Below, piece after piece: positions 1-64,000 of a stretch of 64,000 nucleotides of DNA. This DNA is from Pseudoalteromonas lipolytica (GTDB lineage Bacteria > Pseudomonadota > Gammaproteobacteria > Enterobacterales > Alteromonadaceae): contig NZ_LJTC01000006.1 of assembly GCF_001306915.1 (NCBI RefSeq), forward strand, positions 774 through 64,773, in the 5' to 3' direction. The notes beneath the pieces are model-generated. The model saw nothing but the letters and a program-made list of their open reading frames with translations, was not told the DNA's origin and searched no databases. Made by a program: the position numbers and the translations under genes. Position 1 is the first letter of the stretch, and each line of letters starts with the position of its first letter.

Positions 1-228
1 AGCAATCGCATGCGTTTTCGTGCGTTTGGTTCTTTTCGAGAAAGCGCTAAAAGCTGTTCAGATATGTTTGAATTCAATGTTATTAGCCGGTGATTTTATA
101 TAGCCTATATTAGATCAGATATTTAAGCGGAATGGTATTAGCGAGTTACAAGTTAGCAAGGGTAAAGTCGAACTGTTGGGTTGTTTAGTACAGAGTCATT
201 CTAAGCTCACCCTGTTCATTCCCCAGGT

Positions 229-258
229 AGGTTGGGTAGAGCGGAGCGAAACCCAACA
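229..258 (+). repeat. Hairpin repeat, left copy of an inverted pair
   Basis: This 30-bp unit is itself an imperfect palindrome: arms GTTGGGT and ACCCAAC flank a GC-rich centre. The unit recurs on the opposite strand at 418-447 with only two mismatches in 30 positions. It resembles the short REP-like hairpins common between genes in many proteobacteria. No transposase is present. Confidence 0.75.
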
Positions 259-417
259 TAATCCATATGACCCTCTTCATAACCCATGGTTAAAAATTCT
301 TAAAATCTCTACTGGTCTAACTGGTTGGCGATCTCTAAACGGCTTATTTCACCTCGCGCTAATTCGTCTTTTATTAATGAGCTTTACCTCTTCATTCTGC
401 ATGACGAATTACCACGC

Positions 418-447
418 TGTTGGGTTACGCTTCGCTCTACCCAACCT
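418..447 (-). repeat. Hairpin repeat, right copy of an inverted pair
   Basis: This is the reverse complement of the 229-258 unit with 28 of 30 positions identical. The two copies enclose about 160 bp of non-coding DNA, so the whole 229-447 block could form either two small hairpins or one long stem-loop. Confidence 0.75.
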
Positions 448-606
448 ACGCCAGACTTCCAAACCTTTACTCCTTCAACTTTCCCCTCGTTAACTTTACT
501 CTTGTAATTCACGAACTCGCTCAGCTGCCGTTCATTAAATTAACTTTGCTTTGTTTATGGCTTTGATTTAGGATCAAATCAGTTTAAAAGCAAGAACTAA
601 TGGCCT

Positions 607-1662
607 GTGTCTAGATTACTTATTTGTTTATTATTATTTTTTTCGAGTGCTTCAACCTTTGCTGTTGAGGTGACTAATTTATATCAAGATACTCTTAAAG
701 TTGCAGACAAATCACGTGATGCTCGTTTGGCAGCAAGCCGTGAAGCGCTGCTAAATGTGTTGGTGAAAGTAAGTGGGGACACAAGTGCAGATCAAAACCC
801 GGTTGCTAAACAACGCACCCGCGACATTTCCGATTACATGCTCAAATTTGAATATGATGAAAAAGCAGATGGCAGTTTAAATCTGGTCGTTAAGTTCGAA
901 GCCAATAAGATTAATGCATTAATCAAAGATCTTGGCTTGCCACTTTGGGGGACACGTCGTCCTTTAGTGGCGATCTGGCTAGGTATTGAAGATAACTGGC
1001 GCCGTGAATTGGTTACTCAAGAATCATACCCACAGCTTGAACAGCTTATATACGACAAAGCAAGTCGTCGTGGTTTACCTGTGGTTGTGCCACTACTTGA
1101 TTTACAAGATCGCGCTATTGTTGGGATACCAGAAGTGTGGGGTAATTTCTCTGAGCCTGTAGAGCGAGCTTCAAGCCGTTATAGTGCTGAGCGCAGTATT
1201 ACTGCAAGAATGTATCAACAAGCTGATTCAGAAACCTGGATCCTTGATTGGCGTTTCACTAATGCTGAATTATTCGATACTAATCGTTTGATGGGTGATA
1301 AGCAGCAAATTGTTGCAGATATGATTGATAGTTTAGCGGGTGGCTTAGCAGCAGAATACGCAATAGATCCAACGATGATTGGCCAACTTGCTACAGCAAC
1401 TTTCTATCTTAAAGGTATCAATAACTTTGTAGATATTGAATTTGCTAAACGCCGTTTAGAGAGCTTAAGTGTTGTTAATCGTGCCGTAATATCTGTGCGT
1501 ACACCTGATAGCGTTCAATTTACTGTTAATCACACTGGCAGCATGAATGATTTTAGAAAAGCGTTAGAACTTGATAGTGCCTTTAAAGCGTATCAGGACC
1601 CGCGTGATTTCTATCAAGTAGTCAATAAAGATGAGCTTGAATATCAGTGGCAGGGGCTTTAA
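607..1662 (+). CDS. DUF2066 domain-containing exported protein
   Basis: The 351-residue product starts with a signal peptide (residues 1-19, hydrophobic core LLICLLLFF, cut after TFA) and then matches the DUF2066 family of gammaproteobacteria. Its function is unknown. The start is GTG; an ATG at 600 is in another frame and stops within a few codons. It lies directly upstream of hda, the usual arrangement for this family, with only five bases between the stop and the hda start chosen here, so the two are probably co-transcribed. Family membership is by recognition of the sequence and the neighbour, not by a search. Confidence 0.85.
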   Translation: MSRLLICLLLFFSSASTFAVEVTNLYQDTLKVADKSRDARLAASREALLNVLVKVSGDTSADQNPVAKQRTRDISDYMLKFEYDEKADGSLNLVVKFEANKINALIKDLGLPLWGTRRPLVAIWLGIEDNWRRELVTQESYPQLEQLIYDKASRRGLPVVVPLLDLQDRAIVGIPEVWGNFSEPVERASSRYSAERSITARMYQQADSETWILDWRFTNAELFDTNRLMGDKQQIVADMIDSLAGGLAAEYAIDPTMIGQLATATFYLKGINNFVDIEFAKRRLESLSVVNRAVISVRTPDSVQFTVNHTGSMNDFRKALELDSAFKAYQDPRDFYQVVNKDELEYQWQGL

Positions 1663-1667
1663 TCGCA

Positions 1668-2372
1668 GTGCAAGAACCAATGCAAATGGCATTACCTGTT
1701 ACTTTGCCTGATGATGAAACATTTACTTCTTATTTTGGTGGCGAAAACTCGCTTGAAGTGAGTCACCTTAAAGATGCGTTCACAAAGCTTAGTAACAAAT
1801 TTCAATATACTTATTTATGCGGTTTGGGCGATTCAGGTAAATCGCACCTGTTGTATGCGACCTGTATTCACGCTCAAGAGCGCGGTTTGTCAACCATGTT
1901 ACTTTCGATGCGTGAAGTGATTGACTACGGCCCTGTGGTACTTGAAGGTCTCGAAAACCTTGACGTGTTATGTATTGATGACGTGCACTTGGTAGCAGGC
2001 AACGATGCATGGGAGAAAGGATTATTTAACTTTTTCAATCGCTTTAATGAGCCGGGCAAATACCTTGTGGTCACAGCTGATTTATTACCTGACATGCTAC
2101 ATATCAACCTACCGGATTTAGTTTCGCGTTTGAAGTGGGGCACAACGTTACAAATTCGTTCAATGAGCGATGATGACAAAGCCGAAGCGCTCGTACGCCG
2201 TGCTCACATGCGTGGCCTTGAATTGACGGATGAATGCGCGCGCTTTTTATTAACGCGATTAAGCCGTGATATGCGTGCGTTATTAGACGTTTTAGATAAA
2301 CTTGACCACGCCTCAATGGCTGCACAAAGAAAATTAACAATTCCTTTTATAAAATCAACGTTAAAGCTTTAG
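1668..2372 (+). CDS. hda: DnaA inactivator Hda
   Basis: Hda is an AAA+ protein that, bound to the DNA-loaded sliding clamp, stimulates ATP hydrolysis by DnaA and so prevents re-initiation. The GTG at 1668 gives an N-terminus aligning residue for residue with E. coli Hda, including the clamp-binding motif QMALPV at residues 6-11 and PDDETF after it; an AGGGG Shine-Dalgarno lies at 1652-1656. An upstream in-frame GTG at 1647 lies inside the previous gene and is less likely. The Walker A-like loop GLGDSGKSH (52-60) and Walker B LCIDD (101-105) are intact. The 234-residue length is normal. Confidence 0.95.
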   Translation: MQEPMQMALPVTLPDDETFTSYFGGENSLEVSHLKDAFTKLSNKFQYTYLCGLGDSGKSHLLYATCIHAQERGLSTMLLSMREVIDYGPVVLEGLENLDVLCIDDVHLVAGNDAWEKGLFNFFNRFNEPGKYLVVTADLLPDMLHINLPDLVSRLKWGTTLQIRSMSDDDKAEALVRRAHMRGLELTDECARFLLTRLSRDMRALLDVLDKLDHASMAAQRKLTIPFIKSTLKL

Positions 2373-2400
2373 TAGGGCTAGAATCTAGTCCTTGCTTTCA
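2373..2400 (+). terminator. Possible weak terminator after hda
   Basis: A seven-pair stem GGGCTAG/CTAGTCC with a three-base loop follows the hda stop, then a short T-rich run. The stem contains a G-T pair, so this is a weak candidate. Confidence 0.35.
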
Positions 2401-2434
2401 GTTATCATTAGCTATTACAAAAATCCTTCTGTGA

Positions 2435-3430
<996 letters not shown>

Positions 3431-3445
3431 GAGTGAAGATATAAA

Positions 3446-5833
3446 ATGAAATTTAGTGAAAAGTGGTTAAGAGAGTGGGTTAACCCAGCAATCGACACAC
3501 AGGCTCTTTCGGAACAGTTATCAATGGCTGGACTTGAAGTTGACGGTGTTGAGCCTGCAGCAGCTGAGTTCACAGGCGTTGTTGTTGGTGAAGTGGTTGA
3601 GTGTGGTCAACACCCAGACGCTGATAAGTTACGTGTAACTAAAGTAAACGTAGGTGGTGATGAGCTACTTGATATCGTGTGTGGTGCACCTAACTGTCGT
3701 CAAGGTTTAAAAGTCGCTGTTGCGACTGTTGGCGCTGTATTACCAGGCGACTTCAAAATCAAAAAAGCCAAACTTCGTGGTCAACCTTCACACGGTATGC
3801 TGTGCGCATTCGTTGAGTTAGGTATCAGCGAAGAAGGTGATGGCATCATGGAATTACCAAGTGATGCACCAATCGGTACTGATTTACGTGAGTACTTAAG
3901 CCTAGACGACAACATTATTGATGTTGACTTAACACCTAACCGTGGTGATTGCCTAGGTATCAAAGGCCTAGCGCGCGAAGTTGGTGTACTTAACAGTGTT
4001 GATGTAAACACACTTGAAATCGCACCAGTTGCTGCAACGATTGATGACAAAGTATCGATTGAGCTTGTGAATGATGAAGCGTGTCCTAGTTATTTAGGGC
4101 GTGTAATTAAAGGTATTAACCTTGATGCAGAAACACCACTTTGGATGGTAGAAAAACTGCGTCGCAGTGGTATTCGCTCAATTGACCCTGTTGTTGATGT
4201 AACAAACTACGTGTTATTAGAGCTAGGCCACCCAATGCACGCATTTGATTTAAATGCGATTGAAGGTGGTATTAAAGTACGTAGCGCAAACGCGGGTGAA
4301 GAGTTAGTTCTGTTAGATGGCAACACTGCAAAACTAAACGAGTCAACGCTTGTGATTGCTGATCACAATAAAGCGCTTGCTATTGCAGGTATTTTTGGTG
4401 GTGAAAAGTCAGGTGTAACTGAAGCAACTTCAGATATTTTATTAGAAAGTGCATTCTTTAACCCTGTCGCTATTGCGGGTCAAGCACGTAGCTACGGTTT
4501 ACACACAGATGCGTCACACCGTTACGAGCGTGGTGTCGATTTTGCACTGCAAAAAGATGCGATGGAACGAGCGACAGCATTACTTCTTGAAATTGTTGGC
4601 GGTGAAGCAGGCCCAGTTGTTGAAGCAGTTGCAACTGACAAATTACCAAAAGTAACAGAAGTACGTTTACGTCGTGAGCGTTTAGACCGTGTAATTGGCC
4701 ACCACATTGATGATGCAAAAGTAACTGACATCCTAACGCGTTTAGGTTTAGACGTTAAAGTTGTTGATGGTGTATGGAGTGCTGACGTACCTAGCTATCG
4801 CTTTGATATTCGTATCGAAGAAGATTTAATTGAAGAAGTTGCGCGTGTATACGGCTATAACAGTATTCCTAACGTTGCACCAACTGCTAAATTAAAAATG
4901 ACTAACCATGACGAGTCGCATGTTGCGGTAACTAAATTCCGCAATACGCTTGTAACACGTGGTTACCAAGAAGCAATTACTTACAGCTTCGTTGATCCAA
5001 AAGCACAAGCAATTTTACACCCGCAAAGTGATGCGCTTGTATTGCCACACCCAATTTCGGTTGAAATGTCGGCAATGCGCGTGAGCTTGATGCCGGGTCT
5101 ATTAGCGTCTCTAGTTTATAATCAAAACCGTCAGCAACCACGTGTACGTTTATTTGAGCACGGCTTAAAATTCTTACGTGACGAAAATGCTGAAAACGGT
5201 GTAAACCAAGTTGCTGTTATCGGTGGTGTAATCTCAGGTCTTGCACACGGTGAACATTGGGTTCAAGAGAAGCGTAGCGTTGATTTCTATGATTTAAAAG
5301 GTGATGTTGAAGCACTTTTAGCTATTAGTAACGATTCATCACGTTTTGAGATAAAAGCAGAGCAGTCTGATGGCTTACACCCAGGCCAATCAGCCGTTAT
5401 TTATGTTGATGGTAAGAAAGTAGGTTTCTTTGGTGCAGTGCACCCACAAGCGCAAAAGTCACTAGATATCAACAACACAGCATTTGTGTTTGAAATCGAA
5501 ATGTCTGCACTAGAAAAAAGAAAATTACCAGAAGCCGTGGCAGTGTCGAAATTCCCGTCAAACCGCCGTGATATCGCGATTTTAGTGGAAGATCACGTAA
5601 AATCTGGCGATATTTTAAATGTCATAGAAAAAGTTGGCGGAAATCAATTGGTTGACCTAAACTTATTCGATGTGTATAAGGGCAAAGGTATTGAGCCAAA
5701 TTATAAGAGTTTGGCGATTGCTCTAACACTGCAAGCGGTTGATAGAACGCTCGAAGAGAAAGATATCAATCAAGTAGTTGATAATGTGGTGGCCGCACTG
5801 GCCGAACAATTTAACGCATCGTTGAGGGACTAG
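3446..5833 (+). CDS. pheT: Phenylalanyl-tRNA synthetase beta subunit
   Basis: The 795-residue beta subunit partners PheS and carries tRNA recognition and editing. The order of domains is normal: an EMAP-like tRNA-binding domain at about residues 39-150 ([18 protein letters not shown]), the B3/B4 editing module at about 210-385, B5 at about 400-475, the inactive synthetase-like core, and a C-terminal FDX-ACB anticodon-binding domain ([16 protein letters not shown]) at about 700-795. ihfA starts two bases after its stop, as in E. coli, implying one transcript. Confidence 0.97.
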
Positions 5834-5835
5834 AT

Positions 5836-6135
5836 ATGGCGCTTACTAAAGCCGACATAGCTGAACACCTATTTGAAAAACTCGGGATCAATAAAAAAGA
5901 TGCCAAAGATTTAGTTGAAGCGTTTTTTGAAGAAATCCGCTCAGCGCTAGAAAAAGGCGAGCAGGTTAAGCTCTCTGGATTTGGTAACTTTGATCTTCGA
6001 GATAAGAAAGAACGTCCAGGCCGCAATCCGAAAACAGGTGAAGATATTCCTATTTCGGCGCGCCGAGTTGTGACTTTTAGACCAGGTCAAAAGCTAAAAA
6101 CTCGTGTAGAAGTTGGCACAAGCAAAGCAAAATAA
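5836..6135 (+). CDS. ihfA: Integration host factor alpha subunit
   Basis: IHF-alpha is one half of the heterodimeric, sequence-specific DNA-bending protein. The 99-residue product has the HU/IHF fold, including the beta-arm segment [14 protein letters not shown] that enters the minor groove and the C-terminal helix. The location immediately after pheT is the conserved place for ihfA rather than a plain HU gene. It ends the operon, with a strong hairpin terminator just after the stop. Confidence 0.95.
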
Positions 6136-6136
6136 G

Positions 6137-6162
6137 AAAAGGCAGCGTTAGCTGCCTTTTTT
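6137..6162 (+). terminator. Terminator of the pheST-ihfA operon
   Basis: A stem GGCAGC/GCTGCC with a four-base loop is preceded by an A-run and followed by six T. It lies within 30 bases of the ihfA stop. Confidence 0.9.
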
Positions 6163-6199
6163 ATTTGTCTGAGCACTGCACATTAGCGAGTTGGAATTA

Positions 6200-7006
6200 T
6201 CAAAACCCGCGTGGTGATACGAAGCTTCCTTCTTGGATACTGTCGTAGGTTTTTTGTGCTAAATCATCTAAGCTGTCTAGGCTTTTGCCTGCGGCAGCAA
6301 GTTGATGTTCGATAGGTAAAATATCGACATTTTCATACCCTGATAATTGTGCCACGCGTGCAAAAGTGTATGCGTGCTTATACTTTTCGTGTTTGTAAAA
6401 TAAGCTGACCAGAGTCGGGTAGATCTCTGGATTCGGTGTTTCACCTGCTTTATTTAACTCGAGCGTTTTGTATAGCAAATCAATGGTTTTTTCATCATCA
6501 AACTTCACGTAGTAGCTTGCCAAGAAAAACTGCATTTCAGCATCTTCGGTCACCCGTTTATCTTGTTTTTCTTCAAGGGCGAGTAGTTTAGTTAACGCTG
6601 ATTGGTCGTTATTACGTGACCAATGGTAATACAACAAACCAGGGTGGTTCGTATTTTTGGTATCTTGAAAAATACGTGTCATTTCTTTAATGCTTGTTAA
6701 ATGACCTTCAACGCGAGAGGTGGTTTTTTCTTTTAGTTTTATATGCTCAATCTTGGCCGCAAGCGATACACATTGATCGTATTTCTCAAAGTCTTTTAAT
6801 AATTGATATTTGTTTTCGTCTGTTGGCGACTTATATTCAACATAACGTTGAATGATGACCTCGGCACGTTGCTCTTTACAGTGACTGTCTTTATTTAAAT
6901 CACTGCAGAAGCCAGGTGTTTCGTCGCACACTTTCGCCAGTGTAAGCGGATCTTCACAGCCTGCTAATGCCAATAAACCAAGCAACACGCTTGCTCTTAA
7001 TAACAT
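6200..7006 (-). CDS. DUF2989 family lipoprotein
   Basis: The 268-residue product begins with a lipoprotein signal peptide and lipobox LALAGC (lipidated Cys17), so it should be membrane-anchored. The following segment with spaced cysteines (CDETPGFCSDLNKDSHC) and a helical repeat-like body match the DUF2989 family known from Shewanella, Vibrio and Pseudoalteromonas. The second half has a TPR-like character. It is transcribed divergently from the GAPDH gene and convergently toward ihfA. The function is unknown. Confidence 0.75.
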   Translation of the reverse strand: MLLRASVLLGLLALAGCEDPLTLAKVCDETPGFCSDLNKDSHCKEQRAEVIIQRYVEYKSPTDENKYQLLKDFEKYDQCVSLAAKIEHIKLKEKTTSRVEGHLTSIKEMTRIFQDTKNTNHPGLLYYHWSRNNDQSALTKLLALEEKQDKRVTEDAEMQFFLASYYVKFDDEKTIDLLYKTLELNKAGETPNPEIYPTLVSLFYKHEKYKHAYTFARVAQLSGYENVDILPIEHQLAAAGKSLDSLDDLAQKTYDSIQEGSFVSPRGF

Positions 7007-7109
7007 TCCTTAACCTCTACTTAATTTGTACTACTTTATTCTAGCGCAATGATTTGTTCTGTAACAGTGGAGAATCGTTCGAGTTTAAATTAGAATACCC
7101 CTGCCTGAG

Positions 7110-7141
7110 ATGTGTTGCTCTCAAATCACAACACATTTTTT
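7110..7141 (+). promoter_or_regulatory. Leader hairpin upstream of the GAPDH gene
   Basis: An eight-pair stem ATGTGTTG/CAACACAT (arms 7110-7117 and 7129-7136) with an 11-base loop is followed directly by a T-run, 40 bases before the GAPDH start. It could be an operator or a weak intrinsic terminator in the leader. Confidence 0.4.
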
Positions 7142-7180
7142 AAGGCTATCCGTTCAAAATTGTTTAATTAGGTAAAAAAA

Positions 7181-8623
7181 ATGACCTCATCTCACGAGTT
7201 AGAATACACAAGCAGCTGGCAAGAACGTCAAGATTACGCAGAAAGTATGCAACCTATCATTGGTAGACTTTACCGTAATCGTGGTATCGAAATCGCTGTA
7301 TATGGCCGTCCTCTCGTTAATGCCAGTACAATCGATATCATCAAAGCACACAAAACAGTTGCTCAGTTTGAAGGTACAAAACTACGTTTACGTGAAAGCT
7401 TCCCTTTCTTAGAAGCAATTAGCAAAATGGACTTAAACTCAGCACGTATCGATATTGGTAAACTAGCGTATGGTTATTTGTTTAACGATGCTGCGAAAGG
7501 TCGCTCAGTTGAAGAGTACTTAACTGACGAATTAGCAGAAATCGCAAACTCAGAGCGTAAAGAACCACGTGATGTTGTGTTATACGGTTTCGGTCGTATC
7601 GGTCGTTTATTAGCGCGTCTTTTAATCGAGAAGTCAGGTCCTTATGCAGACCTACGTTTACGTGCAATCGTTGTACGTGGTGGTAAAGATGGTGACCTAG
7701 AAAAGCGTGCAAGCTTACTTCGTCGTGATTCTATCCACGGTCCATTCAATGGCTCAATTACAATTGACAAAGAGCGCAATGCAATTAAAGCTAACGGTAG
7801 CTACATCCAAGTTATCTATGCTAACTCACCAAGCGAAGTTGATTACACAGCTTACGGCATTGAGAATGCGCTTATTGTTGATAACACAGGTATTTGGAAA
7901 GACGAAGCAGGCCTTGGTCAGCACTTAGAAGCGAAAGGCGCAGCAAAAGTATTATTAACTGCACCAGCTAAAGGTAACATCAAGAACATCGTGTACGGTG
8001 TTAACAACCAAGATATCAAACCTGAAGATAAAATTGTCTGTGCAGCAAGCTGTACGACCAATGCTATTACGCCAACGTTAAAAGCGCTTAACGATAAGTT
8101 TGGTATCAAAAATGGTCACGTTGAAACTGTTCACTCGTACACCAATGACCAAAACTTAATTGATAACTACCACAAAGCTGAGCGTCGTGGCCGTGCTGCT
8201 GCACTTAACATGGTTATCACTTCAACAGGTGCTGCAAAAGCGGTTTCTAAAGCTTTACCTGAGCTTGAAGGTAAACTAACTGGTAACGCTATCCGCGTTC
8301 CTACGCCAAACGTATCAATGGCTATCTTGAACTTAAACCTTGAAAAAGGTACAACTGTTGAAGAACTAAATGCGTTCTTACGTGAAACAGCACTTCATTC
8401 AGACCTTCGTGATCAAATCGATTACACAGCGTCTACTGAAATCGTATCGACTGACTTAGTAGGTAGCCGTTACGCAGGTGTTGTTGATTCACAAGCGACA
8501 ATCGTAGATGACAACCGCGTTGTACTTTACGTTTGGTACGATAACGAGTTCGGTTATAGCTGTCAGGTAGTACGTTGTATGCGTGATATGGCTGAAGTAA
8601 CTTTCCCAAGCTTACCTCGCTAA
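7181..8623 (+). CDS. Glyceraldehyde-3-phosphate dehydrogenase, long form
   Basis: This 480-residue protein is a GAPDH family member preceded by about 130 extra residues; standard GapA is about 330. The Rossmann loop GFGRIG lies at 136-141, the catalytic Cys is C291 in ASCTTN, and the C-terminal WYDNEFGYS segment is intact, so it should oxidise glyceraldehyde 3-phosphate or run the reverse reaction. The N-terminal region has no motif recognised here. After the second strand the usual NAD-selecting Asp is replaced by a VVRGGKDGD stretch, so cofactor choice is uncertain. Long forms of this kind are known in marine Gammaproteobacteria. It is a single gene with its own terminator. Confidence 0.88.
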   Translation: MTSSHELEYTSSWQERQDYAESMQPIIGRLYRNRGIEIAVYGRPLVNASTIDIIKAHKTVAQFEGTKLRLRESFPFLEAISKMDLNSARIDIGKLAYGYLFNDAAKGRSVEEYLTDELAEIANSERKEPRDVVLYGFGRIGRLLARLLIEKSGPYADLRLRAIVVRGGKDGDLEKRASLLRRDSIHGPFNGSITIDKERNAIKANGSYIQVIYANSPSEVDYTAYGIENALIVDNTGIWKDEAGLGQHLEAKGAAKVLLTAPAKGNIKNIVYGVNNQDIKPEDKIVCAASCTTNAITPTLKALNDKFGIKNGHVETVHSYTNDQNLIDNYHKAERRGRAAALNMVITSTGAAKAVSKALPELEGKLTGNAIRVPTPNVSMAILNLNLEKGTTVEELNAFLRETALHSDLRDQIDYTASTEIVSTDLVGSRYAGVVDSQATIVDDNRVVLYVWYDNEFGYSCQVVRCMRDMAEVTFPSLPR

Positions 8624-8646
8624 TACCTAAGTTATAAAGAATCTAG

Positions 8647-8671
8647 AAGCCAGCATTATGCTGGCTTTTTT
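8647..8671 (+). terminator. Terminator of the GAPDH gene
   Basis: A stem AGCCAGC/GCTGGCT with a four-base loop is followed by six T, 25 bases after the stop codon. Confidence 0.9.
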
Positions 8672-8825
8672 AGTCGTGAAAGTTTTTGCAAATTTTCAGC
8701 ATGTGATAGGCTGTTAAGGGTCTACACCATATTACTAACAAAACGTTCTAACTACAGAGCGTTGACTTAATTCTGAACTAACAAGCGAATAGCTAAGAAT
8801 TATTTTTAACCAATAGGTTTATAGA

Positions 8826-9953
8826 ATGAAAATCACCAGCAATTTTGACAGTGGTAATATCAAGGTTATTGAAGCCGTTGATCCACTGAATATTCAATTA
8901 GAAATCAATAAAGACAATCAGTCTGATTTTTTCCAGTGGTTTCACTTTCGTCTTGAAACAACTGCGTTTCAAAACCATAAATTACACATTAATAACCTAG
9001 AGAACTCAGCATACCCTGATGGCTGGGAAGGTTACCATGCGGTTGCATCATACGACCGTCAAACTTGGTTCCGTGTCCCATCTGAGTACGCAAACGGCAC
9101 ACTATCATTTGAAGTAGAGCCTGAGTGCGGCAGCATGTACTTTGCTTACTTTGCGCCATACAGCTATGACCGTCACTTAGATTTACTAGCATGGGCACAA
9201 AGCCAACATGCCTGTGAATTAGAAACATTAGGCGAAACCCTTGATGGCCGTGACATGAGTGTTTTACGTGTGGGTATTCCTAGCAGTGAGAAGAAAAAAA
9301 TCTGGATCACGGCGCGCCAGCACCCAGGCGAAACTATGGCTGAGTGGTACGTTGAAGGTTTACTTCATAAATTACTTGATGATGAAGACCCACATGCAGC
9401 GGCACTATTATCTAAAGCGGTATTCTACATCGTGCCAAATATGAACCCAGATGGCAGTGTGCGTGGTCACCTACGTACTAACGCTAAAGGCGTTAACTTG
9501 AACCGTGAATGGCAAACACCGAGCATGGAAAATAGCCCTGAAGTTTTCTTAGTGCTTAACAAAATGCGAGAAACTGGCCTTGATATGCACTTAGATATTC
9601 ATGGTGACGAAGCAATTCCTTATAACTTTGTTGCGGGTAGTGAAGGTATCCCGGGCTACGATGATCGCTTAAAAGAGTTAGAAGATAGCTTTAAAGCTGC
9701 GCTTTTAACTGTGACGCCTGAGTTCCAAGACGAACATGGTTATCCAAAAGATGAGCCGGGCCAGGCTAACTTAACTGTCGGTTCTTCTGCTGTCGCGCAT
9801 GAATTTAATGCATTAGCGTACACGGTAGAGATGCCATTTAAAGATAACGATGATTTACCAGATCCAGATTATGGCTGGTCAGATCGTCGCTCGTATCAAT
9901 TTGGTCAAGATACGTTAGCGGCTATTGTTAACGTGGTTGATAAATTAAGATAA
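8826..9953 (+). CDS. Cytosolic M14 zinc carboxypeptidase
   Basis: No signal peptide is present, so the 375-residue enzyme is cytoplasmic. Residues 1-120 form the beta-rich N-terminal domain of the cytosolic carboxypeptidase (CCP) type, and residues 130-375 are the M14 catalytic domain. Zinc ligands are H166 and E169 in QHPGETMAEW and H259 in DIHGDE; the catalytic Glu is probably E335 in YTVEMPF. The MNPDG and NLNREW motifs are present. The eukaryotic CCP relatives deglutamylate tubulin; the bacterial substrate is unknown. It stands alone, ending at a strong hairpin. Confidence 0.88.
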   Translation: MKITSNFDSGNIKVIEAVDPLNIQLEINKDNQSDFFQWFHFRLETTAFQNHKLHINNLENSAYPDGWEGYHAVASYDRQTWFRVPSEYANGTLSFEVEPECGSMYFAYFAPYSYDRHLDLLAWAQSQHACELETLGETLDGRDMSVLRVGIPSSEKKKIWITARQHPGETMAEWYVEGLLHKLLDDEDPHAAALLSKAVFYIVPNMNPDGSVRGHLRTNAKGVNLNREWQTPSMENSPEVFLVLNKMRETGLDMHLDIHGDEAIPYNFVAGSEGIPGYDDRLKELEDSFKAALLTVTPEFQDEHGYPKDEPGQANLTVGSSAVAHEFNALAYTVEMPFKDNDDLPDPDYGWSDRRSYQFGQDTLAAIVNVVDKLR

Positions 9954-9960
9954 CGACCCT

Positions 9961-9989
9961 TACGGGCATCAGCAAAACTGATGCCCGTA
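9961..9989 (+). terminator. Terminator of the M14 carboxypeptidase gene
   Basis: A perfect 12-pair stem TACGGGCATCAG/CTGATGCCCGTA with a five-base loop starts a few bases after the stop. The T-run after it is poor, so termination may lean on the stem strength. Confidence 0.7.
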
Positions 9990-9999
9990 ATTGTATCTG

Positions 10000-10039
10000 A
10001 TACCAATTTGCAAAAATACTTAATTAAACAAATTGGTAT
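10000..10039. repeat. Short (40 bp) copy of a palindromic-ended element
   Basis: The ends are ATACCAAT and ATTGGTAT. The inner sequence matches both termini of the 162-bp element at 22267-22428, with one ACTTAAT where the long copy has two, 122 bp apart. The 122-bp length difference equals exactly what deletion between those direct repeats would remove. Confidence 0.75.
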
Positions 10040-10280
10040 GAAAGTTAAAAAAGCAGCGGTGCAGAGCAGGATGCATCGAATGTTAATTTAGTAGGTACAT
10101 TTATCATATTGAAAATTAACTGTTAACAAACTTGGTTGGTTTAAGTTAATATCCAATATATTCAGCTGTGAAGTAACAAAATTTCATTTTTATTTCTCAC
10201 AGTTATCGAGTCGCGCATTCTCACAAGCTCACGCTGAGTATCGTAACTAACAATAAAAAATATAATCATAGAGGATATCC
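10040..10280 (+). promoter_or_regulatory. AT-rich leader region of the alanine symporter gene
   Basis: With 9954-10039, which holds a terminator and a 40-bp repeat, this completes a 327-bp gap without a gene. It is AT-rich and should carry the symporter promoter. No riboswitch core was recognised; in particular no glycine-aptamer-like sequence was seen. A clear AGAGGA Shine-Dalgarno lies just before the ATG at 10281. Confidence 0.4.
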
Positions 10281-11783
10281 ATGGAAGCTTTAGTAAGCGC
10301 CGTTAACGACATAATTTGGAGTGATGCACTCATTTATTTATGTCTAGGCGCAGGTCTGTTTTATTCCGTTTTAACCCGATTCGCACAAGTTAGACATTTT
10401 AAAGAAATGTGTAAATTATTACTTAGCTCTAATAATTCAGATACGGGTATTTCTTCGTTTCAAGCGCTAGCGGTTTCGTTATCAGGCCGTGTAGGTGTAG
10501 GTAATATTGCCGGGGTTGCTGCAGCAATCGGCTTTGGTGGTCCGGGTGCGATTTTCTGGATGTGGATAGTTGCGTTTCTTGGTGCAAGTACTGCGTATGC
10601 CGAGTCAACACTTGGTCAGATTTATAAATCAGAAGAAGACGGTCAATATCGCGGTGGCCCAGCATATTACTTCGACCGCTGCTTACAGCAAAAGTGGTTA
10701 GCCGTATTATTTGCAGTATCGGCGATTATTGCTTGTGGTGTATTCCTTCCGGGCGTTCAAGCGAATGCGGTAGGTAATGCATTCACACAAGTTTTTGGTG
10801 AAGGCACATTGGTTAGCACCAGCTTTGGTGAAGTAGGTAGCTTTAAGTTGGTTGCTCTTGCAATCATCTTAATTGTGCTTGCATTTATCATCTTTGGTGG
10901 CATTAAACGTATCGCAAACTTCACACAAATTGTGGTGCCATTTATGGCGCTAGGTTACATCGTGTTAGCGTTAATCGTGGTGTTCTTAAACCTAGATAAA
11001 GTGCCAGGTATCTTCTCAATGATCTTATCTGATGCATTCACCGCGCAAGCAGGCTTTGGTGCTGCTATTGGTTGGGGTGTTAAACGTGGTATTTACTCAA
11101 ACGAAGCAGGGCAAGGTACGGGTCCGCATGCAGCATCAGCTGCCGAGGTAGATCACCCAGCTCAACAAGGCTTAGTGCAAGCATTTTCTGTTTATGTTGA
11201 TACCATTTTTGTTTGTACAGCAACAGCGTTAATGATTCTAATCACTAAACAATACAACATTGTGGGTGAGTTACCTGCAGGTCAATTCATTGTGCAAAAC
11301 GTTGATGCTGCAACTGAAGTAGGCTCTGCTGCTTTTACACAAATGGCATTATTTAGCGTATTTGGTGGCTTTGGTGAAGCATTCGTTGGTATTGCTTTAT
11401 TCTTCTTCGCATTTACTACAATTCTTGCTTATTACTATATTGCTGAAACGAACGTTGCTTATTTAAACCGTTATTTCAAAGGCAATATTCCGTTGGTTGT
11501 TGTGAAGTTTGTCATCATGTTTATGGTGGCTTACGGTATGGTAAACAACTCAGGTTACATCTGGAATATTGGTGACATTGGCGTAGGCTTAATGGCCTGG
11601 ATCAATATTGTGGGTATTTTGGCTATTTTCTTTGTCGCAAAACCTGCACTTAACTGTCTACGTGATTACGAAGATCAAAAGAAAGCCGGTGGTGAAATCA
11701 CTTTTGATCCAGTTAAATTAGGCATTAAAAATGCGACTTTCTGGGAAAAGCGTCTAGCTGAAAAGGCGAAACAGAAACAATAA
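10281..11783 (+). CDS. AGCS family alanine/sodium symporter
   Basis: This is a 500-residue inner-membrane transporter of the alanine or glycine:cation symporter family, importing small amino acids with sodium. About ten to eleven hydrophobic segments are visible. The family signatures GGPAYYFDR (near 130) and SNEAGQGTGPHAASAAEV (near 275) are present. It is monocistronic, with a terminator after it. Substrate choice between alanine and glycine cannot be read from the sequence. Confidence 0.93.
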   Translation: MEALVSAVNDIIWSDALIYLCLGAGLFYSVLTRFAQVRHFKEMCKLLLSSNNSDTGISSFQALAVSLSGRVGVGNIAGVAAAIGFGGPGAIFWMWIVAFLGASTAYAESTLGQIYKSEEDGQYRGGPAYYFDRCLQQKWLAVLFAVSAIIACGVFLPGVQANAVGNAFTQVFGEGTLVSTSFGEVGSFKLVALAIILIVLAFIIFGGIKRIANFTQIVVPFMALGYIVLALIVVFLNLDKVPGIFSMILSDAFTAQAGFGAAIGWGVKRGIYSNEAGQGTGPHAASAAEVDHPAQQGLVQAFSVYVDTIFVCTATALMILITKQYNIVGELPAGQFIVQNVDAATEVGSAAFTQMALFSVFGGFGEAFVGIALFFFAFTTILAYYYIAETNVAYLNRYFKGNIPLVVVKFVIMFMVAYGMVNNSGYIWNIGDIGVGLMAWINIVGILAIFFVAKPALNCLRDYEDQKKAGGEITFDPVKLGIKNATFWEKRLAEKAKQKQ

Positions 11784-11890
11784 ATCGTTTTTTTGAGTTT
11801 TTACGGTGAATTTAGTTGTGCAGGTTTTCGAATCTTCATAAATGAATGAAATTCAAAAAAGACATCGACTCATAAAACAAGTACAATAAA

Positions 11891-11914
11891 GGGCGCCTAA
11901 AGGCGCCTTTTTTA
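11891..11914 (+). terminator. Terminator of the AGCS symporter gene
   Basis: A compact stem GGCGCC/GGCGCC with a four-base loop and six T follows. Its T-run reaches the first possible start of the next gene, which favours the later start used for that gene. Confidence 0.85.
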
Positions 11915-11934
11915 TGCGTAGTATGGAGAAAGAT

Positions 11935-12261
11935 ATGGCGATTATTAGTTGCCCGCAGTGTGCAAAATCAATATCTGACAAACATAAGCAATGCCCGCAT
12001 TGTGAATGCCAAGTCACCGATCTAAGCAATGAGCAATTGCAGCAAATGCAAAAAGAAACGCGCATTCGTAGACAACAAAAGTTTATGAATCAGTCTTTCC
12101 TCGCACTGATTTTATTTTTAGGGGGCTTTTTCTGTTATTACTTTATGCACCCCGAAGCAAAGTCTCTTGAGTGGTATGCCTATACATCGGCAATGGCAGT
12201 AGGTTTTGTGTGGTATCTTGTAAGCCGCATCTATTTAGTTGTTTTAAAAAAGAAAAAGTAA
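11935..12261 (+). CDS. Small zinc-ribbon membrane protein
   Basis: The 108-residue product begins with a zinc-ribbon formed by CPQC and CPHC within the first 25 residues, then a charged linker, then two hydrophobic segments (about 50-70 and 80-101) and a basic tail. It is likely an inner-membrane protein with a cytoplasmic zinc finger; its role is unknown. The ATG at 11935 has GGAG nine bases upstream; earlier in-frame ATGs at 11914 and 11923 sit on or right after the preceding terminator. It is one base from the YeaC gene, suggesting co-transcription. Confidence 0.7.
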   Translation: MAIISCPQCAKSISDKHKQCPHCECQVTDLSNEQLQQMQKETRIRRQQKFMNQSFLALILFLGGFFCYYFMHPEAKSLEWYAYTSAMAVGFVWYLVSRIYLVVLKKKK

Positions 12262-12262
12262 C

Positions 12263-12544
12263 ATGAATATTGATCACATCGTTAAAAATATCACCCCAGA
12301 AGTATTTGAACGTCTTCAGTATGGTGCCTCTACGGGTAAGTGGCCAGACGGCACTCCTTTGACTGAGGAGCAAAAACAACAAACCGTTCAACTCGTGATG
12401 CTTTATCAGGCTAAAGTTTCGCAAAGCAATGAGCAGTTTACCATTGGCGCAAATGGTGAAATGGTGCAAAAGAGCAAAGCTCAATTGCAAAAAGAATTCG
12501 CATCAGAAAATGAAATAGCTAGGTTTAGTGAAAATGATCTTTAA
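12263..12544 (+). CDS. YeaC-like DUF1315 protein
   Basis: The 93-residue soluble protein aligns by eye with E. coli YeaC along most of its length: PEVFERLQYG, GKWPDGTPLTEEQK, QLVMLYQAK and the NGEMVQKSK segment. YeaC function is not established. It starts one base after the zinc-ribbon gene and its end overlaps the DUF349 gene by 11 bp, so the three form one unit. Confidence 0.85.
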   Translation: MNIDHIVKNITPEVFERLQYGASTGKWPDGTPLTEEQKQQTVQLVMLYQAKVSQSNEQFTIGANGEMVQKSKAQLQKEFASENEIARFSENDL

Positions 12545-15215
12545 ACACCTGTTTACTCCAAAATGGAAGCACCCTAAAAACCAAGTCCGTTTAGCTGCGG
12601 TTGAACGTCTTGATACAGAGCGTGACCTTAGCATCTTAAATAGCATTGCCCTTGAAGACAGCTCAGCTGAAATCCGCAAAAAAGCATTAAACAAAGTGAA
12701 CGATATCGTTTTATGGTGGCAAGCATACAAGCAAGACCAAGCACTGAAAGACCTTGCTGAGCAGCATATCAATCAAGCGGTTTTAAATACCGACAGCCAA
12801 CTAGATGCAAATATCAAAAATGAGTTTATTGAGCGTTACGCACCTGTCAAAACTCTTGAGAAACTCGCCTTTGCAGAAAAAGAACTTCAAGTTCGCGTTA
12901 AGTTACTTAAGCGTTTAGCAAACCCAAGCTTAATTGATAAAGCTTTTAAAGAAGGCCGTGAAGAGCTGCAATTGCAACTTGTTGAGCTTGTGATTAATCA
13001 TCAACTTGCTAAATCACTATTAAAGCATGCAAAAGGTAAGGCGCATACCCAACTGGCGACTCATCTTGACAATGAACGCTTAGCGATAGAAATGCCTGCC
13101 AAAGTAGAAGCTGATACACGTGTGGTATTAGCAAAGCTTAATGCGCTTCGTGATAAAAATGACTTTCAGTTAGTGTCGATGCAACATGCTGAGTTATTAC
13201 AGCAGTGGCAAGCTATCGAACTAAAATGGCTGAGCGATGAGCAAGTAAGCACGTTAGATAAGAAATATTCAGCGATTACGCAAAAGCTTGAATCGCACAT
13301 TGCAGTTTTAAGTAAAGAGCATGAAGCAGCGCAGCAAGCGTTAGCTGAGCAACAACGTCAGGTATTGGCACTTGCAAGCCTTGAAGCAATTGGCGAAGAA
13401 ATTGAAAATGCATTGCAATTAGGCTTAGAAACGCCAGAGCAAATTCAACAAGATTGGCTCGAGGCAAAAGTTGCAGAGGCAAAAGATGCATTAGCAGAGG
13501 CGGACTTAGCTGATAACCAAACTGTGCGTGATGTAAAACAACATTTAACAAATTTATTTAACCAAGTTGAGCAGTTACCGCAACTGGTTAGTGCTATTGC
13601 TGAGTTTAAAGAGACATTTGATCAATTAAATATCGTTGCGACAACTGAAGACGAAAGCGAGTTTGACGGTCTTAAACAGCAGTTTGAGCAACAGCAAAAA
13701 TTAGCACGCAAAAAGCTGGCAAGTATTCCTAGTCGTTTACAAGGTCGCTTTAAAGCAAATTTAGCTGAAACAGTAAACAGTTGGCAGCAAGCGATGGCAC
13801 CGCTGACGAATAAGTTTGAGAAAAATCAACAAACAGCTAAGCGTAAAGCTCGTGATGTAAAACGCTTAATTGAGCAAGGTCGCTTTAATGTTGCCTTTGG
13901 TGTGTTTAAAGGTTTTGAAGAGCTATACGCAACACTTACAGACTATTACAAACAGCCATTAAATAGCCTTAAAGCTGATTTAGAAGCGCAACTAGCAGAA
14001 GCAAAAGATTGGCAAAAATACGCATCGGCACCAAAGCGTGATGCGCTACTCGTTGAAGTAAATGAACTTGTTGCAACCGAGTGTACTGACCCTAAACAAC
14101 GTGCAGAGCATGTTAAACAGTTACGTCGTCGTTGGAATGAGTTAGGGCGTTTAGATACTGATGCAGAAAAGCAACAAGGCGAGTTATTCGATCAACAAAT
14201 TGAATTACTGTTTGCGCCGTGTCGTGAGTATTTCGCAGAGCAAGAGCAACAACGTGAGCAAGCTAAAGCACAGCGCGTTGAAATAATCTCGCAAATGCAG
14301 CAGTTAACAGAGCTTGATAGCTCTTCTGATGAGTTTGATTGGAAGCAGTTTGAAAGCAAGTTCAACCGTACCGCAAAAGCGTGGCGTTCTGCAGGTAATG
14401 TCGATCCTAAAACATACCGTGAACTACAAACGCAATTTAAAGCTGCACAATCACAAGTACAAGGTCAACTTGCTGCATTTCATAAAGCAAATGCTGAACA
14501 AAAAGCAGCACTTGTTGAGCAAGCAACACAGTTATCACAAAGTGATGATTTAGCTGCTGCGTGCCAAGATCTAAAAGCGCTTCAACAAACTTGGCAGACT
14601 ATTGGCTTTGCAGGAATGAAAGCAGAAAACACCTTGTGGCAGCAATTCAGACGAGTTAATGACGAGACTTTTGCTAAGCGCAGTGCCGAGTTTGAACAGC
14701 AAAAGCAAGTACAGCAACAAAATGACGAAGTTGCCGCACAGCAGTTAAGTGAGCTTGAGTCTGCACTTGAGACCGTGGTGCATCTTGCACAGCTTAAAGA
14801 TTTAACAGCGAAGCTAGCAGAGCTTGAATACTCAAAAGCGTTATCGGCACGCGTGACTCAGTTAGAGGCAGCGATTAGTGAAAAATCAGCGCTAATTAGT
14901 AAGCAAGCAGAGCAGTCTAAATTAACGGCTTTATTTGCTGCTCTTGAAAGCAACAGCGAACTGCCTTCGCAGTTTCAAGCTTCATTAACAACTAAGCTAA
15001 ACGCTGCGCAGCTGTTAACCCGTATCGAAATTCTGGCAGGCGTAGAATCGGCTGATAGTCAGTTACGTATGACAGAGCAAGTTGCGATGTTAGATGATAA
15101 ACACCGTGGCGAACAGGCAGATGTTTATTATTACTTAAAGCAATTACTTGCAGTCAGTGAGGGTTCAGTTTCAGCTGACACACTAGCAAGGCTTAAAGCA
15201 ATATTTGCAATTTAA
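12534..15215 (+). CDS. DUF349 repeat protein
   Basis: A large, almost entirely helical, Gln/Ala/Glu-rich cytoplasmic protein of 893 residues. The segment from about residue 380 onward carries repeated blocks with Trp residues in helices (for example RRRWNELGRLD, KAWRSAGNVD, QTWQTIGF), the pattern of tandem DUF349 units. The N-terminal part resembles a HEAT-like or helical scaffold. ATG at 12534 is preferred over the GTG at 12528 because the AGG at 12521 is then spaced about ten bases away. The function of DUF349 proteins is not settled. Confidence 0.82.
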   Translation: MIFKHLFTPKWKHPKNQVRLAAVERLDTERDLSILNSIALEDSSAEIRKKALNKVNDIVLWWQAYKQDQALKDLAEQHINQAVLNTDSQLDANIKNEFIERYAPVKTLEKLAFAEKELQVRVKLLKRLANPSLIDKAFKEGREELQLQLVELVINHQLAKSLLKHAKGKAHTQLATHLDNERLAIEMPAKVEADTRVVLAKLNALRDKNDFQLVSMQHAELLQQWQAIELKWLSDEQVSTLDKKYSAITQKLESHIAVLSKEHEAAQQALAEQQRQVLALASLEAIGEEIENALQLGLETPEQIQQDWLEAKVAEAKDALAEADLADNQTVRDVKQHLTNLFNQVEQLPQLVSAIAEFKETFDQLNIVATTEDESEFDGLKQQFEQQQKLARKKLASIPSRLQGRFKANLAETVNSWQQAMAPLTNKFEKNQQTAKRKARDVKRLIEQGRFNVAFGVFKGFEELYATLTDYYKQPLNSLKADLEAQLAEAKDWQKYASAPKRDALLVEVNELVATECTDPKQRAEHVKQLRRRWNELGRLDTDAEKQQGELFDQQIELLFAPCREYFAEQEQQREQAKAQRVEIISQMQQLTELDSSSDEFDWKQFESKFNRTAKAWRSAGNVDPKTYRELQTQFKAAQSQVQGQLAAFHKANAEQKAALVEQATQLSQSDDLAAACQDLKALQQTWQTIGFAGMKAENTLWQQFRRVNDETFAKRSAEFEQQKQVQQQNDEVAAQQLSELESALETVVHLAQLKDLTAKLAELEYSKALSARVTQLEAAISEKSALISKQAEQSKLTALFAALESNSELPSQFQASLTTKLNAAQLLTRIEILAGVESADSQLRMTEQVAMLDDKHRGEQADVYYYLKQLLAVSEGSVSADTLARLKAIFAI

Positions 15216-15222
15216 CGAATAA

Positions 15223-15247
15223 AACCGCTTTTTAAAGCGGTTTTTTT
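15223..15247 (+). terminator. Terminator of the YeaC-DUF349 unit
   Basis: A stem AACCGCTTT/AAAGCGGTT with a very short loop is followed by a run of T; it begins seven bases after the DUF349 stop. Confidence 0.88.
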
Positions 15248-15269
15248 CCGTGTGTTTTTGAGGAAAACA

Positions 15270-15827
15270 ATGAGAATTTTATTACTACTTACCTGTTTAT
15301 TTTTAGGGGCATGTAAAACGACAGATCAAGGGATGTCTGTTTACTCGTTTACCAATTCTGAAATTGAAGCAGCCCTTGCTAATCAATTACCAAAACTAAG
15401 TGAACAGATTAAGCTGATGGGCTTACCAGTTGATTTTGCGGTAAACGACCTGAGTGTCAATGTTGGCCCAGATAAACGTGATGTGGTGGTTTTAGGGGCC
15501 GATTCTAGTGCCGTCATCAAAGCGTTTGCGCTTAAGTATCCAGTACGCTTAAAGCTACAAATCGAAGGTAGCCCATTTTATGACAGCGAGAAAAAAGCGG
15601 TCTTTTTACGTAATGTAAAACTGGTTGATACAACAATCGACACCGCGGGTTTCAAGGGCAGCTTAAACTTATTAGACGACGAAGCAATGCAAGTGATTAA
15701 CGGCTTTTTAGCGGTTAACCCTGTCTATAAGCTAAATATGAACGACCCTAAAGTCGCACTATTGAGCAAATTACCATTAGATATGAAAGTATCTCAGGGT
15801 GAAATTATTTTAGTGCCCACACTGTAA
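15270..15827 (+). CDS. DUF1439 (YceB-like) lipoprotein
   Basis: The 185-residue product starts with a short lipoprotein signal and lipobox (LFLGAC, Cys near residue 15). The remainder fits DUF1439, the family of E. coli YceB, an outer-membrane lipoprotein of unknown function with a lipid-binding-like fold. ATG at 15270 with GAGGA upstream is preferred over GTG at 15252, which lies almost on the preceding terminator and would extend the signal peptide awkwardly. It is flanked by terminators on both sides, so it is likely monocistronic. Confidence 0.78.
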   Translation: MRILLLLTCLFLGACKTTDQGMSVYSFTNSEIEAALANQLPKLSEQIKLMGLPVDFAVNDLSVNVGPDKRDVVVLGADSSAVIKAFALKYPVRLKLQIEGSPFYDSEKKAVFLRNVKLVDTTIDTAGFKGSLNLLDDEAMQVINGFLAVNPVYKLNMNDPKVALLSKLPLDMKVSQGEIILVPTL

Positions 15828-15843
15828 AACTATTTGATATTTT

Positions 15844-15868
15844 AAAGCGGCTTCTAGCCGCTTTTTTT
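15844..15868 (+). terminator. Terminator of the YceB-like gene
   Basis: A stem AAAGCGGC/GCCGCTTT with a short loop is followed by seven T, 16 bases after the stop. Confidence 0.88.
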
Positions 15869-15908
15869 GTAATTGCTTGTTAAGCATGTTTAACCTTGCC
15901 ATAATTGC

Positions 15909-15924
15909 TCGTGATATTTCGCGA
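15909..15924. promoter_or_regulatory. Palindromic operator before the sigma-54 activator gene
   Basis: The 16-mer TCGTGATATTTCGCGA ends six bases before the activator's first possible start codon. It matches the two palindromes at 17347 and 17367 at 15 of 16 and, inverted, about 14 of 16 positions. Its place suggests autoregulation; this is inferred. Confidence 0.7.
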
Positions 15925-15932
15925 ATTGAGTG

Positions 15933-17345
15933 ATGGCTATGATCAAGGAATTTTTAAACGACCCCACATTGCTGCTAAATGCCGTAGGTGAAGGTATTTA
16001 TGGCTTCGATTTATCGGGTAATGCAGTTTTTGTTAACCCTGCCGCTGAGCGCATGACAGGCTGGAAAGCAGACGAACTCCTTGGTAAAAAAATACATCAA
16101 TATCATCATCATACTCGTAAAGATGGCTCACCATACCCCGCAGATGAATGCCAAATATATTGCACCATGTTCGATGGCAAACACCGTCATGTAAACGATG
16201 AAGTATTCTGGCGTAAAGATGGTAGTTATTTTGCTGTTGAATATACATCAACACCAGTGTATAAAAATGGTGCCTTGATTGGGGCAGTCGCGATTTTTCG
16301 CGATGTATCCAAACAACAGCAAACAGAAGTGGCGTTACGTGATGCCTTAGCACAAGTTCAGCACTTATCTGAGCAGCTACAAGCTGAAAATGCTTACCTT
16401 ATTTCAGAGTTAAACGAAGATTGGCAAGACTCTGGCTTAGTTGGGCAAAGTCATTCATTTCAAAGTATGCTCGAGCAAATTACCTTGGTAAGCCAAACCA
16501 ATAGTACGGTTTTGATTTTAGGTGAAAACGGCACGGGTAAAGAGCTGGTGGCACGAAACCTTCACCGCTTGAGCAATCGTGCGGAGCAACCTTTCATAAA
16601 AGTGAACTGTGCGGCGTTTTCAGCCAACTTAATTGAGTCTGAGTTATTTGGTCATGAGAAAGGGGCGTTTACTGGCGCTAATGAACGCAGAAAAGGGCGT
16701 TTTGAACTGGCTGATAAAGGCACTTTATTTTTAGATGAAGTGGCAGAGCTGCCATTAGAGGCGCAAAGTAAATTACTGCGGGTACTACAAGAGCAAGAGT
16801 TTGAGCGCGTCGGGGGCAGTCAAACTTTAAAAGTCGATATCCGAGTGTTAGCTGCAACAAATCGTAACTTGTGGCAAATGGTTGAGCAGGGCAGCTTTCG
16901 AATGGACTTGTATTATCGCTTAAATGTGTTTCCTATTCGTGTGCCTGCGCTTCGTGAGAGAAAAGAAGATATTCCACTCCTCGCAGCAAATATTATTACG
17001 CAGCTGAACAAGCGCTTAGGTAAACAGTTAAAAGGGCTTAGCAAAGCAACACTCACCAAACTGGCGAATTATGATTGGCCAGGTAATATTCGTGAGCTAC
17101 AAAATATTCTAGAACGTGAAGCAATTCTGTCTAAGCAAACTGTACTGCAGCTTTCAGCACCTTTGAGTAACGAGCAATCAAATGAGCAGGTGGTTTCCCT
17201 TGATGCGGTGCAAAAGCAGCATATTTGTGAGGTGCTAAAACGCTGTAACGGGCAAATATCAGGTGAAAATGGTGCTGCAACCTTGCTGGGACTGCCTGAA
17301 AGTACCCTTAGATCAAAGATGAAAAAGCTAGCGATAAAGCGTTAG
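15933..17345 (+). CDS. PAS domain sigma-54-dependent activator
   Basis: A cytoplasmic activator of about 470 residues. Residues 10-135 are a PAS sensor with a His/Cys-bearing loop ([17 protein letters not shown]). Residues 165-395 form the sigma-54 AAA+ domain: Walker A GENGTGKE near 197 and GAFTGA near 244, the loop that contacts sigma-54. The C-terminus is a Fis-type helix-turn-helix ([16 protein letters not shown]). Starts at GTG 15930, ATG 15933 and ATG 15939 are all possible. It sits upstream of ccoG, whose promoter has a -24/-12 element and two palindromes also found before this gene. The PAS ligand is unknown; oxygen, redox or NO sensing would fit the target. Confidence 0.9.
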
Positions 17346-17346
17346 T

Positions 17347-17362
17347 TCGTGATATATCGCGA
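17347..17362. promoter_or_regulatory. Activator-binding palindrome 1 upstream of ccoG
   Basis: The near-perfect palindrome TCGTGATATATCGCGA begins right after the activator stop codon. Its centre is exactly 20 bp from that of the next copy, about two helical turns, so two dimers would bind on the same face. Confidence 0.75.
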
Positions 17363-17366
17363 TCAT

Positions 17367-17382
17367 TCGCGATATATCGTGC
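17367..17382. promoter_or_regulatory. Activator-binding palindrome 2 upstream of ccoG
   Basis: TCGCGATATATCGTGC is the inverted counterpart of site 1. Its centre is about 70 bp upstream of the -24 GG, a normal distance for an enhancer contacted by DNA looping. Confidence 0.75.
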
Positions 17383-17443
17383 TTTTGAGCGTTCAAATAT
17401 AAATTTAATCATTTAATATCAATAACTTATTTTTAATTTTTCT

Positions 17444-17459
17444 TGGCCTGATTGTTGCT
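17444..17459 (+). promoter_or_regulatory. Sigma-54 promoter of ccoG
   Basis: The sequence TTGGCCTGATTGTTGC has GG at 17445-17446 and GC at 17457-17458, separated by the invariant ten bases of -24/-12 promoters. Transcription would start near 17470, about 27 bases before the ccoG ATG. The presence of an adjacent sigma-54 activator supports it. Confidence 0.75.
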
Positions 17460-17496
17460 CTGTCAGGTTATTACCGACACAAAAGTAAGTAGCAAA

Positions 17497-18879
17497 ATGA
17501 AATTTGATATTAAAGAGCAAGACTTAATCATCAAGCCCTACAACCAAGAAGGGCCAATTTATATTCGTGAGCAAAAGGGGTATTTCCAACGTATCCGCCG
17601 TTACTTAGGCTGGGTGCTGATGCTGACGTTCATCGCCATTCCGTGGATCCCCTATGATGGCCGCCAAGCCGTATTACTCGATGTAGCCAGCCAAAAATTT
17701 ACCCTGTTTGGTTTAACGCTGTTACCACAAGATTTTATGATCTTAGCTATGTTATTTATGACAGGGGCGTTTGCATTGTTTTTCGTCACTAATTGGTTAG
17801 GGCGTGTTTGGTGTGGTTACACTTGCCCTCAAACAATTTGGATGCTGATGTTTACTTGGATCGAACACAAAGTTGAAGGTAACCGTAATCAGCGTATTAA
17901 ACTTGATAAAGCTGAATGGTCAGTGAGTAAATGGCAAAAGAAAATCACTAAGCATGCAGCTTGGCTGGTGATCTCTTTGCTTACATCGATGTCATTTATG
18001 GCTTATTTCATCCCCGCTAAGTCTTTATACATGAGCTTATTTACTCTAGAAATGTCTGGGATCGTCAGCTTTTGGGTATTCCTGTTCGCTTTTTGTACCT
18101 ATGGTAATGCGGGATTCTTACGTGAAAAAATGTGTACAGTGGCGTGCCCATATTCACGTTTTCAATCTGTGATGTTTGATAAAGACACGTTAGTTGTTAC
18201 CTATGATCAAGCGCGAGGGGAGTCTCGTGGTGCGCGTAAGCGTAAAGCCGACCCTAAAGAATTAGGCTTAGGTGACTGCGTAGACTGTAACCTATGTGTT
18301 GAAGTATGCCCAGCGGGTATCGATATTCGTAATGGCTTGCAGTATGAATGCATAAACTGTGGCTTATGTATCGATGCATGTGATAGCACTATGGAAAAAT
18401 TCAACTATCAAAAAGGACTGATCAAATACGCCTCAGAAAAACAAATGGAAGGCAAAACGACCAACCCATTTAGATTAAAACTGCTTGGCTATGGCGGTTT
18501 AACGGCGCTGTTTGTCGTGGGCATGGTTGTGTGGATGGCAATGCGTACACCTATTGAGGCTTCTGTCATTCGTGACCGTAATGCCTTGTACCGTGTTAAT
18601 TTTGAAGGTTTAGTAGAAAACCCATATACCTTATCAATTATCAACAAAACACAGCATAGCTTGAGCTATTCAATCGGTATAAGTGGTATTGCAGAAGCAA
18701 GCTTACAGGTGCCTGAAAAGATAACTGTTGAAGCAGGTCAGATGAAACGTGTGCCTGTCACTGTGGTTGCTGATGGCTACGAGTTAAAGTCAAAAGTAAC
18801 GCCTATTAGTTTTCACATTCAAGCATTAGAAGATGCTGATATCGCAATAACTAAAGAAACTAAGTTTTACCGAGATTAA
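17497..18879 (+). CDS. ccoG: Cytochrome oxidase accessory protein CcoG
   Basis: CcoG (FixG/RdxA) is a membrane ferredoxin-like protein implicated in copper handling during assembly of cbb3 cytochrome oxidase. The 460-residue product has about five membrane segments, an N-terminal CGYTCP motif, CTVACPYSRFQ, and two 4Fe-4S motifs (CVDCNLCVEVCP and CINCGLCIDAC) near 265-305. The C-terminal 110 residues form the periplasmic Ig-like FixG domain. The ATG at 17497 is used because an upstream TTG would lie on the -12 element. No ccoNOQP genes are beside it; instead it follows its probable sigma-54 activator. Confidence 0.92.
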   Translation: MKFDIKEQDLIIKPYNQEGPIYIREQKGYFQRIRRYLGWVLMLTFIAIPWIPYDGRQAVLLDVASQKFTLFGLTLLPQDFMILAMLFMTGAFALFFVTNWLGRVWCGYTCPQTIWMLMFTWIEHKVEGNRNQRIKLDKAEWSVSKWQKKITKHAAWLVISLLTSMSFMAYFIPAKSLYMSLFTLEMSGIVSFWVFLFAFCTYGNAGFLREKMCTVACPYSRFQSVMFDKDTLVVTYDQARGESRGARKRKADPKELGLGDCVDCNLCVEVCPAGIDIRNGLQYECINCGLCIDACDSTMEKFNYQKGLIKYASEKQMEGKTTNPFRLKLLGYGGLTALFVVGMVVWMAMRTPIEASVIRDRNALYRVNFEGLVENPYTLSIINKTQHSLSYSIGISGIAEASLQVPEKITVEAGQMKRVPVTVVADGYELKSKVTPISFHIQALEDADIAITKETKFYRD

Positions 18880-18903
18880 CCTCAATCACGGCTCTAGAAA
18901 CGA

Positions 18904-18930
18904 AAATGGCTTGTTTTTAACAAGCCATTT
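18904..18930. terminator. Hairpin between ccoG and the minus-strand STAS-like gene
   Basis: A ten-pair stem AAATGGCTTG/CAAGCCATTT lies between the convergent genes and overlaps the last codons of the minus-strand gene. The T-rich sequence beyond it favours termination on the minus strand. Confidence 0.65.
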
Positions 18931-19333
18931 CTGCAAATTCGAGCTGCTTTAGCACATAAGCTTTAGCGCTGTCTAAATCATCAAATAAACAGTCCATTAT
19001 TTGAATTGGAGATTGTGCTTGTGCAATGATGCGTTTCATTTGATTAAGCACAATAGACGAGCTAAACATATAAGCGGTTGCTATACAGTTAGTGCCTTGC
19101 AGGGCACGGAATAATTGAGTAAAACCGCGTTCTGCATCAGGGGTGGTAGCAAGTAAATGGGTAGAATGACTAATATACGCCCACGGCTTTCCAGCGAAAG
19201 CAGTAATATGCTTTTTTAAATTGATTGCAAAGTCATTGACTAAACGAGCGTTAATATTGCCAGAAAACTGCCCAATAACAATTGGACCTTCAGTAATAAT
19301 CCTGACACTGCCATAGTGATTCTTAAATTCCAA
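18917..19333 (-). CDS. Small STAS/SpoIIAA-like protein
   Basis: The 138-residue soluble protein was not matched to a named family with certainty. The order of strands and helices (GSVRIITEGPIVIGQFSG, then a helix, then KPWAYISH, then IATAYMFSSSI) and the length resemble the SpoIIAA-like/STAS fold. It stands alone on the minus strand, with a long AT-rich upstream region of 184 bp. No function is proposed. Confidence 0.6.
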   Translation of the reverse strand: MEFKNHYGSVRIITEGPIVIGQFSGNINARLVNDFAINLKKHITAFAGKPWAYISHSTHLLATTPDAERGFTQLFRALQGTNCIATAYMFSSSIVLNQMKRIIAQAQSPIQIMDCLFDDLDSAKAYVLKQLEFAEMAC

Positions 19334-19517
19334 TTTGCTTCCTTTTGAACTTAAAAAGAGCGCGAATTTTATACAATTCTATGTATGTGTCTAGTTATTT
19401 AGTATACAAATTTCAAAAAACATAACTTTTTCATTAATTTTATTTTTATGTGAATCCTATCTAATTATTCGCATAGTAGTGAATAAATAATCCACTCCCT
19501 TTTTAAAATATAGCTAA

Positions 19518-20423
19518 CTATTTGTTAACAATGTAATTTAGAGCACCGCTAATTGAGGCTACTTGTGCATCAATACAAATGTCATCATTTGCTTGTGGAC
19601 TATCAGGGTAAACCTCTGTTGTTGTGACAAATTCTGCATCAGTTAAACCCATACATAAACCAAGCTTTTTCGCTTGGTAATTAATTACACCAAATTGAGT
19701 TTGTGGTACGCCAATTAATTGGTTATTTTCATCACTTGGTGCGATGTGGGTTACTTTTTCAACTGATTTTATAATCGCTGCCTGAAATGCATCATGCGGA
19801 CGCTCACTATCAGCGACAAGATAAAAGCCATCTGGGATATTCCAGTTATCGTGGGTCGTTGCATCACGAGCAGCTAGAGCAGGGCGAAACTCACTATTAT
19901 CAGTGTCTGTCGTTTCATGTAGGTCAATATGCACATAAGGTGCAATAGTGTTATCGGCTAAATATTGCATAATTGCTGCAGACTCTTCAGCGGGGCTATC
20001 TGCATAGAAAGAGCGATTTGGATCCGTGGCATTTGGATTCCAGCGGTTAATCGTTTCATATCCCCAAGGGCTGATACACGGAGCCACTAAAATATTAAAA
20101 TCAGCAAAGTAGTCTTTGGCACTTCTCTTAGCAAACGCTAAAGCACCATGCACGCCACTTGTTTCATAACCATGAACACCACCGGTAACCAGCACAACAG
20201 GTTTATCAGCTTGCCATTGTTTGCTCTTTAAAATGTAAAGAGGGTATTTGTCGCTGTCGTAACTTAATGCGCCATATTGCTCAATATTGAAATCGCTTGA
20301 TAAAGAGTCTAGTTGCGATACAACATCATCTAAATAGCTACGCTTTACTGACTGTAATTCAAACCATGCTTTCTTATCTTCTTTGTTCCACGGCCTACCA
20401 GGGGTTCCTATAGGGTAACTCAT
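19518..20423 (-). CDS. M14 family metallocarboxypeptidase-like protein
   Basis: No signal peptide is present. Zinc ligands are visible: H and E in GGVHGYETSG and the second His in HIDLHETTD. The family includes aspartoacylase/succinylglutamate-desuccinylase-like and peptidoglycan-active members; the substrate is unknown. ATG at 20423 has AAGG at good spacing and begins MSYPIGTPG, giving 301 residues. A TTG at 20486 would add 21 residues and abut the stop of the upstream PilZ-like gene. The two minus-strand genes are probably co-transcribed. Confidence 0.8.
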   Translation of the reverse strand: MSYPIGTPGRPWNKEDKKAWFELQSVKRSYLDDVVSQLDSLSSDFNIEQYGALSYDSDKYPLYILKSKQWQADKPVVLVTGGVHGYETSGVHGALAFAKRSAKDYFADFNILVAPCISPWGYETINRWNPNATDPNRSFYADSPAEESAAIMQYLADNTIAPYVHIDLHETTDTDNSEFRPALAARDATTHDNWNIPDGFYLVADSERPHDAFQAAIIKSVEKVTHIAPSDENNQLIGVPQTQFGVINYQAKKLGLCMGLTDAEFVTTTEVYPDSPQANDDICIDAQVASISGALNYIVNK

Positions 20424-20486
20424 AAAATACCTTGTTGTGACTTGCTGCAAAACGCCAAGCTTATCTAAGCTGTTAAGCTGCTGCAA

Positions 20487-21077
20487 CTAGATAAGCTCAG
20501 TAGTAAAGTTACCTTGCTCGTACAGCTTTGCATGATGGTGCTTATGGGTCTCAAATAAGTAATTACGAAGTGCATCTTCACCTTGGCACACTTTCACTAT
20601 TTTTCCGGCAATTCCTTTGCTGGTCGTTCTTATTGGCTTTATGCTAAGAATAACCTGTTCTTCACTCGGTAAATTAAATGCCAACAGTATTTCTTTATTG
20701 AGAATAGGAGTTTGACGCTTTGGCTTGAGTAACACGCCTGTGCTTGATAAAGACAGTATCTGAAATTGCTCTGTGTGAATTTCGAGATCAGGCGTACGCC
20801 AGCTGCGTTCGATGCCTTTGGTGTCTATTACTTCTGGTGCGCTAAGTACAGGGATCAGTTGGCCATTCTCGTCCTTGGTAAATTCAAGCGGAAACCACAA
20901 TTGATAAATCCCCACTTCAGCAAGCAGTGTCAGTTTGGCATTGGTAAGTAAGCCGTTTAATTTATCAGGCAAATTGAGCCTAATAGACATTTTTGTGTCG
21001 GTTGGATCGCTATCAGTCCGTTCTGCCTCGAATAAACGGTTGAAAAAAGTGAGTTCTTGTTCGGATAAATGTGCCAT
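20487..21077 (-). CDS. Divergent PilZ-like protein
   Basis: The 196-residue product has a C-terminal half resembling a PilZ domain, the c-di-GMP receptor fold: a basic/hydrophobic strand pattern, then LSLSSTGVLLKPK in place of the usual D/NxSxxG motif. The N-terminal arginine motif is not clear (MSIRLNLP is the nearest), so ligand binding is doubtful. It is the first gene of a unit with the M14 peptidase gene and is divergent from the AI-2E family permease. Confidence 0.55.
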   Translation of the reverse strand: MAHLSEQELTFFNRLFEAERTDSDPTDTKMSIRLNLPDKLNGLLTNAKLTLLAEVGIYQLWFPLEFTKDENGQLIPVLSAPEVIDTKGIERSWRTPDLEIHTEQFQILSLSSTGVLLKPKRQTPILNKEILLAFNLPSEEQVILSIKPIRTTSKGIAGKIVKVCQGEDALRNYLFETHKHHHAKLYEQGNFTTELI

Positions 21078-21229
21078 ATAAAGCTCCTTTTAAAGCACGC
21101 TTAGTTATATGTATCATAAATTGTTCAAATTATGCACGTATAAACAGCATTAATTGTGCCAGCAGCTTTGTGATTTATTTTGCGACGTATTTCACTTACA
21201 CTGATAAAAAAACTAACAAGGATTTTATT

Positions 21230-22267
21230 TTGTCGAGCCTGACTGGTGTAAATAAAAGTTTAGTGATATTTGCTGCTTTAGTCGTTGTTTTAGCTGGTAT
21301 TAAAGCTGCAAGTGTGATTGTTATCCCATTTGTATTGGCAGCCTTTATTGCCATTATTTGTAATCCCTTAATTCGTTTCTTTGCCAAATACGGTATCCCT
21401 AAAGGCATTGCTGTTGTATTTGTGATGTTGATGATTGTCGGTGTAGGGATAAGCCTTGCCGGGTTGGTTGGGCAATCGATGACCGATTTCTCTGAAAAGC
21501 TGCCTGAGTACAAAGCACAACTAAAAGAAGAATTTGTCTGGGTGGTCAATGTTGCAGCGAGTTATAACATCCTGATTGATAAAGAGCAGATTATTTCTTT
21601 ATTCGATCCGGGCAAAATGATTGATGTTGCAACCAACATGCTCACAGGCCTCGGTGGCGTGATGGCTAACTTGTTTTTGATCATCCTAACCGTGGTGTTC
21701 ATGTTGTTTGAAGGACCTATGCTGAGTAAAAAAGTGCATTTAGCACTGGACGATCCTGAAATGAAAATGCAGCAGGTTGATCGCTTTTTAGATTCAATTA
21801 ATTCTTATCTGGCTATTAAAACGCTGGTTAGCTTAGGCACAGGTATGCTTGCAGGCTTTATGCTGTGGGCACTTGATGTTGATTACTTTGTACTTTGGGG
21901 TGTAGTGGCGTTTATGCTTAATTACATTCCAAACATAGGCTCTATCATTGCTGCGGTGCCTCCTGTGTTACTTGCTTTGATAACTCAAGGCCCACTGGTT
22001 GCAGGGTTTATTGCTGGCGGATATTTGGTTATTAACACCGTAATGGGTAACATTGTTGAACCGCGCTTTATGGGTAAAGGGTTGGGTTTATCGACGCTGG
22101 TGGTGTTTTTATCGTTAATATTCTGGGGCTGGCTGATGGGGACCGTGGGCATGTTGTTGTCAGTCCCATTAACCATGATAGTTAAAATAGCCTTAGAGAC
22201 TAGTCAAGAAGGGCGATGGTTAGCTACCTTGCTTGGCAATGGAGAAGAGCTAAAACTTGAAGAGTAA
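21230..22267 (+). CDS. AI-2E family transporter (PerM-like)
   Basis: A 345-residue membrane protein with about seven to eight hydrophobic segments and the family's conserved C-terminal stretch (LNYIPNIGSIIAAVPP, GNIVEPRFMGKGLGLS). Members are proposed exporters; E. coli TqsA exports AI-2 but PerM-like ones have other or unknown cargo, including sodium/proton exchange in some. The TTG at 21230 is chosen because AAGGA lies seven bases upstream and the product then begins at a normal place; the open frame further upstream overlaps the divergent gene. The stop codon meets the repeat element at 22267. Confidence 0.87.
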   Translation: MSSLTGVNKSLVIFAALVVVLAGIKAASVIVIPFVLAAFIAIICNPLIRFFAKYGIPKGIAVVFVMLMIVGVGISLAGLVGQSMTDFSEKLPEYKAQLKEEFVWVVNVAASYNILIDKEQIISLFDPGKMIDVATNMLTGLGGVMANLFLIILTVVFMLFEGPMLSKKVHLALDDPEMKMQQVDRFLDSINSYLAIKTLVSLGTGMLAGFMLWALDVDYFVLWGVVAFMLNYIPNIGSIIAAVPPVLLALITQGPLVAGFIAGGYLVINTVMGNIVEPRFMGKGLGLSTLVVFLSLIFWGWLMGTVGMLLSVPLTMIVKIALETSQEGRWLATLLGNGEELKLEE

Positions 22268-22428
22268 TACCAATCCGCAATAATACTTAATCATTTTGAG
22301 GGATTAAACCTGTCGCTATCTGCGTTAAAAATTTCTGATTTAGAACAACTAAATAACGAAATTTTTGCCTTGCTATCAACGAGGTTTTCTTGCCTCAAAT
22401 TAGACCACTTAATTAAGCGAATTGGTAT
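22267..22428. repeat. 162-bp palindromic-ended non-coding element
   Basis: The terminal inverted repeats begin ATACCAAT and end ATTGGTAT. Inside, AAAATTTC and GAAATTTT form a second dyad around the centre. ACTTAAT occurs twice, at 22285 and 22407. No gene is inside. A 40-bp relative lies at 10000-10039. It looks like a MITE or a structured intergenic repeat; no transposase is in the window. Confidence 0.75.
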
Positions 22429-22452
22429 AAAAAGGCGCTTAAGCGCCTTTTT
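22429..22452. terminator. Bidirectional terminator after the AI-2E permease gene
   Basis: The exact palindrome AAAGGCGCTTAAGCGCCTTT is flanked by A and T runs and separates convergent genes. It follows the repeat element directly. Confidence 0.8.
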
Positions 22453-22477
22453 GTCCATGAAAATCTGTGAGTTGCTA

Positions 22478-22894
22478 TTACTTTAGAGGTCGCTGTAAAA
22501 CCTGCACATGGTTTTTTAGGATCTCAATTTCACATTGCTTGTAGGCAATAGCGGCTTTCGTACTATTTGGCATTTTTTGTAGATAACGCCAACGACAGCT
22601 GTCTTCTAAATAACGCTCTTGGTTCTTGATGCTGCGATTAAAAATCGGTAGCAATTGGCTGTTACCGCTATCCTCTTTGATTTTCTCAAGATCCATAGTG
22701 AGCTTATTAATCCACATCTTTTGGTCACGCTGCAGATCGGCGATAACTTGATCAAGACATTGAATATAGCGTTTGGTGTCATCGGTATTGTTGCTAGCAA
22801 GCTCACACGTTTGCTCTGCTTGAGCATGCGATGCACTCGCAATTAAAGCTAGAAAGCTGCCCTTAACGAGTGTTGATGTTTTATTTTTTATCAT
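22478..22894 (-). CDS. Exported LprI-like cysteine-containing protein
   Basis: The 138-residue product has a signal peptide (hydrophobic core SFLALIASASHAQA) and then a helical body with four spaced cysteines (QTCELA, QCLDQV, SCRWRY, KQCEIEI). The pattern resembles the LprI/DUF1311 type, some of which inhibit lysozyme; this is tentative. Its start overlaps the end of the sensor kinase gene by 14 bp, so it is the last gene of the PepSY-phoP-phoQ operon. Confidence 0.6.
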   Translation of the reverse strand: MIKNKTSTLVKGSFLALIASASHAQAEQTCELASNNTDDTKRYIQCLDQVIADLQRDQKMWINKLTMDLEKIKEDSGNSQLLPIFNRSIKNQERYLEDSCRWRYLQKMPNSTKAAIAYKQCEIEILKNHVQVLQRPLK

Positions 22895-24218
22895 GGTAAT
22901 TAAACTCTAATATAAACTCAGCACCGGCTAGTTTCTCTGCATCTTTAATGGTTAAGGTGCCATTATACGAGTTGACTAAATCCGACACGATAGCCATGCC
23001 GACACCGTGGCCACTTTCATAGGTATCGAGTCTGGTACCGCGAGTCAGTAATGATTCACGCTTGTGCTCAGGGACACCTGGGCCATCATCACTTATACTG
23101 AGGGTTAACTTTTTGTTCTGCTTAACCTTTATATCGACCTGTGAACGGCAAGCTTTACAGGCATTATCGATTAAATTACCAAGTAGTTCCATCAAATCTG
23201 TTTTATCACCCAAGAAATAGTCTTTTTCACTAACCTCTGAGGTAAATATAATATCTTTGTCGCGATAAACCTTGCTCATCGCGCTTATAATTGAGTCAAT
23301 AACAGGCTTGATATGAGTTTGTTTCTTCCATGTGTCAGACGCACCTGTTGCAGCGCGCTTTAACTGGTGTTCGATCATCACATTAATTCGGTCTAGCTGC
23401 TCTTGTGCATCTGCATCATTGGCTAAAGGGCTTGATTTAAGCACTGCCAAAGGCGTTTTTAATGCATGAGCAAGGTCGCTTAACGAAGCACGGTAACGCT
23501 CTTTTTGGCGTTGCTGCGATTCAAGCAATAAGTTTAAATCGGCTTTAATAGTTTGTAGTTCAACCGGGTAAAGACCTTTAATTTGTTGGTTATCACCCGA
23601 CTCAATGGCTTTAATTTCTTTATCGAGTCGTTGCAGTGGTCTTGCACTCCAAACAAAACCAATCGCCATGAGTGCAGCAATGGACACTCCCATGACATAC
23701 ATCCAATTTACGAGTGTCTGCTTAAAGCCATCCATCAACCTCAGTAGGGCATCATTACGCTTTAATAGGATAAAACGTGCATGCTCAGATTGATCAATGT
23801 TTTCTAAAATAACGGTAAGGGTTAACTGCCAGTACACGGTATTGTTGTATTCAACCCGACGAAAATCCGCAGAGCCAGCTGGGGCTTCAAAGTTATCAGG
23901 AATAAAGTTGATATTGGTCGCCGATTCAGAATACCAAACTGGTAAGTCACCGCGATAAACCATCGCGTAGGTATCTGAGTTTAATCGATTTAGCTCTGGC
24001 GTTAAGATGGTGCTAGGCATAACTATGCCACGTTCAGTGAAATCAACTTCAGAAATTAATGAATATAAGTGAGCTTCGAGGGTTTTTTCGGTCGCTTCGA
24101 CCAAAGAGGCGTAGTAAGCCTTACCAATTGAGAAAAACAGAATTGGTAGGGCGACTAATAAAACAAAGACAAGGATAAATCCTTGCCTTACTTTAAGCGG
24201 TATTTGCGATGCTACCAC
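22881..24218 (-). CDS. PhoQ-like sensor histidine kinase
   Basis: The 445-residue kinase has two membrane segments (about 13-33 and 167-188) flanking a periplasmic sensor domain, a HAMP-like linker, a HisKA motif with phosphoacceptor His in SDLAHALKTPLAVLK, and an ATPase domain with N box NLIDNACKAC, DDGPGVP and GHGVGMAI. The H-box wording and partner regulator are those of PhoQ-type kinases, which sense magnesium, pH or cationic peptides. It overlaps the regulator gene by 7 bp. Whether it senses the classical PhoQ signals is unknown. Confidence 0.88.
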   Translation of the reverse strand: MVASQIPLKVRQGFILVFVLLVALPILFFSIGKAYYASLVEATEKTLEAHLYSLISEVDFTERGIVMPSTILTPELNRLNSDTYAMVYRGDLPVWYSESATNINFIPDNFEAPAGSADFRRVEYNNTVYWQLTLTVILENIDQSEHARFILLKRNDALLRLMDGFKQTLVNWMYVMGVSIAALMAIGFVWSARPLQRLDKEIKAIESGDNQQIKGLYPVELQTIKADLNLLLESQQRQKERYRASLSDLAHALKTPLAVLKSSPLANDADAQEQLDRINVMIEHQLKRAATGASDTWKKQTHIKPVIDSIISAMSKVYRDKDIIFTSEVSEKDYFLGDKTDLMELLGNLIDNACKACRSQVDIKVKQNKKLTLSISDDGPGVPEHKRESLLTRGTRLDTYESGHGVGMAIVSDLVNSYNGTLTIKDAEKLAGAEFILEFNYHDKK

Positions 24219-24886
24219 TGACTTTTAAGCCTATAACCACGGCCGCGTAATGTTTCTACTGGGTTAAGGGTACCATCAGGGTCAAGCTTCTTACGTAAAC
24301 GCAATACGAAAACTTCGATTACGTTTGAATCAAGGTCAAAGTCTTGGTCGTAAATGTGCTCAGTTAGTTCAGATTTAGAAATTACCTTTTGTGGATTAAC
24401 CATTAGGTATTCTAAAACTTTGTATTCGTATGCCGTTAAGCTAAGTTCTTTATCGTTAACCCATACTTGCTGTGAGCGAGTATGAATTTTAATAGGGCCA
24501 GCTGTCATTTCTGGGTTTGCTTTACCGGCGCTACGGCGGATAAGCGCATTACAGCGGGCAATTAGCTCTTCAACGTGGAAAGGTTTAGTTAGGTAGTCAT
24601 CTGCACCTGCATCTAAGCCTTCTACTTTATCTTGCCAACGGTCACGTGCCGTTAAAATCAAAATAGGAATGGTAATACCTTGTGCACGTGCTTTGGTAAT
24701 TAGTTCAATACCATCAACTTTAGGTAAGCCTAAATCGACTACCGCCATATCTAGCGGGTATTCGGTAATATGGAATAAACCAGCTTCACCATCGTGACAA
24801 AGGTCAACGCTGTAACGCTCTTTTTCTAGGGCATTACGAAGGTTATCTGCTAAGTGTAAATCATCTTCAATAACTAAAATTCGCAT
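24212..24886 (-). CDS. PhoP-like response regulator
   Basis: A 224-residue OmpR-family regulator. The receiver has the acidic pair ED at 7-8, the phosphoacceptor Asp in VVDLGLPKVDG and Lys in TKPFHVEEL. The C-terminal winged helix carries VIEVFVLRLRKKL and ends RGRGYRLKSQW. The recognition region is close to PhoP. The order is PepSY gene, this gene, kinase gene, on the minus strand. It probably controls its own operon. Confidence 0.92.
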   Translation of the reverse strand: MRILVIEDDLHLADNLRNALEKERYSVDLCHDGEAGLFHITEYPLDMAVVDLGLPKVDGIELITKARAQGITIPILILTARDRWQDKVEGLDAGADDYLTKPFHVEELIARCNALIRRSAGKANPEMTAGPIKIHTRSQQVWVNDKELSLTAYEYKVLEYLMVNPQKVISKSELTEHIYDQDFDLDSNVIEVFVLRLRKKLDPDGTLNPVETLRGRGYRLKSQW

Positions 24887-24888
24887 TC

Positions 24889-25140
24889 TTAATCCTTTTT
24901 CACTTCGCCAGTCTTTTTGTTCACATGGACATCAACCACGTGGCCGTTCGTTTTTAAAATTCTTACGGTAAATACTTTATCTTGCTCTGTGATTTTTAGG
25001 GTTCGGCCGTCTTCAGACTTTTTGGCGATCGTCACAGCCTGCTTTTTAGTCACCTCTTGGGCTTGTTTCTTATTGGCATCAGCATGAAAGCTTGATAATG
25101 CAAATAAAAGACTAAAACTGAAGGCTAATAATATGCGCAT
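24889..25140 (-). CDS. Small exported PepSY-like protein
   Basis: The 83-residue product has a signal peptide (residues 1-22, AFSFSLLFALSSFHADA) and one PepSY-like domain ending in VHVNKKTGEVKK. Single PepSY proteins are periplasmic and often sit beside two-component systems. It is first in the operon and its stop lies two bases before the response regulator start, so translation may be linked. A sensory accessory role is an inference. Confidence 0.8.
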   Translation of the reverse strand: MRILLAFSFSLLFALSSFHADANKKQAQEVTKKQAVTIAKKSEDGRTLKITEQDKVFTVRILKTNGHVVDVHVNKKTGEVKKD

Positions 25141-25291
25141 GACGGGGAACTCCTAAACCAGACCCATTTAGTTTAATTAACCAATTAACTAAAATTCAAG
25201 TAATTACGTTAAATTCTGTAATTCAATAGCCAAATCTTAGTTAATAAGCCGTGAACAAACACTGAATTATTGATTCAGTTAAGTTCAGAGG
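25141..25291 (-). promoter_or_regulatory. Promoter region of the PepSY-phoP-phoQ operon
   Basis: On the minus strand this region contains closely spaced GTTAAT repeats, roughly like PhoP-box half sites but with an eight-base rather than eleven-base period. A hairpin CTGAAT/ATTCAG at 25261-25278 followed by T-rich sequence may terminate the yciI transcript. Confidence 0.35.
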
Positions 25292-25591
25292 TTAACCAAA
25301 TACTTTTTTAAATGGTTTTACGACTGAGTTGTCGTAAACACCCGCCGCAATATACGGATCGTTTGCAGCCCATTCACGTGCTGCTTCTAACGACTCAAAC
25401 TCAGCAACCACTAATGAACCAGTAAAACCAGCGTCAGCCGGATCTTCACTATCAATGGCTGGCAATGGGCCTGCCGTAAATAAACGGTTTTGATCGTCTA
25501 ATTCTTGAAGGCGTGCTAAGTGAGCAGGACGTGCAGATTTGCGAGCTTCTAAACTATTTTCAACATCCGTTGAATAAATCATATACAGCAT
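25292..25591 (-). CDS. yciI: YciI family protein
   Basis: The 99-residue protein begins [18 protein letters not shown] and holds the YciI ferredoxin-like core with the conserved His in RPAHLARL and the GPLPA loop with the downstream acidic residues. The biochemical role of YciI is not settled. In E. coli yciI lies near tonB, yciB and trp; here yciB and the trp operon also follow within a few kilobases, which supports the assignment. Confidence 0.9.
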
Positions 25592-25767
25592 GGTGTGTTC
25601 TCAATGTTATTTTTAAAAAATAGTAGCATATTCTTAGCAATAGACGAGAGATTATTCGCGTAATAATCTTTACACAAACCCATATAACTTTAACTTATAA
25701 AGCTTGAAATACGCGGTGTAACACTGGTAGAGTCGCTGGGTTGAGAAAATAATAATAAGGTTTTTAA

Positions 25768-27192
25768 ATGAGCGAAAAACGTGAGCATTTTAGCTCCCGC
25801 CTCGGTTTTATTTTAGCGGCAGCCGGTTCTGCTGTAGGTATCGGAAACTTAGTAGGTTTTCCTGTTTCAGCCACAAAAAACGGCGGTGGTGCTTTCCTTT
25901 TAGTCTATGCATTGTTTGTCATTTTTATCTGTTTGCCAGTGATGATGGCTGAAATGGCCATGGGTCGTAAAGCGCAAAAAGATCCACTAGGTTCATACAA
26001 ATTTTTAGCGGGTAATGATCCAAAATGGAACTTTGCTGGCTTTTTAGCTGTATTAACGCCATTTATGATTGCTGTTTTTTACATGGTGATCACGGTATGG
26101 ATTTTCGGTTATTTATCGCAAACCGCTTTTGGTAATCTAGATGCCTTGGCGCAGCCGGATAATTTTGGCACCTTTATCAATAGCTACACCGTGTTTGGTT
26201 ATATGGCCGTGGTTGCCATCATCGTTAACTTGATTTTAGTGGGTGGTGTTAAAGAAGGTATTGAAAAAGCGGCTAAGTTTATGATGCCAGCTTTATTTGT
26301 ACTACTCACCGCGTTGGTTGTATACGTACTAACTCTTGATAACGCAATGGCCGGTGTTAAGTACTATGTTGTTCCTGACTTTTCAAAAATGGATGCCAGC
26401 GTATTAAATGGTGCATTAGCTCAAGCGTTTTTCTCGTTGTCACTGGGTATGGGTATCTTAATGACCTATGCATCGTATATTTCTAAGAAAGATGACATTG
26501 TTGGTAGTGCAAAAATGGTTGCAGTCACTGACTCGATGGTGGCATTCATTGCTGGTCTAATGGTGCTTCCAGCTATTTTCAGTTTTAACCCAGATACTGA
26601 CCCTAGTAATTTATCAGATTCGTCAGTATCGATGATTTTTGTCTACCTACCAAAAATTTTATTAGCGTTACAAGCTGATATTGGCTACGTGGGTGCATCA
26701 ATTGTTGCGTTTGTATTCTTCTTACTTGTCTTTTTTGCTGCAATTACGTCACTTGTATCAATTGTAGAGGTGCCAACAGCGACTTTAAGCGACCGCAAAG
26801 GTATTAGCCGTAAAAAAGCACTGGCTATCTTAACTTTATCTACAGGTGTTTTAACTGTGCTGTGTACAATGTCATTTGGTATGGTTGACTCGCTTACAAA
26901 GTTTGTTAGCTATGGCGGTGCAGATAAGAGCTTATTTGATATTGTTTATGATGTGTTTTACGACACAATTTTACCGCTTAACGGTTTAATGGTGTGTTTA
27001 TTCGTTATGTATCGTTGGAAAAAAGCAAACTTGTCGGCAGAGTTAAGCCAAGGCTGTGAAGGCTATATTGGCAGCTTCACAGAGAAGTATGTGAACTTCT
27101 CACTATCAACGTTTATCCCTGCCATTTTATTACTAATCTTTGTAAATACGGTGGCGACTAAGTTTTTTGCATTTAGTATTTTCGGATTTTAA
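25768..27192 (+). CDS. Sodium-dependent NSS family transporter
   Basis: A 474-residue neurotransmitter:sodium symporter family protein. The N-terminal signature SRLGFILAAAGSAVGIGNLVGFP forms the unwound first helix that binds sodium and substrate; about eleven to twelve hydrophobic segments follow. Bacterial members such as LeuT and TnaT import amino acids or related compounds; the substrate here is unknown. It is a single gene with its own terminator. Confidence 0.93.
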   Translation: MSEKREHFSSRLGFILAAAGSAVGIGNLVGFPVSATKNGGGAFLLVYALFVIFICLPVMMAEMAMGRKAQKDPLGSYKFLAGNDPKWNFAGFLAVLTPFMIAVFYMVITVWIFGYLSQTAFGNLDALAQPDNFGTFINSYTVFGYMAVVAIIVNLILVGGVKEGIEKAAKFMMPALFVLLTALVVYVLTLDNAMAGVKYYVVPDFSKMDASVLNGALAQAFFSLSLGMGILMTYASYISKKDDIVGSAKMVAVTDSMVAFIAGLMVLPAIFSFNPDTDPSNLSDSSVSMIFVYLPKILLALQADIGYVGASIVAFVFFLLVFFAAITSLVSIVEVPTATLSDRKGISRKKALAILTLSTGVLTVLCTMSFGMVDSLTKFVSYGGADKSLFDIVYDVFYDTILPLNGLMVCLFVMYRWKKANLSAELSQGCEGYIGSFTEKYVNFSLSTFIPAILLLIFVNTVATKFFAFSIFGF

Positions 27193-27209
27193 AGACCAGT
27201 TCAATACTT

Positions 27210-27236
27210 AGCCGCGCACTTTGCGCGGCTTTTTTA
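27210..27236 (+). terminator. Terminator of the NSS transporter gene
   Basis: A stem GCCGCGCA/TGCGCGGC with a small loop is followed by six T, 18 bases after the stop. Confidence 0.9.
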
Positions 27237-27247
27237 TGCCTATTAAA

Positions 27248-27886
27248 TTAAAAGGCCCCCGCATCGAGCACATCACCCAAGCCAAGGGTAAACATCCAAA
27301 GTCCCCATAAGCTGTGTTCAATTACACACACGAAGGTCGAGCGGCTTTGCGCATAGGTGTAAGAAAAAAGCAGCCCCCCTAAAAATGCCAACAATACGGC
27401 CAATACATTTGCATAGACAATATGCGCCAACGCAAACACCGATGCGCTGACAATAATACGCACCGTTTTACTTGGCATAATGCGTTTGTAGCGATGGAAA
27501 AAATAGGTTCTAAAAATAAGCTCTTGCGGCATCACCGATAAAATAGGGTAGAGCAATAACAACATTAGCCAATCGTTAAATGAGTTTCGTGGCAGTGAAA
27601 ACCAGTTTTCTTGATTCATGATCCCGTAAAACATTCCAGAGAATAGCGCCCCTAAAAAAAAGAAACTAAATAAGCGACGTTTTACCGCACTAAATTGCCC
27701 AAGGCTTGTTAAACGAAAGCGTTTAAAATGGGGATCAGATAAAAGCAGCATGCCGCACACGGCCATTAAAATAATAAGGGCAGGAATAAGCCAGTTAGCG
27801 AGATAGGCACGAAGAAAAAAGCCTAATAGCGGCAGAGAAACAAATATGAGGGTAAATTCAAGCCAGCGGTATTGGTTAGCGTTCAA
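27248..27886 (-). CDS. CPBP family intramembrane protease-like protein
   Basis: The 212-residue membrane protein has about six hydrophobic segments. The CPBP/CAAX-protease motifs are present: PQELIFRTYFF (E122, R126), FALAH (H155) and EHSLWG (H191). In the first motif the usual EExxxR reads QExxxR, so one of the two glutamates is Gln. The active-site Glu of the family is usually the first, so activity is uncertain. It lies on the minus strand in line with yciB. Confidence 0.8.
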   Translation of the reverse strand: MNANQYRWLEFTLIFVSLPLLGFFLRAYLANWLIPALIILMAVCGMLLLSDPHFKRFRLTSLGQFSAVKRRLFSFFFLGALFSGMFYGIMNQENWFSLPRNSFNDWLMLLLLYPILSVMPQELIFRTYFFHRYKRIMPSKTVRIIVSASVFALAHIVYANVLAVLLAFLGGLLFSYTYAQSRSTFVCVIEHSLWGLWMFTLGLGDVLDAGAF

Positions 27887-27944
27887 TGTCGTCTCAGCGT
27901 GTTTTTTGCTTACGCTAACAAGCTAAGACGACAGATTTATGACA

Positions 27945-28532
27945 TTAAGATTGCTTTGGATCTTTCTCTTCGTCATCTTCTGGTAAGTATTTGAACAGGG
28001 TGATGATCGTTGCTAACACGCAAACAAAGGTAATGCCCATTAAGCCAAACACTTTAAAGTTAACCCAAAAATCGAGCGAGAAGTTATAGGCAATGTAGAT
28101 ATTCAGCGCCGAGATACCTGCAGTCACCGCAACCCAAAATAGGTTAAGCTTATTCCAGAGCGCTTCAGGTACGTTGATTTCTTGTTTACTCTCAGAGGCA
28201 TTTTCTAAAATCGAGCTAAGTGCTTTTTTCACTAGGTTTTTGCCAAGAATATAGCGGCTTACTAACAAAGTAACACTGAAAATGGCATACACAATGGTGG
28301 CTTTCCATTTTACGAACTGCTCGTCGTGGAACACTAAGGTGAGGGTACCTAACACCACCGCTATAGCAAAAAAAACCCAGTGACGGGTCGGCACTTTACC
28401 ATCTTTAAAATAACAGTAAGCAACTTGAATTAAGGTGGTTAGCATCAGCAAGGCTGTTGCCCAATAAATATCAACTAACTTGAAAACCGCAAAAAATAAA
28501 ATCAGCGGGATGTATTCAATAATCGCATGCAT
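27945..28532 (-). CDS. yciB: Inner-membrane septation protein YciB/IspZ
   Basis: The 195-residue protein has five to six membrane segments and the conserved MHAIIEYIPLILFFAVFKL start and PEALWNKLNLFW stretch of the YciB/IspA family. E. coli YciB affects envelope integrity and interacts with cell elongation and division proteins. A charged acidic tail ends the protein. Its presence near yciI and trp mirrors the enterobacterial order in rearranged form. Confidence 0.92.
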   Translation of the reverse strand: MHAIIEYIPLILFFAVFKLVDIYWATALLMLTTLIQVAYCYFKDGKVPTRHWVFFAIAVVLGTLTLVFHDEQFVKWKATIVYAIFSVTLLVSRYILGKNLVKKALSSILENASESKQEINVPEALWNKLNLFWVAVTAGISALNIYIAYNFSLDFWVNFKVFGLMGITFVCVLATIITLFKYLPEDDEEKDPKQS

Positions 28533-28642
28533 AAATTTATAAATGCTCTAATTTAAAAAGATACTGGGTTGTATCAAGTTATCGTGCAAGATACAAGGTT
28601 GACTTAACAGCCCTGAAAGCTTAGCCTCCCGAGCCAATCTGG

Positions 28643-28668
28643 CCTAAACCTGCGTTTAGGTTGTTTTA
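28643..28668 (+). terminator. Hairpin upstream of the HU gene
   Basis: A stem CCTAAAC/GTTTAGG with a four-base loop is followed by TTGTTTT. No gene ends nearby on the plus strand, so it may be a leader structure of the HU gene instead. Confidence 0.4.
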
Positions 28669-28680
28669 CCTTATCTTTTT

Positions 28681-28706
28681 CCGCTTAACCTCAGATGATT
28701 AAGCGG
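28681..28706 (+). promoter_or_regulatory. Second hairpin before the HU gene
   Basis: The arms CCGCTTAA and TTAAGCGG enclose ten bases and end 20 bases before the HU start codon. It could influence translation or bind a protein. Confidence 0.35.
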
Positions 28707-28726
28707 CGTATTTTGGAGCACTTTTT

Positions 28727-28996
28727 ATGAATAAAGCCGCGTTAGTATCGCAAATGGCTGCCCACAGTGAATTAACAAAAAAAGACACACAAGCTGCCTT
28801 AACCAGCATCTTAAATGCTATCGAAAAGTCTCTTTCTGAGGGTGACCAAGTGCAAATTAATGGTTTTGGTACGTTTGCTCTGAGTTATTACCCAGCACGC
28901 AAAGGGCGCAACCCGCAAACCGGTGAAGAAATTGAAATTGAAGGCGCTAATAAGCCAGTTTTTAAACCAGCAAAAGCACTCAAAGACGGTTTATAA
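28727..28996 (+). CDS. HU family DNA-binding protein
   Basis: An 89-residue histone-like protein with the family signature GTFALSYYPARKGRNPQTGEEIEI and the C-terminal KPAKALKDGL. It bends and compacts DNA as a dimer. It differs from ihfA earlier in the window in lacking the IHF-specific ends, so an HU or HU-like paralogue is the better call. It stands alone, with two hairpins upstream. Confidence 0.9.
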   Translation: MNKAALVSQMAAHSELTKKDTQAALTSILNAIEKSLSEGDQVQINGFGTFALSYYPARKGRNPQTGEEIEIEGANKPVFKPAKALKDGL

Positions 28997-29133
28997 GCAG
29001 GATTTGCAAAGCTGTTGTAGTATTTACAGAGCATAAATAGAACACCTGAAAATTTATTCAATATTTTCAATCTATTAAGTTTGGCATGTTGTATGCTGTT
29101 AATCATTTAGGTTTACCTAAATAAGGAGATAAC

Positions 29134-29706
29134 ATGTCAAATTTAAATAGCCAACTGAATGGTAAAAAGATTGCTATTCTTGCAACCAATGGTTTTGAGC
29201 AAAGCGAGCTATTGTCACCACGAAGCGCATTATTAGAAGCGGGTGCACTTGTCGAAGTTGTGTCACTTGAGCGTGGCGATATCACCGCATGGGATGAAAA
29301 CCAATGGGGTGAGCGAGTCAGTGTTGACCGTGTAGTCAGCGAAGCAGACTCTGCAGAGTATGACGCGTTACTTCTGCCTGGTGGCTTATTCAACCCAGAT
29401 ACGTTACGTCAAGATAGCGAAGCAAAAGCCTTTGTTGATGGCTTTTTCAGTGCCGGTAAAAACAAGCCCATCGCCGCGATTTGCCACGGCCCATGGCTAT
29501 TAGCCGAAATTAATAAACTACGTGATCGCAAAGTAACCTCATACCCAAGTATTAAAACTGATTTAATCAATGCAGGAGCTAATTGGGTTGATCAAGAGGT
29601 GTGTGTTGATGAGGGCATAGTTACAAGCCGAAGCCCAGCCGACTTAGAGGCTTTTAATCGAAAATTCATAGAAGAAATTAAAGAGGGCGAGCATCGCCAT
29701 CATTAA
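29134..29706 (+). CDS. DJ-1/PfpI family protein
   Basis: The 190-residue cytoplasmic protein has the DJ-1/PfpI fold with nucleophilic Cys117 in AAICHGPWLL and Glu22 in NGFEQSEL. Relatives include the stress protein YhbO and general glutamine-amidotransferase-like proteins with proposed deglycase or protease activity; these activities are debated. It ends with a short His-rich tail (GEHRHH). It is monocistronic, facing trpA. Confidence 0.9.
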   Translation: MSNLNSQLNGKKIAILATNGFEQSELLSPRSALLEAGALVEVVSLERGDITAWDENQWGERVSVDRVVSEADSAEYDALLLPGGLFNPDTLRQDSEAKAFVDGFFSAGKNKPIAAICHGPWLLAEINKLRDRKVTSYPSIKTDLINAGANWVDQEVCVDEGIVTSRSPADLEAFNRKFIEEIKEGEHRHH

Positions 29707-29724
29707 TCATAAATTGTTAAGCAC

Positions 29725-29751
29725 AAAAAAGGGCCTTTATGGCCCTTTTTT
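29725..29751. terminator. Bidirectional terminator between the PfpI gene and trpA
   Basis: A stem GGGCC/GGCCC with a five-base loop is flanked by six A and seven T, so it can end transcripts from both sides, including the trp operon. Confidence 0.88.
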
Positions 29752-29766
29752 AAGCAATACAATAAG

Positions 29767-30579
29767 TTACTTTGTAGCTGCTTTCATACTAGCTACAAAC
29801 TCTTTTAAACCAGTTAGCATTGCTGCTTGATCATCAAGGTTTGCCTCGATAATTTTAACAACCGCAGAGCCTGAAATCGCACCAGCGGCCCCTGACTCAA
29901 GTGCTGATTTAACATCTTCCGGTGTTGATACACCAAAGCCTAATAATGCCGGTGCAGCATGGTAATCTTTTAGTTTTTTAACTAATGAATCTGCTGGCAT
30001 TTGTGCCTTGGTTTCTGTGCCTGTCACACCTGCGCGTGAAAGAAGGTATGTGTAACCACGGCCATATGACGCACACTCTCGTAACGTGTCATCATCAGCA
30101 TTCGGTGTAGCAATAAAAATTGGGTCGATGCCATTTTTCATTGCTGTTTGGCGAAATAGCTTTGATTCATGTAGCGGCACGTCAGCCACTAAAATAGAAT
30201 CAACACCGGCTTCTTTAGCATCTTGATAAAACTTTTCGATGCCACGCTTAAATACTAGGTTTGAATACAATAACAGGCCAATCGGAATATCGGCATTGTA
30301 CTCACGCACTTGTTTAATGATATCAAAGCAATCTTGGGTATTGATGTTTTCATCAAGTGCACGAATGTTAGCAGCTTGGATCACTGGGCCATCTGCAATC
30401 GGATCAGAAAATGGAATACCCAGCTCAAGGGCATCAGCGCCACCATCAATTAAGCTTTTGATGATCTCTACACTCAGTGCTTTATTAGGATCACCAATCG
30501 TAACGAAGGGTACAAAAGCACCTTGGTTTGTTTCATTTAATGTGGCGAACAGTTGTCCGTAACGGTTAGTCTGGCTCAT
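29767..30579 (-). CDS. trpA: Tryptophan synthase alpha chain
   Basis: TrpA cleaves indole-3-glycerol phosphate to indole and glyceraldehyde 3-phosphate and channels indole to TrpB. The 270-residue TIM barrel has the catalytic Glu and Asp in [10 protein letters not shown]. The start overlaps the trpB stop by four bases (ATGA), so translation is coupled. It is the last gene of the operon. Confidence 0.97.
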
Positions 30580-31760
30580 AGTGCGCCTCCTTCTGATAAA
30601 ACACTGTGTACGTGAGCCAAATCTTTATCGCCTCGGCCGCTTAGGTTAACCACTAAAATAGTGTCTTCGGTTTGTTGCTCGGCATATTTAAGGGCATATG
30701 CGAGGGCATGGCTTGATTCAAGCGCTGGAATAATGCCTTCGTTCTTAGCCAGTAGTTGGAATGCCTCAAGTGCTTCAGTATCAGTAATGCCAACATATTC
30801 TGCACGGCCTGTCTCATGAAGATAAGCATGTTGTGGACCAACAGCTGGGTAATCAAGACCTGCTGAAACAGAGTAAGACTCTTCAATTTGACCATCATCA
30901 TTTTGCATAATATAGGTATAGGTACCGTGTAAAATGCCTTTAGTGCCCTTACATAGCGTAGCACCGTGTTGATGGGTATCTAAGCCTTTACCAGCTGGCT
31001 CTACACCAATGAGTTTTACGCTTGGCTCATCAATAAAGTCTGTGAACATACCAATGGCGTTAGAGCCACCACCCACGCAAGCAAGCACTGCATCCGGTAA
31101 GCGACCTTCAGCTTTAAGCACTTGTTGTTTTGCTTCTTCACCAATCATTTTTTGGAACTCACGCACCATGGTTGGGAATGGGTGAGGGCCTGCTGCAGTG
31201 CCTAGTAAATAGTGAGCATCTTTGTAATTTGCTGACCAGTCACGCAGTGCTTCGTTTACGGCATCTTTTAAGGTACCAGAGCCTGCTGTGACAGGAATAA
31301 CCTCTGCGCCCATTAATTTCATACGAAATACATTTGGTTGCTGACGTTCAACGTCTTTTGCGCCCATGTAAATACGGCATTTTAAGCCAAGTAGGGCACA
31401 GGCTAGGGCCGTTGCAACACCGTGTTGGCCGGCACCTGTTTCTGCAATCACTTCTTTTTTACCCATGCGTTTGGTCAGAAGTGCTTGACCAAGTACTTGG
31501 TTGGTTTTGTGCGCACCGCCGTGCAGTAAATCTTCACGCTTTAAATACAGTTTTACCTTAGGATTTTTAACTAAGTTACGTGTCAGAGTTAATGGCGTAG
31601 GGCGACCTGCGTATTCATTTAACAGTTTTTCAAACTCAGCCTGAAAAGCTGGATCTTTTTGTGATTTATTAAACTCTGCTTCTAGTTGCTTGAGTGCTGG
31701 CACAAGCAGCTGTGGTACAAACATACCACCGAATTCACCGAAATAAGCTGGATTTTGCAT
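30576..31760 (-). CDS. trpB: Tryptophan synthase beta chain
   Basis: TrpB condenses indole with serine using pyridoxal phosphate, bound at Lys85 in GGAHKTNQ; the phosphate-binding loop GGGSNAIG is present. The ATG at 31760 gives [16 protein letters not shown], the normal start, preceded by GAGG; an upstream in-frame start at 31838 overlaps trpC and adds 26 unlike residues. The 394-residue length is typical. Confidence 0.97.
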
Positions 31761-31767
31761 TCTAACC

Positions 31768-33132
31768 TCAATAATTTCTGATATGCGAAAACGCATTTTG
31801 TAATTTTGTTTGGCACTTTTTACCCGCTGACGCTTCAACGCCAGAATTTAGGTCAAGGCCATTAGCACCGCGATAAAGCGCTGCGTGAATATTTTCTGGG
31901 TTTAAACCCCCGGCTAACATAAACGGCACGGTTGCCGTCTCTAGCACTGACCAATCAAATGCTTCGCCTGTGCCGCCTTTTTGGCTTTTGCTGTAAGTGT
32001 CGTATAAATGGCGGTCAACCCCTTCAAGCGGTTTGGGTAATTCGCCTTTAACGGCTTGGGCTTTCCAAATTTCACAGCCAAGCGGTAATTGCTTTCTGAG
32101 ACTTTGAATATACTCGCTATTCTCGTCACCATGTAATTGCACTGCAGCTAATTTTAAGCTTTGTGCATAATCGACCACTTGTTCTAGAGGTGCATTGACA
32201 AACACACCCACATACGCGAGCGGGGCACTTTGCGTAACTTGCTTGGCACAGTCGATATCGACATAGCGCGGTGACTTAGGATAAAAAATTAAGCCACCAT
32301 ACACAGCACCACTGGCGTAGGCTGCCATCGCATCTTGTGAACGGGTTAAACCACACACTTTGTTCTCACCTAAAATGACTTTACGGCATGCGGCTTCTAA
32401 GTCGCGCTCAGCCATCAGTGAGCTGCCAATTAAAAAGCCATCGCACAATGGTGCAAGACGTTTTACATCTTTATGGGTATAAATGCCCGATTCTGAAATC
32501 ACTACTTTGTCATTTGGGATAAGCTGACGTAAACGCTCAGTTGTTGCAAGATCAGTACTTAAATCACGAAGGTCGCGGTTATTAATACCAATTAGGCTGG
32601 CATTAAGTGTAAGTGCACGACTGACTTCTTGCTCATTACTGACTTCAGTAAGTACCGACATGTTTAAAGAGTCAGCCACTTTATGAAGCGCTAAATATTG
32701 CTCGTCATCAAGAACTGAGAGCATTAATAAAATGGCATCACCACCAGATAAGCGTGCTAAATAAACTTGGTACTCATCAATAAAGAAATCTTTACAAATA
32801 AGCGGCTGTTCCACTTGGCTGCGCACGTATTCAAGGTACTGATAACTACCTTGGAAATATTTTTCATCCGTTAGCACGCTCATACAGGTTGCGTACTTTT
32901 TATAAACCGATGTAATTTCGTCTAAATTGAATGGTTCGCGAATAAGTCCTTTTGACGGTGAGGCCTTTTTACATTCTAAAATAAACTGCGTACCGGTTGC
33001 TGCTAATGCGCCTTCAAAGTCTCGCTTGGTTGGCACAACATCGCTAATGAAGGATTCAAGCGGGCGCTGTGCTTTTCTTTGTTCTAATTCAATGCGTTTG
33101 TCGGCAACAATTTTGTCTAACACGTTAGCCAT
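31768..33132 (-). CDS. trpCF: Bifunctional IGP synthase / PRA isomerase TrpC(F)
   Basis: A fused enzyme of 454 residues, as in enterics. Residues 1 to about 255 are indole-3-glycerol-phosphate synthase ([19 protein letters not shown]); residues about 256 to 454 are phosphoribosylanthranilate isomerase (GLTRSQDA with a Cys just before, [15 protein letters not shown]). It catalyses two successive steps. The start overlaps trpD by 8 bp. Seven bases separate its stop from the trpB start. Confidence 0.97.
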
Positions 33133-34144
33133 GACTTACCTCAATAATTGCGTTCAATGTGTCCATCGCTTTGCCTGATGCTAATAAATTGCTTACTTGA
33201 TCTGCGGCTGCTTTTAAATCACCTGCTTTATCGGTTAAATAAAGAAGAGCGGCAACGTTGGCTATAATGGCTGCGTTATGCGCCATTTCACCTTGACCTT
33301 GTAAAATCGCTAAGCTTGCTTTTGCGTTATATTCTGGGCCTTGGCCTGCTAGTTGTTCAAGTGAATAGTTTGCAAGACCAAAATCGCTCGCTGTTAGCGT
33401 GTATTCACTCAGTTCACCGTTATTAAGTTCAACCACTTTGGTTGTTCCATGTAAGGCAATTTCGTCAGTGCCTGCACCGTGAACCACCATAGCGCGTTTT
33501 GTGCCAAGGGTTTTTAGGGTTTCGGCCATTGGTAAACACAGCGAAGGGTCATAAACACCAAGCAATTGCACCTCAGGGGCAGCAGGATTGGCCAGTGGCC
33601 CTAGGATATTAAAAATTGTGCGGCTTTTAAGGGCCGTACGCACGCCCATCGCATGGCGTACACCACTGTGATAATGCGGCGCAAATAAAAATGTAAAGCC
33701 GGTATTCTCTAAACAATGGGCAGCTTGCTCAGGGCTCATATCGATATTGATACCCAAGGCTTTAAGTAAATCTGCAGAGCCCGAGTTACTCGACACACTG
33801 CGATTACCATGTTTGACCATGTTGATGCCCGCAGCGGCAGCAACAATAGCAGCCGTGGTACTAATATTAATTGTGTTTGAGCCATCGCCACCGGTACCAC
33901 AGCTATCAGCAAGTAAGGTTTTGCTGGTTTGAAATGGCACTGCATTGGCGCGCATTGATGCCGCCGCACCGGCGATTTCATCACTTGTTTCGCCTTTTAG
34001 TTTTAGGGCGATAAGTGCAGCCGTTAATTCAATATCATTAAGCTGGCCATTCATGATGGCATCAAATAATGCAGTTGCTTGCGAAAATGATAAATCTTGC
34101 TTTGCTAATAATTGGTTTAACTGGGTTTGAGTTGTTGCTTCCAT
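33125..34144 (-). CDS. trpD: Anthranilate phosphoribosyltransferase
   Basis: TrpD joins anthranilate to phosphoribosyl pyrophosphate. The 339-residue protein has the PRPP-binding loop DSCGTGGDGSNTINIS near residue 85 and KHGNRSVSSNSGSAD. It is not fused to TrpG, unlike in E. coli, and the trpG gene lies nine bases upstream. Confidence 0.97.
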   Translation of the reverse strand: MEATTQTQLNQLLAKQDLSFSQATALFDAIMNGQLNDIELTAALIALKLKGETSDEIAGAAASMRANAVPFQTSKTLLADSCGTGGDGSNTINISTTAAIVAAAAGINMVKHGNRSVSSNSGSADLLKALGINIDMSPEQAAHCLENTGFTFLFAPHYHSGVRHAMGVRTALKSRTIFNILGPLANPAAPEVQLLGVYDPSLCLPMAETLKTLGTKRAMVVHGAGTDEIALHGTTKVVELNNGELSEYTLTASDFGLANYSLEQLAGQGPEYNAKASLAILQGQGEMAHNAAIIANVAALLYLTDKAGDLKAAADQVSNLLASGKAMDTLNAIIEVSHG

Positions 34145-34153
34145 GTTATTCCT

Positions 34154-34759
34154 CTACTGCACGCGTGCGGTTAAAAATTCAATGCTTTGCTGTAATAGCA
34201 ATGCGCCATTTGGCGTTAAAATTGATTCAGGATGAAACTGATAGCCAAGGGCATTATCTTGTTGATGGTAAATTGCCATCGGAATATTTTCATAACAAGC
34301 AATTACTTCAACGTCATCAGGGACTTTGGTTGCCATTAATGAATGATAACGAGCAACCGGCATTTTATCGCCCATACCCGCGAATACTGGGTGCTCAGTC
34401 AACGAAATAATTGATGACTTGCCATGCACAGTTTCACCTGCATGACCAATAACCCCACCGTAGCTTTGTGTTAGTGCTTGCTGCCCTAAACAGATACCCA
34501 GCATCGGGAAGCGACCTTTACACAGTTCAATGAGTTCCATTAAACAACCCGCATCAGATGGCGCGCCAGGGCCAGGTGATAGCACTAATAATACAGGCAC
34601 TGTCTCTTGGCACATTTTGTCGAAGATGCTTTGTGCACTGATGTTATTACGGTATACCACTAACTGGCACCCTAACATAGAAAGTTCATCGACTAAGTTA
34701 TAACTAAATGAATCAAAGTTATCTAAAAAGTAGATTTTATAGGCTGATGTTGTCGTCAT
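34154..34759 (-). CDS. trpG: Anthranilate synthase component II (glutamine amidotransferase)
   Basis: TrpG supplies ammonia from glutamine to TrpE. The 201-residue class I amidotransferase has the nucleophile Cys90 in GICLGQQA and the His-Glu pair in QFHPESILTP. Its start shares one base with the trpE stop, giving translational coupling. Similar proteins can serve pabAB, but the operon context fixes this as trpG. Confidence 0.96.
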   Translation of the reverse strand: MTTTSAYKIYFLDNFDSFSYNLVDELSMLGCQLVVYRNNISAQSIFDKMCQETVPVLLVLSPGPGAPSDAGCLMELIELCKGRFPMLGICLGQQALTQSYGGVIGHAGETVHGKSSIISLTEHPVFAGMGDKMPVARYHSLMATKVPDDVEVIACYENIPMAIYHQQDNALGYQFHPESILTPNGALLLQQSIEFLTARVQ

Positions 34760-36327
34760 TATTGTGCCTTGTAAGTCGATTGAATCGCAGTGATCACAGC
34801 TTGTGCTTTAGCGCGGGTTTCATTGGCTTCTGATTGTGGATCTGAATCAAACACCACACCTGCACCTGCTTGCACATAGGCTGTGCCGTTTTTAACAAAG
34901 GCAGAGCGAATAACAATACAGCTATCCATGGCGCCATCGCCTGTTAAATAACCCACAGCACCACCATAGCTGCCGCGGCGTTTTTGTTCGGTTTTACGAA
35001 CTAACTCAGCAGCGCGTACTTTAGGTGCACCCACTAAGGTGCCCATGTTCATACAAGCTTGGTAAGCATGTAGCGCATCGAGCTCAGGTTTTAAAGTACC
35101 CACAACGCGTGAAACTAAATGCATCACTTGTGAGTAGCGGTCTACTTTTAATAACTCTTTAGCGTGACGTGTGCCTGGTACGCTAATACGGGCAACATCA
35201 TTTCGCGCTAAATCAACTAGCATCAGGTGCTCGGCACGCTCTTTTTGGTCGTTGCGAAGTTCAAGCTCAATGCGGCTGTCTAGGTCTGGATTAATTTGCC
35301 CGTTAGCAAACTTGCCACGAGGGCGAGTGCCGGCAATAGGGTATACCTCAACTTGTTTACTCTCAGCGCAATATTTGAGGGCTGACTCGGGTGATGCGCC
35401 GAATAACACAAACTCTTCATCGCGCATATAAAACATATATGGGCTTGGGTTTTGTTGTTTTAATTGGCTGTAAGCATGAAGTGAGTCAGGGCAGGCGAGA
35501 GAAAAAGTACGTGATGGAACAACTTGGAAAATATCGCCATCAACGATGTTGTTTTTTAACTTGATGACATGTTCGCAGTATTGCTCGTCGCTAACATCAA
35601 CAGAAATTGGGTTTGAGCCTGTTTGTTTTTGCCCTTGGTAGCTTTGTGCATTGTCACATACGGCATTTAAACGCTCTAACTGTTGACCAACCTCAAAGCA
35701 GTTTGCATGGACTTCAGGGCCGTTAAATACGTTGCCAATTAGCTCGGTTGTTTTTGCTTGATGGTCGATGACAACTAACGTTTCTGCGAGGTAGAAAACA
35801 TAATCTGGGCAGCTGTTTTCGCCGTCAGGCACATCAGAAAGGGTTTCGAAATTAGCAACCATATCGTAGGCAAATACACCGCCTAAGAACACAGAAAATG
35901 GGTTATCTGTGGTGCTTTTAATACTATTAATACAGCTACGTAGCGCACTAAATGCGTTATCTGCTACTAATTTACTGGCTTCATCAATGTCGCTTGCTAC
36001 CTCGTTGTAGGTTAACGTTAATGTGTCTTCTACAAGCTCTGCAGAGCAGTTTTGCACATGAGTTTGTAAATAAGGCAGTAATTGTTTGCCGTTATTTGAC
36101 TGTGCAGTGAGTGTGACCTGTTTGCCTTGGCAAACAATACGTAGCGCTGAGTCAACCAAAATTAGACTTTTTACACTGTCTTTAGAATCAATTTCAGCAG
36201 ACTCTAACAGCAGTGAATTAGGCTTATCGAGTAAACTGTATAACGCAAGTGGGCTACTGATGTAATCGCGCACTTGAGTGATACTGGTTACTTCACCCGG
36301 TGTCGTTGTTATATGACTAAAAATCAA
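34759..36327 (-). CDS. trpE: Anthranilate synthase component I
   Basis: TrpE converts chorismate to anthranilate. The 522-residue protein carries the tryptophan feedback site LLES at about 40-43 and the catalytic C-terminal domain with YPIAGTRPRG, ELRNDQKERAEHLMLVDLARND and GAPKVRAAEL. Product inhibition by tryptophan is therefore expected. It is the first structural gene, preceded by a long leader with two attenuators. Confidence 0.97.
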   Translation of the reverse strand: MIFSHITTTPGEVTSITQVRDYISSPLALYSLLDKPNSLLLESAEIDSKDSVKSLILVDSALRIVCQGKQVTLTAQSNNGKQLLPYLQTHVQNCSAELVEDTLTLTYNEVASDIDEASKLVADNAFSALRSCINSIKSTTDNPFSVFLGGVFAYDMVANFETLSDVPDGENSCPDYVFYLAETLVVIDHQAKTTELIGNVFNGPEVHANCFEVGQQLERLNAVCDNAQSYQGQKQTGSNPISVDVSDEQYCEHVIKLKNNIVDGDIFQVVPSRTFSLACPDSLHAYSQLKQQNPSPYMFYMRDEEFVLFGASPESALKYCAESKQVEVYPIAGTRPRGKFANGQINPDLDSRIELELRNDQKERAEHLMLVDLARNDVARISVPGTRHAKELLKVDRYSQVMHLVSRVVGTLKPELDALHAYQACMNMGTLVGAPKVRAAELVRKTEQKRRGSYGGAVGYLTGDGAMDSCIVIRSAFVKNGTAYVQAGAGVVFDSDPQSEANETRAKAQAVITAIQSTYKAQ

Positions 36328-36357
36328 ACCTCATTCTCCCTCATTCCCAAAAACTCT

Positions 36358-36398
36358 TTAAAAAACAAAACCCCGCGAAGCGATGCTTGGCGGGGTTC
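36358..36398 (-). terminator. trp attenuator terminator 2
   Basis: On the minus strand a stem AACCCCGC/GCGGGGTT, with further pairing inside, is followed by TTTTGTTTTTT. Region 3 (36386-36394) could instead pair with region 2 (36437-36445) at eight of nine positions, forming an antiterminator that overlaps the leader-2 stop codon. Confidence 0.85.
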
Positions 36399-36440
36399 GT
36401 ATAAAGATGCCTATAAATTAGATAGACCCTTACCGTCCCG

Positions 36441-36491
36441 CTAAGCCAGGCGCCACCACCAATGATGTGTAAGAGTTGCTATGTAATTCAT
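36441..36491 (-). CDS. trpL: trp leader peptide 2
   Basis: A 16-residue peptide ending HHWWWRLA, with three consecutive TGG codons at 36453-36461. An AAGG Shine-Dalgarno lies seven bases before its ATG. It precedes terminator 2 and the antiterminator region begins at its stop codon, the normal design of a tryptophan attenuator in which ribosome stalling at Trp codons prevents termination. Too short for routine gene finding. Confidence 0.88.
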   Translation of the reverse strand: MNYIATLTHHWWWRLA

Positions 36492-36513
36492 TATAAAACC
36501 TTAAAATTTAGAT

Positions 36514-36543
36514 ATAAAAAAACCCGCTACTTGAGCGGGTTTT
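36514..36543 (-). terminator. trp attenuator terminator 1
   Basis: On the minus strand a stem AACCCGCT/AGCGGGTT with a five-base loop is followed by seven T. Region 3 (36534-36540) can instead pair perfectly over seven bases with region 2 (36570-36576), which lies just after the leader-1 stop. Confidence 0.88.
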
Positions 36544-36578
36544 GAAATCGTTAAACACGACAATTCGTCACCCGCTAG

Positions 36579-36623
36579 TTACGAGTGCCACCACCAAATT
36601 GTGATTTGAATTGTTTTGTTCAT
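36579..36623 (-). CDS. trpL: trp leader peptide 1
   Basis: A 14-residue peptide MNKTIQITIWWWHS with three consecutive TGG codons at 36588-36596. A region 1:2 stem (CACTCG with CGGGTG) can form from the end of the coding part and the following bases. Its Shine-Dalgarno is weak. It is the promoter-proximal of two leader peptides in this operon. Confidence 0.88.
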   Translation of the reverse strand: MNKTIQITIWWWHS

Positions 36624-36659
36624 TGTTATTGCTTATTTAACGTGTCAGAAAGTGCATAC

Positions 36660-36712
36660 AGTAAAGCGTACCTAAGCGGATACTGTCAAGTATTAATTTA
36701 CATAGTTAGTAC
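36660..36712 (-). promoter_or_regulatory. Putative trp operon promoter and TrpR half-site
   Basis: On the minus strand TTGACA (36684-36689) is followed after 18 bp by TTTACT (36660-36665), giving a start near 36652, about 30 bases before leader peptide 1. Just upstream, near 36695-36712, the sequence CGTACTAACTA resembles one half of the E. coli TrpR operator. The operator reading is tentative. Confidence 0.5.
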
Positions 36713-36851
36713 GATTTCGGCATTTACCCATCGCAATTGCCCATTTATGAGGGTAAAACACACAGCTATATAAGATAATCACGCCCTCGCAGTAAATTTT
36801 TGTTATACTCACATCATTGATTCAAGAACTTACGTAAAGCAGTCTTTCCCT
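36713..36851. promoter_or_regulatory. Rest of the trpE-trpH intergenic region
   Basis: The trpE-trpH gap runs from 36328 to 36851 and is mostly filled by the two trp leaders. The remaining 139 bp should hold the trpH promoter; TTGTTATACTC near 36805 has a TATACT that could be a -10 element. Nothing else was recognised. Confidence 0.35.
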
Positions 36852-37691
36852 TTGATAAAATACGATTTACATAGCCACACCACATACTCAGATGGTCAGC
36901 TATCAGTCGAGCAATTGTTACACCGCGCGGTTGAGAAAAACATAGATGTGTTTGCAATTACCGATCACGACACGTTAAGTGCGATAAAACCAGCTCGCCA
37001 AGTCATTGCAGATGATAATTTACCGCTTAAATTAATTGCTGGCGTTGAAGTATCAACAAAATGGGAAAGTTTTGAAATTCATATAGTTGGCTTAAATGTT
37101 GATGACGAAAATGACGCACTGTTGTCATTATTACAAGCGCAACAAGGCAAGCGTGAAGAGCGCGCTTTAGAGATAGGTCGTCGCCTTGCTAAAAATGGTT
37201 TTGAAGGCATTTACGACCAAGCAAAAACATTTGCCGAAAACGCCCAAATCACACGGGCGCATTTTGCCCGTGCACTGATTGAACGTGGTGTAGCTAAAAA
37301 CTTTCCTGGGGTATTTAAGAAATACTTAGGGCGAGGAAAAACAGGTTATGTACCAAGTAGTTGGTGCGATATGCAAACTGCAATTGCTGCCATTCATCAA
37401 GCCGGTGGGGTTGCCGTTCTAGCACACCCTGGGCGTTATCAAATGTCGAATAAGTGGCTACGGAAATTAATTATTGAATTTAAAGATGCCGGTGGCGATG
37501 CGATGGAAGTTGCACAACCACAGCAAGCACCCAGTGAACGCCAGTTTTTAGGTGAACTTTGCCGTGAATATGGCTTACTTGCGTCACAAGGGTCAGATTT
37601 TCATTTTCCGACCAGTTGGTTGGAGTTGGGTAAAAATTTATACTTACCAAAAGATTGCCAAGGGGTTTGGCAAGCATGGGAAGGGCAATAG
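36852..37691 (+). CDS. trpH: PHP domain RNase AM / 5'-3' exonuclease TrpH
   Basis: This 279-residue metal-dependent PHP-domain enzyme has DLHSHTTYSDG at the N-terminus, ITDHD, an AHPGR motif and SDFH near the end, all metal ligands. E. coli TrpH (RNase AM, formerly YciV) is a 5'-3' exonuclease that trims oligonucleotides and rRNA 5' ends. The start is TTG with no clear Shine-Dalgarno. The following yciO gene starts ten bases after its stop, as in related species. Confidence 0.93.
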   Translation: MIKYDLHSHTTYSDGQLSVEQLLHRAVEKNIDVFAITDHDTLSAIKPARQVIADDNLPLKLIAGVEVSTKWESFEIHIVGLNVDDENDALLSLLQAQQGKREERALEIGRRLAKNGFEGIYDQAKTFAENAQITRAHFARALIERGVAKNFPGVFKKYLGRGKTGYVPSSWCDMQTAIAAIHQAGGVAVLAHPGRYQMSNKWLRKLIIEFKDAGGDAMEVAQPQQAPSERQFLGELCREYGLLASQGSDFHFPTSWLELGKNLYLPKDCQGVWQAWEGQ

Positions 37692-37700
37692 GAGCGTGTA

Positions 37701-38321
37701 ATGAGTCAGTTTTTTCATATTCATCCAGATAATCCGCAACCACGCTTAATCAGCCAAGCGGTTGATATTATTAAGCAAGGCGGTGTTATTGTATACCCAA
37801 CCGATTCGGGTTACGCACTTGGCTGTAGCATTGGTAATAAGCAAGCAAAAGAGCGCATCGAACGTATTCGTGGTATTGAAAAACACCATAACTTTACTTT
37901 GGTCTGCCGTGACTTATCGGAACTATCTACCTATGCTCGCGTCGATAATCAGTTATTCAGATTGATTAAAAATAACACCCCTGGGCCTTATACGTTCATC
38001 TTTAAAGGCACTAAAGAAGTACCAAAGCGTTTATTAAACGAAAAGAAAAAAACCATTGGTATTCGTGTTATCGAACACCCAATCACCTGTGCTTTATTGG
38101 CTGAATTAGGTGAACCGTTAATGTCATGTTCTTTAATTTTACCGGGTGAGCAATATACCGAGGCAGATCCTGATGAAATTCGCGATCGCATTGAAAAGCA
38201 AGTTGATTTAATTATTAATGGTGGTTATCTTCCTGAACAGGCAACCACAGTAATTGACTTGTCGGATGATGATATCGAAATCTTACGTGTGGGTTGTGGT
38301 GATACTAAACCATTTGAGTAG
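37701..38321 (+). CDS. yciO: YciO/Sua5/YrdC family protein
   Basis: A 206-residue member of the family that includes the threonylcarbamoyl-AMP synthase TsaC. It begins with the family segment IIKQGGVIVYPTDSGYALGC and includes KRIRGIEKHH-like basic residues. The length and the trpH-yciO-scpA position identify the YciO branch, whose contribution to tRNA t6A synthesis is minor or unclear compared with TsaC. Confidence 0.92.
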   Translation: MSQFFHIHPDNPQPRLISQAVDIIKQGGVIVYPTDSGYALGCSIGNKQAKERIERIRGIEKHHNFTLVCRDLSELSTYARVDNQLFRLIKNNTPGPYTFIFKGTKEVPKRLLNEKKKTIGIRVIEHPITCALLAELGEPLMSCSLILPGEQYTEADPDEIRDRIEKQVDLIINGGYLPEQATTVIDLSDDDIEILRVGCGDTKPFE

Positions 38322-38329
38322 AGACTTCA

Positions 38330-39166
38330 TTGACTAGCCCAGAGCTTGACGCGCCAGATAATTTACAAGAGCCAGTACAGCAAAAGCTGCCACTGGCTTT
38401 TTTGCATGGTAAAGCGGTGGTTGATAAACCTGAAGATTTATATATTCCCCCCGATGCATTAGAGATCATTTTAGAAACTTTTGAAGGTCCTCTCGATTTA
38501 CTTCTGTATTTAATCAAAAAACATAAACTCGATGTACTAGAGCTCTCTATTTTTAGTATTACAGAGCAATACGTGAGTTATGTTGAAATGATGAGCGAGT
38601 TTCAGCTTGAGCTGGCAGGTGAATACCTTGTGATGGCGGCGCTATTAGCACAAATTAAATCACGATTATTATTACCAAAACATGAAGAGCTTGAAGAGGA
38701 AGAAGACCCACGAGCTGAGCTTGTAAGACGTTTACAAGAATACGAACAATTTAAAAAAGCCGCAGAAAATCTTGATGAAATCCCTCGCGAAGGCCGCGAT
38801 ATCTTTGTTGCCGAAGCACTGGTGCCAGAATTCAGTGAGCGTGAGGTACTGTTACCTGACGTTGACATGAAAGACTTGTTAGTTGCGCTAAGCGACGTTA
38901 TGGCCCGAGCTAAAACATTTGAACACCATCATATTACCGCAGAAGCCTTATCGACCCGTGAACGGATGAGCTTAATCTTAGATAAACTCTCAGAGGCTCA
39001 ATCACAGCTGCCTTTTAGCACTCTTTTTACGGTAGAAGAGGGCAGAAGTGGCGTTGTAGTAAGCTTTATCGCCATGTTAGAGCTGGTGAAAGAAAACCTG
39101 ATCAGCTGCTTTCAGGTAGATGCCAATAGCCAGATTTATGTTGGTTTGGTGGAAGAAAGCGAATAA
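38330..39166 (+). CDS. scpA: Segregation and condensation protein A
   Basis: ScpA is the kleisin that bridges SMC heads in the SMC-ScpAB complex. The 278-residue product has an N-terminal extension of about 45 residues, the conserved FEGPLDLLLYLIKKHKLDV, the helical middle, and a C-terminal winged helix (VSFIAMLELVKENLISC). The start is TTG. The expected partner scpB does not follow; a GNAT gene lies there instead. Confidence 0.93.
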   Translation: MTSPELDAPDNLQEPVQQKLPLAFLHGKAVVDKPEDLYIPPDALEIILETFEGPLDLLLYLIKKHKLDVLELSIFSITEQYVSYVEMMSEFQLELAGEYLVMAALLAQIKSRLLLPKHEELEEEEDPRAELVRRLQEYEQFKKAAENLDEIPREGRDIFVAEALVPEFSEREVLLPDVDMKDLLVALSDVMARAKTFEHHHITAEALSTRERMSLILDKLSEAQSQLPFSTLFTVEEGRSGVVVSFIAMLELVKENLISCFQVDANSQIYVGLVEESE

Positions 39167-39240
39167 CTAGAAGTTAATGGTTTTAAGCAGTAAGTTTTAA
39201 GTTAGCTGTCAGAGTAGACTGAAAAATATAAGGAAAGCAG

Positions 39241-40092
39241 ATGCAAAGTAAACATTTTACAATCAAAACCATGACCAAGAAGGAAGTCGAACTCATGATT
39301 GATTGGGCTGCAGCAGAAGGCTGGAATCCGGGCCTTAATGATGCAGAGTGTTATTTTGCTGCTGATCCTGAAGGATTTCTAGTTGGTTTTCTAGACGATG
39401 AACCTATTGCTACAATTTCTGCCATTAATTATCACGATGCATTTGGCTTTATCGGCTTTTACATTGTTAAACCTGATTACCGAGGCAAAGGCTACGGAAT
39501 GCAAATTTGGAATGCCGCGTTAAAGCGCCTTGAAGGGTTGAATATTGGCCTTGATGGTGTGGTGGAGCAGCAAGAGAACTATAAAAAGTCTGGTTTTAAT
39601 CTGGCTTATCGCAATATCCGTTTTGCAGGAGTAGGCGGTGGTAATTCACCGCAAAATGCAGACATTGTTGATCTTAAGACTGTGCCATTCGAAATTATTG
39701 ACGCATACGAACAGGCTTTTTTCCCAGTAAATAGAGCAAACTTTACTAAAGCCTGGTTAAGCCAACCCCAATGCGATGCGTTTGGCGTAATGCAAAATGG
39801 GGAATTGGCAGGATACGGCGTTATTCGCAAATGCCAGAACGGCTTTAAAATTGGCCCTCTATTTGCCGACTCACCAGAATTGGCTGAATCTTTGTTCCTT
39901 GCTTTAAAATCTAAAGCGAGTGCATCCGACGCTATTTTCCTTGATACGCCCGAAATCAATCAAGCTGCTGTTGCTTTGGCACAGAAATACAACATGCAGG
40001 TGTCATTTGAAACCGCCAGAATGTACACGGGTGAATGTCCGAACTTGCCATTAAACCGTATTTTTGGCGTCACTTCTTTTGAAATCGGCTGA
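39241..40092 (+). CDS. GNAT acetyltransferase with two domains
   Basis: The 283-residue protein has an N-terminal GNAT domain with the acetyl-CoA loop PDYRGKGYGMQIW near residue 83 and a second C-terminal domain of the kind seen in YitH-like GNAT proteins (GYGVIRKCQNGFKIGPLFAD). The target is unknown. AAGGA upstream supports the ATG at 39241. It separates scpA from a repeat-rich spacer. Confidence 0.85.
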   Translation: MQSKHFTIKTMTKKEVELMIDWAAAEGWNPGLNDAECYFAADPEGFLVGFLDDEPIATISAINYHDAFGFIGFYIVKPDYRGKGYGMQIWNAALKRLEGLNIGLDGVVEQQENYKKSGFNLAYRNIRFAGVGGGNSPQNADIVDLKTVPFEIIDAYEQAFFPVNRANFTKAWLSQPQCDAFGVMQNGELAGYGVIRKCQNGFKIGPLFADSPELAESLFLALKSKASASDAIFLDTPEINQAAVALAQKYNMQVSFETARMYTGECPNLPLNRIFGVTSFEIG

Positions 40093-40189
40093 GTTTATTG
40101 GGTTGAGTGATTAAACGGTTGTGCGTAAAACTCAAAATTTATCACGTTAAGAATTAGATGCTTTTATCAACGAGTATTCATAATATTGC

Positions 40190-40259
40190 TAGCACCTAGC
40201 ACCTAGCACCTAGCACCTAGCACCTAGCACCTAGCACCTAGCACCTAGCACCTAGCACC
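40190..40259. repeat. Ten perfect tandem copies of the heptamer TAGCACC
   Basis: The unit repeats ten times without any mismatch over 70 bp, with an eleventh partial copy beginning. The perfection suggests recent expansion by strand slippage. It has no spacers, so it is not a CRISPR. Seven is not a multiple of three and no gene covers it. Confidence 0.97.
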
Positions 40260-40314
40260 TTCTGTCTTTTTCCTTTCCACTTTCCCCTTGCTACTTTCAC
40301 CTTTCTCCTTTGCC
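40260..40314 (+). repeat. Degenerate pyrimidine-rich tract
   Basis: Directly after the heptamer array the plus strand is almost only C and T for about 55 bp, with loose CCTTT/ACTTT repeats. It may be a decayed relative of a simple repeat. Confidence 0.6.
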
Positions 40315-40412
40315 TGGGTGTGCATATACGCACAGAATCTGTTCGTTTTACGCTATTTTCATTATATAAATCCTAAGCTAAGCTGTACCTAGTTTCACGA
40401 TTCTCATGGGAA

Positions 40413-40973
40413 ATGAGTATGTTAAAGAATTCAAAGTCAAGTTATGGCTGGGTGGCCATCTTAGTGCACTGGTTAATGGCACTTGGGGTGTTTGGTTTGT
40501 TTGGCTTAGGCGTATATATGGTTGAGCTAACCTATTACGACGCTTGGTACAAAGGTTCTTTGGACCTGCATAAAAGCGTTGGTATTACCTTAGCGGCATT
40601 ATTGCTGTTTCGATTTGGTTGGCGTTTGTTAGGTACTCAGCCTGAGCCTGTTGCAGGTAGCTCAAAAGCAATGAATCGAGTTGCTCACTCAGTTCATAAA
40701 CTAATTTATTTAGCTTTAATCGTCATTGTGACATCTGGCTATTTAATTTCTACGGCTGATGGCCGTGCAATTGAAGTATTTAATTTATTCGCTGTGCCGG
40801 CATTACCAGAGTCGGTCGCGAACCAAGAAGATATTGCAGGTAAAATTCACTTTTATGCCGCGTATGGGCTAATAGCTGTGGTTGTTTTACATGCTTTAGG
40901 GGCACTAAAACATCATTTTATCGATAAAGATAAAACCTTAATTAGAATGATCAAACCATTGAAGGATGATTAA
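40413..40973 (+). CDS. Cytochrome b561
   Basis: The 186-residue membrane protein has four hydrophobic segments and the di-heme cytochrome b561 (CybB) pattern, with histidines in [30 protein letters not shown] and [23 protein letters not shown]. It transfers electrons, probably between quinol and a superoxide or other acceptor. It is followed by yceI, a common pair. ATG at 40413 or 40419 may be used. Confidence 0.9.
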
Positions 40974-40974
40974 T

Positions 40975-41553
40975 ATGAAAAAATTACTATTAGGCACAGC
41001 ACTAAGTGCTGCACTTTTCTCAACAGCTAACGCAAATGCAGCTGACTATGTTATTGATACAGATGGTGCGCACGCATTTGTAACTTTTAAAATTAAGCAT
41101 TTAGGTTACAGCTGGTTACATGGTCGTTTTAATACTTTTTCAGGTGATTTTAGTTATGACGATAAAGCGCCTAATGCATCTAAAATCAATGTAACGATAG
41201 ATACTAAAAGCATCGACTCAAACCATGCTGAGCGTGACAAGCACTTACGCGGAAAAGACTTCTTAAATGTTGATAAATACCCAACGGCAACATTCAAAAG
41301 CACCTCAATCAAGTTTGATGAAGACGGTGATGAAGCAGATGTAACAGGTGAATTCACCTTAAATGGTGTGACTAAAACCATTACTTTTGAAATTGATAAA
41401 ATTGGTGAAGGTAAAGATCCATGGGGTGGATACCGTGTTGGTTTTGAAGGTGAAACAAGCCTTAAACTAGCTGACTATGGTATCGACTACAATCTAGGCC
41501 CTGCTTCTACGCATGTTGATATCGGTTTATTCATTGAAGGTGTGCGTAAGTAA
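40975..41553 (+). CDS. yceI: YceI family periplasmic protein
   Basis: YceI proteins are periplasmic lipocalin-like beta barrels that bind polyisoprenoids. The 192-residue product has a signal peptide (cleaved after ANANA, about residue 22) and the family segments [19 protein letters not shown] and [14 protein letters not shown]. The ATG at 40975 with AAGGA upstream is preferred over 40966. It begins one base after the cytochrome b561 stop, so the two are co-transcribed and may act together in quinone-linked redox. Confidence 0.92.
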
Positions 41554-41604
41554 GCACCATTAATACGACTGCCAATTCGCATAACTATGTGGATTAGGAA
41601 ATTA

Positions 41605-41631
41605 AAAGTGCCGCTCAATGAGCGGCACTTT
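41605..41631. terminator. Bidirectional terminator after yceI
   Basis: An eleven-pair stem AAAGTGCCGCT/AGCGGCACTTT with a five-base loop separates convergent genes; it extends into the last codons of the minus-strand binding protein. Confidence 0.8.
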
Positions 41632-42478
41632 CGTTTCTATCTTTTAACCTTTTTTCTAAAATGGGCTGTAAATTATCAGGTAGCCAGCGAACTAAAACAT
41701 CATGAAAAGCGTTTGTGTGAGCTATTTTTTCAAGGGTTTCATCTAGTAGTTTTACCGTTTCTTTGCCTTGTTTGTTATTTGTACAACCTATATAACCAAC
41801 GCTTAATGCCGGTGCTTCGGTGAGTGTCAGTTGGGTCAATTCATCTTTAAAGCCCATTGAGTGCGCCAAATAGTAATGTTCGCTAGGGTAGCCAAGTAAT
41901 ATATCAATGCGCTTCTTATGCAGCATATAAGTTAAGCTTGCGAGTGTATCTCTGCCGGGGCGTGAGATAATATTAGCGTCATGGCTTTCGTTAATCACGC
42001 TATCTATATCGGCGCCAAACGAGCGGCTCATTGATACCCCTAATGCCAAGTGTTTTTCGTTTAATAACGACTTTAAAGACACGGGTTTTGTCACGTCTAA
42101 CTTAAGTTTTGTGGCTAACTCTTTACGTATGGCAATGGAGGGTGATAAACCCACTGTTGAAGTGTGCTCTGTAAACTGAATATGCTGCTTACGGTGCTCG
42201 CTTTGATATAACGACAGCATACAGTAATTGTTGTGTGGGTTTGATAGTTCATGCACGGCGCGACTGGCTGGCAATAGGGTGCGTTTAAATGAAACCTCTG
42301 GCAGAAATTGCTCTAGTAATTTGATCACACTTTCGTCACGACCAGTTCCTTCATATTTGTCATTCATGATGTAGTAGGGAGCAAAATCAACCATGATCCA
42401 TTCGATTGACTTCGGTTGCTTAGTTGCAGCAACGGGGAGGCAGAAAAGTAATAGTAAAATAGAGCACGTAAAACGCAT
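41615..42478 (-). CDS. Periplasmic substrate-binding-like protein
   Basis: The 287-residue product has a signal peptide (residues 1-18, core CSILLLLFCLPVAA) and a two-lobed SBP type 3 body (EWIMVDFAPYYIMNDKYEGTGRDESVIKLLEQF). No permease or ATPase gene is beside it, which suits the orphan extracellular binding proteins frequent in Alteromonadales rather than an ABC component. The ligand is unknown. Confidence 0.78.
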   Translation of the reverse strand: MRFTCSILLLLFCLPVAATKQPKSIEWIMVDFAPYYIMNDKYEGTGRDESVIKLLEQFLPEVSFKRTLLPASRAVHELSNPHNNYCMLSLYQSEHRKQHIQFTEHTSTVGLSPSIAIRKELATKLKLDVTKPVSLKSLLNEKHLALGVSMSRSFGADIDSVINESHDANIISRPGRDTLASLTYMLHKKRIDILLGYPSEHYYLAHSMGFKDELTQLTLTEAPALSVGYIGCTNNKQGKETVKLLDETLEKIAHTNAFHDVLVRWLPDNLQPILEKRLKDRNESAAH

Positions 42479-42555
42479 TTTTACTACCTATTTGTGGGCT
42501 TAAAATATAAGTGTAGCAGGAATTTAGCTATATGCAGGCTGGTGATGAAAAACTA

Positions 42556-42581
42556 AAACGCCAGCGTATTGGCTGGCGTTT
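42556..42581. terminator. Terminator after the 55-residue gene
   Basis: A stem AAACGCCAGC/GCTGGCGTTT with a six-base loop lies just beyond the stop codon of the small minus-strand gene. Confidence 0.75.
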
Positions 42582-42592
42582 ATCGGTAGGGT

Positions 42593-42760
42593 TTAGTTGG
42601 CTTTTAGCCACTTCACAAATTGGCGTGCATCACTTGCCTTTTGGAAGATGGCGTTTTTTAAGCCTTGCGTGTCACTAAAAATTACACGCTGTTTATTTAC
42701 CGAGATTGATTGCACTGGGTGTGCGATCTGGATCAAAGATCCGTTGTATTTATATGACAT
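42593..42760 (-). CDS. Small conserved-looking protein of 55 residues
   Basis: The ATG at 42760 has GAGTGAGT upstream and gives MSYKYNGSLIQIAHPVQ as the start; the open frame extends to 42811 but without a better signal. The C-terminus (ASDARQFVKWLKAN) is amphipathic. The family was not recognised. A good Shine-Dalgarno, a terminator and coding-like composition support it as real. Confidence 0.6.
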   Translation of the reverse strand: MSYKYNGSLIQIAHPVQSISVNKQRVIFSDTQGLKNAIFQKASDARQFVKWLKAN

Positions 42761-43123
42761 AATAAAACTCACTCTTTCTTTTGTCTGTGTCTGTAGAGCT
42801 TTAATAGGCATTTAAAAAATACAGACCGACATTTGTTGTCTTGCTAACAGTGTTGACTAAGTTTGTGACAGTTTGGTGATGATTTGAAAATTCATCAAAA
42901 TGTCATTTAGCAAACGAGTTGCAAGTATTTATACGAATATGCGGGAATTACTGGATCAAGGTAAGGGGTTAACCGCGTGGTTTCTAAAAACCAGACAAGT
43001 AGATTACTGTAAGAATTAACTAAGCGCAAGGTTTATTTTTTAAACATCAAAAATAATTTCTGGATGTTTAATAGAAACGGGCGTATTGTGATTAGGCACA
43101 AAATAACAATAAGAAGTATGCAT
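42761..43123. promoter_or_regulatory. Intergenic region upstream of the hydrolase gene
   Basis: This 363-bp gap between divergent genes should hold two promoters. An inverted repeat near 42873-42899 has arms close to TTTTGATGA and a centre whose minus strand reads ATGAATTTTCA, the same 11-mer as the core of the dyad at 46952-46985. Nothing else was recognised. Confidence 0.4.
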
Positions 43124-43699
43124 ATGAATTACCTTTTGGTGTCAGATATATTTGGTAAAACAGCGCATTTATCGCTGCTTGCCCAGCAGCTTCGCGGTAA
43201 GGTGAGTCTTTGCGACCCTTACCAAGGAGAAATTCAGCTCCCTATAAATGAGCAGTTTCAATACCAGCATTTTATTACTCATTGCGGTCATGATAGTTAT
43301 TTTGAACGGGTGCATGTCAAAATGGCCGCTATTCGTCAGCCAACCACGATTATTGCATTTAGTGCAGGCGCAGCGGCTGTTTGGCGAGCTCAAGCAGAGT
43401 TAAAAAATTCATTCATTAAAAAAATTATTGCCTTTTATCCATCCCAAGTCAGGCATCATCTCGAGCTTGAAGCCAAAGTTCCTTGCCGATTTATTTTTCC
43501 TCACAGTGAAGAACATTTTGATATAAATCCTGTGATTGCAACATTAAAAAGTAAAGCGAAGGTGAGCTGTGAAATAGCCGACTTTGGACATGGTTTTATG
43601 AATCCATTATCTGAAAATTTTAATCAGCTTGGCTATCAGCAATTTACAGAACAACTGTTAAAAGAAAGTTGTCATCTAGAAGTTGCCACCAACCATTAA
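43124..43699 (+). CDS. Small alpha/beta-hydrolase-like protein
   Basis: The 191-residue protein has a dienelactone-hydrolase-like layout: strand then IFGK, a nucleophile elbow FSAGAAAVW (Ser), a late PHSEEHFD acid segment and a C-terminal His in DFGHGFMNP. The usual GxSxG is FSAG here, so the elbow is divergent. The ATG at 43124 is chosen because AAGAAG lies seven bases before it. It heads a run of co-oriented genes with the decarboxylase-like and FAD proteins. The substrate is unknown. Confidence 0.7.
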   Translation: MNYLLVSDIFGKTAHLSLLAQQLRGKVSLCDPYQGEIQLPINEQFQYQHFITHCGHDSYFERVHVKMAAIRQPTTIIAFSAGAAAVWRAQAELKNSFIKKIIAFYPSQVRHHLELEAKVPCRFIFPHSEEHFDINPVIATLKSKAKVSCEIADFGHGFMNPLSENFNQLGYQQFTEQLLKESCHLEVATNH

Positions 43700-43738
43700 A
43701 AACTAGTCTATAGTCATTACTAAACAATAATATAAGTA

Positions 43739-44692
43739 ATGACTATGACGGACCAATCAAATTACAGCCACTTCTTATCTAACCCGGTTGCTAAACCACC
43801 TTGTCGAATGATCAATGCGCAAATGTACGGATTTTTTGTTGCTGGGTGTGAGCAAAAAATGCAGCAGTATGTTGATGCAACTTTAAATTTATTAGCAACC
43901 GAATCAACCTCGTTTAATGTGTTAGGGAGCACGTGTTTACTTACCTTCACTGATATCGAAAAAATTTCTTCGTTAACGCCACCGTTTTCAGAGCATGGCT
44001 GGATGCAAGAAACTGATATTATTATTTGGCTCCCAGTAGCAAAAATGCAAGGTGGAGATATTAGTCATTTATATTGGTATCCGGCATTTATTAGCGTCAA
44101 TAACATTTATGCTTTGATTAATGGCCGAGAAGCCTGGGGCTACAATAAATACCTGTGTGAATATCAGATGCCTGCGACTGTGAGTGATGCGGGCGCCTTT
44201 AGTATTTCTTTAGAATGTTTTGATGTGTTTAACCCAGACTCTAAATTAGCAGTGCATGAGCTATTAACCATTGAGCAAACACAGGCAAGTACCAAGGAAA
44301 ACCTACTCGATAACTTATCGCATTTTTCTAAACACGTTACCGATTTCTTTGATGCGCAAATTAAAGGCATTGATTTATCGCTTCTTAAACAATTGTTAGA
44401 CGGGTTTATTCATCCGCAGATGGATCAGATTTTGTTTAAACAATTTCCCGATGGCCAAGGAGATAAAGCCGTTTATCAAAGCGTGGTTCACTCACCATCG
44501 TTAATCAAAAAAATTCACCAATTAAAACTTTTACACAATGATTTTAGTTTGGATGTAAAAGCTCTTGCGAGCTTTCCTCTGAATGACATGTTTGGCATTG
44601 CACTTGGCAAACAAGCGGTTCATTTACCTTTTTACGTCAATATGGACTTTGATCAGCTTGGCGCAACACAACTGTTACCAGTACAGGGGTAA
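43739..44692 (+). CDS. Acetoacetate decarboxylase-like protein
   Basis: The 317-residue protein falls in the acetoacetate decarboxylase superfamily, with the core GREAWGYNKYLCEY; Lys137 is at the place of the Schiff-base lysine. Many superfamily members are not decarboxylases but act as aldolase-dehydratases or related lyases. The carbon substrate is unknown. Its stop lies two bases before the FAD oxidoreductase start, so the two are surely one operon. Confidence 0.8.
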   Translation: MTMTDQSNYSHFLSNPVAKPPCRMINAQMYGFFVAGCEQKMQQYVDATLNLLATESTSFNVLGSTCLLTFTDIEKISSLTPPFSEHGWMQETDIIIWLPVAKMQGGDISHLYWYPAFISVNNIYALINGREAWGYNKYLCEYQMPATVSDAGAFSISLECFDVFNPDSKLAVHELLTIEQTQASTKENLLDNLSHFSKHVTDFFDAQIKGIDLSLLKQLLDGFIHPQMDQILFKQFPDGQGDKAVYQSVVHSPSLIKKIHQLKLLHNDFSLDVKALASFPLNDMFGIALGKQAVHLPFYVNMDFDQLGATQLLPVQG

Positions 44693-44694
44693 CC

Positions 44695-46926
44695 ATGGAA
44701 AAAGAAAAAATCACCATTGTCGGTGGCGGTGTTGCAGCGATGACTGCGGCAGTGTATTTAACCGAGCAAGCTAATTGGCAAAGCCAGCGCGAGATTACCG
44801 TTTATCAACAGGGTTGGCGCCTTGGCGGTAAAGGGGCGAGTGGCCGAAACGCCCATTTTGGACAGCGAATAGAAGAGCATGGTTTGCATGTTTGGTTTGG
44901 CGCCTACGTGAATAGCTTTCGCACCTTAGAAGGGGTGTATAACTCACTCAATCGACCTGCTAGTTGTTCATTGGCTACTTGGCAGCAGGCATTTAAACCA
45001 CACAGTTTTATTGCTTTACAAGAATTTATTGATAACGAATGGCAAACTTGGCCGATAGATTTTCCTACCGTTGAAGGGAACCCCGCTGATGGCAGCCTAG
45101 ATATAACAGTGTGGGACTTTGTCACCATGACATTAGCATGGCTAAAAAAATGGACCGAAGGCATTGAGCATGTTTGTCAGCAGCAAGATGCTAAAACCAC
45201 TTTAGTGACAAAAAAGTCACGGGATCAATCGTTACTCAAACACATGTACCAAAAAATCAAAGCAGACATTGATACCCATTTAAATGGCGCAAAGCAGTTT
45301 ATTGATGATATTGAAGCAGGCGCAACTGAAATTGCCTCGAACCCACGAACATTGATAACTCATTTGCTGCAGTTCACCGAAAAGCAGGCCACTCATACAG
45401 ATAAACAGGCCGATCGATTGGTGATTTGGTACATCGTCAGAAAGTTAAAACGTTGGTTTAAAGACCAAGTTATTGATTTGCTCGATGACAACCCAGAGCT
45501 GCGCAGACTTTATATTTGTGCCGATCTTGCGATTGCAATGCTCACCGGATTGATTAAAGACAAAGTATATCGCGACGGTTTTGGTGTCATTAATTGCTTC
45601 GACTTTCGTCAGTGGCTCGAAAAAAATGGTGCTAACAAAACTTACAGTGTCGATTCAGCGCCAGTGCGTGGCTTTTATGATTTGGTGTTCGCATACCCTA
45701 AAGGTGACTTTAATAAACCCAATGTTGAAGCAGGCGTTGCCGCCCTTGCCATGTTACGTATAGGTCTTTGCTATAAAGGCGGCGTGATGTGGAAAATGCA
45801 AGCTGGGATGGGCGATGTCATTTTTGGGCCAATTTATGAACTTTTAAAGCAGCGCGGCGTTAAGTTTAAGTTTTTCCATCAGTTAACTAACTTAGCTGCA
45901 GGGCAAACTGACCAAGGTGAACAGCTGGTAAGTAAAATTGAGCTTTGCCAACAGGTGAGTTTAGTTGGCCAAGACTATGATCCGCTCATCGATGTTAAGC
46001 AGCTACCATGCTGGCCAAGTGAGCCTCTGTATGAGCAAATCAGCTCTGAACAAGCGCACTTATTACAAGAATATCAAATCAATTTAGAGTCATTTTGGAG
46101 TAATTGGCCTGAGGTGTATCAAGAGCACTTTGGTACCCCATTGCCAACAGTGACGCTTCGCCATGGTATTGATTTTGACACACTTATTTTAGGTGTATCG
46201 GTTGCCTCACTTGAACACGTGGCCCCTGAACTTTTAGCTGTAGATTACGCGCTCTCTCAACAAGCTACAAAAGTACAAAGTGTAGCGACTCAGGCTTGCC
46301 AAGTATGGTTGAATAAAACCGACCAACAACTTGGCTTTACGCAAACCAATGCCGCTCATGAAGGACCTATTTTAAGTGGCTTTGTTGAGCCGTTTGATAC
46401 CTGGGCGGCAATGGGCAACTTGCTCGATAAAGAAGGTTGGCCAAGTGAAAATGCGCCCGTGAACATTGCCTATTTTTGCAGTGCATTTAGCTGCGAAAAC
46501 TATCCACCTGCCAGTGCTCATCAATTCCCAGAGCAAATGAAAGCCGAAGTAAAATCAAATATGCATAATTTGTTTAGTGCAGATATGCGGCCACTTTGGC
46601 CTCAAGCCTATATTGATAACAAATTTGATTGGCAGGTTTTTTACAGTGATCCGCACAGCATTTTACCTGCTCTCGAGCAACAATACTGGCGCGTTAATGT
46701 TGATCCCAGTGAGCGCTACGTCTTATCTGTGGTTGATACAAGTAAATACCGCCTAGCTACTGATGGCAGTCAGTTTGTCAATTTGCGCATCACTGGCGAT
46801 TGGATAAAAACCGGTGTTAATGCTGGCTGTGTTGAGGCTGCTGTAATGGCCGGTATGCAAACAGCGCGGGCAATATGTGGTTGGCCAAGCGAAATTAGCG
46901 GAGAGCATGCATTCGAAAAAAGTTAG
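44695..46926 (+). CDS. Large FAD-dependent amine-oxidase-like oxidoreductase
   Basis: A 743-residue flavoprotein. The N-terminal dinucleotide-binding motif IVGGGVAAMTAAVYL (residues 8-22) is followed by GWRLGGKGASGRN and EEHGLHVWFGAY, as in phytoene-desaturase and hydroxysqualene-dehydroxylase relatives. The C-terminus TGDWIKTGVNAGCVEAAVMAG closes the FAD site. The length exceeds typical desaturases (about 500) because of a long helical insertion from about 140 to 290. It is translationally close to the decarboxylase-like gene. No carotenoid or squalene genes are nearby. Confidence 0.82.
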   Translation: MEKEKITIVGGGVAAMTAAVYLTEQANWQSQREITVYQQGWRLGGKGASGRNAHFGQRIEEHGLHVWFGAYVNSFRTLEGVYNSLNRPASCSLATWQQAFKPHSFIALQEFIDNEWQTWPIDFPTVEGNPADGSLDITVWDFVTMTLAWLKKWTEGIEHVCQQQDAKTTLVTKKSRDQSLLKHMYQKIKADIDTHLNGAKQFIDDIEAGATEIASNPRTLITHLLQFTEKQATHTDKQADRLVIWYIVRKLKRWFKDQVIDLLDDNPELRRLYICADLAIAMLTGLIKDKVYRDGFGVINCFDFRQWLEKNGANKTYSVDSAPVRGFYDLVFAYPKGDFNKPNVEAGVAALAMLRIGLCYKGGVMWKMQAGMGDVIFGPIYELLKQRGVKFKFFHQLTNLAAGQTDQGEQLVSKIELCQQVSLVGQDYDPLIDVKQLPCWPSEPLYEQISSEQAHLLQEYQINLESFWSNWPEVYQEHFGTPLPTVTLRHGIDFDTLILGVSVASLEHVAPELLAVDYALSQQATKVQSVATQACQVWLNKTDQQLGFTQTNAAHEGPILSGFVEPFDTWAAMGNLLDKEGWPSENAPVNIAYFCSAFSCENYPPASAHQFPEQMKAEVKSNMHNLFSADMRPLWPQAYIDNKFDWQVFYSDPHSILPALEQQYWRVNVDPSERYVLSVVDTSKYRLATDGSQFVNLRITGDWIKTGVNAGCVEAAVMAGMQTARAICGWPSEISGEHAFEKS

Positions 46927-46951
46927 GGTGAGCAAAGTTATAAATAAGTAT

Positions 46952-46985
46952 GCGTATAAGTCATGAATTTTCATGATTTATATGC
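46952..46985. promoter_or_regulatory. 34-bp dyad upstream of the TonB-dependent receptor gene
   Basis: Two 16-bp arms separated by two T match at 14 of 16 positions; the centre is TCATGAATTTTCATGA. There is no T-run, so an operator is likelier than a terminator. It lies 26 bases after the FAD gene and about 85 before the receptor gene. Confidence 0.6.
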
Positions 46986-47068
46986 GACTTTAATCTATTG
47001 TTTGGTCTATACTTACCACTAAATTACAACAATTTAACAAGTTTCCCTCTTTTAAGGTCTAAAAGCCA

Positions 47069-49333
47069 ATGAAGCGACCCTTTCTGAATGATCCTAAATT
47101 TATGATGATGTCGAGCACCTGCTTGGCAGCATGTGTAATGGCAAGCGCTTTTGCACAAGGAGCTGAGACTGAAAAAGACATGGAAGTTATTAGCGTTTAT
47201 GCACAAAAGCGTCCGCAAGCAATTGAAGATGTGAGTGTAGCGGTAAGCCAAGTGGATGGCGAAATTTTAAAAGCTCAGCATTTTAAAGATTCAACTGAAA
47301 TTGGCTTGTTTGCGCCAAATGTTAAAATCACCCAAAACGCCGCAGAAGGGACGCCTCCCGCTGTGAGTATCCGTGGGGTGGGGTTACTTGATTACAATAC
47401 GGCGAATACCTCACCTGTTGCTATGTATCTTGATGGCGTTGCGGTGGGGTCTGCTAATAATCAAATTGTTAACTTGTACGATATTGAACAGCTCGATATT
47501 TTACGCGGCCCGCAGGGTACCTTGTTTGGTCGTAATTCTACCGGTGGTGCAATACTTATACGCTCAAATCGCCCTGAGTTTGATAGCTATGGCTCGTTGA
47601 CATTAGGCGTTGCCAACAATAATGCCACCAGCGTTGATGGTATGTGGAACCAGCAACTATCAGGTTCCAGTGCATTACGAATTGCGGTTAACTATCAAGA
47701 CTACGAATACTCAACAAAAAACACTTATGCAGACTCGCCAACAGCAGGCATGGAGCAAAAAAATGCCCGTGTGTCTTTTTTGTCTGAGTGGGATGAGGTT
47801 GATCTTTACCTGCAAGCGCATATTGAAGATTGGGATGGTATTGCCCAGCCAGTTGGTAGTATTGGTATTGTCGCAAACCCTTTAACGGGTGAGCTGTGTT
47901 CACCAGCAGATGCGGGCTCAACACGCTGTTTTGATAACTTTGGTTTTAATGATGGCAGTGATGAATTCTTTGCGGTGAGCGTCAATAACGACTCACCTCA
48001 TAAATCCGATGGCTACGGTTTTATTGCTGAACTGAATTGGCATTTAAACGAGCAAAGTACATTTACTTCACTGTCGAGCTTTAACGATTTAGAAAGAAGC
48101 CACGCTTTTAACTGCGATGGCTCCCCAGCTCGTTTGTGCGAAGGGGTATTAGGGTTAGATACCCAACTATTCAGCCAAGAATTCAGGTTATTAAACGAAC
48201 TTGCTGATTACACACTCACCAGTGGTATTTATTTTGCCGATGAGACAATTGAGCAAGATAATTTAAATGATATTTTGCGTGATTTCCGGGGTGTTTTACC
48301 GACAAATTTAACCGCGACCTTTATCTACGATAACGAAATCAAGATGCAAAATTTGGCTGTATTTAGCCAAATTGAAGTGCCTGTCGCAGATAAATGGATG
48401 ATTACAGCCGGTCTTAGATATGACTATGAGTCACTTGAGTATGACTCAATCGCCACCTTGAATGCGGTGGTTGATGTAAACGACTTAGATGGGGTACTGG
48501 TACCATTTTATCGTGTTACCGATGAGCAATCGGATAACGGTTTTACCGGGCAATTTGCCGTTAATTATCGCTATTCAGATACAAGCAATCTTTATTATCG
48601 TTTTGCTAATGGTAGTAAAAGTGGTGGCTACAATGGCGGCTTTTTGTCATCCGAAGAACAAGCAATCTTGGCAAACTATGGCAAAGAGCGCTTAAATGCC
48701 CATGAAATTGGCTTAAAGTCGTTCTGGCCTGGGAAGCAACTTAGAATGAATTGGGCGGCGTTTTATTATGATTATAACGACCAACAAGTGTTTATGAACC
48801 AAGCGTCAGAAACACCGCAAATGCCCCCAGTGCAATTACTTGAAAATGTGGCTGATTCAACTATTTACGGCCTTGAAACTGAAATTAATTACCAAGCAAC
48901 TAAACAATTAGCCATGCTACTTTCAGTAGGCTATATCCCTCATGCTGAATTTGAAGAATACGTTGATCCACTTGGTAATAGTATTACCGATAACCAACTA
49001 CCATTTACTTCTAAATGGAATGTATCAGCGGGGTTAAAATACGACACCAGCTTGGCGTCGTATCCGTTATCGGCCAACATTATTTACGATTATCAGTCTG
49101 AGTTTTATTTTGACCAGAACATGAACCCATATGCCCGCCAAGACGGTTTTAGCATTGTTAATGCGCATCTAAAATACGATGTTGAAAATTGGTCATTTAC
49201 TTTATGGGGCAAAAATTTATTTGATACTGAATACAGTCAGTTAAAGTTCGATTTAAGCTCGTTCCTAGGCATGCTTGAAGACTTTAAAGGGGAAGGGCGT
49301 CGCTATGGCTTTGATGTTTCACTGCAATTCTAG
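47069..49333 (+). CDS. TonB-dependent outer-membrane receptor
   Basis: The 754-residue protein has a signal peptide ending near residue 30 (VMASAFAQG), a TonB-box-like EVISVYAQKR, a plug domain (VSIRGVG, LDILRGPQGTLFGRNSTGGAIL) and a 22-strand barrel ending in GFDVSLQF with terminal Phe. It should import a large or scarce solute using TonB energy. No TonB-ExbBD genes are near. Its neighbours suggest the solute may be processed by the upstream enzymes. Confidence 0.93.
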   Translation: MKRPFLNDPKFMMMSSTCLAACVMASAFAQGAETEKDMEVISVYAQKRPQAIEDVSVAVSQVDGEILKAQHFKDSTEIGLFAPNVKITQNAAEGTPPAVSIRGVGLLDYNTANTSPVAMYLDGVAVGSANNQIVNLYDIEQLDILRGPQGTLFGRNSTGGAILIRSNRPEFDSYGSLTLGVANNNATSVDGMWNQQLSGSSALRIAVNYQDYEYSTKNTYADSPTAGMEQKNARVSFLSEWDEVDLYLQAHIEDWDGIAQPVGSIGIVANPLTGELCSPADAGSTRCFDNFGFNDGSDEFFAVSVNNDSPHKSDGYGFIAELNWHLNEQSTFTSLSSFNDLERSHAFNCDGSPARLCEGVLGLDTQLFSQEFRLLNELADYTLTSGIYFADETIEQDNLNDILRDFRGVLPTNLTATFIYDNEIKMQNLAVFSQIEVPVADKWMITAGLRYDYESLEYDSIATLNAVVDVNDLDGVLVPFYRVTDEQSDNGFTGQFAVNYRYSDTSNLYYRFANGSKSGGYNGGFLSSEEQAILANYGKERLNAHEIGLKSFWPGKQLRMNWAAFYYDYNDQQVFMNQASETPQMPPVQLLENVADSTIYGLETEINYQATKQLAMLLSVGYIPHAEFEEYVDPLGNSITDNQLPFTSKWNVSAGLKYDTSLASYPLSANIIYDYQSEFYFDQNMNPYARQDGFSIVNAHLKYDVENWSFTLWGKNLFDTEYSQLKFDLSSFLGMLEDFKGEGRRYGFDVSLQF

Positions 49334-49370
49334 TCGTTGCCATCTCCACACTGGTACAGGGGTTTTGTGA

Positions 49371-52052
49371 ATGCGGTTTAAGCTGTATTTTAGTACTCTG
49401 CTGTTTTTGTTGTTATTAAGTGTTTCGGCTAATGCACAAGAGACGTTTGTCTACACCGATGCTGTGGCTGATCAAAATCTTCATGATGTCGGTGATGTGT
49501 TTACGGCGAACGATAATATGTTCCCGCAATCAGTGGCTGAAATTGATACTTGGCGAGCCAGCAAAAAGCCACAATCTCGAATAAGCTCGGTTGGTGGTAG
49601 TTATTGGTTAATTGTTGAAATTGAAAATCAAAGTGATATTGAAGATTTAGTGCTTTATCCGTATAACACCTTGGTTTCAAAAATAGAAAGCCGCATTTAC
49701 GATATCACTGATCCAACAGCCCCCATACAGCACTTTGTAACGGGTGGTAAAGAGCCAAATCAGTTTGCATTCCACTATGGTAATCGTTTGTCTCTTGAGA
49801 AAGGCAAGCGCTATACGCTTATTACCTATTTTGAAAGTGACTACTTTTATACCCCTGCAAAGCTAGTATTAACGCCATACCAAGATTATTTTCAGAATAT
49901 AACCGTTGAAAATATGGTCATGATGCTCTGCTTTGGGGTGGGTATTGCGCTTGGCTTATATAACTTATTAATTTATTTGGTTTCCCGTGATGTGACACAT
50001 CTTTACTATGCATTATTTACTGCATCTTGGGTGTTTGCTTGGAGCCACTTTTTCCATATTTCGGATCAGCTATTTGGTTACTATAATCCTCACCTTCATT
50101 GGCTTGGCTTTGCGCTCACGCCATTAACCAATATTCTGTTTTACAACAACTTGCTTAAACTCAAAGAGACATTTCCAAAACTGGCGCAATTATCATTGAT
50201 GGTGGGTGTGATCGCGACCTTGGGTATACCGTTTTGTATTTTATGGCCAAGCTTTGGTTTTTATTGGTCAACGTTAGTGACGGGCGTTGCTTTATGTTTA
50301 GGCTTATACATAGGTATTCGCTGTATGCTTATTGGCTTTAAGCCAGCGCGATATTTTGTGCTTGCTTACATAGCCATGATGCTACCGAATATGGTGGGTA
50401 ATTTAACGAATTTAGGCTTGCTACCAGCAACCTCCATTAATTTATATTTATTGGGTTTGATAGGCACCGCTATGGACGCTATGTTGCTGGCGTTTGCTGT
50501 GGCCGATAAGTTTAGACTGCTTCACGATGACAACGTAGAGCTCAACAAAAATCTAGAAGAAAAAGTCCATTTAAGAACGTTGGAGCTTGAAGAACTCGCC
50601 TCAGAGCTTCGCGATGCAAATGAGGCTAAAAGCCGTTTCTTAGCGAATATCAGTCATGAAATTCGCACCCCAATGACGTCAATCATTGGTTATGCAGATG
50701 GCATTATGCTCGGCGACATTAAGCCCCATGAGCGCAACCATGGAATTGGGGTTATTTTGCAAAATAGTCGTCATGTTCTTGGATTAATTAACGATATCCT
50801 CGATATGTCGAAGATTGAAGCTAACAAGCTCGAAATTGATTTAGTCGAAACAGACTTGTTTGCCACGATTGCCAATATAGAGTCGCTCATTGGCAAGCAA
50901 ATTCGCGATAAGGGCTTAAAGTTCAGTGTCGATTATCAGTTCCCATTACCAGACTACTTGATTACCGATCCGAGTCGATTAAGGCAAATCTTATTAAACT
51001 TAACAACCAATGCCCTTAAGTTCACGCAAGTGGGGCGTATAACCTTAACTGTGAGCTGTCACAACGATAAGTTGTCAATTAGTGTAAAAGATACTGGCAT
51101 TGGTATGACTGAAAAAGAGCAGCAGTTGTTATTTAGTGCTTTTTATCAAGCTGATTCGAGTATTTCTAGGCAATATGGTGGTACTGGGCTTGGTCTTAAT
51201 ATTTCAAAGAGCCTTGCGCAGAAATTGGATGGGGATATCAGCGTTAAAAGTAATGTCGGCTCTGGCAGTGAGTTTATTTTCACTATGTCGGTGTACACCA
51301 CAGACAACACTCGTTGGCTCAATGATATGAGCGAAGTGAAACTTGTTGAAACCTCACCGTTTAGTAAGCTTGATGCGCCAGAGAACCTAAAGGGCAGGGT
51401 ATTACTTGCCGAAGACCACCCAGACAACCGACGTTTAATTGCGCGAATATTAGAGCGTATGGGGCTGACAGTGACCACCGTTGAAAATGGTAAAGACGCA
51501 GTACAAGCAACCCTCGAAGACAGCTTTGACCTTATTTTGCTCGATATTCAAATGCCGATTATGGACGGCCAAGAAGCTTTAAAAATGATGCAAGCAACCG
51601 GAGTAAGCGTGCCTATCATTGCGCTAACAGCGAATACTATGAAGCATGAAGTGACGCGTTATATGAAGCAGGGCTTTAATGATTTGATTGCAAAACCAAT
51701 CGATAGAAATGCCTTTAGTCATAAAATTGCCAGTTATTTAGAATGCGATGAGTTAGCAGATATAAAGTTGCCTGAAAAAGAGTTTCAGGCATTAAAAAAT
51801 GATTATATAAAAGGGTTAGAGACACAGTACAAAGAAATGCTAGAACAATATAAAAAAATGGATTTAGAAGGGTTCAGCAAAAATGTGCATATGCTCAAAG
51901 GTGCAGCTAATATGTTTGAGTGTGAAATGCTGTATGTAAAAGCAGTGGCTGTCGATACGGCCTTAAAAGAGGATACTGTAACCTTGGATACCCAGTTAAT
52001 TGGCTCATTATTTAATGCGATGGAAAATGAATTTACCAAGGTAACCCATTGA
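49371..52052 (+). CDS. 7TM hybrid sensor histidine kinase with REC and Hpt
   Basis: The 893-residue kinase has a signal peptide, an extracellular 7TMR-DISM-type beta-rich sensor domain (about 25-175), seven membrane segments (about 180-385), a coiled coil, HisKA with phosphoacceptor H429 in NISHEIRTP, an ATPase domain, a receiver with Asp725 in LLDIQMPIMDG and a C-terminal Hpt with His840 in VHMLKGAAN. It is a complete phosphorelay in one chain, with no output domain; a separate response regulator is needed. It follows the receptor gene by 37 bp. Confidence 0.9.
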   Translation: MRFKLYFSTLLFLLLLSVSANAQETFVYTDAVADQNLHDVGDVFTANDNMFPQSVAEIDTWRASKKPQSRISSVGGSYWLIVEIENQSDIEDLVLYPYNTLVSKIESRIYDITDPTAPIQHFVTGGKEPNQFAFHYGNRLSLEKGKRYTLITYFESDYFYTPAKLVLTPYQDYFQNITVENMVMMLCFGVGIALGLYNLLIYLVSRDVTHLYYALFTASWVFAWSHFFHISDQLFGYYNPHLHWLGFALTPLTNILFYNNLLKLKETFPKLAQLSLMVGVIATLGIPFCILWPSFGFYWSTLVTGVALCLGLYIGIRCMLIGFKPARYFVLAYIAMMLPNMVGNLTNLGLLPATSINLYLLGLIGTAMDAMLLAFAVADKFRLLHDDNVELNKNLEEKVHLRTLELEELASELRDANEAKSRFLANISHEIRTPMTSIIGYADGIMLGDIKPHERNHGIGVILQNSRHVLGLINDILDMSKIEANKLEIDLVETDLFATIANIESLIGKQIRDKGLKFSVDYQFPLPDYLITDPSRLRQILLNLTTNALKFTQVGRITLTVSCHNDKLSISVKDTGIGMTEKEQQLLFSAFYQADSSISRQYGGTGLGLNISKSLAQKLDGDISVKSNVGSGSEFIFTMSVYTTDNTRWLNDMSEVKLVETSPFSKLDAPENLKGRVLLAEDHPDNRRLIARILERMGLTVTTVENGKDAVQATLEDSFDLILLDIQMPIMDGQEALKMMQATGVSVPIIALTANTMKHEVTRYMKQGFNDLIAKPIDRNAFSHKIASYLECDELADIKLPEKEFQALKNDYIKGLETQYKEMLEQYKKMDLEGFSKNVHMLKGAANMFECEMLYVKAVAVDTALKEDTVTLDTQLIGSLFNAMENEFTKVTH

Positions 52053-52144
52053 TTGTTTGAATAGCGGCTATTTATTTGTAAGCACAGACAAATTAGCCAT
52101 TTCTTGATATTAATATTGTTAAAACTCTTTGCTGGGAAGGCATA

Positions 52145-53419
52145 ATGCAGTATCAACATATTTCAGTCCCCTCGAGCGGCGCGCAAATTACGATTGATAG
52201 TAAGGGCCAATGGCATATTCCTGATAACCCGGTTATTGCTTACATTGAAGGCGATGGTGTGGGTCAAGATATTAGCCCGGTGATGCGAGATATTGTCGAT
52301 GCTGCGGTGAGTCATGCTTATCAAGGTGATAAACAAATACATTGGATGGAAGTGTTCAATGGCGAAAAAGCGGCAGCATTATACGACGGCGACTGGTTCC
52401 CGCAAGAAACCCTACATGCCGTTAGACAGTATAAAATTGCCATAAAAGGGCCGCTAACAACCCCCCTTGGCGGTGGTTTTCGCTCTTTAAATGTGGCTCT
52501 TCGTCATGAGATGGATTTATTCGTTAACATGCGGCCTATTCGCAGTTATCCGCATTTACCATCGCCCTTAAAAGAGCCTGAAAAAACCCAAATCACAGTA
52601 ATACGTGACAGCTCAGAAGACGTTTACTCGGGCATTGAGTGGCAGGCTGGCAGTATTGACAACGAACGTATGCTTGATTTTCTGTGCCAAGAAATGGGGG
52701 TCACCCGACTTCGTTTTGATAACCAATGTGGCATTGGCATAAAAAATAGCTCGAAAGAGGCGGCAGAGCGACTAATGCGTTACGCACTCAACTTTGCCCT
52801 TAAAGAGCACAGTGAATCACTGACGGTGGTGCACAAAGGCAATGTACTTAAATTTACCGATGGCGCCTTTAAACGCTGGGCATTTGCCCTTGCAGAGCAA
52901 GAGTTTAACGCTGCAGCACATGAAAATGGTCGTTGGTTGGTGATCAAACGAGACAATCAAGATGATTTAATCATTAAAGAAGTGATTGCTGATAATATGC
53001 TTCAACAAGCGCTACTCACCCCAGAGCAATTTGATGTGGTGGTAACAACCAATCAAAACGGCGATTACTTAGCTGATATGCTAACCGCACAAGTTGGTGG
53101 GGTAGGTATTATGCCTGCGGCAAACTCAAATAATGAAGTGGCCTTCTTTGAACCGACTCATGGTACATTTAATCGCATCGCCGGGGAAGACAGTGCAAAT
53201 CCAACAAGCAGTATTTTAAGTGCGGTCATGATGCTACGCTTTATGGGTTGGCACGAAGCGGCGAATAAAATAGAGAAAGCCCTAGAAGAGACGCTTACAG
53301 CAAATGAAATGACGTTTGATTTGGCCAACTTAGTAGCCGATGCGACGATGCTTAGTTGCAGTGATTTTGCAAAAAGCATCATCGCGCGAATAAGTAACTC
53401 AAATAATGAACCATATTAA
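52145..53419 (+). CDS. icd: Isocitrate dehydrogenase with altered cofactor site
   Basis: This 424-residue protein aligns along its whole length with E. coli Icd, which makes 2-oxoglutarate and carbon dioxide in the TCA cycle. The phosphorylatable Ser is S114 in GGFRSLNVALR and the substrate residues (RDSSEDVYSG, VHKGNVLKF, NGDYLAD) are intact. The NADP determinants Lys344, Tyr345, Val351, Tyr391 and Arg395 of E. coli read Arg, Ile, Ala, Phe and Asn; Ile345 and Ala351 are those of NAD-dependent enzymes. GGAAGG precedes the ATG. aceK lies 1.6 kb downstream. Confidence 0.9.
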   Translation: MQYQHISVPSSGAQITIDSKGQWHIPDNPVIAYIEGDGVGQDISPVMRDIVDAAVSHAYQGDKQIHWMEVFNGEKAAALYDGDWFPQETLHAVRQYKIAIKGPLTTPLGGGFRSLNVALRHEMDLFVNMRPIRSYPHLPSPLKEPEKTQITVIRDSSEDVYSGIEWQAGSIDNERMLDFLCQEMGVTRLRFDNQCGIGIKNSSKEAAERLMRYALNFALKEHSESLTVVHKGNVLKFTDGAFKRWAFALAEQEFNAAAHENGRWLVIKRDNQDDLIIKEVIADNMLQQALLTPEQFDVVVTTNQNGDYLADMLTAQVGGVGIMPAANSNNEVAFFEPTHGTFNRIAGEDSANPTSSILSAVMMLRFMGWHEAANKIEKALEETLTANEMTFDLANLVADATMLSCSDFAKSIIARISNSNNEPY

Positions 53420-53865
53420 GCAGCATTGGCGCTTTTAACTGCGTAGACACATGGTTTACCTGTTAACTGTGCTGCACGTTGATAAATGTGCTCTGCACCT
53501 GGCTCATTGCTTGTCATGCCTGTTAATGTATCCATTAACGCAACCACTAAAATAGCTGGTACTTGGCAACAGTATTCATCGAGCACTGCAGTTGTTGTTT
53601 GTGCATCAACATGGCAATGCGGGTGAGTACGTACTGTGCTATATGCTTTTAACAGTGTATCTGCTTGCAGAACATCATCATCTTGATGTTTGGTTTTACG
53701 ACATTGGCAACCAAACTCATCAACCATGGTTGCCAGTGTTTGGTAAATTTCTTCGCAAGCTAAATCGCTTTTTTTACAAAGCTGTTGCTCGATGAATGAG
53801 TGTAATTGACCATTGATGTAAAGGCCGTCCTGTTGAGTGAATTGCGCTGAAGTTTTCATAATCAT
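53416..53865 (-). CDS. Cysteine-rich orphan protein
   Basis: The 149-residue soluble protein was not recognised. It has eight cysteines, some clustered (FGCQCRKTKH, HPHCHVD, EYCCQV), with several histidines, so metal or disulfide chemistry is possible. No signal peptide is present, which favours metal binding in the cytoplasm. It converges with icd and overlaps its end by four bases. ATG at 53865 or 53859 could be used. Confidence 0.6.
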   Translation of the reverse strand: MIMKTSAQFTQQDGLYINGQLHSFIEQQLCKKSDLACEEIYQTLATMVDEFGCQCRKTKHQDDDVLQADTLLKAYSTVRTHPHCHVDAQTTTAVLDEYCCQVPAILVVALMDTLTGMTSNEPGAEHIYQRAAQLTGKPCVYAVKSANAA

Positions 53866-53970
53866 TTTCTCTTTGTTTATGTGCTTAACTTCACTCTAGC
53901 CCTTCACTCATTATTAATGAAATTGTTGTTTTCAATAACTGATATTGATTTTATCAATATTATGCTGTTT

Positions 53971-54918
53971 TTAGCGATCAGCCACAGTACTGGCAAAGGC
54001 AAGTAGCTCTCTACGCAGCCACTGATGCGGGTTTGCGTGATGTAGCAAAGGGCTCCATAACATTTTTACTTCAATAGGCACGATTTGAAATGGCACTGGA
54101 CTTATTACCAAATCAGTGTGTTTTGCAAGCAACATGGCTTGGCGGCGGGGCAATGTGGCTATGAGTTGAGGTGATTGGCAAAGGAGGCTCGCAACCATGT
54201 AATGGCGGGTGAATACGCGAATATTGCGGGTTTGTTCTAATTGCCATAATGCCTCATCGACCCAGCCGAGTTTTTGGCTGCCTGATTTATTTGTTACTGC
54301 GGCTTCTACGCCCCAACCAGCCCGATTTACCCAAATGTGTTCTTGTGCAAGGTAGCCTTCAAGGTTTTGTTGTTGTAAGTAAGCGTTGTCTGGGTGTGTT
54401 AAGCAGCAGTAATTGTCTCGCCATACACTGGCTTGGTGGAATGAGCGGGGCAGGCCGTTAAAGCGATTAATGGCAAGGTCAATGGTGCCTTTTTCCATAT
54501 CTTGAAGGTTAACATCACTTGGGCTCAAAATATCAAAATTAAGCCCCGGATTTTTTGCAAGCTGCTGGGTGATAAACGGCGCAATAAGCGTTGATTCAAG
54601 ATAGTCGTTTGCCATGATCCGAAACGTTATATTCGCGGTACTCGGGTCGAATACTTCACTTGGCTGAGTAATTTCTTCGGCCATTTTTAACAGTGATTCT
54701 ATCTCTGGCTTAAGGCTGAGCGCTTTTGCTGTTGGCGTCATTGTGCCAGCGGCTCTCACTAACAATGGATCATCAAATAAATCACGCAAACGTTTAAGGG
54801 CATTACTCATTGCAGGTTGAGTCAAAGCTAGCTTATTGGCGGCTTTAGACACACTTTGTTCGTCAATGAGAACATTTAAATACACTAATAGGTTGAGGTC
54901 GACGTGCCTAATATTCAT
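53971..54918 (-). CDS. LysR family transcriptional regulator
   Basis: The 315-residue regulator starts with the LysR helix-turn-helix (DLNLLVYLNVLIDEQSVSKAANKLALTQPAMSNALKRL) and has a C-terminal effector-binding domain. The ordering NLLVYLN with TQPAMSNALKRLR is of the NodD/LeuO-like branch. It is divergent from aceK by 105 bp, so aceK is a plausible target; the effector is unknown. Confidence 0.9.
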   Translation of the reverse strand: MNIRHVDLNLLVYLNVLIDEQSVSKAANKLALTQPAMSNALKRLRDLFDDPLLVRAAGTMTPTAKALSLKPEIESLLKMAEEITQPSEVFDPSTANITFRIMANDYLESTLIAPFITQQLAKNPGLNFDILSPSDVNLQDMEKGTIDLAINRFNGLPRSFHQASVWRDNYCCLTHPDNAYLQQQNLEGYLAQEHIWVNRAGWGVEAAVTNKSGSQKLGWVDEALWQLEQTRNIRVFTRHYMVASLLCQSPQLIATLPRRQAMLLAKHTDLVISPVPFQIVPIEVKMLWSPLLHHANPHQWLRRELLAFASTVADR

Positions 54919-55023
54919 TTGATCAATCTTATTTATTATCTTTATTAATTACCTAAATTAAAGCGCGCTTGCTATTGTGTGTAAACAAGGCGACTAAAAT
55001 AATCAGCATAAGCGATAAAAATA

Positions 55024-56853
55024 ATGCCACAGCAGAGTTCACATTTGGCTGTTAAATCACACAGCGAACAGTTAAATCAGGTCGTAGCGACTAAGCTTGC
55101 CCGTGCGGTGTATGCTGGCTTTGAGGCTATGTTTGCAGAGTTTTTAAATATAACTCTCGGCGCTCAAAGTCGTTTTGAACAGCGCCAGTGGCATCAAGTT
55201 CAAGGAGCTATGAAATCGCGACTGCAGGTTTACGAAGGGCAAGTAAAAAAGGTAAGCCAAGCGGTAAAAATTATTGCTTATAGCGAAGTAGACGACCCAG
55301 CGCTTTGGTTACTAGCCAAACAAATATACGCAGAAATGGTGCAAAATCACGAAAACCAGCCCATTGCTCATACCTTTTTTAATTCAACCTTCGGTGCAAT
55401 TTGGGACTCACGAAAAATCCGCAATGTGCACTTGTTTGTGCTAAAAGCGCGCTATCAACTGGGGCCAAGGCCCTTTGATTCACTGGTTAGCCGCATTTCT
55501 CTGCAAAATGGCTTTGAAAGTGCGATTAGTAGCTTGGTAAAGCGCCATGTGTTTCGCTCACAATACGCTAACTTTGCTGATGATGTAGCCATGTTACAGC
55601 GCACCTTGATTGCTGGAGCGAAACAACAATGCCCACAAGTTTATGAGCTGCTTGCTCTCAACGATGGCTATATTGAATACGCCAATTCATTGTTTTTCAG
55701 AAATAAAGCCTGCTACATCATAGGTCGTTGTATTGCTAAAAATGGCGATAACATGCCATTTGCTATTGCGCTATTAAACAGTGAAAAAGGGTTGCACATT
55801 GATGCTGTGATGATGGGAGCTGATCAACTCAGCTTGTTGTTTGGCTTTGCGCGTACTTATTTTATGGTCGACACTGACCAACCCGCCCGATATGTTGATT
55901 ACCTCAGTGTTTTAATGCCTCATAAGCAACGTTTTGAGCTGTTTAATGCCATAGGCTTTATCAAACACGCGAAAACCGAGTTTTATCGTTACAAAGTTGA
56001 TACCACCCGTAATAGCCCCGTTGACGATAAATACACACTTGCGCCGGGGACGCCGGGCATGGTGATGCTGGTATTTACCACCCCAGGCTCAGATTATGTC
56101 TACAAGGTAATAAAGGATAAATTTAGTGCGCCAAAAACGGCCACCAAACAACAAGTAATGGCCAAGTACGACTTTGTGAAACAAGCCGACCGAGTAGGCC
56201 GGCTAGTCGATACCCATGAATTTCGTTATTTAGCGTTTGATTTAAGCCGATTTAGTGATGAGCTTATACAAATAATGCAGCAGCAAATTGGTGACAGCCT
56301 TGTGATTTCGGGTAATGCACTTATTTTGCGCCATGTGTATGTAGAGCGCAAAATGACACCGCTTAATTTGTATATCAACGACTGTGATGAGCGAAAACTG
56401 CAGCAAGTAATGGTTGATTACGGTAAAGCAATAAAAGAGCTTGCGGGGGCCAATATCTTTCCCGGTGATATGCTGATGAAAAACTTTGGTGTAACCCGTT
56501 GGGGAAGAGTAGTGTTCTACGACTACGATGAAATTTGCCCGATGACAGAGTGTCAATTTAGAGAGCTGCCAAAAACCGAGGATTCATTAGATGAGCTAAG
56601 CAGCGAAAGCTACTTTGATATTGCCGAAAACGACGTATTTCCGAGCCAGTTTAAAGTATTTTTTAGCGCCAATAAGCGGGCGTTTGATCATTTCAATGCT
56701 GCGCATCAAGATATTTTCACCGCCACGATGTGGCAGCAATTACAAACTGCGATAAACGATGGGCAATTGCTTGATGTTTATCCTTATAAGCAGTCTTGGC
56801 GCTTTTCGTCGATGAGAGCTCAAATGAAAAAATCTCAATCTATAACTGTTTAA
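55024..56853 (+). CDS. aceK: Isocitrate dehydrogenase kinase/phosphatase
   Basis: AceK phosphorylates and dephosphorylates isocitrate dehydrogenase to set the split between the TCA cycle and glyoxylate shunt. The 609-residue protein has the helical regulatory domain and the kinase-like C-terminal domain with LAPGTPGMVMLVFTTPGSDYVYKVIKDKF (ATP loop), ANIFPGDMLMKNFGVTRWGRVVFYDYDEIC (catalytic and metal residues). It is normally next to aceBA in E. coli; here it sits near an isocitrate dehydrogenase gene, without aceA or aceB in the window. Confidence 0.95.
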   Translation: MPQQSSHLAVKSHSEQLNQVVATKLARAVYAGFEAMFAEFLNITLGAQSRFEQRQWHQVQGAMKSRLQVYEGQVKKVSQAVKIIAYSEVDDPALWLLAKQIYAEMVQNHENQPIAHTFFNSTFGAIWDSRKIRNVHLFVLKARYQLGPRPFDSLVSRISLQNGFESAISSLVKRHVFRSQYANFADDVAMLQRTLIAGAKQQCPQVYELLALNDGYIEYANSLFFRNKACYIIGRCIAKNGDNMPFAIALLNSEKGLHIDAVMMGADQLSLLFGFARTYFMVDTDQPARYVDYLSVLMPHKQRFELFNAIGFIKHAKTEFYRYKVDTTRNSPVDDKYTLAPGTPGMVMLVFTTPGSDYVYKVIKDKFSAPKTATKQQVMAKYDFVKQADRVGRLVDTHEFRYLAFDLSRFSDELIQIMQQQIGDSLVISGNALILRHVYVERKMTPLNLYINDCDERKLQQVMVDYGKAIKELAGANIFPGDMLMKNFGVTRWGRVVFYDYDEICPMTECQFRELPKTEDSLDELSSESYFDIAENDVFPSQFKVFFSANKRAFDHFNAAHQDIFTATMWQQLQTAINDGQLLDVYPYKQSWRFSSMRAQMKKSQSITV

Positions 56854-56903
56854 TAGGAACATAGTATTAGCGTATGCTGTTCAAAAAAGCTAAGGAACGC
56901 ACT

Positions 56904-57296
56904 ATGAAAAACACACTGTTATTATCGAGTTTATTTATTTCGTCTATGGTAAGCGCCAATCCGTTATTAGGTAGCTGGCAATTTGTTGAAGGCAAATATG
57001 CAACCAATGACGGCTATGTGACGGCAAAAGCGCCAGAAATATCCTCAGTTAAACTGATTACACCTAGTCATTTTAGCTATATCACTCAAAAGCAAGGCAA
57101 CTTTCATTATGCTGGTGGCGGCAAATATGTTTTGCAAGACCAGCAATTTATCGAAACTTTTTCCTATGGTAATGTACCTTCACTACTTGGTAAGACCATG
57201 GCATTTGATTACAAACTAGAAGGTGACTTGTGGCATCACACCTTGTATGAAAATGGTAAGTTAGTCGAAGCTGAGATCTGGCAACGAATTAAATAG
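56904..57296 (+). CDS. Small exported protein, lipocalin-like
   Basis: The ATG at 56904 with AAGGA upstream gives a signal peptide (MKNTLLLSSLFISSMVSA) and a mature chain of about 112 residues. NPLLGSWQFVEGKY and the strand-rich remainder resemble small lipocalin-like or DUF4488-type proteins; the match is tentative. The quinone oxidoreductase gene follows nine bases later, suggesting co-transcription. Confidence 0.65.
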   Translation: MKNTLLLSSLFISSMVSANPLLGSWQFVEGKYATNDGYVTAKAPEISSVKLITPSHFSYITQKQGNFHYAGGGKYVLQDQQFIETFSYGNVPSLLGKTMAFDYKLEGDLWHHTLYENGKLVEAEIWQRIK

Positions 57297-57304
57297 AAGG
57301 TGAT

Positions 57305-58267
57305 ATGCGTTATATTAAGCACGAAGATTCACAGTTACATTTTGCGCAAACAGAAAAACCAGTACTAAAAGATAACGAAGTTCTTATTGCTGTTGCAGCA
57401 ATTGGCGTTAATCGGGCAGATTGTTTACAGCGACAAGGTAAATATCCTGCGCCCAAAGGTGACAGTGAAATTTTAGGGCTAGAATGCGCCGGTACCATTG
57501 TTGAGCAAGGTAGTGCAGTATCCGGTGACTGGCTGAATAAACGTGTTTTTACTTTATGCGCGGGCGGTGCTTACAGCGAGTATGTTGCCGTTGATGCTGC
57601 GCAAGTAATGCCGTTACCAGATGAAATGACAATGGCAGAGGGCGCTGCTATCAGCGAAGTTTATTTAACGGCTTTTTCTGCCTTATTTCAATTTGGTCAG
57701 CTCAAAGCGGGGCAAACGGCACTGATCCATGCGGGAGCCAGTGGTGTCGGTGGGGCGGCAATTCAAATGGCAAAACGCGCGGGTGCTCAAGTAGTGATAA
57801 CTGCAGGTAGCGATGAAAAGTGCGAACATGCCAAACAGCTTGGCGCAGACCACACCATTAATTATAAAACCACTGATTTTGTAGAGTACTTCAAAGCCAA
57901 TAATTTACAGGCCAATACCATTGTTGATCCTGTCTCAGGACGCTATTTAAATAAAAATGCTGCCGTTGCAGCAATAGATTGCCAAATTGTGATGTTAGCC
58001 TTTTTAGATGCGCGCTTTGCTGAGGTTGACTTTGCAAGGCTGCTTAGCAAACGTATTTCCTTTCATGCATCAACCTTGCGTAACCGTTCAATTGAATTTA
58101 AACGTGATTTAAAAGAGCAGTTTATTTCGCGTTTTTATGATGACTTGGCCAACGGGCTGTTCGATTGCAATATCTATAAAACCTTAAATTGGCAAGAAGC
58201 GAATGAGGCTCACCGTATTTTAGATAACAACGAAAACTCGGGAAAAGTGGTGATGTTAGTTGAATAA
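57305..58267 (+). CDS. NAD(P)H quinone oxidoreductase, MDR family
   Basis: The 320-residue protein is a zinc-independent medium-chain dehydrogenase of the QOR/PIG3 type. The N-terminal GroES-like domain carries IGVNRADCLQRQGKYP and the nucleotide fold HAGASGVGGAAIQMAKRAGA with the SAGSDEK loop. It reduces quinones or related electrophiles with NADPH. The catalytic zinc cysteines of alcohol dehydrogenases are missing. Confidence 0.88.
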   Translation: MRYIKHEDSQLHFAQTEKPVLKDNEVLIAVAAIGVNRADCLQRQGKYPAPKGDSEILGLECAGTIVEQGSAVSGDWLNKRVFTLCAGGAYSEYVAVDAAQVMPLPDEMTMAEGAAISEVYLTAFSALFQFGQLKAGQTALIHAGASGVGGAAIQMAKRAGAQVVITAGSDEKCEHAKQLGADHTINYKTTDFVEYFKANNLQANTIVDPVSGRYLNKNAAVAAIDCQIVMLAFLDARFAEVDFARLLSKRISFHASTLRNRSIEFKRDLKEQFISRFYDDLANGLFDCNIYKTLNWQEANEAHRILDNNENSGKVVMLVE

Positions 58268-58320
58268 CATCAATTTGCCCATATTATTGGTTTTATTAGT
58301 AGTTAAAAGTAAAGGTTAAT

Positions 58321-58581
58321 ATGAACCCTATTATTGCAATGCTCAAAGAGCACAATGTAAGTGACGAGAAAGTGCGTGAGCTGTTTCAAGCGTTTATGGA
58401 AAACCCAATGATGGCAATGGGTCTGGTCCAACAGTTAGGTATCCCACCAGAAAAGCTTCAACAATTGATGGCATTAGTGATGACACAGCCACACCTTATT
58501 AAAGAAGCGGCTAAATCAGTGGGTATCAGTGATGATGAAGTTGAGCAAGCCAAAGCGCAGTTCAAAAATCAGCAGTCATAA
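58321..58581 (+). CDS. DUF2999 family protein
   Basis: An 86-residue helical protein beginning MNPIIAMLKEHNVSDEKV and containing QQLGIPPEKLQQLMALVMTQP, the pattern of DUF2999, found in Vibrio, Shewanella and Pseudoalteromonas. Its function is not known. It has its own terminator. Confidence 0.85.
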   Translation: MNPIIAMLKEHNVSDEKVRELFQAFMENPMMAMGLVQQLGIPPEKLQQLMALVMTQPHLIKEAAKSVGISDDEVEQAKAQFKNQQS

Positions 58582-58600
58582 AATTAAATGATACGAATTT

Positions 58601-58632
58601 AAAAAAGGTTAGCTATTTGGCTAACCTTTTTT
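58601..58632. terminator. Bidirectional terminator after the DUF2999 gene
   Basis: A 14-base stem AAAAAAGGTTAGCT/AGCTAACC-type (inner arms GGTTAG/CTAACC) with a short loop is flanked by six A and six T and lies between convergent genes. Confidence 0.85.
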
Positions 58633-58639
58633 GTTGGTC

Positions 58640-58846
58640 CTATTGATACGAAAACACATCGTCCAGTTTTTTATCAAACAATTGAGCAATCTTAAAAGCC
58701 ACCTCGAGCGACGGTGAGTATTTACCTTTTTCAATCGCTACTATGGTTTGCCTTGAAACTCCAACAGCCTCTGCCAATGCTTGCTGAGTCATTTCATTGT
58801 GATGAAATCGAAGTTCCCGAATGGTATTACTGAGCTGTTTTGTCAT
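58640..58846 (-). CDS. Small XRE family regulator
   Basis: The 68-residue protein is almost only a Cro/XRE helix-turn-helix (NEMTQQALAEAVGVSRQTIVAIEKGKYSPSLEVAFKIAQLF). It starts at the base after the stop codon of the membrane protein gene (TAG then ATG), so translation is coupled. Such short XRE proteins paired with membrane proteins are frequent in bacteria and often autoregulate. Confidence 0.9.
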   Translation of the reverse strand: MTKQLSNTIRELRFHHNEMTQQALAEAVGVSRQTIVAIEKGKYSPSLEVAFKIAQLFDKKLDDVFSYQ

Positions 58847-59305
58847 CTAGCTGTCTCTTCGATATAAATACGCTTTGCTGGCTATAGTAATAATTTCACT
58901 GACTAAAAAACCAATAATAAGAAAGTGCATAATATTATATAGATCTGAGACCTCAGGTAACAGCATGCGTCCAGATACGCGCTCAATTTGCGTCGCTAAA
59001 AATACACATATTAAGATAGTTGCAGAGCAAAACCAGTGACCAAGCTTGGTGCTTTTTAGGTCAATGAGCTTATCACGCTCATCATCCCCTAAGTCTGCTT
59101 CTTTGTGTTTAATACCAGCAAGTACAGATTGCATAATTATCTCTAGGATCACCGCAACTACGGCAACCCTATACAAATAAGACACCATGGTCTCTTGGCT
59201 TAGAGCACCCGCGGCTTGTAGTGAATTAATACCTAACAGGTAATAGCTTAACAGGCCTATGGTTACCACCAAGGTGCCCCAAATTGTCATTTCTTTGTAG
59301 CTCAT
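58847..59305 (-). CDS. Four-helix membrane protein paired with the XRE gene
   Basis: The 152-residue product has about four hydrophobic segments and a charged central loop (HKEADLGDDERDKLIDLKS). ATG at 59305 with GGAAG upstream is preferred to an upstream extension to 59374. The charged DERD loop resembles DUF2178-type proteins that travel with XRE regulators, but this is uncertain. Confidence 0.7.
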   Translation of the reverse strand: MSYKEMTIWGTLVVTIGLLSYYLLGINSLQAAGALSQETMVSYLYRVAVVAVILEIIMQSVLAGIKHKEADLGDDERDKLIDLKSTKLGHWFCSATILICVFLATQIERVSGRMLLPEVSDLYNIMHFLIIGFLVSEIITIASKAYLYRRDS

Positions 59306-59491
59306 TTTCTTCCACCCTATGTAAAAAATATTTGACTTGGTGTTAAGTAAACTACTCATTGCTTGCTGTGTCAAATATTTTTAACATCATGTATGGTATT
59401 TTTATCATTGACGCATTTCGTTACATTTAGTTAAGAACTAATTTGTACCGCTCAGACTCCTAATGACACAAACAATAAATAAGGAACGAAT

Positions 59492-60151
59492 ATGAACTGG
59501 CTTTTAAAGGTATGGAAAAATAACCGCTCATTGATTTTATTTATCTGCTTGATGAGTGTGTTTAGAAGTGCAGTGGCTGATTGGTATGAAGTGCCAACAG
59601 GTTCTATGAATCCGACCATCGTTGAAGGGGACCGTATTTTAACGGATAAAATGGCTTATGATCTGCGTGTACCATTTAGTCATATTTCGCTAATGCGTAC
59701 TGATGAGCCAAAAGCCGGCGATATTATTGTATTTGATTCTAAGGCTGCAAATAACCGTTTGATAAAGCGTGTTATTGGCGTGCCGGGAGATACAGTGACT
59801 TTAGTCGATAATAAATTGATCATTAACGGTAAAGCGCTTGATTATTTATTAGCTGATGACAAGCAACAGCAGCAAACACTCATTGAAAATCTTGCCGGTG
59901 TTCAGCACGCTATTCAGGTATCAAAAACGCCCTCGGTGATGCAGCATTTTGCCCCTGTCGTTATTCCAAAGGATATGTATCTAGCGATGGGTGATAACCG
60001 AGACCACAGTGCAGACTCGCGAGTGATTGGGCTAGTGCCTCGCAGTGAGTTATTAGGTAAAGCTAAAAGAGTTATAGTGTCACTCGATTATGATGACTAT
60101 TACTTACCTCGAAAAGAACGGCTTTTACATGATTTATACTTAGCACCCTAG
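59492..60151 (+). CDS. lepB: Signal peptidase I, accessory type
   Basis: The 219-residue enzyme has a single short N-terminal membrane segment (about 13-29), catalytic Ser38 in PTGSMNPT and Lys92 in RLIKRVIG, plus the GDNRDHSADSR box. It should cleave exported pre-proteins. It differs from the canonical LepB of gammaproteobacteria, which has two membrane segments, is longer and sits with lepA and rnc. This is likely a second signal peptidase with its own substrate set. Confidence 0.88.
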   Translation: MNWLLKVWKNNRSLILFICLMSVFRSAVADWYEVPTGSMNPTIVEGDRILTDKMAYDLRVPFSHISLMRTDEPKAGDIIVFDSKAANNRLIKRVIGVPGDTVTLVDNKLIINGKALDYLLADDKQQQQTLIENLAGVQHAIQVSKTPSVMQHFAPVVIPKDMYLAMGDNRDHSADSRVIGLVPRSELLGKAKRVIVSLDYDDYYLPRKERLLHDLYLAP

Positions 60152-60234
60152 ATAAAAATCGTACAAAAATTGGCAATTTAGAATTTTATGTTTCAATATT
60201 AACGACATAAAAATAATAAGCCAAAAGGTAAAGT

Positions 60235-61050
60235 ATGATAAATGATAAGTGTGCGAAATTAATTAGATGCTATTTATTACTCGTCTTTTCGATCAGTCTG
60301 GTTGCATGTGGTTCGAGCTCAAAAAACGAATCTACAAAAGTTGATGACACTAACAGCTCAACCCCGGATACAGGTGTTGAGCTTGTCGATAACAGTGGTA
60401 GTGCTGACTATAAAATTATTATTTATGGCAATAGCCATAGTGCTAGATTAGGGGATTTGCTTGAACAGCTTATTTCCAGTGAGTTAACCAACGCTCAAGT
60501 TTCAACGCTTACCGTCAGTGGTCGCTTTTTAGATGAAATAGTGAACACATCGGGCAATGTTGAAAAGCTACAGCAAGCCAATTGGAGCCATGCTATTTTT
60601 CAAGGTCAAAAGTATTCTCAGTCTGGCTCTGTTAATTATTCTACAAATGAGGCTGAGCGATTAATTGCCAGTGCAAAAGAGCTGGAAATTACACCTATTT
60701 TGTTTCCTGAGCATCCGCAAAGAGGTGATAGCAAAGAAGGGGAGCTTGTTTATCAATTGCATTTGTCGATTAGCGAAAAAGAGGCAAGCTGTGTTGCACC
60801 AATCGGCTTAGTTTGGGACAAAGCAATCGCCGCATTACCTGGGCTTAATTTTTACAGTGCAGATGGAAATCATGCTTCAGATGCAGGGCACTTACTGACC
60901 GCGATGACTTTTTATGAAGTTATAACAGGTGAGCTTGCAGATACCCTAGCTTACAATGCTGCTTTTGCGATTACCGAACAGCAACACCAGCAGTTTGGGC
61001 AAATAATTACTCAAGTACTGACTGAATATCCTGCATGCCCCAGCTCTTAA
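60235..61050 (+). CDS. SGNH-hydrolase-like lipoprotein
   Basis: The 271-residue product has a lipobox LVACGS, a Ser/Thr-rich linker and then an SGNH-like fold: block I reads IIYGNSHSARLG with Ser as nucleophile, a middle FQGQKYSQ, and a late DGNHASDAGH with the catalytic Asp-His. Such lipoproteins can be esterases of glycans or lipids. The start is close to a signal-peptidase gene but they are separated by 83 bp. Confidence 0.72.
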   Translation: MINDKCAKLIRCYLLLVFSISLVACGSSSKNESTKVDDTNSSTPDTGVELVDNSGSADYKIIIYGNSHSARLGDLLEQLISSELTNAQVSTLTVSGRFLDEIVNTSGNVEKLQQANWSHAIFQGQKYSQSGSVNYSTNEAERLIASAKELEITPILFPEHPQRGDSKEGELVYQLHLSISEKEASCVAPIGLVWDKAIAALPGLNFYSADGNHASDAGHLLTAMTFYEVITGELADTLAYNAAFAITEQQHQQFGQIITQVLTEYPACPSS

Positions 61051-61090
61051 GCTAACAACATTAATCTAAAGCATTCATTAAATACAAAAA

Positions 61091-61117
61091 AACCGTTGTG
61101 TCTGAAACACAACGGTT
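61091..61117. terminator. Terminator between the SGNH gene and metG
   Basis: An eleven-pair stem AACCGTTGTGT/ACACAACGGTT with a five-base loop has A-rich and T-rich flanks, and lies between convergent genes. Confidence 0.82.
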
Positions 61118-61143
61118 CTTTATATTAACTAGCAATTGTGTAA

Positions 61144-63168
61144 TTACATTACACGCATGCCAGGCTCTGAGCCTTCATCAGGGTTAAGAATATAAATTTC
61201 TTTACCGCCAGGGCCTGCAGCTAATACCATGCCCTCAGACATACCAAAACGCATCTTACGAGGCTTAAGGTTTGCTACCATTACAGTTAGCTTGCCTTCG
61301 ATGTCTTCTGGTGCATACGCAGATTTAATGCCTGCGAATACTTGGCGCGTTTCGCCACCTAAATCTAAGGTTAGTTTTAATAGCTTATCTGCGCCTTCAA
61401 CGTGTTCTGCTTTAGCAATTTTTGCTACGCGTAAATCAACTTTAGCAAAATCATCAAATTCGATTTCTGGGCTGATAGGTTCTTTTGCTAGTGGGCTGTT
61501 TGGATCAATCTTGTCTTTTTCAGCAACTAGACTTTCTTTTGACTCTTCAATCATTTTGTTTACTTTATCCATTTCAACACGTTGCATTAACGGTTTGAAC
61601 TTATTAATTGCGTGACCAACCAGCGCTGTTTGCGCGCCTTGCCATGTTAAACCGTCGTTTAAGAAGGCTTCAACGTTTGCAGCCATACCAGGTAGAACAG
61701 GTTTTAAGTAGGTGATAAGTACACGGAACATATTTAAACCAAGTGAGCATACATCGTGTGCTTCTTGTTGTTTTGTTTCGTCTTTAATTAACACCCATGG
61801 CGCTTTAGCGTCGATGAATTGGTTTGCTTTATCAGCAAGGGCCATGATTTCACGAATTGCACGGCTGTAATCACGGTTTTCGTAGTGATTTGCAATGCTT
61901 GCAGAAGCCGCTTGGAACTCACCTAATAGCGCTTCGTCCATTACGGTGTCGCTAAGCTTGCCGTCAAACTTCTTGGTGATGAAGCTTGCACAACGACTTG
62001 CAATATTAACCACTTTACCTACTAAGTCTGAGTTTACACGTAGTGCAAAGTCTTCAAGGTTTAAATCAAGGTCAGTAATGCCGTTGTTTAGTTTTGCTGC
62101 GTAGTAATAACGAAGATACTCAGGATCTAGGTTATCAAGGTAAGTGCGCGCCTTAACAAAAGTGCCTTTTGATTTAGACATCTTCGCGCCATTCACAGTT
62201 ACAAAACCATGGGCAAATACATTTGTTGGCTTTCTGAATTTTGCGCCATCTAACATTGCAGGCCAGAATAAGCTGTGGAAATAGATGATATCTTTACCAA
62301 TGAAGTGGTAAAGCTCTGCATCTGAGTCTTCGCGCCAGAATGCATCAAAATCAATCCCTTTTTTATCACACAGGTTTTTAAAGCTTGCCATGTAGCCGAT
62401 TGGTGCATCGAGCCACACGTAGAAATATTTACCCGGTGCACCTGGGATTTCAAAACCAAAGTAAGGTGCGTCACGGCTGATATCCCACTGCTGTAGGCCA
62501 TCTGCAAACCATTCATCAAGCTTGTTCGCCATTTCTTGTTGAATCGTGCCTGAGTGTAACCACTCTTTAAGCATGTCTTCAAAAGCAGGTAGGTCGAAGA
62601 AGTAATGCTCAGAATCTTTTAAAATTGGCTCAGCACCCGACATTACAGAGCGTGGGTTAATAAGCTCAGTTGGGCTGTAAGTTGCACCACAAGAATCACA
62701 GCTGTCACCGTTTTGATCTTCTGACTTACACGTTGGGCAAGTACCTGTTACAAAGCGATCAGGTAAGAAGATACCTTTCTCTGGGTCGAAAAGTTGAGAA
62801 ATAGTATGCTTTTTAATGTGACCTGCTTCATTTAAACGGTTGTAGATTAACTCGCTGAAATGACGGTTTTCTTCACTGTGCGTGCTGTGATAGTTATCAA
62901 ACTCAATGTTGAAATCAGCAAAGTCACGTTGACGTTCAACACTCACGTTTTTAACCATCTCTTCTGGCGAGATCCCTTGCTTTTGCGCATTAAGCATAAT
63001 TGGTGTGCCGTGAGCATCATCCGCGCAAACGTAATAGGTTTCATGACCTTGTTGTTTTTGGAAACGCGCCCAAATATCAGTTTGGATATATTCTAGTAAA
63101 TGACCTAAGTGAGTCGGGCCATTGGCATAAGGTAATGCGCTAGTAATCAGGATCTTTCGCTGTGCCAT
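61144..63168 (-). CDS. metG: Methionyl-tRNA synthetase
   Basis: The 674-residue class I synthetase has HIGH-type THLGHLL at the N-terminus, a zinc knuckle [18 protein letters not shown] near 145-165, the KMSKS loop AKMSKSKGT near 335, a helical anticodon domain and a C-terminal tRNA-binding (EMAP) dimer domain from about 575. ATG at 63168 gives [18 protein letters not shown] and has GGA at suitable spacing; 63174 is a second possible start. It is divergent from mrp, as in E. coli. Confidence 0.96.
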
Positions 63169-63346
63169 AATCATTCCGAGTTGAGATTAGTTCGATGCAA
63201 ATATGCTCGAATATCATTATTTAATTCATTGTGAGTTGCTTATATGCAACCTAAAGCAATGATATTATCTAATTGTCTGGTTTTAATGCCTTGAATGTTA
63301 CATAATTCCGCAGCACTTTTCATCAAAGAAACGCTAATTTATTGCT

Positions 63347-64000
63347 ATGTTTGGACTGTCAAAACTATTCTCAAGTAAATCGGCTGAAAAAGCACCTATC
63401 ATTGCTGCCTTAGCCGCTTATCGTAGTAGCGCATTTGCCATTGGTATTGAGCAAGATTGGCTCGAAGAGCTTAATCAAAACAGCGATAAAAGCTGGCAAG
63501 TCAAATTAAACCTCCCTTTTGCAGGCTTGGGCGAAATCAACGACATTGAAAAATTTGTCGCCGATAAACTATCAGTGCCTGTGTCAATTAGCGCTAAAGT
63601 GAAATTACCAAGCACATTTAGTTTTAAGCAAATCAAACATATTGTGCTCGTTGCTTCAGGAAAGGGGGGCGTTGGAAAGTCAACCACAGCGGTGAATCTT
63701 GCCTCAGCTTTAGAGCAAGAAGGTGCCAAAGTGGGTATTCTCGATGCCGATATTTATGGCCCGTCTATTCCACTGCTTCTGGGCCTACAAGGGGCTGAGC
63801 CTAAAACAGCCGATAATAAAAACTTACTTCCTTTTGAGGCGCATAACCTCAAAGCGCAATCGATTGGCTTTTTAGTACCAAGCGATGATGCAACCGTTTG
63901 GCGCGGACCAATGGCATCAGGTGCACTTAATCAATTAATGAACGAGACCGCTTGGGGAGAGCTTGATTATCTCATCGTTGATATGCCTCCAGGCACGGGT
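63347..64000 (+). CDS. mrp: Mrp/ApbC iron-sulfur carrier ATPase, partial
   Basis: The ATG at 63347 opens a frame that runs off the window end after 218 codons. After an N-terminal region (about 1-90) comes the P-loop VASGKGGVGKSTT and the Walker B region VDMPPGTG reached just at the end. The ApbC/NBP35 family transfers iron-sulfur clusters and is dimeric. The C-terminal CxxC motif lies beyond the window. It lies divergently beside metG, the conserved place in gammaproteobacteria. Confidence 0.93.
   Translation, partial: MFGLSKLFSSKSAEKAPIIAALAAYRSSAFAIGIEQDWLEELNQNSDKSWQVKLNLPFAGLGEINDIEKFVADKLSVPVSISAKVKLPSTFSFKQIKHIVLVASGKGGVGKSTTAVNLASALEQEGAKVGILDADIYGPSIPLLLGLQGAEPKTADNKNLLPFEAHNLKAQSIGFLVPSDDATVWRGPMASGALNQLMNETAWGELDYLIVDMPPGTG

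Follow-up and report, generated by a model that had tools for sequence, protein, structure and literature searches.

Two candidate tryptophan attenuators in series before trpE in Pseudoalteromonas

Described Attenuators and Tandem Sensors

The trp attenuator is a textbook form of RNA-based control and is known to be leaky. For Escherichia coli, a leak of 10-15% and about 10-fold regulation are given for the attenuator by itself, and about 70-fold for TrpR (PMC1183508); about 70% of E. coli cells without trpR are active at every tryptophan level, according to a second study (PMC13178558). A single attenuator normally controls such genes, as stated in work on the Salmonella mgtCBR leader (PMC3641672).

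The closest system in function to the one considered here is the pair of tandem Trp T-boxes of Bacillota. These tandem T-boxes precede trp operons, and a digital, pseudo-cooperative response is expected of them (PMC12452182). The closest system by name is the tandem attenuator of mgtCBR, which responds additively to two signals, ATP and proline, and which, by contrast with metE, is described as being without two intrinsic terminators (PMC3641672).

The leader of the Pseudoalteromonas trp operon resembles the tandem Trp T-boxes in placing two series sensors of tRNA-Trp charging before the same operon. However, T-boxes bind tRNA directly, whereas the Pseudoalteromonas units would sense charging through ribosomes on leader peptides, and an origin independent of the tandem T-boxes is likely. 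No T-box is found among the 18 Rfam matches up to E 5 in 35800-37400. Unlike mgtCBR, the codons indicate the same amino acid twice and there are two terminators. Trp is the sole codon type conserved in both leaders (region 1 of leader 1 additionally conserves a Ser codon), a pattern in favor of a single signal. An earlier note on this DNA had known of no clear description of a doubled trp attenuator in this group, and the openly readable literature likewise yielded none for a doubled trp leader-peptide attenuator; subscription reviews and surveys lie outside that scope, and an earlier report is possible.

Anatomy of the trpE Leader

The window, the whole stretch of 64,000 nucleotides analyzed, carries a trp operon on its minus strand in the order trpE, trpG, trpD, trpCF, trpB, and trpA. 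Upstream of trpE lie two leader open reading frames, each followed by an intrinsic terminator, and folding of the window sequence provides 1:2, 2:3, and 3:4 pairing partners for both units:

36660..36689, minus strand: promoter-like site upstream of leader 1; TTGACA (36689-36684), 18-nt spacer, TTTACT (36665-36660)
36579..36623, minus strand: leader peptide 1, MNKTIQITIWWWHS*, ATG to TAA; TGG TGG TGG at 36596-36588
36569..36587, minus strand: attenuator 1 1:2 hairpin; region 1 at 36587-36581, region 2 at 36575-36569 (CACTCGT/GCGGGTG)
36534..36576, minus strand: attenuator 1 antiterminator 2:3; 36576-36570 with 36540-36534, plus inner helices
36514..36543, minus strand: terminator 1 (3:4) with T tract; 10-bp stem at 36543-36519
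36441..36491, minus strand: leader peptide 2, MNYIATLTHHWWWRLA*, ATG to TAG; TGG TGG TGG at 36461-36453
36433..36452, minus strand: attenuator 2 1:2 hairpin, bulged; region 1 at 36452-36447, region 2 side at 36440-36434
36386..36445, minus strand: attenuator 2 antiterminator 2:3; 36445-36437 with 36394-36386, 8 of 9 pairs
36361..36398 (3' end approximate), minus strand: terminator 2 (3:4) with T tract; longer than terminator 1
34759..36327, minus strand: trpE, the operon's first gene; trpE-G-D-CF-B-A runs from 36327 down to 29767

These positions of leaders, terminators, and competing pairs had been proposed in the earlier note and are all confirmed, as are the three consecutive Trp codons of each leader. 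Each unit is of the E. coli trpL type (Rfam RF00513), with a short open reading frame containing adjacent Trp codons, alternative 1:2, 2:3, and 3:4 pairings, and a T tract directly before trpE. Unlike that type, there are two copies in series and no full-length TrpR was found in this genome. By anatomy each unit is ordinary, and the doubling is the variant. The Rfam Trp_leader model scores leader 1 at 33.2 bits and leader 2 at 19.8 bits, both below the gathering cut-off of 41, and no part of the window receives an annotation at gathering scores.

Two further features of the locus can be recorded here. In the alignments, each unit contains a similar sequence between regions 2 and 3, approximately GTCGTGTCTA for attenuator 1 and GTTGTATCTA for attenuator 2. 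The trpE of the window seemingly lacks an ATG, its frame starting at a TTG (36327) immediately 3' of GAGGT, unlike the trpE of one deep-branching species (L104), which has an ATG seven bases after GAGG.

Conservation across Pseudoalteromonas

The host genome is a Pseudoalteromonas: among the best 80 matches the nearest named genomes belong to this genus, with P. shioyasakiensis and P. gelatinilytica at 99% in TrpE. The region upstream of trpE was compared in 108 Pseudoalteromonas genomes. Two leaders, each with two to four consecutive Trp codons, are present in 104 of these, and one more genome (G022, L014) has W-G-W in leader 2, bringing the two-leader total to 105/108; the P. lipolytica record L132 has the same single Trp-run match as G022. 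This recurrence in 105 of the 108 genomes exceeds chance. Leader 1 reads WWW in all 108 genomes, and leader 2 reads WWW in 90, WWWW in 10, and WW in 4. Common to the peptides is the Trp run, and those of leader 1 also keep the Ser codon inside region 1. The rest of the peptide is variable. Of 102 leaders, just 39 in the case of leader 1 and 63 in that of leader 2 have a Shine-Dalgarno-like motif before them, which counts against the attenuator reading set out below.

The earlier note had named loss of a peptide or terminator in close relatives as a finding that would count against it. This objection fails: leader 2 is absent in just three of the 108 genomes (G060, G014, and G070), where leader 1 followed by both terminators remains. 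One idea for these three species, that terminator 2 is opened by arm 4 of the preceding terminator as a relay, finds no support: terminator 2 persists in the best fold with 2:3 forced.

With RNAfold, all leaders scored (108 listed as first leader, 103 as second) are followed by a terminator-like hairpin, the weakest at -11.0 and -9.4 kcal/mol, respectively. The first list counts leader 2 of L053, whose leader 1 lies beyond the 420-nt cut and whose terminator 1 is unscored; in L096 and L100 the best hairpin scored after leader 1 is terminator 2, and terminator 1 is present on inspection. Terminator 2 of 18 genomes falls outside the loop limits of a simple finder, and RNAfold detects all 18. In L053 (G045), trpE is also separated from the second attenuator by an insertion of ~265 nt, which the near relative L052 lacks.

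Structural Evidence for Each Unit

Both units display the parts of a ribosome-mediated trp attenuator, namely an open reading frame with a Trp run, a terminator, a 1:2 hairpin, and an exclusive 2:3 antiterminator, strong in attenuator 1 and moderate in attenuator 2. In the window fold, the stem of terminator 1 reaches -13.8 kcal/mol (z -6.0), and attenuator 1 deprived of arm 4 adopts the 2:3 antiterminator at -18.4 kcal/mol (z -2.7). An alignment, A1, holds 69 rows, comprising the 70 distinct attenuator 1 sequences with near copies L003 and L008 omitted and the window added; rows L057 and L066 lack part of the 3' end. Within A1, the 1:2 pairs are intact in 94% of cells compared with at most 51% when slid, and one pair undergoes two-sided exchange among GC, AU, and UA, with covariation above that of shuffles. 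Terminator 1 pairs are intact in 91% of cells (at most 58% slid), the top pair being GC, AU, or UA. The base of 2:3 is nearly invariant, with 83% of its pairs intact (at most 53% slid) and covariation in A1 not above shuffles. Even so, z for the antiterminator segment lies below -1 in 69/69 aligned sequences (mean -3.2). Weaker evidence comes from 2:3 complementarity, which exceeds that of shuffles at p up to 0.05 in only 30 of 57 sequences, and from the alignment-based consensus fold, which retains four pairs. The complementarity test used 57 of the 70 sequences, 11 having no parsable terminator and two more being too short. Unit 1 is thus well supported.

Terminator 2 folds at -20 kcal/mol (z -4.8) in the window, where a simple consensus terminator scan lists terminator 1 only. 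The antiterminator of attenuator 2, likewise folded without arm 4, reaches -24.7 kcal/mol with z -1.0 in the window alone, no clear gain over shuffled sequence. In the corresponding alignment, A2 (70 rows from 70 distinct sequences, the window replacing L003), the 1:2 pairs are intact in 92.5% of cells against at most 58% when slid, with covariation not above shuffles. For the antiterminator segment, 61 of the 70 rows have z below -1 (mean -2.0); 2:3 complementarity exceeding that of shuffles at p up to 0.05 is seen in just 10 of 70 sequences, and the alignment-based consensus fold contains no pairs. Region 2 reads AGCGGG almost without exception across the genus alignment. Taken together with strongly conserved codons and terminator, these data support unit 2 moderately. 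A separate observation concerns L109 (G061), whose attenuator 2 region 2 is short of one base in the alignment, and which is the sole genus genome with a split trpE match containing in-frame TGA codons.

A Proposed Mechanism of Two Serial Checks

The reading we favor, with a probability of about 0.82, is that one promoter drives two complete ribosome-mediated Trp attenuators in series. The earlier note had proposed two such units before trpE, and both the window sequence and the 108 genus genomes bear this out. A ribosome on each leader peptide would sense charged tRNA-Trp. When tryptophan is plentiful, the ribosome would reach the stop codon and mask region 2, so that terminator 3:4 ends transcription; when tryptophan is short, the ribosome would stall on the Trp codons, region 2 would pair with region 3, and RNA polymerase would continue. 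Because the polymerase would have to clear both checks, the read-throughs would multiply, so that by arithmetic basal expression would be low and one signal would evoke a response both steeper and wider; the earlier note had likewise expected a sharper or wider response. The sequences show the parts, how they are ordered and conserved, and no full-length TrpR in the genomes searched. What we infer is that termination occurs, that it depends on tryptophan, that each check acts independently of the other, and why selection has kept both.

One alternative is that a single unit senses tryptophan and the other is a largely constitutive terminator or a decaying duplicate. In its favor, three genomes have leader 1 and two terminators without leader 2, leader 2 of P. 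lipolytica has lost one Trp codon, and the pairing statistics of attenuator 2 are weaker than those of attenuator 1. Nevertheless, at least two Trp codons are kept in leader 2 of 105/108 genomes and are consecutive in 104, the AGCGGG of its region 2 barely changes, and both units are already present in the deepest genus branch of the TrpE tree, making a single sensor improbable.

A second alternative gives each attenuator its own promoter and transcript, with the two working in parallel and not in series. Upstream of leader 1, TTGAC or TTGAT occurs within 110 nt in 106/106 genus genomes checked (L001 and L053 excluded), and TTTACT follows the -35-like box in 8/8 relatives whose sequence was inspected. 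The spacer between terminator 1 and leader 2 is short, with a median of 28 nt and a range of 18-90, and TTGACA/T is absent from it in 103/103 genomes; terminator 1 itself, and any -35 box within it, lies outside that scan. The parallel arrangement draws on a 10-of-12 match, TTTATA-17-TATAAT, that overlaps the start of leader 2. A transcript from this site would, however, start within leader 2, 3' of its ATG, and promoter matches in the region do not exceed shuffles (1 found, 1.7 expected). Separate promoters are thus very improbable, and a single transcript most likely traverses both terminators.

Least credible of all is that terminated leader RNAs or peptides act in trans and that the second unit is kept for this. 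Such peptides do exist, as reported for Sinorhizobium peTrpL (PMC7298713), but those considered here vary widely outside the Trp run and a few adjoining residues (43 distinct peptides for leader 1 and 45 for leader 2, L053 excluded), so that codon sensing fits better than a conserved peptide product.

TrpR and a Possible Reason for Two Units

No full-length TrpR is found in the 108 genus genomes; nine of them give weak partial matches to the Trp repressor family (positions 31-81), one barely at the cut-off. Similarly, none of 395 family genomes, some from Pseudoalteromonas, has a TrpR above the cut-off, whereas TrpR is present in 52 of 148 genomes of the order. If the two attenuators each performed as in E. 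coli and were independent, simple arithmetic would predict a leak of ~1-2% and a range of up to about 100-fold. In a family without recognizable TrpR, attenuation alone could then reach the range that one attenuator plus TrpR provides elsewhere.

Absence of TrpR as the sole cause of the doubling is weakened as an explanation, because family genera with a single attenuator are also without TrpR; this absence alone does not demand a second unit. The doubling is also not general in this genome: the 700 nt upstream of the his operon contain a single His-rich leader and, as judged by eye, there is a single terminator. Looking near pheA for Phe-rich leaders yielded nothing useful.

Second Leaders and Mini-ORFs in Relatives

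Reading of 60 further genomes of the family identified one Trp leader in 49 and none in one. Three (G128, G178, and G135) have two leaders, each with a terminator, the peptides of G178 being identical to those of Algicola sp. L173. The remaining seven, from one genus grouping with Rheinheimera, have one attenuator and a second mini-ORF near trpE encoding W-R-W-W, which is followed by a short hairpin in two of them.

A second Trp-rich mini-ORF was also judged by eye to be present in 17 of 69 genomes sampled from the order, 16 of the 17 being without a stable terminator hairpin (the exception is L334). Second mini-ORFs of the W-R-W type lie between the attenuator and trpE in the following loci:

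L178, L180, L183, L185, L192, L193: second W-R-W mini-ORF, Rheinheimera and kin
L297, L309, L316, L319, L324, L325, L326, L332, L336, L341, L344: second W-R-W mini-ORF

These W-R-W mini-ORFs span four families (f1, f11, f12, and f25) and mostly lack a terminator. The motif is encoded by TGG CGA TGG in 11 of 14 loci inspected and in three of four Rheinheimera-like loci. CGA is a slow codon, and the mini-ORF is possibly a translational second check. No second mini-ORF occurs in the 30 genomes with full-length TrpR, compared with 17 of 39 without it (Fisher p 1e-5, relatedness not removed). In family f11, the sole TrpR-bearing genome has no second mini-ORF and the other six have one.

These distributions hint that a second Trp checkpoint before trpE is a recurrent, order-wide replacement for TrpR. 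It would take the form of a full attenuator with terminator in Pseudoalteromonas, the Algicola-like genomes, and G128, and of a mostly terminator-less, and then translational, W-R-W mini-ORF near trpE in Rheinheimera, f11, f12, and f25. This generalization is tentative, with the balance tilting somewhat against it.

Other arrangements were seen in passing. A different Trp-rich leader, KSWFIWWLQPLYAG, lies near trpE in L334 (G119) and L310 (G108), which represent two genera within the family; G119 has two leaders, each with a hairpin after it, and this one comes second. In another family of the order, G484:C6:234866-235010 contains two TGGTGGTGG runs in 145 nt, about 1.2 kb upstream of trpE, and may be a further doubled attenuator. 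Wider surveys with a paired-Trp-run DNA pattern matched 84 of 369 genomes of the class and 95 of 299 of the phylum, but the reversed control also matches many, making the pattern too noisy for a rate; G484 was the one lead that it supplied.

Origin of the Doubling

In a 101-row TrpE tree, the 45 rows from Pseudoalteromonas fall into a single supported group (99*), and its deepest branch (T1lg88, T1lg75) is already doubled. The tandem duplication suggested in the earlier note is evident in deep-branching species only. In three of these (L105-L107), counting from the Trp codons, the two units share 27-29 of 30 nt, with z 7.6 to 9.7 for the 30 nt 3' of those codons, and each peptide finishes with WWWHS and one further residue; a fourth, L104, shares 25/30 nt with z 4.9. 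The units are weakly alike in the other 16 of the 20 genomes compared (14-18 of 30 nt, z -0.3 to 4.1), as illustrated by L003, which encodes the same two peptides as the window and matches at 15/30 nt with z 2.0. Two histories would fit this pattern, tandem duplication at the genus base or repeated copying between units in the deep branch.

Implications

A natural doubling that is kept through almost the whole genus and accompanied by no found repressor offers a direct test of whether placing attenuators in series makes repression multiplicative, gives a sharper response, and can stand in for a repressor protein. If the proposed mechanism is true, the Pseudoalteromonas leader would be a ribosome-based counterpart of the Gram-positive tandem T-boxes at the same operon.
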